Below, one piece after another: positions 1-64,000 of a DNA stretch of 64,000 bases (position 1 is its first letter; the number at the start of each line of letters is the position of its first letter). The notes under the pieces were generated by a model. That model was not told where the DNA came from and searched no databases. It was given only the letters and a program-made list of their open reading frames with translations. A program made the translations under genes and the position numbers. Source of the stretch: Acanthamoeba lenticulata. Its lineage: Eukaryota > Discosea > Longamoebia > Acanthamoebidae. The stretch is from positions 1 to 64,000 of the forward strand of contig NAVB01000045.1 of NCBI GenBank assembly GCA_002179805.1, given 5' to 3'.

Positions 1-53
1 GATTAATTTGTTTTTTAATCCATTTTTATTTTTATCTTTCATCTTATTTGCAG

Positions 54-2340
54 AGGCGGTTGGTGATGTGAACCGGTACGTGAACGAGAGCAAGAAGAAC
101 GCCGAGATGCGCCAGAAGCTGTTCCAGCTGCAGAACTCGATCAAGGACAAGGTCGACATCTTCTCGCGGATCAACCGCCAACTCGTACGCGAGGGCGTCT
201 TCCAGTCCTACGCCCTCCGTCCGCACGACCAGGGCAAGGAGATGGCCACGTACGTCAACATTCTATTATATAATTATTTAGTTTTTTGCTACTAATTTTT
301 TAAACATTTTGTTATTTTCTGATTTTGTTTTGAATTTGTTTTCGATGGTTTTCGAAACAATCAGAGAGCGATTTGGCGGGCCGTCGCAGCATTCGCCGGC
401 CAACTTCCTGCTCCATCGCGAGGGCGCACGACAGAACGTGGAGGGGACGAGCCTCCTCAACGTCTCCCTCAAGCGAATCATCTTCAAGGAGCACTACTTC
501 TTCCTCTTTGACGACTACCTCCTCGAAGTCTCCCTCCCCTCACGCTCCAACAAGTACAAATTCATTCGGTACGTTTTTTAAAAAATTAATAATTATTATA
601 TTCGAATAATAATAAGAATAATAATTGTTCATTTCTTTATTTACAGAAAAATCGAGCTGCGAGCGATGGTGACGCTGTACGCGTGGGAGAAGGACAAGGA
701 GCGCGAGCTCAAGGACCTCTTCCCGGCCAAGGCCAACGCCGCCAACGGGGACGCGCCGGACCTCTCCAACGAGATCTCCATGCTCAGCCCGGCCATCGCC
801 GAGGACGAGGACAAGTTGGTTCGCGTTCTGCCGCCACCTTACGATGAGCATGATGATGATGATGAAGACGACGAGAGCACGTCTGACTACAAACTCGCCG
901 CGCGTGCATCAGGTGCTGTCGGTGTTGGATCATACCGGGAAGCGGTTCCTGTTCAAGTTCAAGAGCACGACCGAGCGCGACGACTGGCTCGACACCCTCT
1001 CCAAGCGGTCCGCCAAATGTGCGCACACATCCCCGCCCTTGACCACCACTACTACTACTACATGCCACACGCTGACCCAAGAATCGTTTACTTTTGGTTT
1101 GCTTTTGCCAATCCATTGCAGGCAAGGCGGATCCGGCCAGCGCCATCCCCGAGCTCGAAGCGGCGGTACGTCCTGTCCTTGTTCGCCAACAATCCATGGG
1201 TTACGTGCAGCAGAGGAGTCTCACCAAAGCGCTATGTGCGTGTGTGTGCGTGCCTTGTCCAGGATCGAAGCATGTCGTCGCCGACGCCCATCCTGAGCAA
1301 CTTGCTGGGCTTTAGCGCCGCATCGAGTGCGTCGACCTTGGCCGCTTCCCCAAAACTTTCTCGAAGAAGAAGAACTCACTCGCTCGGGTGTTTGCGCAGT
1401 GTTGACGCCGCGCGAGGTCAAGCGACCCAAGAAGACCAAGAAAAAGCTGTCCAAGAAGCCGGCGACCGCTACATCGACGACCCATGGGACGTCGATTCTG
1501 GCGCTGTCGGCGCCGTCGTTGATGACGGCGGCGCAGCTGAGGAGGAAGGCCTTTGACGCGTCGACCTCGGGCGAAGACCTGATCGCGAGCGATCCCGCCA
1601 ACGTATCCATCCGCAGCGTGTCGCCCGCGGCGGCCGCGGCGGTGACGATCGCAGCGATGGCCAGCGAGCCGGGGAGCAATAACAATGCCGCCGCCGTCGC
1701 TGCCACGGCGTCACCAGCACTGACGCGGCTCAACAACCACGTCAACATCTCGTCGTCCGCGCCGTCCCTGCCGATGCCGTTGCCGCCCCTCCTGTCGCCC
1801 ACGAGCAAGCGGGAAAAGAAAAAGAAGGAAAAGGAGAGCAAGAAGGAGAGCAAGAAGGAGAAGAAGGAGAAGAAGCGCAGCGCGATGGAGGTGGCCGACC
1901 TCGACCTGGCCGGCAGCGGCAGCAAGACCGCCACGACCGCCGGCAGCTCGCGACGCAGCAAGAGCCTCGGGCCGGCGCGCTCCAAGGCGCTGCTCAAGGA
2001 GATCTCCAAGGAGCTCAGCAGCCGCGAGATGACGCAGTCGGGCGAGACGGGGCCCATCATCATTACCGAGGCGGAAGAGGGGAGCGGCCGACTCGCCAAG
2101 CTGGGCAGACGCGGGGCCATCAAGCTGGCGTCGTCACCGGTCGCCACTACCACCACCATGGCCTGGTCGCCCGCGCTGCCGGTGTCGCCACGAGCCGCGC
2201 CGCCCGAGGACCAGGTCCAGCACCAGCGGGCGCGACGGCCCAGCGGCTCGTCGTCGACTCTGGTCGTGCCCTCGGAGCCCAAGCCGCGCGCCAACACCAA
2301 GACGCGCTCCAAAACAAGCACCAGCACGCCATCGTCCTAG
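54..2340 (+). CDS. RhoGEF (DH-PH) protein, 3' part only
   Basis: The window enters this gene in an intron; the first visible exon starts after the acceptor at 53. Readable exons are about 54-249, 365-568, 648-817, 913-1018, 1122-1165, 1263-1326 and 1400-2340, all joining in frame. The first exon (EAVGDVNRYVNESKK) looks like the last helix of a DH domain. It is followed by a PH domain: SLKRIIFKEHYFFLFDDYLL in the second exon, then VLSVLDHTGKRFLFKFKS and ERDDWLDTL closing with the usual C-terminal Trp helix near 990. Family knowledge: DH-PH proteins activate Rho/Rac GTPases at membranes. The last exon encodes about 310 residues of Ser/Ala-rich, Lys/Glu-rich low complexity (a KKEKESKKE-type run near 1820) with no domain I recognise. 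The stop is TAG at 2338-2340. The gene converges on the MED12 gene 125 bp away. The N-terminus and most of the DH domain lie outside the window. Confidence 0.75.
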
Positions 2341-2464
2341 CACTTGGCCCCACATGTGACGGTCAGGCGTCATTGATCAACATGTTTGAACCAAAAGGAA
2401 ACATGTGTTTGTTTTTGTGAATTCATAAATTAGGACAACGTAACAGCACGAGAGTGTGTTGTTC

Positions 2465-5400
2465 TCACTCGAGAGCCGAGCGCTTGGTTGGCCGGCCCGG
2501 CGGTTGGGGCCGCATTCCTCCAGCCGCCGCTTCCTCCCACCCGCGCTTTCGTCCAGCTTGCTGTTGCTGCTGTTGCTGTTGCAGCAACTGCTGCTGCATC
2601 ATCGCCGCCTGCTGCTGCTGTTGCTGCTGCTGCTGGTGATGGTGCTGCTGTTGCTGATGATGGTGGTGATGTTGTTGCGGCGCCGGTGCCTGTTGTTGTT
2701 GCTGCTGGTGGGGATGATGATGGTGAACAAGATCCTCGCGCTGGGGCGGCCCCATGGGGTGGTGCTGCTGCTGTTGCTGCTGGTGGTGATGGCCCCCATG
2801 GTGGTGGTGATGCTGGCCTTCTCCTTCCTCAAAGAGAGCCGCCGCGTAGGTGAGCTGCCGTCGCGGCTGGAGGACGCCGCCAAACAGCGGCGGCGCCAGC
2901 GGCGTGTCGTCCCAGTCCTCCAGCAGCTGCCACGGGTCGAGCCCGACCGTCGGCGGGCCGCTCGGCAACGCCGCCGTCGTGCCGCCGCCGGCGGCCATGG
3001 CCGGCGAGAGCGGCGACATCAGCGACGATGACGGCGAGGCAGCCGACGATGACGATGATGGCGTGTGCGGCGACTGCGGCATGTTGCCGCCGGTCGGGTT
3101 GGCGAGCTGGGGCCGTACGACGCGCACGACGTTGGCGCCGCCGGCGTGGCGCTGGTGGAGGAACGGGAAATAGCGCTTCATCAGCTTGCGCTTGGCCTCG
3201 GGCAGCGCCGCCAGCGTGCGGCGCGAGTCTTCTCGCAGGCGCTGGCGCAGGCCCGACGAGATCGACGAGTCGTCCACGTCCTCCTCCGGCCCGCTGCCGC
3301 CACCGGCCTGCCCGCCGCCCATGACGCCATCGAGGTCGACGGCCATGCCACCGCCGCCGGCGGCGCCGCTGTTGACGAGCTCCTCGCCGTAGCTGTGGGC
3401 CAGCGCGTGGACGAGGTCGAGGAGGTCGCGGAAGAGGTCGTCGTCGTCGGCCACCACGAGGAAGGTCTTGCCAAAGAATTTGAACAATGTCAGCACCAGC
3501 TCCTCCACATATCTACAGCTTCCACCGGCCGACGCCTGCGTCCCGCCGCCGCCGCCGCTGCCGGCGAGGGCCGAGGCGGGGACGGTCGCGGTCCGCTGGT
3601 CCTTCTTGACGAGGAGCGGCAAGAGGGCGACGATGAAGCGGAGGCGGAGCCAAAGGCTCTGCCGCGCGAGCCACACGCGGGCCGGGTCGGCCAGCGCCGC
3701 GGCCGAGGTCGTGCGGTCGCCCTGCAGCATGGCCCGCAGCTGCGCCGTGAGCGAGACGACAAAGGCCTGCTTCTGCTCCGTCGTCGCCTGCAGCAGGCCC
3801 GGCGTCACCACCTCGAAGAAGGCCGCCTGCAGCTCCATGTTGGCCCGCGCGGCCTCCTCCCACCCGGCGGCCGCCCCTGTCATCGCCGCGGCAGCGGCCG
3901 CCGATGTCGACGTCGATGACGTCATCATCATCATCGCCGCGGCCGTTCCGGTGGTCGGCGAGGAGTATGCGTCGACACTGCCCTCGAGGGCGCAGCTGCA
4001 CAAGAAAAAAAAATATATTCCAATTAAAATGAAAACGAAAAACGAAAGCGAAAGCGAAAAATGAAGGAGGAAGGGGGGCGTACACGGCGGCGAGGTGGTC
4101 GTGGAAGGGGACGAGGCCGAGGAGGGCGTCGCGGGCCTCGAGGATGGTCTGTACATGTCGGAAGAAGTCCTTCTCAAAGTGGGCGCCCAGGAGGCACACC
4201 AGCTGCCCAAAGACCGACGCGCTCATCTCCTCCCCGCCCCAGCCGCCCGTCGTCGCCGCCGGCGCCGTTGCCGCTGTCGTCGATTGCGCCAAAGTCGTCG
4301 TCATCGGCGCGCCGGCGTGATTGCCGAGCAGCCGCGCCAGCAGCCGATTCACCAAAAACACACGGCTGCCTCCAGGCAACTGCACATTCCACAAAAAAAT
4401 ATAAGAAAACAAGGTATAATTAATAAAATAATTCAAAAATTAGAAAAAAAAAGAGAATTGTTGACAAATACCTCGTGGCCGTGATTGCCGGCAAAGGAGG
4501 CGCGGTCCATGTTGGCCATCCAGTCGAGGAGGTGGCCCGCCGTGAGCTGGAGGGTCCACACGTTGAGGCCGTCCAGGATGAGGTTGAGCGTCTCCTCGGC
4601 CGAGTGGCCCAGCGGCGTCTTGGGCGACATGCGCGGCGTCACGGGCGTCTTGTGCATCATCGCCTGGCGGGTCTCGCGCGCGTGAGCTTCTTCCTCTTCA
4701 TCATCATCATCAACATCATCATGGAAGCAGGAGGAGCTGTCGTACAAAGGAGGGGCTGCCGCCCTCGGGCATGGCCATCATCATCATGTGGGGCGCCTGC
4801 ATCAGGGCGTCGCCGGCCTTGGGCCCGGCCTGCTGCTGCTGTTGCTGCTGCTGGCGGTCGTGATGCCACGCGGCGACCTCCTCGCACTCGGCGAAGCGGT
4901 GGAGCAGGTCGGCCAGGTAGCCCTGCAGGTACAGCTGCAGCTGCTGCTCCATGGCGCCCCGCTCCTGCTGCTGTTGAAGCTGCTGTTGGGCCGGGTCGAG
5001 CCGACGCGAGCTCAGCACGTCGAGCAGCGCCGGCAGCGCGTTCTGGCTCACGAACGCGCCCTCGTGCTGCACACAATCATGTTTTAATATTCAAAACATA
5101 AAATAAAAATATTTTAAATATTATTATTAATATTATAAACTGGAGACGTACGTCTTTGGCGAGGGCGAGGAGCGGCGCGAGGTAGGCCGCCGGGACGCAG
5201 CTGATGAGGAAGAGGAGCAGCCGCGCCAGCGCGTGGAAATCCTGCGCCTGGTCGAGCACCTGAAACACGTGCTGCAGGTCGACGTCCGAACACGTCGTCG
5301 TAGTCGTCGTGATGGCGGCCGGGAACACGGACTTGGCGGGCGCAAAGCAGGCGCGCACGCAAGCCGAGAGCCACTCGGTCATGAGGCACAAGTAGTAGCG

Positions 5401-8400
5401 CGGCGTGCCGGCCATCAGCTGTGCAAACGCCTCCTTGATCCTTTCCCTGCGTGTGTGACATTCCATGAATAAAAATATATATTAAAAGTGCAATGGGGCG
5501 TAAGTACGGGTCGCCCTGGAGGGACTCGGCAAGCTCGTGTTCGACGAAGCGGGTGGCCTCCTCGAACAGGGCCGCGTGGTGAAAGAAGAAGAAGGGCAGA
5601 CCGACGCTCTCGTCGCCGTCGACGGACATGGCCGCCGCGGCGCTGTCCTGGTCGCCTGGCGCAGCCGCGGCCGCGGCTGCCGCGGCTGCCGATGAGGACG
5701 ACGACGACGACGGTGGCGGCCATCGGAAGGCCGACGTAGGAACGCTCTGCGGGTTGAGGTAAAGCGACGTCAACTTCAACACCCGCACCGCCTGCACCAC
5801 GTCCTCCTGTTCACGCCATTGGCCACACGGCACGTGTGAGCGAGAAAGTAAAGAAAGAGAAGGAGTCGAAGAAAAGGGAAAAAGAAAGGCCGGGAGCGGA
5901 CCTTGACCCGATCGAGGCCGAAGAGGACGACACGCCGCTGGTTGTGTTCGTGCCGGTGGGTCCCGGACGCCAGCGGGATGGGTATGTCCCGCACATACCG
6001 CCGCAGCCGCTCGGCCTTGTCCTGTTTCACGCGTAACAATTGGTCAGCTCGAGCTCTTCCGGTATTTTTTGTTTATTATTTTATTTTATTTGTGGAGTTG
6101 AGTCGTACCTGGTCGGGCCACGAGGGCTCAAACACGCCGGAAGCGATGAGGTGCCGCACAAACGCGTCGTGCGAGAAGAGGTCGTGTCGGATCAGCTCCC
6201 CAAAGAACGCCACGATCTGCTGCGCTTCTGCTTGCGGCCGCCGCCAATCGTGAGTGATTTTAAAGACGACGACGACGACGGAGCATCATGCGTGGGGACG
6301 GAGGGTTCATCAATCACAAACGAACCGTCGTCGGAGCGGTCCTTCTCGAGGAAGGAGAGGAGGAGGGCCTGCAGCTCCGGCCGGTGCTTGGTCTTGCGGT
6401 CGACCACGTCGCAGTGCCGCCGGAGCACAGCCGCCGCCGTGAAGGCCCGGTAAGCCACCTCCTTCCGGTGCCGCGTCGTGGCCCATCGGCAGACCATCCG
6501 CATGATCTCCATGTCGACCTTCTGCTTTACGATTAAAAATTAAAAATGAAATGCTACAAAAATGCGAAGAATAAAGGCGCGCGTACGCTGTCCGGATAGG
6601 CGGTGAGCGAATGCTCGCACCACGAGGGGAAAAGCCTCCTGTACAGGGTGGTGATGCTCACGCCCGGCCTCCCGAACGAGTCGAGCAACTGCTCCCCGCA
6701 AAAAGTTAGAATTATTCATTTAAATTTGTATTTGACAAAAAGAAAAAATTAAGAAAGAAAAAGGCGAACCTCGACGACCGTGGCCATGGTGAGGTGGGTC
6801 GAGTGATAGCTCGGCGGCGATCGCACGTTCGCCCGCGCCTCGTGCAAAAGGCGCTGCACAAGCCAGCCACGAGGTTTCATGAGACCAACACGTACGTAAG
6901 ACACGGGTGGCGTGAGTGGCCAGGAGGGAGCGCGTACGTTGTATTTGGCAAAAAGAGGAAAATTGTAGTGCTGGTCGCCGAACTGCGCGGCGTGGAGCGG
7001 CACCAGCAGCTCCTTGTCGATGTGGTACAACACGTCTGGCGGCACCACCTGCATTTGTGATGTGCGTTACGATGATTGGTGTTAACGAAATTCAATATAT
7101 ATATATATTTAAAAAAAAAGGAGGGGGTTCGCACCTGGATAGCATATCGCAAAACATTTGAAACGCTTTTGTACAAATAGTTTCGGCTCTCCCAGTCGCT
7201 CAGTACGTCCGCGCCCACCTCAGAAGAAAGCTGGCAATAAAAAGAAATATTAATTGCGTGATTTGTTTTCTTGAAAAAGAAAAAAAATGGAGGGGAAAAG
7301 CGGGGGTTGGTTGTGTACCTTGGAGAGGGCGGCGATCGCGTAGCGGACAAACCGCTTGACTCGCGGCTTCCACTTGCACATGTCGGCCAGGTAGTTGAAG
7401 AGCACCGAGAGGATGAGCGACTGGTCGTCCAGCGAGGAGAAAAACGCTGAAGAAGAAGAAGAGGATGATGATGAAGAAGAAGAAGAAGAAGTGTAGCTGG
7501 CAAGCTTCTCGACGAGGCGGTCGAGCAGCATCTTGCGCGCGAGCAATCGCTCGCTGTAGTTCCAATGGATGAGGTTGACCGTGTAGGCAAACTTGGCGTA
7601 CCAGGCCTCCAGCTTGGCCTCGTCCTCGTTTGCGGGCGCAAATCCGCCTCCTCTCCCGCTGCCACTTGCTCCTCCCGCCATCGTCGCCGTCGTTGTTGTC
7701 GTTGTCGTCGTGGTGGAGGTCAACGACGCGGCGTCCTTCTCTCCGTCGATGGGCGCGGCGATGTTGGCCAGCGCTGCTGGCCGCAGCGCGTCGTCGGGCG
7801 CGGCCTTGGGCGTCGCTGGTGGCGGTTGCTTTGGTGTGCCCATTGATGATGTTGAGGAAGAAGATGAGGATGTGGAGGCAGAAGAAGAGGAAGAAGAAGA
7901 AGGTCGTCGCAAGCGAAGGATGGAGAGCAAGTATTTGCTGGCCTGCGCGCCGTTGCTGAGGCCCAGATTACTGCGTTCGGTGAGGAGATCGAACAGGTAG
8001 TCCACGATTGTCTTGGTCCAGTCCTCCGCAACGTTCACTCGCGTACGCTAATAATTAATTTTGGTTTTCGATGAGATTTTAAATATCGAAATATCGAAAT
8101 TATTTTTTAAAAAACTTGAAAAACGGAACAGAACGCACTTTGTTGCCGGTTTGCTTGAGCCTATTGTTGGCGCACTGTGCGAGCTTGATGAACCATGTCG
8201 CGCGCAGCAGCGGCACCTTGCGCACGGCCAACACCTCAAGCAGCTGCGTGTGGCGGTACCTGTCGTCCACCACGAGGAACCCTAGTGTGAGCACAGCGCC
8301 AGTAGCCTTCTTGTTGCTGCTTTTGCTGCTGAAGCGAGTACCCGTAAGGAGCGCGCGTGATGAGCAGGTGCAGCGGTTCAGACTCGGCGAGGCTCTGAAT

Positions 8401-9739
8401 AAAGGCCTCCTTGTGCTGCGCCGACGGCAGCGGTTGCAGGCTGGGCAGCTTGGGCTGCACGCCCCGGCCCTTGGCGGTCTTGCGCTCCTTGAGGGCGTTG
8501 AAGGCGGACAACTGTTTTTGGAGGAAGGGAAGGGAAGAGATGAGCATGAGCCGACATCGCCACAGGCCAGAGAGGACGACAACGTACATCCTTGCGGGGC
8601 CGACACTTCATCATCCAGCTGGCCTCATTGACGAGTTTGAGCAGCTGGGCCTTGGCGTTGGAGCACAACGTCTCCATGTCGTCATCCGGCTGCTTGGGGA
8701 AGAACACCGTTCGCATCGTCCCAAACTCGTTCTAGACGGAAAAGAAGAATATGACGATGATGGAAGAAGAAGCCAGTCAGTTAACCACCACGATGGCGAG
8801 GGAGACTGTGGCTGGCTCGTCGTACAGTGACGGCAGCGGGTTCAAGGTAGCCGCCTGAGATGGTGTGCCGGGCAAAGGCGTCCTCGCCTGCCGAGGGCAC
8901 CAGCGGATAGAAGCCCGGCACGTCGAGGCTGTCGCTGAGCGGCTTGCGGTCGGGCGGCCGTGTGAGGACGTACTTCTTGGGCGGCGGGTACTGCGATACG
9001 GGCTGCGGCACGGGCGCAGGTGGGTTGCTGTAGAGCTGCGGCGGTGCGCCGCTCGAGCCCGATGACGGCCTACAACGCCGTTCGTGATTTAAATGATTTA
9101 ATCAAATGCACCAGCTAATTCGCAAAAAGATTTAAAATATATAAATTAAAAATATATAAAAAGTTGGCTAGATGATGTGTACCGCGAGACGTAGACGCGG
9201 CCAGGCACGGGTTGACCGTAGGCCGAGGGGTTGTGGTGAGCCCCATGCGGGTGCGCTGAAGGATTGTGCCCAGAATGTGAATGCTGCTGGTGCGGGGCGT
9301 GCGCAGTATGTTGCTGGGCGTGCTGGTGGGAAGGGTGCGCGTGAGATCCGTGTGGATGCTGCGGTGGGGCTGCTCCATGAATCTGGTGATGATGCTGGGG
9401 CGGGATGGATTGATGCTGGTGCTGGCCCGCGTAGAGGGGATGTGAGGAGACTTGAGCGTGCGGAGGCATCACGACACGTCCCTGCTGCTGTCCCTGCTGC
9501 GGCATATAGGCCCCAGGAGCTGCATGGTGCAATGAAAAGAGAGGGTGGGTGAGCGTAGCTCACAAATGAACCCAATTTGTATCAATTGAGAGTCGAAGTT
9601 CTTAATTTGCGCTTATATCTCGAGCCGAGGATAAGGAAGGAAGAGGATTTGAAATACCAGGTTCTCTTCGCGTTGGTTGCTGCTGGTAGTTGCCCCTTCG
9701 TGCGCCACTCCCACCCCCTGTGGCCGATCGATTGTGCAT
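2465..9739 (-). CDS. MED12: Mediator complex subunit 12 (MED12)
   Basis: A multi-exon minus-strand gene. Family knowledge: MED12 belongs to the Mediator kinase module and activates CDK8-cyclin C. Conserved blocks appear in order. KKYVLTRPPDRKPLSDSLD and DVPGFYPL (near 8950) give the N-terminal Med12 segment. VPLLRATWFIKL (near 8200) matches the VPVMRAAWLIK block of animal MED12. The block around HWNYSERLLARKMLLDRLV (near 7540) matches its WDYTEKLAMFMFQDGMLDR region. FFGELIRHDLFSHDAF (near 6180) matches CELIRHDVFSHNMY. Near 5960 PIPLASGTHRHEHNQRRVVL matches PIPQEESCSHECNQRLVVL. The C-terminus (3000-2465) is very rich in Gln and His (CAG/CAC tracts). I chose the start at 9739: exon 1 (9658-9739) begins MHNRSATGGG and splices in phase 1 to 9519, giving APGAYMPQQG. 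Several internal exon limits are approximate. Confidence 0.85.
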
Positions 9740-10237
9740 TGTGCGGTCAAAATTGCCTCTTACTCTTGTTGCGGTCTCGCGCCCGTAGGAGAGACCTTCC
9801 TCTCCACTGATTCACCCCTTCTGCGCGCCCGCAACAACTTCTCTCTTCCTTCCCGTCCAATCTTTCTTCCTCTCGATCTCGCAAGCTTGCCGCCGCACGT
9901 CTCCCCAAGGCCCTCTTCCCCCCGCGTGTTGTCCACCAACACTCGCTGCCCAAAAGTGCGCAGTTCGCAATTTCTCGCGAATTCTCGGCATGCCAGCGGC
10001 AACGCGTTCGAAAAATGTCTCGTTTAGGTACCCATCTTCTGGTGTGTTGTCCCTCTCCTATTTGTGACCCTCTTACCGTCACCTCGGAGAAGCAGCTCAC
10101 GCGGACAAGAAGCAACACAAGGCCTGCAAGCCTTTCCGACGGATCTGGCGCTGCCGAGAGTGACGAATCCATACAAGAACAGTTTACTTTGGCTTGGCTC
10201 ACTTGCCCGCAAATTGGTGAAGAAGCAAGAACATGGT
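9740..10237. other. Intergenic, MED12 upstream region
   Basis: A 498-bp stretch between the MED12 start and the stop of the coiled-coil gene upstream. It is pyrimidine-rich on the plus strand around 9830-9930. It must hold the MED12 promoter and the 3' UTR of the upstream gene. I see no convincing ORF, RNA gene or repeat in it. Confidence 0.5.
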
Positions 10238-12078
10238 TTACGCGTTGGTGGTCTGCTCGCGGCGGTTGTAGCCGCCCTTGTTCTTGGGCAGGTAGGCCCT
10301 CCGCTCCTCGAGCTCGCGCTCCAGCCACCACGTGGCGCCCTTGGGCAGCCTCTGCTTGGCCTCCTCGAGGTAGACCTCGGCTTCGGCCAGCCGCTGGCGC
10401 GCCTCCTCGACGGCAGCCTCGGCCGCGGCCTTGGCCTCCTCCGAGCGCGCACGCGCCTGCTCGGCCTCGCCACGGGCCTGGGTGGCCTGGCGGGCGGCCT
10501 CCTCGGCCGCAGCACGAGCGTCGGTGGCCTGACGCGAGGCCTCCTCAGCCGCCGCACGGGCGGCCGACGCCTGACGCGCCGACGCCTCGGCCTGTGCGCG
10601 GGCCTGCTCGGCCTGGTGCCTGGCCTGCGTCGCCTGCTCGGCGGCCTCCTCGGCCGCGGCGCGCGCCTCCGAAGCCTGCTGCGAGGCCTGCTCGGCGGCA
10701 GCGCGGGCCTGCGACGCCTGGTGCGCTGATGCGTCAGCGGCCTGGCGCGCCTGCTCGGCCACCGTGCGCGACGCCGTAGCCTTGTCGGCGGCCTCCTTGG
10801 CCACCTGGGCCGCGCGGTCGGCCTTCTTCACGGCGGCCTCCTGCGTGATCTTGGCGCGCCTCAGCGGCAGCGGGTCCGACGACAGGTGCTGGGCAAGCTC
10901 GTTCTTGGCGCGGTTCTTCTGCACGATGGTGCCCTCCTCGGAGAGGCGCTGGAGCTCGGCCGTGCGGCCGTTGAAGGCGTCCTCCTGGGCCTTGAGCTCA
11001 GCAAGCGCGGCCTCGAGCTCGGCCTTGGCCGCCTGCAGCTCGTCCTCCCTAGCGCGGGCCTCGGCCTCCTCGGCCTTGGCCTTCTCCTCGGTGCTGCGCG
11101 CCTGGTCGGCGTCGGCCTTGGCCTCAGCCTCGCGCTGCTTGGCCTCGGCTTCGGCCTGGAGCGCGGCCGCCTCGCGCTGCTTGGCTTCGGCCTCGCGAGC
11201 GCGCGCGTCGGCTTCACGCGACTTGGCCTCGGCCTCGCGGGCCTTGGCCTCAGCCTCGGCGGCCAGGGCGTCAGCCTCGCGGGCCTTGGCCTCGGCCTCA
11301 GCGGCCAGGGCGTCGGCCTCGCGAGCCTTGGCCTCGTTCTCGGCCGTCAGCGCAGCAGCCTCACGGGACTTGGCTTCGGCCTCGCGCGACGTGGCCTCAG
11401 CCAGCGCAGCGGCGGCCTCAGCGTCACGGGCGGCCGAGGCGGCAAAGGCGGCGGAGACCTCTTCGAAGATCTTCTGGGCCTTGGCGATCTCCTCCTTGGA
11501 GCCCTGGGGCGCGTTGACGAGCACATGCCAGTCGAGGTTGTACTTGAAAGTGAGGATGTGCGTGAGCGGCACGCGCTTGGGCGTGCCCACGATGGCGCCC
11601 GTCGACCGCAGCCGGTCCCTCATCGCCTGTCCGTGCATGTCACCATTTTAAATTAAATAATTGTTTGTTACTTGCGTAGCCAAGGAACAACAGCGCAAGG
11701 CAATAAAGAGCGAAAGCGAAAGAGGGGGCGGTACCTGGACGGTGAGGGTCTCCTTGAAGTGCTCGAGGAAGCGGTGGGCCTGGAACTCGTCGAGGTCGCA
11801 CCCCTCGGCGCGCTTGGCCTCGTCGAGCTCGATGGCCTTGTGAACGAACTGCCACACCTTCTCGGCCTCCTTCTCGCCGAACTCCTGCGTTTTATAAAAC
11901 AACCGCGTGCGGGCCGGTGTTGGATTCAGTGTTCGGGGCTCAAACGATCAAAACAGAACCGCTGTGGTTGTACCTCCCAGAAGGCGTTGAGGAACCAGAC
12001 GGCCTGGTCCTTGTGCGTCCGAGTAATGAGCTCATCAAGCTTCTCCTTATCGTTGGAGCCCTTGAGGGTGGTCGCCAT
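10238..12078 (-). CDS. Ala/Glu-rich coiled-coil protein, unknown function
   Basis: Three exons with clean GT-AG joins: 11974-12078, 11735-11884 and 10238-11626. The first about 120 residues are globular and start MATTLKGSNDKEKLDEL. They contain AVWFLNAFWE, KVWQFVHKAIELD, FQAHRFLEHFKETLTV and a VPLTHILTFKYNLDWHVLV segment. I do not recognise this as a named family. The rest, about 430 residues, is almost pure coiled coil of Ala, Glu, Lys and Arg. Its first half repeats 14-residue blocks of the type EAEAKAREADALAA. The second half repeats ARAAAEEASRQATD-type blocks. A short non-repetitive hinge (FNGRTAELQRLSEEGTIVQ to LPLRRAKIT) separates them. The C-terminus (KGATWWLERELEERRAYLP then KNKGGYNRREQTTNA) is non-repetitive. 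The pattern suggests a long cytoplasmic rod with an N-terminal head; that role is inference. Confidence 0.7.
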
Positions 12079-12263
12079 GGCTTCTTGTTGTGTGGTTGGG
12101 TGCAAAAGACACAGGGCAGACGGGCTGTTGAGGTAATAAACCGCCGTCGACAATATTCAAAGCGAGAGCATGGCCGAGGACAAGGACAACCTCTCCGCCC
12201 ACGCTCGACGCCCATGCCCGACCACGACCGCCGATGCTTCGGTCGCCTGCTGTTGGCCATCTT

Positions 12264-12370
12264 CTAGAGGCCCAGCTGGCGCATGACCTCTGCCACACAT
12301 TGCGCGTGCGTGTCCTGCTTGTTGGCGAACACCAGAAGCGCAGCGCCAGAGCTTGTCGGCGTTAAGCAAG
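12264..12370 (-). pseudogene. Relic of an ARF-family GTPase
   Basis: Read on the minus strand, this piece gives AALLVFANKQD, the guanine-specificity (NKxD) block of ARF GTPases. It is followed by CVAEVMRQLGL and an immediate TAG at 12264-12266. Just upstream, in a different frame, LNADKLW matches the MLNEDELRD segment that normally precedes AALLVFANKQD, so there is a frameshift of one base (or a loss of two). No P-loop, switch region or C-terminal helix was found around it. The combination of frameshift, early stop and missing flanks argues for a dead fragment. It lies in the 12079-12780 spacer, where I see no other gene. Confidence 0.5.
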
Positions 12371-12780
12371 GCATGGCATGGATGGCTGAAAACCTCCGGC
12401 CTCAACTGAGCTGAGATCATGATGGATGCTCTTCGCCACTTACTTGTATAGAGCACAAGACCATAAAAGCACGTCCAAAAAGATGGTTCTCTCATTAAAG
12501 AAGGTAGTTAGGTTTATGTCTTTGAAGCGTAACAACAAGGGCGTCTCTGACGCCAATAAATAGAAGCTTGTGACTGGCTTGTGGTTGTTACGACATGCCT
12601 CGTGAGAAGGAGAGCAACAACAGGCACCGAGCAGGCCAAGTGATGTAGTCTGTACATGATGATGATTATGAAGATGACGACGCTGATTTGGCGTTGAATG
12701 AAGAAGCATGAGCCATCGGCCGTGGCAGCTCTCACCACGGCTTACGAGCCCTTGATCGTGCATGACGCCAGTCAAGCCGC

Positions 12781-14142
12781 TCAGTTGTTGCTGGCCAGTG
12801 GAGAGAGCAGATCCACCACACACTCGTAGGTGAGGAACATGATGGCCGCGTTCGGGATGACCTTGAGCAGGTGCGGCCCCAGGCCGCCGTAGAGCGCCGC
12901 GACGCCCTCCTCCTTGGCGATGAGTCGCACGGCCTGAACGAGGCCCGTGTAGCGCCGCTCCTGGCCGCGCTGCTCGCGGAAACGCGTTCGCAAGACTTCG
13001 TGCGGGTAGGTGATGACCGACGCGATGCCCTTGGCGCCCGAGGCGATGCCCAAGTATTCAATCGGGGACAAGCCTTGCTCTCGTCCTCGGCTGGTCTGCG
13101 TGAGGAAGAACTTCTTGCCCTTCTCGTAGAGGCTGAACTGGATGGCCAGGCCGGCCATGCCCAGGTAGGAGGCGGCGAGGCCCTTGTAGAAGCCGCGGAA
13201 GCCCTCTTCCCGGTACACGCGGCGGATGCAGTCGAGCGTGCCCTTGTAGGCCAGACCCTGGCGCTTCATCTCGTTGGTTTGCAGCTGGAGGCGCGTCTTG
13301 ACCAGCCACAGGGGCGCCACCACCGTCGTCGAGGCCATGCTAGCCAAGCTAGCTGAGACCAAGTGAAGGCTGGTGTTCTCGCCCAAGAAGGGCGACAGCG
13401 TTCGCTTCATGAACGAATAGGTGGCGAATTGCACCGCTCTGTACGCGTGCATACACGTGTGAGCGCAGGAACGGATAGAAGAAGAATAGCTGAGAAGGAC
13501 GAGGTGCGCACCGAGACGGGATGACGCCAGACAGGGCCGGACCAAGACCGCGCCACATGCCGCGAAGGCCCTCGGACTCGTAGACGACACTGGTGTTGGT
13601 GCGCAGAAGAATAAGAGGGCTGCCCAGTCATATACAGACCACAAAGAGGTCGACTACATACTAAATGCTTTGGAAGGTGCCACTAAGGAAGCCCCGAGAG
13701 CGCTGCATGAGGAGTTCCTTGTTGTGGCTGGCCTGAAGGCGCGTGCGGACCACCTCGAGCGGGCAGGTGATGACCGTGCCGGTAGCGCCACCGATCCTGC
13801 ATAGAACAAACGTAGCGACGCATGAGTCCCGTGGTGCCAAGAAGAGGGTCCTCCGGTACAAGGTCGGAGATTCGAAAGAAATCTCGAATTCGTCGAATGT
13901 ACGAAGCTGAGAACGAGAGATGCGAATGAAAATCATAAATGAAAGAGAGTTGGGACGTACGCGCCGGCCAAGAGGTGCACGAATGTGTTATGAGCCTTGC
14001 CTTTCTTGACCGGGGCCGAGGATGTGGTCTGCGACGACTGAGATTGCGCTGCAACGGTGATTTGCGCCTTGAATCTCTCGGGTGGTGCGGCTGGCGGGGC
14101 TGCCACGGGACGGGGTTGCGGTGGGGCAAGCGAGGTTGTCAT
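12781..14142 (-). CDS. Mitochondrial carrier, SLC25A33/36 (pyrimidine nucleotide) type
   Basis: A minus-strand gene of four or so exons. Each of the three carrier repeats keeps its P-x-(D/E/W)-x-x-(K/R) signature: CPLEVVRTRLQ in repeat 1 (near 13755), APLWLVKTRLQ in repeat 2 (near 13300) and YPHEVLRTRFR in repeat 3 (near 12980). The wording CPLEV / PLWLVKTR / YPHEVLRTR, with FRGFYKGLAASYLG and IPNAAIMFLTYE, fits the SLC25A33/SLC25A36/yeast Rim2 subgroup. Members of this subgroup exchange pyrimidine nucleotides across the inner mitochondrial membrane. The substrate is inferred from subfamily likeness only. The N-terminal 40 residues (MTTSLAPPQPRP...) are Pro/Ala-rich. The start is ATG at 14140-14142 and the stop is at 12781-12783. 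Confidence 0.85.
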
Positions 14143-14916
14143 CGCTGTTGTTGTGTTTGTTGTGCTGGACTGGGTATATGAGTCAAGTTGTTTGCGAATA
14201 TGCGTAGAGTGTTGTTCTTTGGCCCTTCTTCGCGCGGGAGCAGGGAGTTCGCACTGCGTCTCTGTGGTGCCGGAGCTTGGGAGACCGTTTTGTGTCGACC
14301 CAGAAGTCGCGTAACGTTTACTTATTTCCGGGTTTTCATTTGTCTCATGCGAAATTCCGGTTCAGGCTCAGTGGGCTTGGCCTCTCGGCCTGGGACAAGC
14401 GGGACAATAAGGATACGCGGGACAGGCCGCAGGGAGGTCGTGGGGCGAAGCTGGGTTTGATGTGCCCGACTGCGTCACCCGCACAAGGCACGCCCGCGAT
14501 CATACAGATTGGGTGGGCGCTACGATACCACGGGATCGTCGCTATGGCTCCTGGTGTAATACTCTGTTCTGCTTTCGAGGAAAGCTCAACAAGAAGCCGC
14601 TGTTTGTGTTGTACCGCACATCCCCACTCGCATACAGGAAGTGGCATGTTCGTCACGAGGGCTGGACACCAAAAGAAGTCGCTTTTCTTGAGCGGCAGTC
14701 GGTTCGCAGCTCCGTCGATGATTTTCAAACGTCTCTGCGTGTATGAGGGACTGAGCGTGGCTCACGGGCAGGGGCTTGTCGCACACATGCAAAGATGCCA
14801 ACTACAACGCCACTTTGACACAAACAGCCCAGGATGTAGCGTGTTTTTATTTAAAGTTTCACAAAGGAGACGCCCTATTACTCTTGGGCTCTTCGCGAGC
14901 AAGCAGCGCGATAAGT
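14143..14916. other. Intergenic, no gene recognised
   Basis: This stretch lies between the start of the carrier gene and the 3' end of the topoisomerase gene. Long ORFs exist on both strands (for example 14277-14927 plus). They lack an ATG in a good position, show no family likeness and overlap each other, so I read them as chance. No tRNA or repeat was seen. Confidence 0.45.
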
Positions 14917-17486
14917 TCAGTATTTGAAATCAGCATCGACGTCCATGGCCCACGGGAACTTGTCGCGCAGGGTCTTCGAGAAAATCTTCTCAATGGGCAC
15001 CTGTCGAGGTAATTGGCGACGTCAGCCTCTTGTCAGACATGCACCAAGCCGAGCGAGGCGGGCGCGAGAAGGAGGCGTACATCGTGCTTCTTACACCAGG
15101 CAGCGGTGATACGCGGATCCATGTAGTTGATCTTGGAGGTGCCGAGAGCGATGGTCTTGAGTTCGTCCCTCTGCTCGATTTCGACCTTACGGTTGCCAAT
15201 TCGCTCATCGAGCTTCTCGATGGCCTTCTTGATGCGGTCGGGATCGCTCGGGAGGGCCTTCTTTTTCTTCTTCTTGGGCGTGCCATCGGCCGTCTCTTCC
15301 TCAGACTCGGACTCGGGCTCCGGCAGGGGCTTGCCCGCCTTGGCCAGCCGGTAGCGCTCCTTGAGCAGCTTCTTCTCGGCCTCCATGTCCTCTACTGCCT
15401 TCTTGAGCTTCTCCATCTGCGTTGCGTGGGCCTTGGGCACCGACCGCTGATGGTTACACAGGATCGCCACCTGTCGGTTGGCCCTGTTGTAGTGCAACAC
15501 CTACAGATAATCAGGGTCAGTAAAAATAATGTTTTTCCAATTTCATAACAACAAAAACAATAACAGCAAAAAAGAAAGAAAAAAACCTTTTCGGCGACGG
15601 TGAGGTCGGAGGGCATGGGCTTGTCGAGCTCCTGCTGGAGGGTGAAGGAGGCGTTGTAGGTACGGAAGACCTTAGCGGTGAGACCCGGCATGAGGGTCTT
15701 GAGGTAGGCGTTGAGGTTGGTCGTGGTGAGGCGGTCGAACAGGTCGTCGGCGGGCTTCTTGCCCTTGCGGAAGAGGCGGAAGTTCTTGAAGATGATGCGG
15801 GGCACCTCGACCGAGTTCTCGTAGCGCATCGAATCTTTACCGAGGAAGTCAAACTTGATGGTGGCGGGCTCGATGCACTCGATGTGCTCAACGCGAAGTG
15901 AACAGCAGCCGACGGTGTCAGCCTCGTCCTCGCCCTTCTCGTTACCGACACGAAGGGCCAGGTGGTCGATGACCCAGAGGGCCGTGGCACGCTGGCGCTC
16001 GAGCTTCTCCTTGGACTTGAGATCCTTCATGTAGTTCTTGCGGATCTTGTCGATGTGATTCTTGAGCTGGCGCGACTTCTCAAACTTCTTCATGTCCGAT
16101 TGGCCCTTGATGTGCGAGCTGGCCGAGAGCCACACGTACTTGAATCCGCCGTTAATGCTCTCCTTCCACATGGCGAGCCACGTCACCGTGTTGTTGTGCG
16201 TCACCGCGCCCCACTTGTGGCCAGCGATCGGGCACTCGGGCACCTTGGCTTCGGCTCCAATGTTGATCGTGATGTCCTCCGGCATGATGCGCTTCTTGAT
16301 GTGGCCCGTCTTCGGGTGGGCGCCGCGGCCCAGGAACAGGCCCGGCGGCTCCACTCGGAAGTTGCCCAGCTTGACCTTGTGCCCATCGAGCAGCGCGAAC
16401 CCGTACTTCTCCAGAATCTTTTCCTTTTCCTCCTTCTCCTTCTTCTTCTCCTCGGTACTGCGCGACTTGCGCTCCTCCTTGCGCTGCTGGAGGAAGGCGT
16501 TGATCTTGGTGAAGTCGCACAGGTCGAACTTGGTCACGCGCTTGTACGTCTCTGGCGTCGACTTGAGTAGCTGGCGGAAGTCGCCGAAGAAGTTCTCGTT
16601 GAAGGCCTTCTTCTTGACGTGGTCGGTCTCGAGGTACTGCGCATAGAAGGTGGCGGCCTCCTCCTGCTCGGTGGTGAGGTTGACCGGCTTGCCGTCGTAG
16701 TAGAGCTTGACCCCGTGCGGCTCGTAGGCCGGCGGGAACAGGACGCCGTTCCACTCGAGCGTGGTCCACTTGACGCTGTCGTCGCCGTCCTTCTTCTCGA
16801 GCCACCACTTCCACTCGCTGGACTCCTCAGTCTTGGCCTTCTTTCCACGGCCCTTGGGTTTCTTTTCTTCCTCCTCGTCTTCGTCTTCGTCCGCGGCCTT
16901 GCGCTTACGCGACGACGTCGATTTGGTAGGGGTGGCCTTTGTTGCCGCCTTCTTCGAGGACGACGAGGTGGTCGTGGTGGACGTAGACCTACGCTTAGAA
17001 GAGCTCTTCTTTTCTTTGGGCTCATCCTCTTCGAAATCATCGTCTTCTTCGCTATCGTCCCTCTCGCGCTTGGCACGCTTGGACGCGCTTCGCTTCTTGA
17101 CTTCTTCTTCGCTATCGTCTTCGTCCTTTACGCGCCTGCTGCTGCTGCTCGATCTCTGCACATTTGGTACACGATTAGGCCAAAGAAAAAAAGGGTACTT
17201 CGGCACAAAGTCGACACGAGAAACGATTGTTGTTGAAATGGAATGCGTGCTGTACCCTGGTTGACGACTTCGCAGTCGCAGGTTCTGCCTCTTCTTTGGG
17301 CTCGGCCTTGATGGTAGGCTTGGGCGGTGCTGACTTAGGAGCCGAGGGAGATGGGGCAGCGGCAGTCGTGGCATTGCCATTAGTGGCCTTGACCGCGGCA
17401 ACAGCTGCCGCAGCTGCAATCGTTGGTACTGAGGGCAAAGCATACTCCTCCTCTTCATCATCCGACATTACGATTCTCTTCTTCAT
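14917..17486 (-). CDS. TOP1: DNA topoisomerase I (type IB)
   Basis: Nuclear topoisomerase IB, which relaxes supercoils by nicking one strand through a 3'-phosphotyrosine. The N-terminus starts [15 protein letters not shown] (ATG at 17484-17486) and is a long acidic/basic Lys-Ser linker, as is usual. The core begins near [10 protein letters not shown]. The catalytic residues can all be read: Arg in LALRVGNEK (near 15950), Lys in [14 protein letters not shown] (near 15840), Arg in [12 protein letters not shown] (near 15660), His in [10 protein letters not shown] (near 15450) and Tyr in [10 protein letters not shown] (near 15120). A charged linker lies between the His and the Tyr. The last exon gives [11 protein letters not shown] and ends VDADFKY at the TGA (14917-14919). 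Introns are seen near 17160-17260, 15500-15587 and 15005-15085. All key residues are intact, so it is expected to be functional. Confidence 0.93.
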
Positions 17487-17929
17487 GGCGGTCAAGGTTG
17501 TTGTAACTTGATCGATGGATGGAAGGGATTTCGAGTGGATACGCTGCGGATGTGTACAATCGAACCTACATGAACCAATGGAGAGGTTAGAATCCAACTT
17601 GACATTCTCAACGCGGAAAAAAGTTAATGTCAGAAGCGAATGGCAAAGTCCACAAGATGGGCGTACTCCTAACGCGGCGGAGGTGCGTCGTGCGCCTAAG
17701 TGTGATCGGACTCTGTCGTTTCGTGGCGCACAAACGGCTCCAGACGTGGACTTAGCAGTTTCGGCGACCCAGGTCGACAAGAAACGCGGAGCTAACGGGA
17801 GTATTCCGTTCTTACGAAATTCAGGCTGATCTGCCCTATTGTAGGATTTGCCGCGTTTTTGTGCTTCGAAAAAATTTAACATGTTTTGCACCTTGTCGGC
17901 GTTGTTGTACAGCTGCCTCCTCTTCATAC
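17487..17929. other. Intergenic, TOP1 upstream region
   Basis: A 443-bp spacer between the TOP1 start codon and the stop of the RGS-RasGAP gene. The TOP1 frame stays open upstream through this spacer, but the residues look random and no better ATG is present. It probably holds the TOP1 promoter. Confidence 0.4.
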
Positions 17930-20900
17930 TCAGGTGAGCTGGCTGACCGTCGCGGCCAAGGGAGAGGACGGTGGAGGCGAGGGCGCGGGCGAAGTGGACG
18001 TGGACGTGGTGGCTGCAGGTGGCGTACTGCCGCTGCGCTGCCGCTGCTTGGCCGTCGACGCGCGGCTGCGTGGGCGGTCAATGCTGCCGCTGCCGCGAAG
18101 CCACGTGTGCTGCGAGAAAGCTGGCATTGTGGCGCCAGAATGGCTTCCGTTGCTGGCCGTGTGGGGCGTGGCGTCCCCGTTGCTCGTTGTCTCTTCGACG
18201 GCGAGCACGCTGGACATCTCGCCTATTGTGCCGAGCGTGTCGGCGCTCGAGTGGAGGGAGGACATGGGCGAGCCCGATGACGATGAAGGTGACGACGAGG
18301 GCAGCGAGACATAGGACGAATAGGGCCCGCCCGTCGTACTAGGTGAGTCAAGGGTCGAGGGCGACAGTGGGACCGCACCAGCCTCAGATTCGGGATCCGC
18401 TTCAACCACGGCCTGGTGGTCCCGGGCACTGGTCTCGCTGCGCATCCCGGCGGCGGCCACAACATCGGCCGTGGCGCCCTCGAGCCGCTCGATGCGGCGG
18501 ATGATGGCCTCGAACGACTGAAGCAGCTTGGCCAACTCCTCCGAGTGTACGGCCGCACGGCGCGGTGCCGGCGAGTGATTGCCTGAGTTGCCCGGCGAGG
18601 TCGGCGAGCCTGTGTGTCGTGACGAGACACAAGAGAATGTCAGGTTTGCTGACGAAGGCGGCTGCCAGAGCACAAGCGAACGTACGAGTGGGCCCCAACT
18701 CGGTAGGGTGGGGAGACGGGGCGCAAGCGGCGGCAACGAACAGGGACTCGATGGCCCGCCGGATGCTCTCCCTTCTCGTATAGAGTTCGCCCAACGTTTC
18801 TGGTCCTGAACAAAATCATATTAAAAATAATTTAGAATTTAGATTTTTTTATGATAATAATAATAAAAGTGCAGCTGAGGACGGTGGCTGACGCACCCTT
18901 CGGGGTCTTGAGAGGAAACTCGTCGCTGAGGGTGCCGTCGAACGAGTCCTCTGCTTTCCGGTAGTTCAGGTTGAGCGGAAGGACTGGCATGACGTCACAC
19001 ATACAGGGGCGGTGAGCCTGGGCGAGCACGGCAAGGCGAGGCGATGGCGTGGTGGTGTGTGGACGTACCACCCGCGACGGTGCGGCGCGCGGGCTTGCTG
19101 GCGCGCGAAGGCACGGGCGGCGGGTCGACCCGCTTGATCTGCTGCACGTTGCCGGCCACCCGTCGGATCTCCTGGTGGAGGATCTCCTTCTGTCGCTCAC
19201 GCTCGAGACGTTCGCGCTCGCGGCTGTTCCCGCCGGCGGCGCCTCGGTCGCGCTTCTCCTTGCGCTCGCGGTCGGCCTTCTCCTTCTTGATCTTCTCGAT
19301 AATCTTGCGCAACTTGCGCTTGCGAGGCGCCGGCAGCAGCGGGTGGGCTTCGGCCACGGTCTGCGGCGCCGGGCAGCGGACGAGCACCTCCACCAGTTGC
19401 TTGAACGGCGCCGCTCCCAAATTCTGAAATGCAAATAAATATTAAAAATTAAAAACTAATTTGGAACAAATATTAGTATTAATATTAATTAAAAAAAGAC
19501 AAACCTTGGCGGCGGGCATGTTGGCCAGCTTGGCACCGAGGGCCGGCAGGTAGGAGCATAGGACGCAGTGGAGGGCGCGGACTTGGGGCACCATCTCCTC
19601 GAGGGGCACCTTCTCCAAGGCCTCCGACATCGTGGAAGGCTTGACAAGCAGCTCGAAGAAGGCCTCGACACAGACCAGGTTGCTGGCGATGAAGCGGTTG
19701 ATCGAGATCATGTGCTGCTCCTTCTCTCCAAACTCGACGCCATTGGCCAGGCTCTGGATGACTTTGGACACCAGCACAAGACCACGCCTGCACTCGGGCG
19801 AGATCTCTCGGTCTTATGGCAACGGTCCGTTAGTATATTGAAACACAGAAAAATACAGTTTTTAAAACATAAAACATAAATAAAATGCTATAGCACACAA
19901 AGTATTTTAAAAGATAATTAAAATATGCATACCTTCAAGAAGTCCATAGCGCTCGGGACTGACGATGGCCGGGCAGACGAAGCGCAGGAAGAAGAAGCCG
20001 GAAAGGACGGAGTACTTGCTCTCCGGGAACTTCTGGATCACCTCCTTGTGCAGGTGGTGGCAGATTACTCTGAGAGCGCACAAACGTATGACATCATCAG
20101 CCAACTGTCAGTTAGCAAAGCATCAAAGACAAATCGAACCGGAGCGGAGCCGGGCATTGGCTGATGGAATTGGTGATGGTGCCCAGGAAGATGGAACACA
20201 ACTGCTCCAAATTCTCGATGTTTTGCTCCAGCACTTGCTCCGGCGGCAGGCGAATCGGGTCCACTGTGCGTAGAAACACCGTAAATGCCGTGAGCACGGC
20301 ACGCTTGAGGGGCGAAGTTGAGCGGATTTTGAGAGCTGAGCTTCAAAGTACCTTCGAGGGAGCGGCCTTTGGCGTAGGTATCGACGACAAGCTCGATGAG
20401 GTGGTGCAGCGTGTCGACGAGGTAGGCCTTGCCCACGATCTGGCAGTACACCGACAGCAAATGCGACGCGATGTTGTTTCCTCGGAAAAGCGTCGACTCG
20501 AGCACTTTGCCTGTCGTCCATTTTTGATTTTTGATTTTTTTTTTGATTTGTTTCTTAATATTTGTTTATAGATGAAACGGAGTTCTTAGGGACGAGTACC
20601 TGTGGCGCGGACTTCGTCGGCGACGAGCGAGAAGAGCAGCGGAAGCGATCGGCTCGGGAAGGCGCGGAGAATCTCCATGTAGGCCCGAGCCGTGCGCTCG
20701 ACCTCGGCCGCGCTATCGATGCAGCCGCACAGCGCCTCGACGACGCGCAGGCCGCAGTCACCTGCGCATTCGGTAGGGATGAGTGAGTGGATCCCTTCAT
20801 TGCAGAGAGGCAGGCGGACTGTACTGAGGCTGAGCAGTTCGGCGAGGGCCAAATAGCCGGGCGAGAGACGGTCCTCGTCGTCTGCGGCTGAGTCCACGAC

Positions 20901-23900
20901 GACCGGCATCTCCGTCGTGTGCGCCACGGCAATGGCCGCGGCCGACGCCACCGCGATCGAACCGGCCGGGTTGTTGTCGCCGCCACCTGAGACCATCCGC
21001 GCCTTGAGCGAATGCAAAAGAAAAAGAGACAAAACGAAGGAAAAGCGCACCACTGGCCGGGACGCAGCGCACGTAGTCGACGTCGAACAGGCCCTGGCTG
21101 CGCGTCCGCTCGTTGTAGCCCAGAAACAGGCGCGAGGCTCCCGCGTGCGTGCCGGCGTTGGGCTTGCCCGAGGCCGACGTCGGCTTGACCTTCTTCTTGC
21201 CGATCACCACGATCCGGTCGCCTTCGCGGAAGGACAGGTACTTTTGCACGCGGTGCACCCACGGCACCTTGTCTCGGCCAGCCACGGCGTCGGTGTCGAC
21301 GCTCGTCGACGACAGTTCAGCGCTCTTCTCGTGGCCGTCGCTCGCCGCGTCGGGCTTGAAGGCCTCGGCGCCACCGTCGTCGCTGTACTCGTCACCAATG
21401 CCGTCATCATCATGATCGCCATCGCTCGCCAGGTCGCAGCCGTCACTGCCGACACCACTGCCGCGAGGCTTGAACAGACTCTCCTGATTCCACCCACAAT
21501 TGTAGCTGTACAAGGCGGACACCACGAAGGGCGACGACAGGCCTTCGTGGCGTCCCGCCAGTTGCTCCGAGGCGCGCGCCACGTCTTGGATATGGCGCCC
21601 GAGACGCGAGATGAGCTTGACCTGCATCCTGTTGAGCGCCTTGATCGCAGTCGGCGGGATGTAGCCCTTCGGGTCCAGCTGCAAAATATAAAGTTAAATA
21701 TTAGAAATTATTGAATAAATAAAGAAAGAATATGAAGCACCTGAGATACGGCGACGATGGAGGACGAGTTGTCAGAGGTGGGGACGATCACGAAGCCCGA
21801 GAGCTTGGTGGCTGCCCTGATGCAGTTCTCGCGCGAAGGCAGCGCCCGGTTGAGCACCGAACGATAGAGGTAGACGCAGGTGCCGTCGCTGAAGCGCTTG
21901 GCCGTGCGGAAGACAAGGAGGTCGCGCGTCTGTACATGGCGACCTCCTGAAAAAAGAAAAAGAAAATAGAAAATAGAAAGAGTCAGCTCGAGTGGCTTTA
22001 CGAAAAAGAGAAAGAAAGAGACGTGTATCGCACCGGGTATCCACAGCTCGATGCGGAGCAGCTGGCCGGCGTTGCGCACGCTCTTCTCCACTCGCCCAAC
22101 TCCGTACAGGTCATCCCACATGCTCCGCTCGTCCAGCGACATCATAAAGTCGAGCACCTAAGTCATTTCCAATCGTAAATAAGAACGATTTATAATAATA
22201 AAAAAATAATAAAAAAAGAGAAAAAAATAACGAAAAAGTGATGGTGCCAGTACCTTGTGAGGCGGGGCAGGAACGGTGCCGACACCGCGATAAGCGGGCA
22301 GAGAGCCATTGTTGAAGGTCGTGTGTGAGATCCTCACGCCGTCCTCCTCGCTGCTCTCCTCGTCCCACTTGGTGCGCTCCCACCCGCCGTGCACGAGCCC
22401 GTTCACTGCGTAATGCACGCACGCGCACGTTTCTCGCCAAGTCAGCCAGCCCGGACGCGAGATGGGAGGCCCGCGAAGGCGAGGACAGTCCACAACGGGG
22501 GACTTATGTACGTTCAGATGGGGCCACAGTACAGCCTGACGATGGAGTCGCATAGCGGATGAACTCGGCAAAGACGACGTCGGGAATGAGAAACATGCTC
22601 TGTTTCAGGTCCTGTGCCGCCCGTCGCTCCAGCGCCTGCCGCCCAAGTCAGATGAAAGACATATTTGTTTCAATTAATAAATAAAATAAAAATTAAATAA
22701 AACAGAATCTTTTTGCAAAACAAAATATTGATCGTAATAAAAATAGTACCGCAGCCTCGTCGTCAGGAGTCGGCCGGGGTGGTGCATTCTTCCAGGCCTC
22801 CACTTCCATGTCGCACGCGAGGATCGCGTGGAAGAGTTTCTTGAGGAAGAACGAATAGGAGACGCCTTTGGTGATGGCCTGCCACACCTCGGCCTGCGCG
22901 GCCTCGAACAGGAGCGCGGGGAGCGGCAGGTCTTGCCGGGCAAACTGCGCTTCGATGTCGCTCAGGATCGACGGCTTGACCACCACTGACGGCTCTGCCG
23001 GAATCCGCGGAGACAAAGGCCGGCTCGCCGTCGTCTCCGTCGCGGCGCTCCGGCGCGGTTGCAGGTACTTGGCGTAGAGGGCCAACGCGAAGTCGCGTCG
23101 GGCGCGGTGAGCCTCCGGCGATGTGTTAACCTGTGAGTGCGCGAGACGAGTGAGCCCTCTCCACATGTGTGCGCACGGTCAATGAACTTGGGCAAAGTGA
23201 GTACATTGGCGGAGCGCTTAAAGTTGTCGGCCAGGAGCCAGAAGGCAAAGGCCTCGAGGTTGCCCATGTCGTCCTCCTCCCGCAGCGAATTCTTGCGCGC
23301 GAGCTGCGACGTGGTCGACGCGTTGGCCTCCTCCTGGAACGTCTTGATCAAGAATTCACGATTTCTGGACCTGCTCAAGCCAACGCCATTATCACCTTCA
23401 GTATCATCAACCAGGGTGGAAGCTTCGTGGGCCGAGGGCTACCGAGGGCTCAGGGGCCGAGGCCCGTTCTTGTCCTTCGAGCGGTCGCCCTTGCGCGTGT
23501 CGCCGTTCTTCTGGACGTGGCTGGCTTGCAGGGCCGCCATGTTCAGCGAGAAGCCGTTCTTGTTGTTGGACGTCGACGGACTAATCGTGAAGGCGTCGTG
23601 TTCGGCGCTCGTGGCGGGCGACCTGCGGGTGATGGTCGAGGGCGACGAAGTCGTCGAGAGGCTCTCCCACCCATCATCGGAAATGGCGTCGAACGAGTCG
23701 ACTGTCGAGGGCGAGGACAGAGCCGAGTCCGGGTTGTTGCTGCCGGACCTCTTCTCGTCTGATACACGGAGCAGGAGAGGCAGAGCCGGCCGGCCGATGT
23801 CCGTCAGCGCGCGACGCGTCCTCTTTTTCTCGTTAAAGGTCGCCGCCTGGCCGGCTTCTTCATCGTTCCCACCGCAGCCGTTGGCTTGTGGTGCCTCGGC

Positions 23901-24716
23901 GCTGCTGCAGCCGACACGATGATGGTGTTGCGACTCGTCCCTCTTGCCTTTGCGCTCCTTCTTTTCCTTTTTCTCTTTCTTCTCTTTCTTCTCTTTCTTG
24001 GTCTGGCGCGGCGAAGACGCGGGCGACGTAGTACATACGGGCATGCGCACGATCTCGTCCTTGGTCTTGGCGCCGGTGGCTAGCGAGGCCTTGGATGAGA
24101 TGCGTGTGGGGCGAGCTGGGTCGGCGTGCGAAATGAGGGGCGGGCTTGAGGAAAGAGGAGTCGTGCTGGTAGAGGCTGGAGCGCTGGAGCTGTTCGTTTT
24201 CCATTTGACGCCGCCAAAGATCATCGCCTTTTGCTGGACCATCTTTGATCCTCTCTTGCGGCCAGCCGAACCTGAGGAATGAGCTTCAGCTCCTTCCATC
24301 TGCGAGGTTTCGTCTCCATCTTCATCGCTTCCCAGATCGGGAAAGTCTACCAGGCTACCACGGCGTGGCGCCTGCCCATCGGTGCTTCTTATCTCGTAGA
24401 GCTGCTTCAGTTCTCTAACCGAAGGCACACGAATGGGGGTCACGTGCAACGTGTTATTGCCATTCCCTTCCCGGGCAGAAGATGAGGAAGCGATTGCGGG
24501 CGATGAAGCTGAATGGCTGGAGGTGATGGAAGCCGATCGTGGAGAGGTGGAGGGGGTGCCGTTTGGTTGTGAATCGGAGAAGATGGAGGCAGCAGCGGCG
24601 GCCGCTCTCTTGCCCCTCCCGGACAGAGTGCCGAGAAGGTTGAAAGTCTTTCTAGTTCCTCCTACGCTAGCGCTGTCGTTTGGTACTTTCGTGCTCGTTG
24701 CTACTGCCGTGCTCAT
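17930..24716 (-). CDS. RGS-START-SH3-RasGAP multidomain protein
   Basis: One minus-strand gene whose exons join through four signalling domains. The N-terminus (24716-about 23450, start MSTAVATSTKV) is Ser-rich with a KKEKKEKK basic tract. An RGS domain follows (about 23370-22700): FAFWLLADNFK, FALALYAKYLQP, then EVWQAITKGVSYSFFLKKLF. A START-type lipid-binding domain lies at about 22570-21680: MWDDLYGVGRVEKSV, LRIELWIPG, RDLLVF, VYLYRSVLNRALPSR, KLSGFVIVP and the typical DPKGYIPPTAIKALN end. An SH3-like fold is at about 21260-21060 (YLSFREGDRIVVIGKKK and SRLFLGYNE then RSQGLFDVDYVR). A RasGAP domain spans about 21050-19500, with the arginine-finger block ESTLFRGNNIASHLL (Arg present) and FFFLRFVCPAIVSPERYGL. 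A coiled coil and a Ser/Pro-rich tail end in SQLT at 17930. Each domain is recognised from motifs; some exon edges are approximate. Confidence 0.8.
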
Positions 24717-25559
24717 CCCTCGATGTCCCTCTCTCTACCCTTGGGGGACTTCGAGACCAAACGTTACTCTCGTCCTCGTTGACAACGCGTTTCGTTTTTT
24801 CGAAAAGCCAAATCTTTCGATCTCTATGCTTTATGTTTCCCGTTTCCACCCTCTAACCATACTCTCTTCTCCTCTCTTGGCGATGCAGCTTCGCCTCGTT
24901 GTACAGGTGCGAGGTTCCCCCTTTCCTTCGTCTTCGCGTTTCTCGCCTCTCCGGAGTCAAAACTGGCCGAAAAGACGGAGGGGCCTCAATGGGGTGGTCC
25001 TGTGCCGGCCTCACGCCAACCACCGCCAGGAGCCAACCCAGTCCCCGTAGGTGATGACCCAAGGATACGCAGCAACCGCCTCGTCAAAGTTAAGGTGGCG
25101 AGCTCGAGCTGCCTTCCCGTTTTCTTGGCCCACGGCCTGTGGTGAGGCCAGACGCCTTCTTGGGCAGGTAAGTACAACAAAACCTCTTGTGGTGTCTTGT
25201 GTGCTGACTTGAAGACCACTCTGACTGGGTTCTCCTGGGTGCAGTTGGACCAGGTGTGAGCCAGCAACGACGGCAGTGCACCGCATAAAAATTGTCGCAG
25301 TTGCCAAGAGGACGTAGTTGCCAAGATGCAGAGAGGCACCGCTATGGCCGACCCTGGGTAGGGTTCGTGTCACTTCCCCACTTCGCTGCTAGTTAAGCCC
25401 ACTTTCCTCTGCGCCCTCCTCACCTCAGCAAGGCTTTCTTTGTTCAATCTTGAACCAACTGCACTTCGGCCTTCACGCCACTTTCGTCTCAAACGCCTCT
25501 TCTTGCTGCAGGTTTGCCCACTCTTCCAACAACCTCACAGTCTCTCAGCCAGGCCCAAG
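24717..25559. promoter_or_regulatory. Divergent promoter region between RasGAP and myosin genes
   Basis: An 843-bp spacer between two start codons facing away from each other, so it should hold both promoters. I see no clear TATA box or repeat. The plus-strand 3' end (25380-25520) is pyrimidine-rich. ORFs inside have no family likeness. Confidence 0.4.
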
Positions 25560-28500
25560 ATGAAGGTGGTGCCCAAGATTCCTATCTACGACCTCGACCG
25601 ACTCGACTTGTCCACTATCCCCTCGGCCCGGCGTGCCCAGCTCCTGCCTCGCGAGGCTCGAACCCCCACTTCGGGCCCGCGACACGCCAGGCTGCTTGCT
25701 CAGGATGAAGCTGATGACGACACACAGAACAACAAGAATGCCGCCAACTGCGCCGCCATGCCGCCACGTGACTACAGCCGTACCTGCGCAAAGTTGCGCC
25801 TGGTCGAGCTTGGCATGCCCGCGGCTGGCGTTGAGGATATGATCAGCATCGATAGGTTGAACGAGGAGTCCATTCTCCTCAACCTCCAGAGGCGTTACGA
25901 GGACGACCTCATCTATGTACACTTGTCTTCCTCTCTTTCTCTCGGTTCTTTACGGCTTTGTGCCTGACTTGGTGCCCCGCTGTCTATATGACAGACATAC
26001 ACCGGCCCCATCCTGGTGGCAATGAACCCCTACAGAAGGTTGCCCATCTACACCAAGCCTTATGTGAAACTATACAAGCAACAACCCGTTGGGTCCCTCC
26101 CTCCTCATGTATTCGCCGTCGCCAGCGCAGCCTACAACGCGCTTCTGGAAAAAAAGTCCAAGAACCAGGCCATCGTCATCAGGTGCCTCCCTTTACATCA
26201 TGCGTAGAAAAAGTCATGTTTTACTTTTGTTTATTTTTTAATTTTTTTTTAATTTTTGCTTTTTTGGCTTTTTTTTCGAGACTCACGGGCCGTCTTGCAC
26301 GTGTAGCGGCGAGTCAGGCGCGGGGAAGACCGAAACCACGAAGCTGATCATGCAATTCCTGGCCCAGTGCACTAACAAGCACACTGAGATCGAGAGTCGC
26401 ATCCTGGCCGCCAACCCCGTGCTGGAGGCCTTTGGCAACGCCGCCACCGTCCGCAACAACAACTCCTCTCGTTTCGTACGTACAAGAGAAGCCCCTCATG
26501 AGCTCGCACCTCACGCGCCTAACCTGTCCACTAGGGCCGCTTCATCGAGATTCGCTTCAGCGAGACATGCACCTCCATCGAGGGCGCCAAGATAACCAAT
26601 TGTACCTTTCCTCTTCCTCCTCCTTGCTCGGGAGTTGGTCTGGTCTTGTGTTGACCGGGCCACTCGTTACAGACCTTCTCGAGAAGTCACGCATCGTCAA
26701 GCAGGCCAAGGGCGAGCGCAACTACCACGTCTTCTACATGTTTCTCGCCGGCTGCACGCCTTATGAGAAGAAGTTGTACAGCTTGAAGGAGCCGCACGAG
26801 TACCACTACTTGAACCAAAGCGGCGTCTACACGCTACCCAACGTTGACGACAAGCTCGACTGGGCCCGCGTGAAGGTACGGACTTGCTTGTGCGCGGTCT
26901 TGTCTGGCCAATCAATCTCACGCACTTCGTGCGATGAACCCGGGTCAGGACGCAATGGTGGGCCTCGGCATCGCCGATTATGACATGAAGAGCGTGTACT
27001 CGATCCTTGCCGGGATTCTCAGCCTGGGCAACATCAACTTCATCAGCGGCAAGGACCGCACGCTGATCGAGGACGAATCCTGTACGTTGCTCCCTTTTCC
27101 CTCCTGGTCGTACATTTTTTGGACCAATTTCCTGACGTCGTACGGTCCCAGGGGTTGAAACGACCGGCAACCTGCTCGGAGTCCTGCCCGCTGTGCTCAA
27201 GGACGCTCTGCTGACCCGCTCGATCAAGGTCGGCACCGAGCAGATGACCATGCTCCTCAAGCCCGCCGAGGTGAGCACCAATCCCGCGATGGCTTCCGTC
27301 CTTCGCTTGTGATCCTCACACTTGGGTACCGTGCAGGCCGTCGATGCGCGGGATACGCTCGCCAAGGTCGTCTACGGCCGGCTGTTCAACTGGCTCGTGC
27401 AGCAGATCAACAATCGCATCAAGGGCACCTTCTGCGAGGCCAATCCCTTCATCGGCATTCTCGACATTTTTGGCTTCGAGAACTTTGCCGTACGTCTCTT
27501 GGCTGCAGCTTCGTCCCAACTTGAGGCTCCATGCTGACTTGTTATTCTCGTGCAGACGAACAGCTTCGAGCAGCTGTGCATCAACTTCACCAACGAGACC
27601 CTCCAGCAGCACTTCAATCGCCACGTCTTCACGTACGAGCAGAAGGAGTACGAGCGCGAGGGCCTGAAGTGGGAGTCGATTACGTTCAACGACAACCAAA
27701 AGTGCATCGACCTGCTCGAAGCCGTACCTCTACTCACCTGCCCCGCCTCTCGCGCCTCCGCCAATTGCTCATCGTCATTGCGTGAACAGGTCACGCCGCC
27801 CGGCATCCTGCCCCTGCTCGACGAAGAGGCCCGGTTCCCCAAGGGCTCCGATGAGAGCTTCCTGGCCAAGGTGACCGAGGTCCACAAGAAGCAGCCCCAC
27901 TTTGAGACGCCCGCGCGCCGCGCGCCCTGCTTCACGGTCAAGCACTACGCGGGCGACGTGTCGTATCAAATCGCGGGCTTCTTGGAGAAGAACCGGGACC
28001 CGCTGGGCGCTTCCATCATCAGCTGCTTCCAGAGCTCGAGCATCGCGCTCCTCCGCAAGCTGTTCCCTGAGGACCTCAGCACCCCGCGCACGCTTCGCGG
28101 CGGCCCCAAGACCATCGCCCTTTCTTTCCGGGTACGCCACACCGCTTTCTCGAGTGTGGCATGATCGTTCTCCAGTCGCAGTACTGACAAGGCAAGTCTC
28201 TCGTCCTCGCGTGGCCCAACGCAGATGCAATTGCGCTCGCTGATGACGCTGCTGAGCCAGACCGAGCCCCACTTCATCCGATGCATCAAGCCCAATACGC
28301 TCAAAATCCAGCGGTGCTTCGACGCCGCGCTGGTCTACCATCAGCTGACCTACGCCGGCATGATGGAGACCATCCGGATTCGGTACTGCGAGCTCTTCTC
28401 CTCTGTGTAGACTTGTTCTTCACAACGTGCGCTCATCACCCGAGCTCTTGTGATCGATCTGGTTACCTTGCAGCAAGTCGGGGTTCCCCATTCGCGAGAC

Positions 28501-31500
28501 CTATCAGTCGTTCTGGTTCAACTACCACGCGCTCACCCAGCGCACCAAGTTCCTCAAACCGCACAGCGGGAACTACACCAAGCCGTGCCAGTGCGTGCCA
28601 CCCGCCAACGTCTTCCTCACCTCTCTAGTCCTTTCCGCTCCCATCGGCTCACACAAGCGCACACGATCATACACGACCAGGATCCTCCTCACTGCGCTGG
28701 TCGAGGAGAACAAGGGCCTGCTCATCCTTGGCCACTACTACGCCGGCCAGACCAAAGTCCTCATGAAGGACGGCCAGTTTGCCTTGCTCGACAGCGCGCG
28801 GCGCGTCGTCCTCGGAGGCTACGCGCACCTCATCCACCGGGTACTTGCCCCGGGCCTGGGACCGATCCACTGTCCATCCGGCGCCATGGAACGGTACTCA
28901 CCAGGTCGTGGTCCGAGCAGGCGCTGCGGTTGCATCGCGACCGGCAACAGTTCTTGCGCAAGCGGGCTGCCGCCACGAAGATCAGCGCCGCCTTCCGGGC
29001 CCACCGCGCCCGGCTGCAGTGGCTCGAGGTTCGAATCTCGCCCTTTGACCAACCTCGACGATGCCATTTGCCTGACCTGATTTGGGCTTTGTCGCAGCTG
29101 AGGGCCCGCATGCGCGCCGCCAAGCGCCTCCAGGAGGCCCAACAGAAGGCCGCCCTCATGGTGCAGGCCAACTGGCGCAGGCGCCAGGCCAAGCGCACCT
29201 ACGAGACACTTCGCGACGAAAAGGAGAAGAAGGAGCGCGCCGCCCGGGCCGCACGCGCGGCCGAGGAGGAGCGTGCCGCCATGGCCACACGGGCCGCGCT
29301 CGAACGCGAGGAACGCGAGCGGGCTGCACGCGAATCGGCCGCCGCAGAGGCCGCCGAGCGCGAGAAGGAGAAGGAGCTCGAGCGCGCTCGCGCTCTCCAG
29401 GAAGCCGATAAAAATGCGCACAACAACAGCAAGGCCGACTTCCCGGCAGCGTGCATGGTGCCGTCGGAGGAGCAGGTTCGCCTGGAGGCCCGCATGCGGC
29501 TGCTCGAGAGCGAGCTTGAGGAAACGCTGCGCGTGCTGCGCTCACTCGTCTCCTCCAAAGCCAACCCGACCGCCGAGTGGATGCACGAGCGCATTCGACG
29601 CCTCGAGAGCCAGCTGATGACGCACCACAACCAGGACCATCCTCACCTTCATCAACGCGTTGCTGAGGATGGGACAGCGGCTCCGGCGCAAAAGGAAGAG
29701 GACAGGTGGCAAAAGGCCAAGATTCGCAGCCTCGAGGAGGACCTCAAGGGCAAGGACGAGCTTTACGCCGCCACGCAGCTGGTGGTCCGCAACCTGCAGG
29801 ACGACCTCAACGCGCTCACCAGCAAGGTTTCTTCCGCGAGTGGTGAAGGGTGGATAGAGGCCAGGCACTGACATGGTCTTTCCGCCTTGCGGCCGGCAGG
29901 TTGCGACGGAGGAGCCGCGAAGCAAGGCCAAGCTGCAGTGCCTGGAAGAGGCCATTAAGGAAAAAGACCGGAGCGTTGCCGCGACCAGGACCGCGATGGG
30001 TGCCCTTGAGGAGGAGCTCAAGGCCCAAAACCAAGTCCTCGCCTCGACCAAGGTTCGCCGCCCCGTCTTTGTCCACAACGCGTTGGCCTGCGAGGCTCAC
30101 TCGGTCGCGGACCAGGTGACGATGGTGAGCCTGGAGCAGCAGCTCAAGGAGAAGGACCAACGCCTGGTCGACGCTCTCAAGGAGAAGGATCAAAGCTTCG
30201 CCGCGACTAGGACCGCGATGCAGGCCCTCGAGGAGGAGCTCAAGGCCAAGGATCAAGTCCTTGCCGCGACCAAGGTTTGCCGCTTCATCGCGATTGTCTG
30301 CGAACTTGGCGTCTCACTCCAAACGGTTGGATTACAGGAAATGATGTTCGGCCTCGAGGAAGAGCTCAAGCACAAGGACAAGAGCCTCAAGGCCAGCCAG
30401 GCCGAGGCGCAGAGGATGCAGGAGGAGCTCAGGCAAACGAGCCAGATGCTCGACGCCAGCAAGGTGCGTCCCCACCCCAGCATTGCACGTAAAGGCGGGT
30501 CGTGGTGGTCGGCTCACCTGATGTCTGTGGTGCAGGGGGCCACGCTGAGCCTCCAGGCTGAGGTCAAGCAGCAGCACGAGATCCTCACCTCCACCAAGGT
30601 ATGCGGGCTCATTTGGCCCAAAGGCCGTTCAGGTGAACTGACAAGTCGCGTAGGCGGTGGTGAGCTCGCTCGAGTTGGAGCTCAACGAGAAGGCCGGTCT
30701 GCTCGCCTCGACCAAGGTATAGCCAGTCCGCGCGCTGTCGAGCAGTGCGATGAAGATGTAACATAATAACCGGTGGGCTGGCCGCAGGCGACGGTGCAGC
30801 GGCTCGAGGAAGAGGCACAGGAGAGGGACAGCAGCCTTGTGTCCATGCAGGCCACGGTGCAGGGCCTCGAGTTCGAGATTGCCGAGAAGACCCGAATCCT
30901 GGCCGACACCAAGGCCGTCGTGGAAAGCCTCGAGGAGGAGCTCAAGCAAAAGGACAACCGGCTCGAGTCCAGCAAGGCCGAGACGCAGAGGCTGCAGGCC
31001 CAGCTCGATGAACAGGCTAAGCTTTTGGCCGCGACCAAGGTCGAGAGCCCTTTTGTTCGTTCTGCTTGATGTGCAGCCGCACCTGACTCTCGATGGCTGC
31101 GCAGACCGTGGTGGAGGCTCTCGAAGCCGAGCTCAAGCACAAGCTGGGCGAGCTCGCCGAGCGTAAGGCTGAGGTGACCCGGCTCGAGAAGCTCCTGCAG
31201 GAGAAGGACACGATTCTTGCCTCCACCAAGGTACATCACCATCATGATTGTCAAATTATCATCATCGTTATCATTTTTCTGATTTTCTGATTTCTTGTGA
31301 GCGCCTGCAGGCCGTCGTGCAAGCTTTCGAAGTCGAGCTCAAGCACAAGACGGACGAGCTCGCTGAGCGGAAAGCTGAGGCAACCCAGCATGAGCAGGAA
31401 CTGCAGGAGAAGAACACGGTTCTCACCGCGACCAAGGTACCCTTCGTCCTCGTCCTCGTTCTCGTCCTCTTGGTAGTCATCCCCTGATCGCTTCTGTCTT

Positions 31501-33984
31501 CGTTTTCCTGCAGGCGGTCGTGCAGACGCTCGAGGCTGAGCTCAAGACCAAGGACGCTATTCTGGCCTCGACCAAGGACGTCGTGCATAGCCTCGAAGTC
31601 GAGCTCAAGAACAAGACAGACGAGCTTGTCGCGCGTCACGCCGAAGTGGCCCGTCTCGTGATGGAACTGCAGGAGCGGGACGTTGTCCTCGCCTCGACCA
31701 AGGCCACGGTGGAGAGCCTGGAGGAGGAGCTCCGACGCAAGGACGAGCGCCTCGCCGCCGCCAGCGCGTTGGAGGCCGAGCTCAAGTCCCAGGAGGCGAT
31801 CCTGGCTTCCACCAAGGCTGTCGCGCAGCGCCTAGAGGCCGAGCTTGAGGAGCAGTCTCAGCGCTTCGCCGCCGCACAGGAGGAGGCGAGTGGGCTGAAG
31901 GACGAGCTCAGCGCACGGGACGAGAAGCTCGCCAGTTCGCGTCTGGCCGTACAGAGCCTCGAGGATCGACTCGCCGAGAAAGAGAGCCTCTTCACCGCGA
32001 CCAAGGTAAACAGCTGCAGCCTTTCAAGTTCATATTGCTTGCTTGTTTGCTCAAGCGCTCATCCTCATTCATCGTGGGACCAGGCTGTGGTGCAGAGCCT
32101 CGAACACGAGCTCAGGGAGCGATCGGACCAGCTCAGCGCTGTTCGGGTTCGTTCACCTCTCCTCTTCCACTCCTTGGCCGTGCCTTCATTGACGGACGAA
32201 TCCATTCCCTCAGACCGAGTCGCAGGGCTGGTGGGAGAAGCTTCGCCGGAAGGACGACAAACTGGCTGGCGCTCGGGTGCGTGGCCTGCCCTCCGCCTTC
32301 GTGTCGGCCAATCTTGTTGGTGATGGTCATGTGCTGACGACGGGTATTGTTGGTCATCCACAGCTGACCGTCATGCGGCTCGAGGAGCAGATCAAGGAGC
32401 ACGCTTCGCTCCTGGCCTCGGCCAAGGTCGACCCAGCCTTGATCGCTCTCCCCCGCTTTGGGCGACGTTGAGCTGACATGCTTGGGGCCGGGATGGATAA
32501 ACAGGCCAAGACAAGCTGCGTTGAGGAGGAGCTCATGCACAAGTCCAACCTGCTGAAGGAGCTCAGTGCTGCCCGGCCTCAGCTGGAGGAGGAGCTCGCC
32601 CGCAAGACCGACGAGCTCGCCTCTGCGCAGGTGAGCCCATATTCGTTGTTGTTGTCGTTCATCTGCGAGGTCATCGTGTGGCTCACTTAAAACGTGACCC
32701 GACAATGCAGAGCACGACACGCAGCCACAAGGACGAGCTCAGCCGGCGCGACCAGGATCTTGCCGCCAGCCAGGCCGAGGTGCGCAGCCTCAGCGAAGCG
32801 CTCAAGCAGAGAGAGCAAGAGTTTGTCAGAGCACAGGTCCAACCTCCCCCTAAGCTCATGCCTTGTGTGTTGATGTCGCAATGGCGCTGACACACCACGT
32901 ATGTCTTGTGTTGCAGGCCGTCAGCTGCACGTTCGAGGAAGAGCTCCGCGAGAAGAGCCGCACGCTGGTGGCACTCCAGGCCGAGATCAACACCCTGCGG
33001 CTCACCTTTGGTGCGCACGAGCAGCAGTGGAAGGCGCAGCTCCAGAGCCTCCAGGCACAGCTGCTCCAGGCTTCCTCCGCCGTTGCTTCGACCTCGTCCT
33101 CATCATCGTCGTGGTCATCGACCTCAGCGTCACCCGCGCCGCCTCCGCCGCCACCGGCGGCCACCGTCAAGACTCACCAGCGGACCTCACCAGGAGGCTC
33201 GTCCACCGCCGGCTCTGCGGCCCCAGCGCCGATCGGCACCGCCGCGCCCCCGCCGCCTCCGCCTCCACCGGCGGCCAAGGCCGTGGTGCCCAACCCGAGC
33301 GAGTCGCTGCTCAAGCTGCGTCAGCGGGTCCCGCCCCCAGCCGCTGCCGATGTCGAAGTTCAGGCTTCGGCCAGCGGCGCACCTCCGCCTCCCCCGCCTC
33401 CGCCGGCGGCCAATTCAGGCAGCTCGGGCAACTCGCTTGCCAAGCTGCGCCAGCAGACTGCGCGCGACGCCTCGGCCGGCAACCAACGCCAGGCTCAGCA
33501 GCATCAACAGCAGAGCGGATTTTCGATGGACCGCCTACAGCAGCAACTGCTCGAGGCCATTGCACGCCGCACGCACGCTGCCGAGGCTTCCGCCCCACCG
33601 CCCGTGCCCCCGCGCGAGGACGCGCCGGCTGCCCTGGGTCGCGGGCCCTGCGCCTCGTGCGCTTCCTGCGCCCCCGCCGCCGCCGCAGCTTCTGCTGCCG
33701 CTCCCTACGAGGCGCCTCCGCCGCCTCCGCCGGCCAGGGTAGACTACGGCGGCTTCCGGCCGGCGTCGTCAGGGCTGCGGATGGCGCACAAGCCCGCAGG
33801 CATCAGCCGCACGCAGTTCGCCGACGTGCCGCCGCCGCCGCAGCAGCCTGGAGGATCGTCGACGACAACCACGAGCGCTAAGCCGCGCCAGTCTGTTGGG
33901 GCACTGATCTCCAGGTTCGGGGCCAGCAGGAAGGATGGTGAGGCAGCCCCAAGTCCGTCTGTGTATTTTGTACAAATTAACTGA
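25560..33984 (+). CDS. Unconventional myosin with modular coiled-coil tail
   Basis: An actin-based ATPase motor. Exons read in frame: 25560-25916, 25995-26182, 26307-26475, 26535-26601, 26673-26875, 26949-27081, 27152-27270, 27337-27489, 27556-27723, 27790-28131, 28225-28382, 28474-28590, 28681-28840, about 28918-29028 and 29098-29826, then the tail exons. Motor motifs are complete: [20 protein letters not shown]-loop [12 protein letters not shown], switch I NNNSSRFGRFIEI, switch [11 protein letters not shown], then [13 protein letters not shown] and the actin-binding [10 protein letters not shown]. Two IQ-like stretches follow ([14 protein letters not shown] and [14 protein letters not shown]). 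After them come a Glu/Arg-rich helix, a long coiled coil (29900-33060) and a Pro-rich segment (33130-33760). About 90 residues of Ala/Asn-rich leader precede the motor. I cannot assign a myosin class. The stop shown is the one met if the donor at 33938/33939 is not used; the chain may instead continue (see the RKPM exon array). Confidence 0.88.
30536..32836 (+). repeat. Myosin-tail exon modules of 63 bp (21 residues)
   Basis: Tail exons are whole multiples of 63 bp. Exons of 63 bp: 30536-30598, 30654-30716, 32084-32146, 32214-32276 and 32364-32426. Exons of 126 bp: 31105-31230, 31311-31436, 32505-32630 and 32711-32836 (also 30338-30463 just upstream). One exon of 252 bp: 30788-31039. The 492-bp exon 31514-32005 is eight units less four codons. 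Every intron is phase 0 and falls at the same place, after a residue block like LASTK or LAATK. The unit reads roughly AVVQSLEEELKxKDxxLASTK. Hydrophobic residues sit at unit positions 3, 6, 10 and 17, which fits three heptads. This is the mark of repeated duplication of a single coiled-coil exon. Confidence 0.85.
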
Positions 33985-35677
33985 AAATAATAGCATAAAA
34001 TAAATACGGCACAAAAAGTAACCTTTTGAAAAACGAAAAGTTACACTCAACATGAACAGGCTTAGCTTTGCTGGGCTCGCGGCCCGCAAGCCCATGAAGG
34101 CTAGCGCAAGCCTACAGGCGTTGGGTGGTGAAGGTGAGGTCCTCTTTATTTTATTTTAAGTGAACTGCGAGAGAGCGAGAAAAGCACAACAACCAACCCC
34201 AGGGAAGAAGAAGGGAGAGAGCCAGAACGTTGGTAGAGGATGGAATTTGAAGGCTTGACTGTGCGCAAGCCCATGAGGGCACCAGCCGTGCTGGTGCTGC
34301 CAGGTCTTGCGCTATGAGCTCTCGTCCTCCTTGTGGTTGTCCTGACTCATGCCCTTGTGTGCATGTTGTGGTTGGGGCCACCAACGCCAGATACCCCTGT
34401 TGTTACTGCCCAGCCGGAGAGAATAAGCGCGCACAAGCCCCTCCAGGCGTCTCTCCTCCACCAGCAAGGTACTAACTCTCGCCAAGCAAAAAGGTTTGGA
34501 TGAGTTCAGCGAAACTGCACCACAAATTTCGGTTTCGGCCCACCGCTGCAAACCAGCCTGCACCACAACCAACGCAACTATGGCTTCAGCACGCCTCGCT
34601 GTGGGCGGGTTGATCGCGCGCAAACCCATGCGGGTTCCTCCTTCTGGCGAACCAGCAGCGCACCAGCAGCAAGGCAGAGCCACTGTCTTCTCCCCACTTT
34701 GGTGGTGCTGTTTCTGACTGGGCCATTTTTTTGTGGCGTTGGTACAGATGTGTTCAACGACGTTGTCAACGCCCTCTCCTTAGGTTCCTGGGGCGCGACC
34801 CCGCCCGTGGCAGGTACTTCACCCTCTAGGGCTCTATCTGTTTCACTTCATTCTGCGTTTAGTGAAAATGCAATCTCGGGTCGGGGGACAAAGTTCTGTG
34901 CTTTTGTTGTTTTTGCGTCATTTTGCTTTGTTCGTACGACGATGCAAAAGAGACGCGCCCGCGGACTGGATGCGCATAGGCCCATGTCGGCCCCTCAGGC
35001 GTCCTTGTTGGACCTGAACCCGACACGTACGACCACAACACGTGGCGTCACGACACTCACAAACCCGAAATTTCAACTCTGCACCAGCGGGCGCTGCTGT
35101 TCTGTGCATCAGCATGTTCATGAAAAGTTTCTGAAACCTGACGAAATGTGTTTGTGGTGTGTTTACGTCGTCCACAGCCGAGCCACCAATGTTGGGCATG
35201 AGCAACACCGCGATGCCGCCGACGGTGATGGCCCAGCAGCCCGCCTTCGCGGGCCTCAGCGCTCGAAAGCCCATGGCCGCCCCGTCAGCAACCGAGCCGC
35301 CAATGTCGGGCATGAGCAACACCGCGATGCCGCCGACCCAGATGACCCAGCAAGCAGCCCATGCGGGCCTCAGCGCTCGAAAGCCCATGTCCGCTCCATC
35401 AGGTTTGTTCTCTGCCGATTGCGCATTCCACGAATTCCTCATTTATCATGTCATAACTGACTTTTGAAAATTATCTTTTTAATCCCAAACGCAGGCGATC
35501 ATCACGCCCCCAAGCAACAGAGCGCGTATGCAGGCCTGAACGTGCGGAAGCCCATCAACGCCGCCAACACCCTGAATGCTGGCCCGACAGTGATGCCTGT
35601 CGGGCCAGAATTACAACAACGCGCATCGTCGAGCGGTCTGGCCGTGCGCAAGCCCCTCGCGGGTGGTCTATCGATGA
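33763..35677 (+). repeat. Exon array encoding the repeated 'GLxxRKPM' motif
   Basis: A recurring short motif, roughly (A/S)GLx(A/V)(R/H)KP(M/L)xA. Copies: [14 protein letters not shown] (33763, inside the last myosin exon), FAGLAARKPMKAS (34064), GLTVRKPMRAP (34252), ISAHKPLQAS (about 34424), GLIARKPMRVP (about 34606), GLDAHRPMSAP (about 34963), FAGLSARKPMAAP (35253), HAGLSARKPMSAP (35367), YAGLNVRKPINA (35529) and SSGLAVRKPLAG (35628). Most exons can be read with phase-1 introns at both ends: 34041-about 34132, about 34252-34304, about 34391-34468, about 34494-34671, 34751 onward, 35178-35402 and 35496-35677. Symmetric phase-1 exons can multiply without breaking the frame. I know no named domain with this motif. 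It is probably part of the same gene as the myosin upstream and/or the NACHT region downstream; it might also be a small separate gene. Confidence 0.65.
35178..35402 (+). repeat. Tandem 114-bp repeat (two copies) in one exon
   Basis: Two near-identical 114-bp units, 35178-35291 and 35292-35402, the second cut by the splice donor. Each encodes 38 residues: EPPM(L/S)GMSNTAMPPT, a variable spacer, then AGLSARKPM(A/S)APS. The frame is kept and changes are few, so the duplication is recent. Confidence 0.85.
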
Positions 35678-35780
35678 TGTGCGTCAACGTCGGCCTTCTT
35701 CCTCCTCGTCGTCTTTATCACCATCACCTTCTTCATCGTCGTCGTCGTTCTTGTCTGACGGCCACGCCTCTCTCCGCTCC

Positions 35781-38700
35781 AGGAACTGCATCCTCCCCAC
35801 GATCGTCGCGCGTCGCGGCATGACGGCGCAGACCCAACAGCTCCAGCAGTCTTACGGGCAGGTGGATGCCTCGTTCGACTCTCCTGCCGCTGCCCAAGTC
35901 CAAGCCCATGACCTGATGCAGGCCGTCCTGGGCCTCCGGATGGCTCAGTTCCAAGCCTCGGCGGACCCCGAGCTGGTCCAAGAGCTGGCCAAGCTGCAGG
36001 AGCTCGTCGCGCTGGGCTACCTCCAGGCCGAGCAGGCCATCCGCCGGCTCGACGAGCTTGCAGCGGCGGCTGGTGGCGATGCTGGTGGCGATGGTGCTGA
36101 CGTCAGCATCAACATCCGCCTCAACACGCCTAGCGGCTACTCGGCCTCGCCCGCGCGGGACATGACCTACGCCTTACAGTCCGCCGCCTCTGCCGCCGCC
36201 GTCAATAACGACGACGACGACGGGCTGCGAGTCGAAGCCTTCGTGTCCTCTTCCTACACGTGCGGCCCCACTTGCCTGTCGACAAAGCTGCTGCTGTTGT
36301 TGTTGTTGTTCTCGTTGTTGATGAACGCTGCGACCACCAGGATGAACGTGTGGGGCGGCTATGGCGGCGTCTACCTCGAGGGCCCCCAGGCCGCCGCCTC
36401 GGGCACGGCGTCGCGGCCGCGGCCGCAGCCGACCCAGTCCAACAGCCGCAACGTCCGCGTGTTCATCTCATCCACCTTTAGGTCCGCCCAACTGACCGGC
36501 GGCCACGCAGCGCACAGCCCTGACCGCAATGCTTATCTTGTTGTTGATCTGCGCAGGGACATGGAGATGGAGCGTGAGGAGCTCATGAAGTGGGCCTTCC
36601 CGCGGCTCCGCAAGTTCTGCAGCGAGCGCGGCGTCTTCCTCACGCAGGTCGATCTGCGTTGGGGCATCACCGAGGACCAGTCCCAGGCCGGCGACACCAT
36701 CAACATCTGTCTCCGCGAGAGTACGCCCCGCCCTCATTACGCCCCAATGGTCCATGACGACTCACGCATGACGCGGCCGAACGCTGCAGTCGACCTGTGC
36801 CGGCCCTACTTTGTGTGCATGCTGGGCGAGCGTTACGGCTGGGCTCAGCCCGACGAGCAGTGCAGCGACGAGCTCCTGCGGAGGACGTACGAGCGCGCGA
36901 CGCCCAACTTCCCGTGGATCGCCAACTACCGCGACCGGAGCATCACCGAGCTCGAGATCCGGCACGCGCTGCTCAACGACTCGACCGACCGCGCGATGGA
37001 CCGCTGCCTGTTTTACTTCCGCCAGCCCGGCACTCCCATCAAGGGTCTCGACGAACGCGACCTTAAGCTCAAGTCCAAGCTCGACCGCCTCAAGGACGAG
37101 ATCAAGAGCGCCGGCGCTCGCGTCGCGCCCTACAAGACGTACGTGAAGGCCGACCGGCTGAGCTCGCACGCGCCCCATGACTAATCGTGGAGGTGGACGG
37201 GGACAGGCCGTCCGAAATGGCGCTTAAGATGGTGGAGGCGCTTGAGGCAGCCATCGACCAGGACTTCCCGAGGCGCGAGGCGCCCACGCCGCTCCAGCGC
37301 GAGCGGGCAGCGCATGAAGCCTTTGCGGCCAGCCGCGCGCGGGTCTACGTCGGGCGAGGCCACTACTTTGAGCGCATTGACAAGCACTTGGCCACCCACC
37401 CGTCCAAGCCGCTCGTCATCTGCGGTATGTCGTTCATCATCTCGAGACGATGACGCGAGGCCTGACCTGGGAGAGCTCGTGTGTTTGTGTCTGTCTGTCT
37501 CTTGCTTGCAGGCGAGAGCGGATCGGGCAAGAGCGCGCTGGTGTGCAACTGGGCGCTGGGCTATGTGGAGCGTCACAAGTCCGAGCGGCTCGTGCTGACG
37601 CACTACATCGGGAGCACGGCGCAGAGCACCGACCTGGCGGGCCTCCTGCGGCGGATCATGGGCGAGATCAAGGACTTTTACGGCGTGCCGGACGAGATCC
37701 CGACCGACCTGCGTTCGCTCATCGACGCCCTCCCCGACTGGCTCACCGAGGCGGCCAAGCGGGGCGGCCTCGTCCTCGTTCTCGACGCTCTCAACCAGCT
37801 TGAGGACGGAGGCAAGGTACGATCTCGCATTCTTTGGATGCTTCTTGCTTGCTGGGGCACGTGCTTATGTTTTTTGTGGAATGCGTGGTATGCTCTTTCA
37901 CACAGGGCGAGGTGCACGAGCTGGGCTGGCTGCCGCGCGAGTACCCGAACGGCGTGCAGGTGGTCGTGTCGACCCTGCCCGGTCGCTGCATGAGCACCAT
38001 CCAGCAGCGCGGCTGGCACACGCTCCAGGTGGAGCCGCTCAACGAGACCGAGCGCCAGGCGCTGGTCCAGGAGTACATGGCCCTCTACGGCAAGTCCCTC
38101 AACGCGGCCCAGCTGGCCCGCATCATCAAGGCCCCGCAGTGCCAGAACCCGCTCTTCCTCCGCACCTTGCTCGAGGAGATGCGGTACGTCGTCAGCGTTG
38201 CATAGCTTGAATTCCTGCATTGGCCGTCAAGGCGCTCATCACGCTGACTTTATCATCATTCTGCTTGGCAGGGTGTTTGGCTCGTTCGAGGCGCTGGACG
38301 CCAAGATCAGCCACTATCTCACGGCCAACACGCCGCCGGAGCTGTTCAACCTGGTCTTCTCCCGGCTGGAGGGCGACTTTGAGACCAAGCACGCCGGCAC
38401 CAGTACGAGAACGATCGCTCCCATCGTCATCATCAGAGCTGACGTGTCGGACGCTGACCTGCACCCCGTGTGTGTGGCCTGCTTGAGCTCAGGCGGCAAG
38501 TCGCTGCAGGGCCTCGTGGGCGACATCATGTCGCTGATCTGGGTCAGCCGCCGCGGCCTCACGGAGAGCGAGCTTCTCGACATTCTTGGCATTCCGCACT
38601 CGCTCTGGTCGCCGCTGCATCTGGCCCTGGCACGTCCACGCCCACACCTTCGAGTCCCTACTTTGCCCACCTTGATCTCACTCTTGATGGTGGTGTTGCT

Positions 38701-41433
38701 GCTCGGGACTGCGTGCAGGAAGAGTCGCTGGTGAGCCGGTCGGGCTTCCTCACGTTCTTCCACGACTACATGCGGCAGGCCGTCGAGGCGCGCTATCTGC
38801 GCCCGCAGAACCGCTACAACCACTACCGCCGCCGCATCATCACCTACTTTGACCGGTGCGTCCCTCGTCTACGACGTCGTCTGTCTTGTCCCGGCTGCTG
38901 GACTGGCGATGGTGATGGTGACGCTCGCGATGAGCAGGGCCGAGGCGGGCGTCCCCGAGAGCCGGCGCTGCGAAGAGGTGCCCTACCAGCTCATGGCCAG
39001 CCAGGACTTCGAGGGCCTCGCCGCCTGCATCACCGGTGCTGCGCCGCTCGAACCCGCGCCAGTTGGCTCATTTCGGCGTGTGTGCTGACCTTCTGCGACA
39101 TACTGTGCGCACAGAGCTGGAGATGTTCAAGCTGCTGTCGGCCGACGAGTACCGGTTCGACTTGTATCAGTACTGGCAGCAGGCGGCCAAGCACACGGAC
39201 CCGGAGGCCTACTTCACCGACCGTTTGGCCCGCTTCGAGGCCGAGGCCCGTCCGACGCCCACCGAGCTGGCCGCGATCCTGACCTCGGCCGGCAATTTCC
39301 TGCAGGTGCGGCCGCTCGAGCCGAGTTGCAAAGGCAGACCTCTCGTCTGTGCGGTGTGTGGCCTGACTTCCGTGTGGCGGGGCACCCCAACAGGACATCG
39401 GCGCTTTCCTCAACGCCGAGACCTACCTCAAGCGCGCGCTCGAGATCACGGAGCAGATCTACCAGCTCGACCCGTGGCACTCTGAGGTGGCCAGCAAGCT
39501 CGACGCCCTTGGCTATCTCTACCGCCTCCGGTACGTCTCCCTCAGATCGCCGTCGTGGTTGTCGTCAGCGTTCTGACGGCTGACTGCTGCTGGTCCCCAT
39601 CCGACAGCGGCAAATATGCACTGGCGGCGCCGCTTTACGAGCGCGCGATGAAGATTCGCGAGAAGACGCTCGGACCCGAGAATCCCGAGTTCGCCTCGTC
39701 CGTCAACAGTTTGGCCATCCTCTACCGCCACCAGGTTTGACGCCCTTTCCTCCGGGCAGAATGTGGAGAATGCGACAGCGTGGTTCAAATGCCAATAACG
39801 TTTGATGGTGTGCTCTCTCTCGGGCAGGGCTTGTACGATAAGGCGGAGCCGCTCTACATCAGGGCGCTGCGCGTCCGCCAGAAAATCTTTGGCGAAGTCC
39901 ACGCGGACATTGCGCAGAGCTTCAACTCGCGTACGCACACACACAGTCACACCCGGTGCGCCGCAGCTATTCCTCACATGGTCCCACGCGCAACATCCCA
40001 GTGGGCTGTCTGAACCAGGACATGGGCCGCTTCCGCGAGGCCGAGGACTACCTTCTGCGCGCTATTTCCATGCGCGAGACCCTCTTCGGGCCCAACCACC
40101 CTGACGGTGCGCGGCTTCTCCTCTCCTGGCCTCGCCTGGCCGCCGCTCTGGGGGCCTACCACGAAAACAAGTTGTTTTTATTGACGACATGGACATCGTC
40201 ACAGTGGCGATGTCGCTGGCCAACCTGGGTGGGCTGTACATGGACCAGTCGCGCTACGACGAAGCCCACCCGATCTACGCGCGGGCGCTCGCCATCTACG
40301 AGAGCGTCTACGGGCCCGTCCATCCGTCCGTCGCCCAGTACGCGGCTCCTCCCGGCGCAGCGATGCCCCTTCACTGTATGACCGACTGACCCAACGATCT
40401 GACGACGACGCGCAGGACGTTCAACTCGATGGCGGGCCTGGCGCAGGAGGCCGGCAAGTACGACGAGGCCGAGGCCCTGTACACCAAGACGCTCGCCATC
40501 CGCGAGCGCCTGCTGGGCGACTCCCACCCGGAGCTGGCCCTCACCCTCAACGACTTTGCCGTTCGGCTCCTTTCCCCTTTTTACACGTGTCTCAATTGAC
40601 CGCTTTGGTCTAAACGCACACACACGCGCAGGTGCTGTACGCGCGGCAGGACAAGTACGACAAGGCCGAGCCGCTTTACCAGCGCGCCCTCTCCATCCGC
40701 GAGCGCGTCATCGGCGTGCACCACCCGGACTACGCCCAGTCCCTCAAGTACGCCCTCTCTTTCTTTGTCTTATCCCAATAATTGCCAAATATACAGAATA
40801 ATAATAATTTATTTACAAAAATGGGAAAATGCAGCAACATCGGATCGCTGTACCAGGACATGGGCCAGTACACGCGCGCGCTGCCGCTGTTCGAGCAGGC
40901 CCTCCAGATCTGTGAGACCGCCTTCGGGTCGCGCCACATGGACGTCGCCAGTACGTCGCCAGCCGCCCGTGTCGTCCTCGAGATGCTCATCATCCTCATC
41001 ACCATTACGTGTGTCGTGGACAGGCTCGTTGACCAACATCGCCGGGTGCTATCAGTTCCTCAAGCGCTACGACGAGGCCATCCCGCTCTACCGGCGTGCG
41101 CTCGACATCTACGAGGACCTCCTCGGGCCGGTGCACGCCGACGTGGCGGTGACGTCCAACGACTTGGCCGTGCTCTACTTCACCACGGGCAACAACGAGC
41201 AGGCCGAGAAGCTCTACCGCCGCGCGCTGGAGATCTACGAGAAGATCTTTGGGCCCGCCCACCCGGACGTCGGGCAAGCGCTGGCCAACCTGGGCGAGTT
41301 CTTCGCGGCGCAGGGCAAGCGCGCCGAGGCCCGCCAGTGCCTCGAGCGCACCGCCGGGATCTACGCGCAGACCTTTGGCGACGCCCACCCGCGCGCGCAG
41401 GCCGCCAAGGCCACGCTGGCCCGGTTTGCCTAA
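35781..41433 (+). CDS. DUF4062-NACHT-TPR protein, nephrocystin-3-like
   Basis: A multi-exon STAND-type NTPase. After a short helical segment (from [12 protein letters not shown] at 35821) comes a DUF4062 domain: [12 protein letters not shown] spliced to [15 protein letters not shown] (36482-36555 intron), [15 protein letters not shown], then [16 protein letters not shown] 50-bp intron (37143-37192) leads to the NACHT NTPase with P-loop [10 protein letters not shown] (near 37515) and Walker B-like [14 protein letters not shown] (near 37780). A winged-helix-like region is followed (39300-41430) by about nine TPR units of the kinesin-light-chain pattern, such as [18 protein letters not shown]. 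The order matches animal nephrocystin-3 and TEP1-like proteins. A possible own start is the ATG at 35821. However, the exon at 35781 also joins in frame (phase 2) to the RKPM exon ending at about 35677, so the N-terminus may lie far upstream. The stop is at 41431-41433. Confidence 0.8.
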
Positions 41434-41698
41434 GGAGCAGCCGCTTGCTTCTTTTTGTTTACGGCCGCCTTGCTTTTGTTCACGGGTGGACATAAAAGCT
41501 GTGTCTTGGCCACCTTTGTTCTTTTTTGCCGGAGCCTTACTTCATTTAGCTCGGAGTTTGTTAATGGGTCACGCGTAACAAACGTATTCGGGTTGCACCA
41601 ACCGGGGCAAGGTGATTATAGTAAAGGGTTAGAAAGCTCCGACGCGCTGCAACTCACGCGTCGGGGGGCTATGGCTTTTGCCAGCTAGTCTGCTTCTG

Positions 41699-43046
41699 AT
41701 GCACAACGTACGCAAGCTCAGGTTCGGTGTTGTAGGGGCATGCTGCCTCCTTTTCTTGTGGTGGATTTGCTTCGCGTATATTGGTGGAGACAAGTACTTG
41801 GGAGCTCTAATGATTACCCGCACGCCTGCCGGCGTGATGCGGCTGGTGCGGGCTGAGCCTACCCCTGGTGGGTCCGCGAATGTGTGCCAGCTCAGCTCCA
41901 CCCTCCGCCAAGTCCTCATCATTCGCTCTTGTGGCGAAATCACGCAGGTCTTCTTCTTCTTCTTCTCCTCCTCCTTACATGTTGTCGTTTTCTCCCCTTA
42001 CCTGGGAACTCGGGGGGTGCACCCAGGACAGCCCTTGCGCGCTTCTCTGGCCAAATACGCCACCGACCTCCATCTCCAGGACCATTACGACGTGTGGCTG
42101 CTTCACGACGTGGGCAACAACACGAGCCCAGAACGGCTCGCCTCGCTGGAAGAGCTTCAGCGCGAGCAGCCCAACCTGGGCGTGTTCCTCTATGACACGG
42201 CCGCCGTCAAGGCCATGCTCACCACTGCGACCTACATCCTTAATGACCCCACGCCCAGCTTCTGGTTCCACGACGCATCCATTATGCTGTGGGCCAGGCA
42301 ATGCCGACCAGACCTCTGGGCTCCTTCTTCCCCAGTCGTGCCCTATCACGGGTAAGTTCCCCCCCCCCACCCACAACACTCATCTGTGCTTCTTATTCAC
42401 GAAGCGCGTCCTTTGGGCGAATGAGAAGCCACGGGAGGCAGGGAGACCTGTTCATGTGGGTAGTTGAACAGGATGCGATGTACTTTGGTGACGTGACTGA
42501 CTTCCTCGACGCCCACAGTAACAATGGCGCTGGTCTGTACCCCTTTCGTTATTTTTGTTATTTCGTTGTTTTTGTTTTTGTTTTTATTTTTTTCTAACGC
42601 CAATGTGTCGGCAAGCAGACTACATCGCCCACTACTACCCTCTGCCTAAGCACTGGCCTCACAGCAAGAAGACGACATGGCATCCACCGGCTGACAAAAT
42701 GCTGTTCAAGCGCGAACACGTGGAGCGCTACTCGACCACTCTTCTGCGCTTCTTGTACCACATCGTACAGCTCAACGTGGTGGCCTATGGCGAGATGTTT
42801 GCGTCGACCGTGTGCAACCTGCAGCCAGAGTGGTGCGTCATGTCGCTCCTGAACAAAAAGTTCATCGGCCCGGCCTATGACTGGAATACGGGTCTGACGG
42901 ATGACCAAGTGGCGGCCATGAGAAGTGACCCCAAGCAGCAAGGCAAGTGGAACCATGCGGTCATATCGCTCAAAAGTCGGAGCTGCAAGTCGAGTATCAC
43001 AGCCACCAAGCCTATTGCGCTGGCATCAAATACAAACACAACGTAA
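41699..43046 (+). CDS. Type II membrane protein, possible Golgi transferase-like
   Basis: Four exons join in frame: 41699-41947, 42032-42351, 42426-42532 and 42619-43046. The start MHNVRKLRF is followed at once by a hydrophobic stretch GVVGACCLLFLWWICFAYI, a signal anchor with a short basic cytosolic end. The lumenal part includes HYDVWLLHDVGNNTSPERL, FWFHDASIMLWARQC, LFMWVVEQDAMYFGDVTDF and HYYPLPKHWPHSKKTTWHPP. The layout (short tail, anchor, stem, globular domain rich in Trp, His and Tyr, and acidic pairs) fits Golgi glycosyltransferase-like proteins. I cannot name a family, and no DxD motif is certain. The gene ends 120 bp before the convergent 5S rRNA gene. Confidence 0.65.
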
Positions 43047-43153
43047 CAGCACTTGCCGTGTGGATTCACATGTGAGGTGAGATGAATGCAAAAAGGAACG
43101 AACAAAAACCAGAGCAGAGCAGAGCATACGCTGGACGAAGCCTCGAAAAGAAC

Positions 43154-43158
43154 AAAAA
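43154..43158 (-). terminator. Pol III terminator of the 5S gene
   Basis: A run of five T on the minus strand, 8 bases past the 3' end of the 5S rRNA. This is the usual RNA polymerase III stop. Confidence 0.7.
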
Positions 43159-43165
43159 GAAGAGG

Positions 43166-43284
43166 AGGATACGACACGGTGGATTCCCGGGTGGTCGCCC
43201 ACCCCAGTACTAACACCGCCTGGCGCAGCTTAACTTCGCTGTTCGGATGGGAAGCGGTGCTTTCTGCGCAGTATGGCCGTATCC
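43166..43284 (-). rRNA. 5S ribosomal RNA
   Basis: 119 nt on the minus strand, starting GGATACGGCCATACTGCG and ending near GTGTCGTATCCT. The two ends pair to form helix I. The conserved loop B/C stretch CCCATCCGAACAGCGAAGTT is present, as is the GGTGGGCGACC-type arm. It matches the Acanthamoeba 5S I remember closely. A T-run terminator follows. It is a single copy in this window, lying between protein genes. Confidence 0.95.
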
Positions 43285-43483
43285 AACAACCACTGCTTCC
43301 AACGACCACCATGCCCGTATCCCTCTAACGTGAGGTGCGAGTCCAATCATGCTGCAGCATACGCGTATCATACAAAAGAACTTTTCGGTCGAAAAGCATA
43401 AGGTGGTCTTCAAATCGGTTACAGCTCGCCTGCAAACTGCAGCGAGTTGCGAAGCACTCGAGTCCTCCGCTTTCGTTTGTGCC

Positions 43484-44656
43484 TCACCAGCACGAGTCCA
43501 CCGCCGCGGCTGCGGCTACCATCACCAATGCCACGCTCACGCTCACCACGACGCCCACAACAAGGCCCACATCCAGCGATCCGCCGCGAGTGCCGCCGTC
43601 GCCATCCTGGCCCAGGAGCAGGCCGAGGCTGATGCTCGGGTCGTACTCAAGCGAATGGCGGAAAGGAGGGAACGTGAGCACCAGTTCGCACGACGGGGCC
43701 GAGCCGCTGTTGGACTCCAGCAATTGTGATCGATGGGCAGAAGCACGCCGTCGACGAGGGCTACGTCAAACACCTCAACCACCATGGCCTGCTGAACTGA
43801 TGCCGCTCCTGTGGTGGAGCTAGCGCTGGTGAGGGCAACGAAGTAGGTGGTCATGTTGGTCTGTGGCGTGTTCCGCGCTCGCCCGACCATGTCGCCCACT
43901 TGGATCGACTGCAGACTCGAGCGCATGGACAACACCGGGCCGGGCGACGTCGTGGCGTTGTCGGCTCCAGCAGAGGACGCGGCCGAGGAGAGGTCAACGG
44001 CAGGTTGCCCGTCGTTGAAGCTGGCCGAGGAATTGCCTGCCAGCGGCACAACGACCACGCCCGGCGCCGACGAAGGCCAAGGCGATGGTGTCACCGATGG
44101 CGTGATGGTGGCTAACGGGGAGCTCGAGACAGTCGGTGAAAGGGTAGGCGAGCTCGTGGGTGTCGCCGAGGGGGTGGCTGTGCGCGAAGGCGTGATGGTG
44201 GCGGACGGGGTAGGCGAGATTGAGACAGTCGGTGAAGGGGTAGGCGAGCTCGTGGGTGTCGGCGAGGGGGTGGCTGTGCGCGAAGGCGTCGGCGAGTTCG
44301 TCGGCGAGATCGACGGCCAGGGGGACGGCGTTGGAAGGTAGAGACCACATGCGTAGTCGGTTCCCACGGCCACCTGCTTGAACTGGTAGGGCGGTATCTG
44401 GTTGAGCACCGGGCTAGAGCCATTTCCCCAGAAACGTACGATGCCTCCCGCAGATCTACTTAAGTAAACCGCTGCCCCAGCATTCGGGGAAGCCATTGTC
44501 CTGCAAGCCGCAGGCATAATCTTGGTTTCCGACTGCTACACTCTGGAACATGACGCCCGTCGGGGGCGGGTAGGTCGCGATCCCCCAGCACCCAGTCGGG
44601 TAGTAGTCCGCCGTCACAGAACCGACCAGAGCAGCTCCGATCATCCAGCACCGCAA
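43484..44656 (-). pseudogene. RCC1-repeat, Ser/Thr/Pro-stalk membrane protein, frame broken
   Basis: Three pieces of one apparent surface protein lie in different frames. The first (44656-about 44470) has an RCC1/BNR-type repeat: [19 protein letters not shown] and CWG. The second (about 44500-43750) repeats [14 protein letters not shown], then runs into a (S/T)P-rich stalk and a globular part with [15 protein letters not shown]. The third (about 43723-43484) ends in a hydrophobic helix [19 protein letters not shown], a likely C-terminal membrane anchor. A one-base shift separates the first two near 44485, and another shift separates the last two near 43725. I found no good splice sites to explain them. 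Either this is a pseudogene, or there are sequence errors, or unusual introns. The true 5' end is not clear. Confidence 0.5.
44126..44317 (-). repeat. Tandem 96-bp repeat in the Ser/Thr/Pro stalk
   Basis: Two copies with a 96-bp period (44126 and 44222 onwards on the plus strand), encoding 32 residues of the [18 protein letters not shown] type on the minus strand. Typical of expandable mucin-like stalks. Confidence 0.75.
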
Positions 44657-44962
44657 AGGTGGTCATCGGTTTCTTCCTGTCGCGCTCTTCTGCTGTCTCT
44701 ATGCCTAGATTCATTGCCTACGACGAAAAGGCTTTGGCTGTTCATGTCGTGTGCTCCAAGCACACAACTTCGGATGCCTGCCTTTCTGTGCCTTACAAGT
44801 CCATGCGAAATGAAGGCAACCATTGGCATGGATGATCTAGATTTTAATAAGACAAAGCACAGGATTGGCTTTACCTGTTCCAGCTTTTGTTCCAGTTTAA
44901 AAACAAAACATAAACTATTGTTTTATTCAAAATAAATAAAAATAAACAGATAAAAAATAAGA

Positions 44963-47900
44963 TCACTCGAGTTGGTCGGGGAGGTCCATGGCCATGCTGA
45001 TGGCAGAGAGCTGACTGAGAGCCGACGACTCGAGGGAGCGCTTGAGCCACAACGTGGCCTTTTGCGCCAGCAAGCGCCACTCGTCGCGCTTGTTGCTAAA
45101 CACGCGCTCCAGCACCGCCAGGGCCACCAACGTCGCCCACACGAGCACCGCCTTCTCCTGCTGCGACTATGACAACGAAATGACAAGAAAAGTGCATCAG
45201 CACGAAGAAATGGAACACGTGTCAGAGTTCAGGGACGTACGTCATTCATTCTGGCAAGCAGGGCGGGCAGAGGCAAGGAGACCTTGAGGAAGCCCTCCAT
45301 GGCCGCGAGGGTCCAGGTGCCGTCTGCCCGCTGCAACATCACCAGCCTTTCCAAAGTGGCACTGTCCGCGCCAGTCTTTGCTGAATCTTGCGCTGACAAC
45401 GATTGTGAGGTCAATGGCGACGTTGATGACGACGATGAAGAGGACGAGGATGAAGAAGACGAGGTCTTGGGAACAGATGACTGGTTGAATGGTGACGTAA
45501 CCGCAGCCGCGAGCCCGGAAAAGAACGAGCCCAGTCCCCAATTCATGCCTTGGAAGAAGAAGGAGGCAACAATTTGCGTCATCATCATCATCATTAGATT
45601 TGGGCCAAGTATGAACAACTGACAGGGGGAAGTCGCGTACTCTTTGCGGACTGCCTAAAGCGCGACGCCTCGATCAACTCCGTCTGTGGAAGAGAGAATA
45701 GAGAGTCTGAGGCTGACGCCAAGCTTTTTTAATGCACAAAAGACCTTGCTGGGGAGGGGGAAGCCTGGTAGCCTCTGGCTGTGCATACCTGCGCTACCAG
45801 GGGCTCAGCCGAATCGATTCTATCCAGCATGCATGACTGCAGTTCCAACTCAGCCCCAATGGAGGCCGAGAGGGCTTTAATCTCTCGCACATGCTTTGCG
45901 ATCAGATCCAAAGCGTCGTCCTGCTGCCGACACACGCTCCTGCAAATCACCGCCCCCCCCCCCAATCTGTGCGTGAGTCCACGTGGTGACGTTTGACCTC
46001 ACGCACAGGACGGGCTTGAAAGGAGCCAGAGCATTGACACGCACGAGGTAGCCGTGATGCTGGGGAGGCTGTGGGTCGTGGTCGACCAGTTCCTCTTCTT
46101 GCCGGCCGCTCCGTGCTCCTCGTACTTGCGCATCGTACCTGCAATTCACGATATGTCGGCGGAACTTAACGACTTGACACAAGGGAGTGCGCAAGGCGTC
46201 CGTAATTGATAAAAAAAGTACCGAGGGTGGCGCGATCTCGCTCCTCGACCGCCACGAAGGAGGTCTGCGAGGTGGCCAGCGAGTAGGCCAGGCCGAGCTC
46301 CTTGCAGCGCTTCGTGTCGTGGCCCTTCAAACCGCTGGCGGAAAGCGAGATTGACGATGTTCAGGAAGAAGAAGAAGAAGAAGAAGAAGCGGGCGGCAAC
46401 GACCCACCTGATGCGCGAAATGGCGGCCAGCTGGTGTAGCGTGCACCCGGTGGTCGTGTGGTCGGCATCGATCAGGAGCTCAAACACCAATTCCTCGCCG
46501 GTTGGACCCACGCCCGTCAGCTCGGCCTTGACCAGCTCGTGCTCGGCCGACCACTTGCTTTGGCGCCTGGAAAACGCGTAGAGGACCAGCCTTTCTCCTG
46601 CATGCAGGAGAGCGAGGTCAGCACAGCGGCTCACGTGAGGTTTCTATGGACTCAGGCACGCACCAGAAAAGATGGGACGGATGGCGGACGAGGTGCAGCG
46701 CCAGTGCTTGTCTGAGCCGTCCCGCGAGAGGAGACGAAGCTTGGTGATGGTCATCGTGGGCTCGAGCGCCTTTTGCAGCTGCCGCATCACCTGCGCCTTC
46801 ATACACGCCACGTCGCTCACAAACTCCATCGCGCCTCGTCCGCACAACGCCAGCTCTGTGCGATTCCCCCCACGATAGATCGTCTCGTCAGCGACCAAGC
46901 CCTGGAAAAAAGCTGAGAAAATCGTGACTGTAGGCACCTTGAAGCATGTTCTTATCAGCCGCGTTGCCAATGGCACAGGTGAAGATCCGGGTGGTGCCGC
47001 CCTGCTCGCGGACCAGCTGGATGACTTGCTCGGCGTTATTCACTTCGCCATCGGTCAACCTGGGCGCGTGATGGGTGGGACTCAGACCAGGCCTTTTGAT
47101 TCGAATCAGAGGAGGGGGGGAAGAGAGGTACAGGAAGATCTGGCGGGAGAAGCCCTTGTGCTCGGGCTGGCGGAGGATCTGCTGCAGAGGCGGGAGGAGG
47201 ACAGTGCCGCCCATGTCTGCGCTCATGTCCTGGACATGTGCCTGCGCGTGCTCAAGACTGTGTTCATCGTACAACACGCTCGTGTCGAACAGGCTCGAGA
47301 AGAGGCTGCCAAAGCTGAAGATGTTGAACCTTTGGAGGAACCGACAACAACATTGATTGGGTGGTGGTGAGCGTCAAGTGTGATTGAGGCCTTGAAGGCG
47401 GATGGGACTTACCGAACGCCTTCGGGCAAACTCCGCAGGAAGAGCTGCAGCGTCGCTTTGGCGATGTCCATCTGCGCGCCTGACATGCTTCCCGACCTGG
47501 CGTTGTTCAACAGGTTCCCAAGCTTAGTCAGGCGAAAAGGCTCGGTCTTAAACTAAACTCTGGTCAAGGCTTTACCTGTCGACCAGAAAGATGAGCTCGG
47601 TTCGGTGCTTGATGGCATCAGGATCGACCTCCCAGCGCGGATGAAACGTCATCATGGCCGCTTGAGGATGCGTCAAGTCTGATATGGTGGTTAGTTACCT
47701 CATGTTCGTTCAGCAAGGCTTTTTCATCACCATTCAACGAATACGATGACGATGATGATCTCTTTGCGCGGCCGTAGTGCACCTTCATGTTTGTTCTGTC
47801 CGCGGCTTGGGGAAGCATAGATCTCGACCAACGCATTTGGTTCGTGAGGCGAGTGAGGGCTGACTTCGAACACCACATCGTCACGCAACGGTCTCGTGGA

Positions 47901-48941
47901 ACTCATGTACGCTTTGGCCCGACCACCATCTGTACACACAACCACCAAACCGGGTGAGCAGCCTGCGCAGAACGCGGAGATGGTGATCATGATGGTCGAG
48001 ATGGTGTGTGTGTGTGTGTGGCGCAGACCGAGAACAATTTTGCACTCGGGATGAGTCGGGCACGTCACGCTCTTGATTCCGCCAGGGCTCGTCTGGCAAA
48101 TGTCGAGCGCCAGAGAGAAGTCGCTGCAGCTCGCCGGCACAAGCCCGTGGCTCATCGCAAACTGGAGGTCGCCGCTGACCAGAGGCGTGAGCTGTTGCAC
48201 GCACCGCAAAGTGACTGTACACAATGACAATTCCAAAGCAACGATGATGGCCAGTCAGCCACTTGAGCACTCAACCAATAAGTGGAGGCTTTGTAGCCGG
48301 CGGCTTACTGGTGGCGGTCTGGCCTGGCGGAAGGTTGCCAATGGACATGCGGTAGCCCACGCCCTGCACCTTCTCCACGAGATAGGCGCCGTGTCCGCTG
48401 CTAATGGCGTCATCTGCAATGCATCACGGCGCCCAGAGTCAGGTGATCACCCAAAGGACCACACCGAAATGTGCAGTGTCACATTACCGTATGTATTCAT
48501 GGCGTCTTGCTTGGGCTGCACTTCAGCAACGACTCGGGTGCCGCTTATCTCGACCTCGACGCCGCACACCACCAGCGGACAGGAATACGTCGCCACGCCA
48601 GAGGTCAGGTCCTCCACGGGGAACGTGTAGATGCATTCGAGCCCTCCTGCTTCGCCGTTGTCGGCAGAGGTTGTATCGTTGTTGACAAAGACTTGAGTGA
48701 TGGTGAGGCGGGCGCACAGGTCCACCAGGTCGCCCTCCACGCTCAGTCGCGCCAGAGGCAGCCCATCGGCCCGCCCCTTGGCGAGCAGATTGAGTGGAGT
48801 CTTTGGTTGATAGGGCCGAAACAGAGACTGCTGCTGTTGAGAAAGAGCGTCTTCCCCAAGGGGCAGGCCCGCGCTGGGGGTAGGGGCAGAGGATGACGTG
48901 AGGGGGCTAATGCCAGCAGGTGCAGAGGTCACGTTGCCCAT
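44963..48941 (-). CDS. VIT and vWA domain protein (VWA5/PARP4-like)
   Basis: A multi-exon minus-strand gene. An N-terminal VIT domain (about 48750-48050) has ARLTITQVFVNND, LECIYTFPVEDLTSGVATY and VVCGVEVEISG. The vWA domain (about 47650-46900) keeps the metal site: FLVDR spliced to SGSMSG gives DxSxS, and LTDGEV supplies the later Asp. FNIFSFG, GGTVLLPPL and TRIFTCAIGN follow. The C-terminal part (YSLATSQTSFVAVEERDRA, LVMLQRADGTW, VLVWATLVALAVLE, WRLLAQKATLWL) matches the tail of VWA5A-type proteins. The start is ATG at 48939-48941, giving MGNVTS. This fits N-myristoylation (Gly2, Ser6), so membrane attachment is possible. A poly-Ser stretch lies near 45450. The function in amoebae is unknown; family members are scaffold-like. 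Confidence 0.85.
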
Positions 48942-49078
48942 TCTTGCTGGCAAAGAAGATCTGAGCCTTACCTTCGCGTTGCCTTTCAGTTCTGTGCGGC
49001 ACCGCCACGTTGTAGCTCTCCTCTTCCTGGATGTGGTTTAACATAAAATGCCTTGAATTTTTTTCGACGATTTGTTTT

Positions 49079-50784
49079 TTATTTCTGTGCCTGAATGTCG
49101 TCCGATGGGTGGGATGGCGGCGCAAGTTCGATGGTGACCTCACGTAGCGTGGGCATGTGCTGCAGCACTTCGCTCCGCACGCGCTCTTGGATGGCCAGTG
49201 CTTCGTCGACGTCGCGTGCGCTCGCACTCAACAAGACTCGAATATCAGCCACGCTGTAGGGACCCATGCGCCGAACGCGCACGCCACTACACTCCTGAAC
49301 CCCGGGGACTCGATGCACCAGGTACCGCACGTCGGCCACATCGTCTTGGTTGCCCTTGGCGGCGTCGGTGAGCTCAGCCACGCTCTGCCGCACCATGGTC
49401 CACCCCATCCGTACCTGGAGGGCCAATCTCTGGTCAAGTGGCTGCTCGGCGAGCGAGACAAAGGCGAGAGAGAAGAGAGAAGAAGGGAAGAGAGGAGAAT
49501 GCCAAGCGCGTACGATCATGGCCGACACGGCGGCAGCAGCCACGGGATCCCAGTAAGGCGATTGGCCTGCTTGGGCTGCTGCAATGCCAAACAGGGCGAT
49601 GATCGACGACAGGGCGTCCGATCGATGATGCCACGCGTTGGCCTTGAGCAAGCTGGAGTTGGCTCGCCGCGCCACCACCATAGTCACTTGATACAGCACC
49701 TGAGGAACCGCGCGCATCAGGATCGAGCCTCAAGCGCCAGCTCCGGGCACGCGGGCATAGGACAAGTCGGGACGGACCTCCTTTGTGAGAATGGAGCCAA
49801 TGGCGCCATAGAGCGCAAGATCGGTCGGGATGGCTCGCTCGTGCCCGGCGAGGACCTACAATGGGCGGACTGGCATCAGCTGGCTGGGTGTAGTGTTGGA
49901 TGGGACTTGGGGGGAGGGAGGGGGGGCAACAATAAGAACAATACAAGACCTCGTCGACGGCGTGGTAGGCAATGCCAAAGCCGGAGGAGATGAGCGAACA
50001 CGCCACGAGGAACGTGCCCACGGTCTCGAACTTGCCCCGCCCGTATGGATAGGCCTGCAGTCCCGCCCCGACCACGTGTGGGGTTGAGCGCCACTGCCAC
50101 TAATGAAAGCCTCGGCGAGCCGTACGGGCGAATGCGGGCGAGCACTCATGTGGATGGCCCATAGTGTCACGCCGTCGGAGAGGCCATCCGAAAGGGTGTG
50201 CAGCGCGTCTGCCAACATCGCCTCTGAGCCGCCATACTTGATTCCCCCCGCCCCACAAGCTGACGTCAGGATTGAAGCTTCAGAAGCAACAACTTCTTGT
50301 TGGGAGAGGCTTGTAAACGTACATGTGCGGCCGCAGCTTTCGCTAGGAACAGCGCGATGTTGGCTCCCAAGCCTGCCCACGTCACCACGCGCGACAGACG
50401 CTGGGACTCGAGCGCCTCTTGGCTTCGCTCCTCCAGACGGCGCTTTTCTACTTGTCCCACCGCGGTGCTGCCTGCGTGGTCGTGCGCCTCTTCTTCTTTG
50501 TCCTCATGCCGGGCGTGCTTGCCCTTGCGCCACCACCGGCGAAGGAAAGCTAAAGGATTGTCACCGTGGCCGCCATGGTGGTGGTGTCCGTGCCCAGCGT
50601 GGTGCCGCTGGGCAAGGAGGGGGGCTGCGCTGGTGTGGGGCAACAGAAGGGCCAACGAAGCCCCTTTGCACGTAGCGCTTCTTGCACCTGCCCATGGTGC
50701 AGTGCACAGCACACGTCGAGTGCCTTGTTGGGCAGAAGAGGGGGATGCCCGCAGTACGCCCGGGCGCACCAAGAGCCTTCGCAT
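49079..50784 (-). CDS. CDF-family divalent cation (zinc/iron) transporter
   Basis: A cation diffusion facilitator, which exports metal ions in exchange for protons. The family motifs are present: ADALHTLSDGLSDGVTLWAI (near 50190), YPYGRGKFETVGTFLV (near 50020) and WHHRSDALSSIIALFGIAAA (near 49600). Together these hold the HxxxD / HHRSD metal-site residues. The C-terminal cytosolic domain runs VRMGWTMVRQSVAELTDAA to HPSDDIQAQK. The N-terminus (ATG at 50782-50784) is MRRLLVRPGVLRASPSS, Arg-rich and lacking acids, as in a mitochondrial presequence. It is followed by a His-rich loop HHAGHGHHHHGGHGD. The wording resembles plant MTP6/MTPC and FieF-like members. The metal and the membrane are inferred. 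Exon edges in 50250-49720 are approximate. Confidence 0.82.
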
Positions 50785-51015
50785 TTTTATTCTGCAACTG
50801 CTGCTCTCCTGCAAGAAAAAAGGCAGGCAAGAAAGAAAAAATAAATTAAAATTTAAGTGCTAGAAAATGATGAATGCTGAGTGAGCCTCCTCGACGGCAG
50901 CCTCTCTGCTCCAAATAGATAAACCGAAATGCACGCCAGCAGCGCTTATTGCGGCTCACACCTAGGAGAGACGGCACGTCGATGGTGATGTACATCTTTG
51001 TGCTGATGACGCATA

Positions 51016-51027
51016 CGGGAATTCCCG
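51016..51027. promoter_or_regulatory. 12-nt perfect palindrome upstream of CDF gene
   Basis: CGGGAATTCCCG, a perfect inverted repeat about 230 bp upstream of the transporter start. It is a possible binding site for a dimeric factor. No function is shown. Confidence 0.35.
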
Positions 51028-51060
51028 CTAGCCATGTTGTGGGCCCCAGGCTTGGGCGAA

Positions 51061-51078
51061 ACCTCACCTAGGTGAGGT
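51061..51078. promoter_or_regulatory. 18-nt perfect palindrome upstream of CDF gene
   Basis: ACCTCACCTAGGTGAGGT, perfect over 18 bases, in the 405-bp spacer (50785-51189) between the transporter start and the end of the RFX gene. It contains CACCTAGGTG. It may be an operator-like site for the transporter gene. Confidence 0.45.
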
Positions 51079-51189
51079 AAATCCCGAATAGAGCTTGAGA
51101 TCCGGCTCTCGATCAACAGACCATACAAGGAGAAAAACAGTGGAGCCTCGGGGATCTAGATTTTAATATGAAGCTTTATCGGCCGTTGG

Positions 51190-53714
51190 CTAATTCAAAA
51201 TAAAGTCCAGGCGGGACTTCTTGCGCTTGGGATCTCCGCTGCTGTGTCCTTGGGACTCCTTCGGTGGGGACGTGCGGTAGGTGTCCGTGTAGTCGTGGGG
51301 CTCGTCCTTGATGGGCGGCTGCGGCTTGTCGTCATCGTCGCCACCGTCCTCGTCGCTACTGCTGGCGGCGGGCTGGCGCCGGCCGCGGGACGACTGGCGC
51401 GATTGCTCCTTCTCGTCGCGCCACCGCTTGTGGCTGCTCGTCGTCCGCTGCTGCTGCTGGGCGGGGAAGTCGCTCTCCTCGCTGCTCGCGGCGCTGAAGG
51501 CCGGGAGCGAGTGGCGCGAGAAGAGCGGCAAGGACGAGGCTGACGTCGCCGTGGCGGTCGTCGTGGTCGACGTCGCGGTGAAGACCAGCGGGGACGAGGC
51601 CGAGAGAGGCGGCACGCTGTAGGACGATGTCCCAGACGAGGAGGGCGTGATTGTCGATGACGAAACGGCAACAGACGGGGCCAGCGGCGCCAGTGCGTGG
51701 TAGGCCGACGACGAGGAAGAAGACGAGGCCATCACCGGCTGGTGCTGGAACTGGAGCTGATGCTGGTGGCTCAGGTAATGCTGGTGGTGGTGGGCCGCGG
51801 CGAGCGCCATGGCCGAGTGGGGCAGCGCAGCGGCGGCCATGAGCGGGTAGAGGTAGTCGACCATGCCGCCGGCCCGCGCGGCCTCATAGCCGTGCATTCC
51901 GGCCGGCATCTGCAGCGCGGCGGCCGCAGCGGCGATCGACGCAGCGGCGGCCGGGTCCTGCGCCATCAGGTGGTGATAATAGGCGTAGGGGCTCGGTTGT
52001 TGCTGCTGTTGTTGCTGCTGTTGCTGTTGCCACTGCTCGAGCTTGAATGAGGGCAGCGGAGTGAGATTCCTCATCGACGATGAAGAAGACGACGAAGACG
52101 AGGCCTTGCGCTCCTCCTTGATGCGCCGCAGGCTGGCATCGGCCAAGTCGCGGAAGTGGTCGGTCTCGTGGGGACGCTGGCTCAGCGAGGACCAGGTGGA
52201 CGACGATGATGATGCCGACGGCGAGGTCAGTGAGGGCGAGTGGAAGGTGGGCGTGCTCGGCAGGGCCGACGACGATGCCGCCGAAAAGCTGCTAAACATC
52301 GACCGTGACGGCGACGCCGGCGAACGTGCACGGGAGGCCTTGGGCCGATAGGGCAGCTGCCCTTCGTCGGAGCTGAACAGGCGGTCGCCCTCGACAGGCT
52401 CCGCCGACATAGTCGCTTCTTGCTCCCGCTGAAGCGACGCCGTGCGCCGACGGCGACGGCCGCCAGAGGACGAGGCGGCCACGTTCTCATGCGTGAAGCT
52501 CGACATCATGGCCGAGCTTCCGGCCGTGGAAAACATCGAGGCCGGGGACGAGGCCGACAGCGACGCCGGCGGGCCGGTCAACGGCGGAGACGACTCCCCA
52601 TGTTGTTGCTGCTGCTGCGGCACGGTGGTCCAGCGCCTGGACGAGGCCGGGGCCGATGTCGAAGTGAGGTTGTAGTAGTACATGGCCTGTTCATTGTTCC
52701 GGATGAGCCTACGGGTCTCCACGCCGGGGAAGACCTGTCAGGGCGTGGCGGGCACAAGGCCCAGCGGAAAGTGTCAGAGAGTTGTGGTCTCCAAGTCGGG
52801 GATGATCCAAACACACGCACATTTGGGGGAGGCACAACACAACAACCCGGAGTCACACATCGTCTTCCAGGAGGAAATTTCCTTATTGTCCGATAACCAC
52901 TTTCGGACAATCGAGATCGAAACGCTCTGGATTGGCGCAATTTTAAAAAGTCGGATACCAGGTGGTTTCCGGTTCCGCCAAATAGAGAGTGACCGCCCAG
53001 CAACGACGAAAAGCGACAAAACACGCAGTTTGGGGGCGCTTTGGGGGAGGAGGAGATGAATGTGTTGGCCTTGGTGTGGCGAGGAGGAGAGAGGCACCTT
53101 CTTGAGAAACTTGCCAAAGGAGGCTGGGGTTGTGGATTCGTAGTGGTTGGTTTTACAAAAGTCGGCGTAGGCGCCAAAGACCTCTCGCTTTGGCACAAAG
53201 TAGCCCTTCTTCTCGCGGAAGGCGCTCAGGAGCCTGTGGATGTCACGTTGTGTGGATGTTGCGTCAGACCAGGATGTACTTCTGGTCGAGTCACAAGAAG
53301 ACGCTGCCTTTGACTGAACAACAACAACAACAGACACCAAAGAACGACGCCAAAGAACGAAGAAGACGAAGGGATGAAGAACAATATCAACTTGAGGATG
53401 ACAGTCCTAGATCACCGGATCAGCTTAGCCTGGCTGTATGTTAATGGAAGTAGAGGATAATTGGCGCCTCACCGGGTGGGCAAACTAAGAACGGTCGGGC
53501 AGTAAAAACTTGAACAGAAAAGGGGACAGATGATGTATCCGTACTCGGGCTTTACGTCCTCGACAGAAAAGCCTCGACACCAACAACAGACAACAGCTAC
53601 CCACCAGACACACATCAAACAAAAAGGTGTGTCTGTTGATTGAAGGAAAAAGTACCAGTCTCGGATGTCGGGCAAGGCCTCTTCCTTGCTCTTGATGAAG
53701 ATAGGCGCCAACAT
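51190..53714 (-). CDS. RFX-type winged-helix DNA-binding protein
   Basis: An RFX DNA-binding domain is split over exons. LLSAFREKKGYFVPKREVF and AYADFCKTN, then PASFGKFLKKV (53230-53095), splice to FPGVETRRLIRNNEQAMYYYNL (near 52720). This follows the family's ASFGKxxRxxFP...TRRxxxxxxxxYYY pattern. Family knowledge: RFX proteins bind X-boxes in DNA. The first exon is MLAPIFIKSKEEALPDIRDW (ATG at 53712-53714). What joins it to the RFX exon is uncertain, perhaps a very small exon (KYIL, near 53280). The C-terminal 480 residues are Ser-rich with Gln and His tracts, ending KRKKSRLDFILN at 51190. A KRKKSR nuclear signal is visible. The target genes cannot be told. Confidence 0.72.
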
Positions 53715-54577
53715 GATGACGCGGGCTGAGCGAGATTGCTAACAAAGGGGGTTTTGCTGGTGATGACACAGCTGTGGCTGTGTCTAACTTGGGCGTGCCT
53801 CTCTATCGGAGGTTGGGTGGTGGTCTGGTTTTTGTGCGCTCGGCGGGAAAGAAGGAAAGGGAGTGAGTCTAGCAAGCGGTTGTGCTGACGGGTTATGTAG
53901 CAGGACGACTGGCAGCCTTCACCCCCAATGGTCGGTCTGGTGTGTGGGAGGGCCTTGCAGCAAGGCAGGGTGCCCGAGCCTACACGTGTGACCAGCGTTG
54001 TCGTCGGGGATTTCCGTGTCGGCTACCGTGCAGCGCGGCAAAAGATATGTTATACGAAATCTCAGCGGTTAATGTAGGTCATCGTATTTCCCACTGGTCA
54101 GCCATCTCCGCGCCGCATTAGCTTCGGAACTAGCCCAGTTACAGCCAATGAGCGGTGGCCTGTGCTGCCTTGGGACAGCTTTTAAAGACGCTACGTGGGG
54201 TCTTGACTGGCTACTCGCAGAAACGACAAGCCTGATGTGCCCGCCTATGCCTGCGCACCTTTGATAAAGCTTGAACGCTCACCCAATGGCTCGCCGTTTC
54301 GACTGGCCCGAGGCCAAGATACCATCGCTGATTACGACGAGGCCGTTCAAAGAAGTGCTCTGTCAGCCTTGTGCTACGGCGACCCTGCTGGGCGTGTTGG
54401 CAAAAGGCAACAACATAGGAAGCCTAACTGAAAAACCTTGTCCTTTCATGGTCATCTCACACACATGTTCTTCTTGTTGTTTTCGCCAATTCAGGAGAGA
54501 AGGCTTGACCCAAAAAACCAACTCGGCTCCCGCTCATCACTTGAGCCACAAGAGACCACAACCAAGAGATCTCGCTT
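53715..54577. other. Intergenic, RFX promoter side
   Basis: An 863-bp spacer between the RFX gene start and the mL54 stop. A plus-strand ORF from an ATG at 54285 (MARRFDWPEAKIPSL...) runs into the 3' end of mL54 on the other strand. It has no family likeness, and I do not call it. A CCAAT box lies near 54146 and an A/T-rich tttaaag near 54181 on the plus strand, but no supported gene follows. Confidence 0.35.
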
Positions 54578-55228
54578 CTATTCACCCAGCTTCCACTTGC
54601 CCTCCACGGCACCCCAGGTACGGTCCTCGTTGAACTGCTTGATGCGGCGCCGGTTCATCTTCTTCCAGAACAGCGGTCCAGAAAGCGGATGAAGGTGCTT
54701 AGGGCTCTTCAGCTCTGGACGCAACGCACCACAACCACGCAACAAAGGGTGAGAAAGGAAGCGTAGACAGCCTCAGCTTCGCCCGGCGCCATTGTTGGCG
54801 CTGGAGCGGAAAAACTGAGGCGGGAGATAGCGGTCACGAACCGACTTCCGTCTTCCACACCCAGTCCGGGACGTCGTCCCACGTCGGCACCGTCAGGCCG
54901 TATGCCTCCAGCATTTCGTCAACAAATTCATCGCCCTTATCTGAAAATCAAATAAATCAATTGAAAGGAGATTTAAGCAGTTGCATTTACAATATGATAC
55001 AATATGAAGAATGATAAAATGTGCGATGATTGGCCATGAAGTTCTTGAAGGGGAAGACGCACATTCTCTCTTGGGCCGTTCAGCGGCAGCAGCACCACCC
55101 TTGCCGGGCTTGGCGTAAGCCCTCCTCTGTTCTTGCGGCAGAAGAACGCTAGCCTGGACCGCGGAGGTCGAACTTCGCGCCAGAAGCGAGCGGCCAGCAG
55201 TCGCCTGCACCGCCCTTCGCTGCATCAT
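54578..55228 (-). CDS. MRPL54: Mitochondrial large-subunit ribosomal protein mL54
   Basis: Three exons, about 55065-55228, about 54840-54941 and 54578-about 54711. The N-terminus MMQRRAVQATAGRSLLARS is Arg/Ser/Ala-rich and acid-free, a mitochondrial presequence, followed by QRRAYAKPGKGG. The mature part holds VPTWDDVPDWVWK, then ELKSPKHLHPLSGPLFWKK and MNRRRIKQFNEDR. This fits the mL54 (MRPL54, yeast Mrpl37) pattern of a YPxWLW-type block followed by a basic xFxKxNRxxIKxxN helix. The protein is small, as is normal for the family. Likeness is modest, so other small mitoribosomal proteins are not excluded. Confidence 0.7.
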
Positions 55229-55336
55229 TGATGAGACAAGATTGTTTTCCCGACTCTACTTTTCTTTCAGCTTTTCACTTGACAACTCGTTATTTCTTTT
55301 ACCTGTTCTGGTTCGTTGTTCTTCTGCCACCAAGTC
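55229..55336. promoter_or_regulatory. Bidirectional promoter, mL54 / UBA5
   Basis: Only 108 bp separate the two start codons (55228 minus, 55337 plus). Both 5' UTRs and the core promoters must share this space. It is pyrimidine-rich on the plus strand. Confidence 0.6.
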
Positions 55337-56932
55337 ATGGAAGCCCAGCAAGTCGAAGAGCAAAGGCGCACCATCACCAAATTGGAGGCCGAATTGGCTG
55401 TGGTTCGGGCCGAACTCGAGGATGTAAAGAAGAGGGCAAATGGGCGTAGGCAGAAGATTGAGGAGATGAGCGCCGAGGTGGTTGACTCCAACCCCTACAG
55501 TCGCCTCATGGCCCTCAAGAGGATGGGCATTGTAGAGAACTATGCTCGCATCCGTGACTTCAGCGTGATTGTGGTCGGCATGGGAGGCGTGGGCAGCGTG
55601 GCCGCTGAGATGCTGACCCGCTGCGGCATCGGTAAGCTCCTTATGTTCGACTACGACAAAGTGGAGATCGCCAACATGAACAGGTACTTCCTCTGTTCTC
55701 TTGTCTTCTTCTCAATTAAAACTTATCCTGCATGTTGCAACAGGCTCTTCTTCCGTCCCGACCAAGCGGGCATGACCAAGACCGCAGCGGCCGAGGAAAC
55801 GCTACGAGACATCAACCCAGACGTGGAGTTTGAAGCTCACACCTACGACATCACATCCATCGACAACTGGGCTCACTTCCTCGGCCGCATCTCTGGGGGC
55901 GGCAAGGCCGGTCGGCCGGTCGATCTCGTCCTCGGCTGCGTCGACAACTTCGAGGCCCGTGTCGCCGTCAACAAGGTCCCTCCTCTCCTTCTGCGTTCTT
56001 GCACCTTAACGACTTCGACGCTGACCCCGCCGCGCGCGCGCGGACGACCTAGCACAGGCCTGCATGCAACTGGCCCAGCCGTGGATGGAGTCGGGCGTGT
56101 CAGAGGACGCCGTCTCGGGCCACATCCAGTTCATCATCCCCGGCGAGACCGCCTGCTACGAGGTTTGCATTCCTTTTTATTGTTATTGTTATTCTTGTTC
56201 ACGGGCGTATTCATTTGCACATTCGAACACAGTGCGCACCACCGCTGCTGGTCGCCAGCGGGATCAACGAGAAGTCGCTCAAGCGCGAGGGCGTTTGCGC
56301 TGCGTCGCTCCCGACCACCATGGGCGCCGTGGCCGCCATGCTCGTCCAGAACACCCTCAAGTGCGTGATCTCGCCCCCCCCCCTCTTTTCTCTTCCTCCT
56401 CGCTCGAGGAGCGCTCAACGCGCGCGCACGTAGGTATCTGCTCGGGTTCGGCGAGGTGTCGTACTACCTGGGCTACAGCGCGATGACGGACTACTTCCCC
56501 CGCTACGCCATGAAGCCCAACGCGGAGTGCGACAATGCGGACTGCGTGACGCGGCAGCACGAGTACAAGGCCCGGCTCGCCGCCGCCCCCAAGGTCGAGC
56601 CCAAGAAGGACGCCGACGAGACCGCCAAGCCCAAGCACGAGACCAACGAGGTGCGCGGCGCTTCGCATGTCGTGCGTCAGTCGCAGCAGTGCTGACGTGA
56701 GTGCAATCGCGCGGGCGGGGGTCAGTGGGGGATCACGCTCGTGGACGACGACGAGGAAGAAGAGACGCAGCCCAAGCAGCAACAGCAAAAGCAGGAGGAA
56801 GTGCTGCCCGAGGGTCTGGTGCGATCGTTCGATGCGGCTAAGGTGGAGGTCAAGGCCGGCGACATCGTGCAGACCGACGACACCCTCGACCTGGACGATC
56901 TCGCTGCCCAGCTCAAGGGCCTTTCCTCCTGA
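55337..56932 (+). CDS. UBA5: UFM1-activating E1 enzyme UBA5
   Basis: Adenylates UFM1 and holds it as a thioester before passing it to UFC1. It starts [13 protein letters not shown] with a short coiled coil. The Rossmann/ATP site is [19 protein letters not shown] and [16 protein letters not shown], the last split by the intron 55684-55741. Other features are [14 protein letters not shown], the zinc-site pairs CYEC (across the intron near 56162) and CDNADC (near 56530), and the active-site Cys in [12 protein letters not shown] (near 56300). The C-terminal tail has a Gln-rich spacer. It then has [18 protein letters not shown], matching the UFM1/UFC1-binding end of animal UBA5. All catalytic residues are intact. 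Introns lie near 55974-56058, 56162-56233, 56361-56432 and 56650-56726. The stop is at 56930-56932. Confidence 0.93.
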
Positions 56933-57031
56933 ACGCGCTCCAAATTGCTAAAAGAATAAATAAATAAATAAATAAAGCCATCTTTTTCTATTTGCAATTC
57001 TTTTTATTCAATTAAATAGTATTTTTTGAGC

Positions 57032-58243
57032 TCAGTTGGGCGACGACTGGAGCAGAAGGAGCTGTTTGGGGCCGCTCTTCTTCTTGTCCTTCTCCTTGTC
57101 CTTCTCCTTGCTGTTGTCCCTCGAGTCGCGTCGGCTTCGTTTGCGTCCGCTGATGATCTTGGGCTTGATCTTCTTCAGCCTCATCAGCTTCATCTTCTTC
57201 TTCTCCCCGTCCTTGGTGGTCGCTTCCTCCCCCCACAGTTCGCCTTCATCCTCCTCTTCCTCATCATGCCGCTCCCACTCTTCGATGCCGAGATGCACCT
57301 CCTCCGCCGACTCGATGTCGCTGCCGCTGCGCAGCGTCCTGAGGTACTCGTCCTCTGCTCCGCTCTCGGCCGTGCTCTCGACGTCTCGCTGCTGTTGTTG
57401 CTGCTGCTGCCGTCGCTCACGAGGCGTCTTGTCGCCGCTCTCCTCGCTCCGCTTTCGCTCGTTGATGGTCAAAACGCGTTCGCTTTCGCTCTTTTGGCGC
57501 AGCATCTCCGTCGCCGCGCCATCGCGCGCTGGCTTGGCCACGTCCTCGCGCACAAAGAGCCGCAGGAGGCGTTCGTTGCGGGCGACCAGCGCCTCTTGCT
57601 CCTTGCGCTCCCGCTCGCGCCGCTCCTCCTCGCGTCGTCGTTCCTCGGCCAGCCGCGTCTCCTCGTCCATGTTGAGCTGCTTTTCGAGCACCTGTTCTTG
57701 GGCCTTTTTCTTTTTCTCCCACTGCGCTCGTCGCCGGTCGGCCGCGCGCTGGTTGGCATTGGCCATCTGCAGCACCACGACCATGCCGCTGTCGGACAAG
57801 CTTCGTGTGTGTCGCCGCGCATGAGGCGCTCTTCCTCCTTCCTCCCCGCTCGTCTTCTGCTCTTCCTCCGCCTTCGCTTCGTTCTTTTGTCGCGTTTCGT
57901 TCTTGGTGAATTCCTCCTTCACTCTCTCCCACTCGGCTCCGCTTTCGGCTCCCTCGACCCCGACAAGAGGCAGGCGAGCAGGCACGGGCGCGGTGCATAC
58001 AGGGCCCGCAAAGCTGTGCAGGTTCGCCATAACCTGCTCGGCCACCTCGCACGCCAGGAGCAGGCCCTCAAGCCCGCCCCCCTGCGAGTAACTCAGCGAG
58101 ATGCTGCGTCGATGCATCTTGCGGCTTTCTGAAAGCAGCTGGCTCAGGCGCGCTCGGCTCTGTGTCTCGAAGGTTTCCTCCATGACAGCCCGCAGGGTCG
58201 GCTTGTCGGTGGCCCTGCCGACGGCTGTTGTTGCTGACGACAT
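57032..58243 (-). CDS. Charged coiled-coil protein, unknown function
   Basis: A single long exon, ATG at 58241-58243 (MSSATTAVGRATDKPTLR), about 400 residues. The N-terminal 90 residues are mildly hydrophobic (GGLEGLLLACEVAEQVMANL) and may form a small fold. The middle is a continuous charged helix (ADRRRAQWEKKKKAQEQVL, EERRREEERRERERKEQEA) with a Gln run near 57395. The end is acidic, then very basic (KIISGRKRSRRDSRD, KEKDKEKDKKKSG), and ends in LLLLQSSPN. The basic end suggests nuclear or nucleic-acid contact. I recognise no family. It converges on UBA5, 99 bp away. Confidence 0.65.
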   Translation of the reverse strand: MSSATTAVGRATDKPTLRAVMEETFETQSRARLSQLLSESRKMHRRSISLSYSQGGGLEGLLLACEVAEQVMANLHSFAGPVCTAPVPARLPLVGVEGAESGAEWERVKEEFTKNETRQKNEAKAEEEQKTSGEEGGRAPHARRHTRSLSDSGMVVVLQMANANQRAADRRRAQWEKKKKAQEQVLEKQLNMDEETRLAEERRREEERRERERKEQEALVARNERLLRLFVREDVAKPARDGAATEMLRQKSESERVLTINERKRSEESGDKTPRERRQQQQQQQRDVESTAESGAEDEYLRTLRSGSDIESAEEVHLGIEEWERHDEEEEDEGELWGEEATTKDGEKKKMKLMRLKKIKPKIISGRKRSRRDSRDNSKEKDKEKDKKKSGPKQLLLLQSSPN

Positions 58244-58667
58244 CGCTTTTCTTGTATGCGTCGAGACTCCTTCTCGTACTCCTCCGTCTCTGTGGTGGTG
58301 CGTGTGCAGCCGTGCGCTCAGCTCCCCTGTTGCGCGGTGCGCGTGAAAAATGAGGTCTGGTATTGGCCAAGGAGCAACTTCAAACTTTCGTCGCCTTGGT
58401 TGTCCGGACCAGCTTAGGTTCTCTCTCCGCCTCTTCTCCACCGACGCTTGTTTCTTCTCGCTTCTTGCCTCTTCACGAATTCGTTGGGCCCTGCTGCTTC
58501 AGTGCGTAGCTTTACGGTCGTGTTTGTTAGTCCTCATCCCCTGCGGATCGAACGGCCGCAATTTCTCGTATTTGTCGCTGGTGCCGCAAGCGTCGCCACG
58601 CCACGAGGCACATGTGCGACAGTGTCACAAGAAGGAACATGATGCACGAGTTTAAAAAAAAGATTTT
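58244..58667. other. Spacer between coiled-coil gene and tRNA
   Basis: 424 bp holding the promoter of the gene at 57032-58243 and, at its end, the tRNA terminator. No other gene was seen. Confidence 0.4.
58654..58661 (-). terminator. Pol III terminator of tRNA-Asp
   Basis: Eight T in a row on the minus strand, 6 bases past the tRNA 3' end. Confidence 0.85.
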
Positions 58668-58740
58668 CTCCCCCGCCGGGATTTGAACCCGGGTCGTCCG
58701 CGTGACAGGCGGAAATGCTAGCCAACTACACCACAGGGGA
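58668..58740 (-). tRNA. tRNA-Asp (anticodon GTC)
   Basis: 73 nt. The acceptor stem TCCCCTG pairs with CGGGGGA with one T-G wobble. The anticodon stem CCGC/GCGG holds the loop CTGTCAC, anticodon GTC. The T arm is CCGGGTTCAAATCCCGG. The discriminator base is G, as expected for tRNA-Asp. The box A region GTGTAGTTGGCTAGC is present. No intron. Confidence 0.95.
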
Positions 58741-59044
58741 TTTGTTGATTGTTAAAACTTCTAACCTTTTACATACACATGGATATAACTTGAAGCGGTT
58801 TCCGCTGTTACTTTGGAACAACAAGCATTGAGATGAAGGTCTTTGGCACACCGGGTACTAAGTTGTCGCCCCGGTGACAGCGGTGCTGTAAGCAGCTGCA
58901 CAGTTGGGCGCGGCTGGATTCATCGCATACTCCCGCTCACGCATGGATGAGGCCATAAAGCTTTACAAGGATGGTGGTGGTTTGTATTTCCGCTCTGGAA
59001 AGAAGAAGAAAAAGGGCGAGACAGGAAGGGGTTTGAGTAAGTGC
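58741..59044. other. Spacer between tRNA-Asp and PEP carboxykinase
   Basis: 304 bp, holding the upstream side of the tRNA and the 3' UTR of the PEPCK gene. No gene was seen. Confidence 0.4.
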
Positions 59045-61051
59045 TTAGGCTTGAGACACCTTGGGGCCGGAGGCAACAGTCTCAGGCGTGCAGCCGTCGG
59101 CGTAGGCGGCAAAGTTGTTGACGAACTTGCGCGCCAGCTTCTCGAGCGTGACCTTGTAGGCCTCCTTGTCCTTCCACGAGTTGACGGGGTTGAGGATCTC
59201 GGAGGGCACACCCGACACGGCCTTCGGGATGCTCACGTTGAAGACATCAAAGTTCTCGTACTCGGCCTCAGCGAGCTCGCCATTGTGGATGGCGTCGATG
59301 ATGGCGCGTGTCCAGCTGAGCTTCATGCGGGCACCGACGCCGTAGCCACCGCCAGACCAGCCCGTGTTGACCAGCCAGCAGTGGACGTTGTGCTTCTTGA
59401 CCTTCTCGATGAGCATGTCGGCGTAGACGTTCGGGTGGAACACGAGGAACGGCGCCGAGAAGCAGGGCGAGAAGGTGCAGACGGGCTCGGTGATGCCCAC
59501 CTCGGTACCGGCCACCTTGGCCGTGTAGCCCGTGATGAAGTGGTAAGCCGTCTGCTCAGGGGTGAGCTTGGAGATGGGCGGGAGCACGCCAAAGGCGTCG
59601 CACGTGAGGAGGATCACGTTCTTGGGCTGGCCCGCCACGCACGGGATGACGGCGTTGGGGATGAACTCGATCGGGTAGGCCGTGCGCGTGTTCTCCGTGA
59701 TGCTGATGTCGTGGTAGTCCACCACGCGCGAGTGCTCGTCGTAGACGACGTTCTCCAGCACAGCGCCGAAGCGGATCGCGTTGAAGATCTCGGGCTCCTG
59801 CTTGGGGTCGAGGTCGATGGCCTTGGCGTAGCAGCCGCCCTCCATGTTGAACACGCCGCGGTCATACCAGCAGTGCATGTCGTCGCCTACGAGGCCGCGC
59901 TTGGGGTCGGCCGAGAGCGTGGTCTTGCCCGTTCCGCTGAGACCGAAGAACAGCGACACGTCGCCCGACGGCCCGACGTTGGCGCTGCTGTGGAGCGAGA
60001 GCACGCCCTGCTTGGGCATGAAGTAGTGCATGAACGTGAAGATGCCCTTTTTCATCTCGCCGGCGTACTCGGTGCCGAGGATCACCATCTCACGTCGCGC
60101 CAGGCTCAGGCACACGCTCGTCGACGACGCCACACCCCTGTCAAGGAAGAAGAGTTTGGTCAGATAAGGTTCGAGTTCATGTGTGCTACGTGATGAAGGC
60201 CGTTGAAGACACGTACTCGGTGTAGCGGTTAGCGGGGAACTGGCCAGCGTTGTAGATGATGACGTCGGGCTCGCCAAAGTCGAGCAACTGCTCGTCGGTC
60301 GGGCGCACCATCATGTTGCTGATGAAGAGCGCGTGGTAGGCCCGGGCGCAGATGACGCGCACCTTGAGCTGGTGCTCGGCCACCCAGCCCACGTAGCCGT
60401 CCACCACGAAGAGTCGCTCCCTCGTGTTCAAGTAGTCGATCGCCCGCTCGCTGTACAACGTTGTTGTTATTTTACGCCAGGGTGAGTCATTGGTCCAACA
60501 AGATGAAGACAAGCAAGTTGAAGTTTGTAAAAACGAACCGATTGATCATGAAAGAGTGGTCGCTGAGCGGGAAGTTGATGGGCCCCCACCAGACGTCCTT
60601 CTCGGACGTGGCCTCCTTGACGATGCGCTTGTCCTGTGGGCAGCGGCCGGTATGCTTGCCCGACTTACAGACAAGAGCGCCGGTCGCGGTCACCGCCGTG
60701 CCGCTTTCATGTTTGAGGGCCAGCTCGTACAGCTTGGGCACACTGGACGGTTTAAAAAAGTATTGGTAAAAAGAAATTGAGCGTAAATTCAAATAAGCGG
60801 AAGAAAATAGCAAAAGAAATATCATATGCGGGGCCACAGGTAACGTACCTGGGGTTGCGGATAATGTTGTGGATGTGGATACCGGCGTACTCGAGGCTCA
60901 CGCTCTCGAGCTCCTCGTCGTGAAGTTGGTGCCATTCCTTGGGCGACAGGCGCGGGCGCACCTCGCCAGAGGCGAACGGCTTGAGGTGGGCTGTGAGCTG
61001 GCTCTCGAACTTGGGCGAGGGCTTCTGCGGCGATGACGACAGCTTTTCCAT
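59045..61051 (-). CDS. pckA: Phosphoenolpyruvate carboxykinase (ATP)
   Basis: Converts oxaloacetate and ATP to PEP, CO2 and ADP, the first step of gluconeogenesis. Four exons, with introns near 60137-60218, 60455-60538 and 60745-60848. The ATP-type family is clear from the P-loop [11 protein letters not shown] (near 59935), kinase-2 motif [48 protein letters not shown] and the adenine-binding segment near [18 protein letters not shown]. The substrate-site segment [17 protein letters not shown] is present. There is no obvious mitochondrial presequence ([17 protein letters not shown]), so it is probably cytosolic. The start is ATG at 61049-61051 and the length is normal. The ATP form (not the animal GTP form) is typical of plants, fungi and many protists. 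Confidence 0.93.
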
Positions 61052-61671
61052 TGTGTGGTTGTTGTTTGCCTAACTGCAGCCCAGAAAAAACAGTACGGTC
61101 AAAACTAATACGAACGTCGAACGGTATGTGAAGGACGTGCAGCTCGAAGACCATACCTTGAGTGCGGGTCTACGGGCAGAGTACTAGGTGGTGTGGTGGT
61201 GTGTATGTGGGGAGCAGGTCAACTGCGGTTAGGAGCAAGAACGTGAGTTTGTCTATGTCGTGGCTTCTCCGTTTTATGTCGGTAACCCCGCAGTGGGCTG
61301 ATAGGTTTTATTCTGTCGGAAAGTCCGAAGCGCGAGAGCGAAATTCGACGGAGACGGCACTTTGAGTGAAGAATGACAATAATAAACCAATCACGGACGT
61401 GTTTGGGAACTTTCACGCAGATCGGAACTTTCCGGCCGATAGTGCGGGATCACTGGACGGCTGGGCGGTCGATGTGTCGGGACCAGCCGCGAACGGGAGG
61501 CCCAGGAAGCCAAGTGCCCAGGTTAGGCTCTTGTGGCTTCTCTGGGAATCGGAAGACGCCCTTCTTCCTTCGTCCTCTTCCATGTCGGCTCCTCGGCCTG
61601 GGAAATGGCCGCTCCCTCGACAATCGACGGTCCGTCGTGGGACTCGAGTGCCTCGACCGCCAACGAGGCAA
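61052..61671. other. Intergenic, PEPCK upstream region
   Basis: 620 bp between the PEPCK start and the stop of the next minus-strand gene. The plus-strand ORFs here (for example 61366-61836) overlap that gene and look spurious. No RNA gene or repeat was seen. Confidence 0.4.
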
Positions 61672-62772
61672 CTAGTTGCTCTTCCTCTTCTTGGCCGTCG
61701 CTTTACTGCCGCCCCTTGCTGGTGTCTTGCTGGTGGACTTGCGCGTAGTGGATGCTTTGCCCGTGCCGCGCCTTTTGCCGCCTCTGCCCCTTCCAGCAGG
61801 CTTCGTGGCGCCGGTGGCGTTGAAGTAGTGAGATAGCTTGTGGCCACTCTGGCCAATCTGGTTCGCCGCCACGGTGTGCTCCATCACGTCATCCATCGCC
61901 GCCGCTGCCTCGGCGCTCAACGTCTCGACGACGAGCGTGTGGGGCGTGACGGCGTACCCGCGGTAGCCGTCGCGCCACTGCTTCCTTTGTCTCCTCTGTC
62001 GTCGCTCTCGAAGTTCGTCTTCGCTAAGTCCTTCTTCGTCCTCGTCGTCTTCATCACCGTCCTCGTCTTCATCCTCGTCTTCCTCATCTTCGTTGACTTC
62101 CTCCTCCGCGCTTGGTTCCCTGCGATCCGCGATCTCGACCCTTCCTTCTTCTTCCTCCTCGTCCTCCTCCGTTGCGGATGTCGCTCTATCGGCATCCGCT
62201 CCCTGCTTAGCCTTCTTTGGTGGCGCATCGTGGAGACTGTGAGTCTCTGCTGGGCGTTTCTGCTGTCCGCTTCCACGGTCCACGGCAATAGATTTGGTCA
62301 TGACGGCGTAGCGAGGGGCAGTGGGCATGAACCGGTAGGTGAAGCGCAGGTCGCTGCGCCCGGGCACCGAGTAGAGGCCCCGATGGCCGGAGAAGGAAGA
62401 AGTGGGCGGGGGCACCGATAGCCACACGCGGCCGTTGATGGGAGAAGCTGCGAGGTAGGCGGCCAAAACGTCCCGTAGAGCGGCCGTAAGCACCCGCAGG
62501 AACGAAGCAGCACCAGCGCCCGGCGGACCTCCGCCTTCATCTGGCGACTGGACAGGACCTAATTCTATCTGCCGTGGGTCGTGAAGCACAAGCAAAAGAG
62601 GTATGACCGTAGTGGGCCCCACCTTCAGGTGATACAACGCCCTTCGCCGCAGGACCCGCCCTCGGATTTCATTTTGATGGCCAGTTTCGTCTAGGGTTTC
62701 TGAATCATCCGCACTAACCGCGTCAAAAACAGTATCGTCTGTTTCTTCGTGCTCTGTTTTGATGGCGTCCAT
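61672..62772 (-). CDS. Nuclear-type acidic/basic protein, unknown function
   Basis: A single exon, about 366 residues, start MDAIKTEHEETDD (ATG at 62770-62772). The N-terminal half looks globular: LYHLKVGPTTVIPLLLVLHD, LRVLTAALRDVLAAYLAASP and NGRVWLSVPPP. A Lys-rich signal PPKKAKQG follows, then a long Asp/Glu run (about 62170-62040). A second small block is YRGYAVTPHTLVVETLSAEA with AANQIGQSGHKLSHYF. The end is a GRGRGGKRRGTGKAS and KTPARGGSKATAKKRKSN basic tail. The composition suggests a chromatin or nucleolar protein. I recognise no named family. Confidence 0.7.
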   Translation of the reverse strand: MDAIKTEHEETDDTVFDAVSADDSETLDETGHQNEIRGRVLRRRALYHLKVGPTTVIPLLLVLHDPRQIELGPVQSPDEGGGPPGAGAASFLRVLTAALRDVLAAYLAASPINGRVWLSVPPPTSSFSGHRGLYSVPGRSDLRFTYRFMPTAPRYAVMTKSIAVDRGSGQQKRPAETHSLHDAPPKKAKQGADADRATSATEEDEEEEEGRVEIADRREPSAEEEVNEDEEDEDEDEDGDEDDEDEEGLSEDELRERRQRRQRKQWRDGYRGYAVTPHTLVVETLSAEAAAAMDDVMEHTVAANQIGQSGHKLSHYFNATGATKPAGRGRGGKRRGTGKASTTRKSTSKTPARGGSKATAKKRKSN

Positions 62773-62918
62773 CTTGCTTGTTTTTTTTCGACTGTGTGTT
62801 TTTTTTTTGATTAACTGCAAGATGCAATTTCTTCCAAGAACAGAAAGTAGAAAAACGTCAGGCCGCAAAAATAATTGTCATTAATCAACATTCAGCTGGC
62901 CGTTAATTGTTCACCCGA

Positions 62919-64000
62919 ATGGAGCTGGTCGAGCCACTTCTCCTGACCATATCCAATGTAAGGGAATTGGTGCAGAGCCATGCCGAAATATCTAACGAAG
63001 TATCGGATCTCGGTACGCACTTTAAATTGGCATCTCGCCTCTCTTTGCCATCCAGCGAGACCACTGATTCGTGGGTGCTCAAAATAGGGGAGACGATTAG
63101 CTTGATCGAGGTAGCCATTCGTCCCCTACTCATGAACAACGCTTGTGATAATTCGGAGCTCAAGGATGTTCTAGGGGCCTTGCAGCAGTGGTACAACCTG
63201 CCTCATTGGTTACTACTTGCCGCTATGTAAGCTAAGCCTCAACGTGGGCCCTTTTTCTTGTTTCTTCGTAGCATGGTGAACGCCAAAAACGCCCTTGAGA
63301 GGATGGCCAAGACGACGAGTCTCTCACAGCGAGTGATGTCTTGGTACGTTTCCGTTCTTCTTCTTCTTTCGTCTTGATTACGTCGCCTTGTTAATGCGTA
63401 TGCACTCCAGGTTTCGATCCAGCACCGACCTCTCCGAGCTCAAAGCTCATCAGGACAAGCTCAAGACCCTCTGTCCCATCCTCTCGTTGGCCATCACTAC
63501 TAGCCAGCAGAGCAAGCAGGTACATGACTCGTTCTCGCTGCTACGGTTACGGTCTCACACTTAGAGTACTGAACGTTGTATGGCTTCGCTTCTGCCACCT
63601 GTAGGGCCAATCCGAGGATAGCAAGGGGTTCGACGCGCTGCGCCTGCTTAAGAATGAAGAAACCAAGGCCTTCTGGGCTCATCACTTTGGCCCTAAGGTT
63701 GCCACCTTCCTTAACGAGTAGCACTCGCTGTCCGACGCTTTTTCGCGCAGCTCGAATCAGCCGTCTGACTGTGCGTATTCCGCAATAGACGTTCAAGGTA
63801 ACATGGACGCAATTTCGGGCTGCTTTTGAGCACGAGTTCGAAGTGCAGCGCGACTCTAACATCGAGCTGATGCGACAGCGGCTGGATCGGTACAGTTTCT
63901 TGCCACTTCCTCTCTCGTCTCAACAATTACCTATCTTAATTTAGTCTATTATTATTCCAACAGGAACAACGATGGTGATGTAGATATCTATGAACTAGCC
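62919..64000 (+). CDS. Protein with Cbl-like four-helix and EF-hand region (5' part)
   Basis: The gene runs off the window end. Exons: 62919-about 63228, about 63272-63342, about 63411-63519, about 63602-63698, about 63789-63889 and about 63962-64000. The first three encode an all-helical region of about 160 residues (MELVEPLLLTISNVRELV onward), suggestive of a four-helix bundle. Then come FDALRLLKNEETKAFWAHHF, KVTWTQFRAAFEHEF and an EF-hand loop RNNDGDVDIYEL. The order helical bundle, 'FW..FG...V.W..F..A' and EF-hand resembles the N-terminal tyrosine-kinase-binding domain of Cbl (4H-EF-SH2). Any SH2 or RING part would lie beyond the window. Only 146 bp separate this start from the divergent gene at 62772. 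Confidence 0.6.

Follow-up and report, generated by a model that had tools for sequence, protein, structure and literature searches.

A myosin gene and a neighbouring NPHP3-like STAND gene with an N-terminal RKPM motif array, as predicted in Acanthamoeba lenticulata

Probably two genes in tandem

The myosin and NACHT coding units that lie 67 bases apart on the same strand of the Acanthamoeba lenticulata genome are most probably two separate genes (probability about 0.93, judged from sequence). The RKPM motifs found between them are predicted to be the N-terminal part of the NACHT gene, not of the myosin. A preliminary description had treated the region as one 16-kb gene in which a myosin motor is joined to a STAND NTPase with TPRs, a new architecture. 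Half of that proposal stands: the RKPM exons and the DUF4062-NACHT-TPR region belong to one gene. The fusion to the myosin, and with it the new architecture, is not supported; the frame from the motor to the NACHT domain is open in the window but interrupted at the join in the second copy. The two units run head to tail, in the same order and adjacency in both genomic copies. All positions below refer to the window, the 64,000-nucleotide stretch of DNA that was analysed.

25560–33984, + strand: myosin gene, 30 exons, 2080 aa
33985–34051, no strand: gap between the genes, with AATAAA at 33999 and divergence from the second copy
34052–41433, + strand: RKPM-array/DUF4062/NACHT/NPHP3-like TPR gene, 28 exons, 1606 aa
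34052–35678, + strand: N-terminal motif array in seven exons (matrix scores)
35679–35782, + strand: phase-2 intron from the array to the NACHT half (donor 6.0 bits, acceptor 5.4 bits)
36462–36965, + strand: DUF4062 (TIR-like) core, FISSTFRDM to SITELEIRH (Pfam and TEP1 structure match)
37424–37801, + strand: NACHT nucleotide-binding core (Pfam NACHT)
38719–41433, start approximate, + strand: NPHP3-type helical region and TPR repeats (TPR_NPHP3, TPR_12)

The myosin gene

The first gene runs from ATG 25560 to TGA 33984 as a single open frame once its exons are spliced; the acceptor at 28917 (GTCCGAG/CAG), an atypical site, was picked by frame. Pfam returned a single full-length Myosin_head match (residues 91–754; 781.2 bits, 1.1e-234), and the motor is followed by a coiled-coil tail and then a proline-rich C-terminus. 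By sequence, the product is classed as an unconventional myosin whose motor is nearest to class VII myosins.

The interval between the genes

A single 16-kb gene would require exon ends 33937 and 34041 to be spliced together and the transcript to continue across the array into the NACHT-TPR region. Splice sites were scored with a matrix built from the 29 introns of the myosin gene, whose donors score 1.2–11.2 when each is left out in turn. The phase-1 GT donor after GATG at the myosin 3′ end was described correctly, to within one base (first intron base 33938), and its 3.2 bits are acceptable; its phase matches, the in-frame join is open in the window, and both the GT and the AG are kept in the second copy, as is the adjacency of the two units. 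Against this, the acceptor ending at 34040 is weak (−2.45 bits), below 28 of the 29 training acceptors and also under the window-wide median for AG dinucleotides (0.2, n = 3989). In the second copy the fused frame runs into a stop immediately at the join, owing to one additional G; this base lies in a G run and could be an assembly error. The array also has its own start, an in-frame ATG at 34052, which the preliminary description had missed; it lies within the first RKPM exon, 12 bases past the proposed acceptor. On the other side, the AG-to-ATG stretch is 3 bases longer in the second copy and therefore keeps its own phase.

Divergence between the two copies argues against an intron here as well. 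Substitutions affect 16 of 101 sites (15.8%) in the stretch 33938–34040, compared with a maximum of 11.2% among 47 introns, and its gap fraction is equalled by three of those 47. The gap proper (33985–34051) differs at 12 of 65 aligned sites and has 16 gap columns besides, a substitution rate reached by none of the 47 introns and a gap fraction reached by three. The putative myosin-array intron is thus, on these comparisons, unlike the introns of either gene. The gap is read instead as the myosin 3′ end followed by a 5′ leader or promoter belonging to the NACHT gene; the AATAAA flagged earlier near 33998 is present, at 33999.

The motif that had seemed to link the myosin to the array fares no better. 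Between GL and KP, GLRMAHKPA in the last myosin exon carries a surplus residue, and it lacks a hydrophobic residue after P. With a motif matrix trained on relatives it scores −9.2 bits, no better than chance, as 17% of 316371 background windows reach that value; seven array motifs score 16.5–23.1 bits, which rules it out as a further array copy. Nor was a motor found in one chain with NACHT among 222 NACHT-side and 120 myosin-side proteins, in searches spanning 0.55–1.75 times the query length, a range that a full fusion of ∼3650 aa falls just outside. In the relatives described below, the array is N-terminal and no motor precedes it. The weak acceptor, high divergence, stop in the second copy and non-array linking motif speak against the join, and a single gene is highly improbable, while rare read-through transcripts from the myosin into the array may occur.

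The RKPM array and its junction with the NACHT half

In the two-gene reading, the array contains eight motifs: GLAARKPM, GLTVRKPM, ISAHKPL, GLIARKPM, GLSARKPM (twice), GLNVRKPI and GLAVRKPL. Their consensus is typically G-L-x-x-R-K-P-[MLI], and seven score within the range given above, with RISAHKPLQ at 7.7 bits. As had been proposed, phase-1 junctions link the RKPM exons in frame. A 114-base (38-residue) in-frame repeat of the window array is absent from the second copy.

A refinement of the two-gene reading holds that alternative first exons within the array yield proteins with varying motif numbers. In-frame ATGs at 34052, 34240 and 34942 precede several motifs, the exon-like stretch 34943–35026 is identical at 84 of 84 sites in both copies yet has no right-phase acceptor, and the closest relative, P0001, starts inside the array. 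The phase-1 chain from 34052 is nevertheless complete without other starts, and we consider this refinement unlikely.

The final RKPM exon joins the NACHT half as had been suggested, with the exon ending at 35678 and the next beginning at 35783, about 2 bases off the earlier numbers. The spliced product across this phase-2 intron aligns to P0001 GLAVRKPIDHMTMTNCLVHTINPRRAL. A three-gene arrangement, in which a short RKPM gene would separate the myosin from a NACHT gene with its own start codon, draws on an ATG that does exist, at 35820 (earlier placed near 35821), in frame with the NACHT half. This ATG is internal, however, and not the gene start. The intron at 35679–35782 has good splice sites; P0001, P0002 and P0003 cross the junction as one protein; and among the ATGs tested within 34040–36800 the best exon chain begins at 34052, scoring 1134 against 1021 from 35820, in a model whose array exons at 34200–35180 were later corrected by hand. 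Exon-chain score and relatives together speak against a separate gene from 35820, and three genes are as improbable as one.

The automatic exon chain missed several RKPM motifs (34200–35180) and was off in four places in the NACHT half. The final model of the two-gene reading includes manual corrections guided by P0001 and is therefore not independent of that protein. In the second copy, splice dinucleotides are conserved at all 27 introns of the NACHT gene (GT-AG at 25, GC-AG at 2) and every exon stays in frame; 49 synonymous and 11 amino-acid-changing codon differences were counted over 1568 codons.

Domains of the NACHT gene product

The second gene is predicted to encode a nephrocystin-3-like STAND protein in which the motif array is followed by the TIR-like DUF4062 domain, then the NACHT NTPase and finally a sensor made of TPRs. 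The three domains named in the preliminary description were all recovered by Pfam, in the NPHP3-like order and each above its cut-off, with scores taken on an earlier 1583-aa model: DUF4062 (51.3 bits, cut-off 24.7), NACHT (36.8 bits, cut-off 26.7) and TPR_NPHP3 (337.8 bits, cut-off 100), with TPR_12 at 462.2 bits. The STAND NTPase P-loop (residues 718–727; 37424–37540, interrupted by an intron) and hhhhD strand (residues 804–814; 37769–37801) are both present. Among solved structures, the TIR-like domain of TEP1 (11gz_A) was matched by DUF4062 with an E of 9.9e-20, RSVTEMEV being aligned with RSITELEI. RSITELE holds two glutamates, each a candidate counterpart of the catalytic TEP1 E1008, and the window and all 10 relatives compared have both. 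A 2026 report assigns the DUF4062 family to the TIR-like NADases and describes human NPHP3, which among named animal proteins is the nearest relative, as inactive (PMC13174449); NADase activity of the gene 2 product is therefore putative only.

Relatives carrying an N-terminal array

Five relatives carry an array followed by DUF4062-NACHT-TPR in a single protein (P0001, P0002, P0011, P0003 and P0004). The closest, P0001 (1431 aa), is 77% identical to residues 187–1606 of the window protein, a span that includes the array-NACHT junction, and is transcript-sized because it is encoded on a 4604-base contig. Its start corresponds to motif six of the window array, which may reflect a truncated 5′ end or the use of different start sites. 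P0002 and P0011 are transcriptome ORFs labelled complete, and P0003 and P0004 are Balamuthia mandrillaris DUF4062 domain-containing proteins. The distance from Met to the first motif is 6 residues in P0003 (MLSRVSGLATNRPM), 9 in P0002 (MMNARMSTSGLAPRKPI) and 7 in the window (MNRLSFAGLAARKPM).

Motif counts were compared with 500 shuffles in 22 relatives, hand-picked from the 222 fetched NACHT-side proteins and thus not a random sample. With a strict pattern the count exceeded all shuffles in eight, and ten had no match; P0003 ties the shuffle maximum. The count of P0010 is not above shuffles, though repeats are visible by eye in AYTRPL/AYQKPL wording that the pattern missed, and P0242 scores zero while SYAPRKPL can be seen by eye. 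Pelomyxa proteins and the gene model m51a1_g10070 bear HREPL/HRDPL/HREAM-type motifs instead. The bacterial NACHT-side proteins inspected mostly begin near DUF4062. P0008 has a near-perfect histone H3 tail in the array slot.

Proposed mechanism and significance

The new element of the second gene is its multivalent N-terminal array. Tentatively, and at slightly under even odds, the protein as a whole would work as a TPR-gated NACHT switch. The TPRs would keep NACHT shut until a ligand permits nucleotide exchange and oligomerisation; oligomerisation would gather the DUF4062 domains, which might hydrolyse NAD+ or serve as a scaffold; and the multivalent, probably disordered array would dock a partner by avidity. 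A broader and rather unlikely reading makes the array a new kind of multivalent module, for docking or as an effector, that STAND proteins bearing TIR-like NADase domains would carry throughout Amoebozoa; it would have diversified by in-frame repeat gain and loss, and an oligomer, once activated, would show dozens of motifs to one partner. The array wording in that reading is RKPM in the window and Balamuthia, and HREPL/HREAM in Pelomyxa. The H3 tail of P0008 hints at chromatin readers as one possible partner class.

A literature search on NACHT, STAND NTPase and NPHP3 in Acanthamoeba or Amoebozoa, and on histone mimicry with NACHT, found nothing on this architecture. The Acanthamoeba castellanii genome paper reports 6.2 introns per gene, and the words NACHT and intergenic are absent from the available part of its text (PMC4053784). 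The present analysis disposes of an attractive but spurious fusion in which a myosin would carry its own STAND switch. In its place stands a testable amoebal DUF4062-NACHT-TPR protein, whose repeated N-terminal motif is common to Balamuthia and, reworded, to Pelomyxa, and whose enzyme domain belongs to a family for which NAD+ destruction was first reported as late as 2026 (PMC13174449). Should the activated protein recruit a partner through its array, amoebae would provide a simple setting in which to study killing or signalling by such sensors.

Comparison with known systems

Among class VII myosins, Balamuthia 'Myosin-VIIa, variant 2' (P0122) is 50% identical to the window myosin over 38% of the query. 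The window myosin differs in having no Pfam match to MyTH4, FERM or SH3; Pfam gave only Myosin_head and sub-threshold ATG16 (E up to 0.01), and hence no MyTH4-FERM tail. The NACHT gene product shares its architecture, N-terminal array included, with P0001, P0002, P0003, P0004 and P0011, whereas motif number and exact wording differ. With the NPHP3 family it has the domain order DUF4062-NACHT-TPR in common, by Pfam models, and it adds the N-terminal motif array. Its DUF4062 is related in sequence to the TIR-like domain of TEP1, an experimentally active NADase (PMC13174449); the protein is set apart from TEP1 and from bacterial Swarozyc by its NPHP3-type TPRs and its motif array.

Two adjacent genes at the myosin-NACHT locus

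The locus is two genes. The elements named in a preliminary description are all present, namely a myosin, RKPM exons (repeated G-L-x-x-R-K-P-M-type motifs) and a DUF4062-NACHT-TPR half. That description had suggested that they may form one 16-kb gene; array and NACHT half do belong to one gene, but the myosin is very probably not part of it.

Features of the locus (second copy: contig C421 of the same genome)
25560-33984, plus strand, myosin gene (gene 1): 30 exons, 2080 residues
34052-41433, plus strand, RKPM-array/DUF4062/NACHT/NPHP3-like TPR gene (gene 2): ATG 34052 to TAA 41433, 28 exons, 1606 residues
34674-34747, plus strand, GC-AG intron of gene 2, conserved in the second copy
38630-38718, plus strand, GC-AG intron of gene 2, conserved in the second copy

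The myosin has a single Myosin_head domain (781.2 bits). Within 30338-32836, 11 of 12 tail exons have a length divisible by 63 bases, the coding length of 21 residues or three heptads, the exception being exon 31514-32005. The first exon region shares 67% DNA identity with C123:4388-4713, beside another myosin of this genome. On the minus strand, 43543-44535 is an open frame rich in repeated PTPSPTP-type sequence.

A second genomic copy

Searches of the organism's own 48.5-Mb assembly (1825 contigs), where the window lies on contig C44, showed that most of 28011-43042 is present a second time, on C421, in the same unit order and with three main pieces 94.5-95.4% identical. Possibly allelic or the product of a recent duplication, this copy makes a comparative test of the gene models possible. 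Strong matches (E 9.5e-9 or better) to the myosin C-terminus, and to the part of the array searched, occur only at the window locus and C421. The second copy has 526 additional bases at 30714, encoding more tail-like myosin sequence. A further contig, C505, holds 26227-27038 at 97.8% identity with other sequence upstream. The likeness breaks off sharply at 26227 (C505 position ∼7049), in an AT-rich run of myosin intron 2; myosin exons 1-2 were not found in the retrieved part of C505, and the break is either a rearrangement or an assembly join.

The gene 2 exon model was built with the closest relative as guide. Its splice dinucleotides are conserved in the second copy at 27 of 27 introns (25 GT-AG, 2 GC-AG), no exon changes frame, and 1568 codons hold 49 synonymous versus 11 amino-acid-changing differences (8 versus 4 in the 228 codons of the array alone). 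A 38-residue array repeat is absent in frame from the second copy. Because of the conserved splice sites, kept frame, mostly synonymous change and in-frame absence of a repeat, the array looks to be coding and part of the same gene as the NACHT half. The evidence given here supports the predicted structure of gene 2. The peptide spanning intron 35679-35782 is matched by TNCLVHTINPRRAL, TNCIQPSIKPRRVM and TNICHPHVHQRRLM in the relatives P0001, P0002 and P0003, which read across the proposed junction. An exon-like stretch at 34942-35026, with an ATG and an RGLDAHRPM motif, is identical in the second copy at 84 of 84 sites (34943-35026); it has no right-phase acceptor and was excluded from the model.

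The proposed myosin-array join

A single gene would splice the myosin into the array and NACHT half through a join at 33938/34041. The donor is fair (3.2 bits), the phases agree, the junction is open in the window, and both splice dinucleotides are conserved in the second copy. However, the acceptor scores below 28 of 29 training acceptors, and 33938-34040 differs from the second copy at 16 of 101 aligned sites (15.8%), against a mean of 3.4% and a maximum of 11.2% across 47 introns of both genes; its gap fraction (0.165) is matched or exceeded in 3 of the 47. In the second copy an additional G near 33918 ends the myosin in ...LISRFGGQQEGW-stop, and the spliced join runs into an immediate stop; this G is possibly an assembly error, since it sits in a G run. 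The array also opens with its own ATG at 34052, much like the array starts of relatives. The myosin motif taken earlier as a link to the array scores -9.2 bits, which 17% of background windows also reach, on a matrix of 21 motifs from relatives (six scanned, five yielding motifs), versus 16.5-23.1 bits for seven motifs of the window array.

Protein searches for motor and NACHT in one chain found the myosin P-loop GESGAGKT in none of 222 retrieved NACHT-side proteins and the DUF4062 signature SSTFRD in none of 120 myosin-side proteins. This counts only weakly against fusion, since the proteins checked are the listed ones among 311, 1286 and 1645 matches of 0.55-1.75 times the query length, and a full fusion would lie at or beyond that range. 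Overall, a fused gene is very improbable.

Relatives and the N-terminal array

The N-terminal array is the part worth pursuing. The gene 2 protein has 311 matches, 120 of them listed; the closest among those listed, P0001 (1431 aa, starting MMMQQPSFAGLSARKPM), shares 77% identity with residues 187-1606 of the window protein and comes from a contig of 4604 bases, hence of transcript size. Array-type motifs also open two transcriptome ORFs labelled complete (P0002 and P0011) and two proteins from Balamuthia (P0003 and P0004). Pelomyxa and gene model m51a1_g10070 carry HREPL, HRDPL or HREAM repeats in the array slot; Balamuthia and Pelomyxa are both Amoebozoa, in separate phyla. Motif counts exceed all 500 shuffles of the protein's own N-terminus in 8 of 22 relatives, with one tie and 10 with a count of zero.

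Residues 1-21 of P0008, a transcript-derived NPHP3-like relative, read MARTKQTVRKSTGGKAPRKML, with 18 of 20 residues matching the histone H3 tail. No other H3-tail-like start was found across the 222 NACHT-side proteins; the one in P0008 reflects either chimeric assembly or a mimic of the H3 tail occupying the array slot.

Predicted function of gene 2

Pfam DUF4062, NACHT and NPHP3 TPR all exceed their cut-offs in an earlier 1583-residue version of the gene 2 model. The two glutamates in RSITELE are conserved, in the window as in 10 of 10 relatives; 7 of these 10 relatives match the P-loop pattern G[ED]SGSGKS literally. The gene 2 protein might act as a STAND switch whose TIR-like domain is activated by oligomerisation, with the array serving as a putative multivalent docking module. 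A 2026 preprint (PMC13174449) describes DUF4062 domains as TIR-like NADases. It reports activity for antiphage proteins of bacteria and for TEP1 of humans, and no hydrolysis by purified human NPHP3, NWD1 and NWD2. The window DUF4062 matches the solved domain of TEP1 (11gz_A) at E 9.9e-20.
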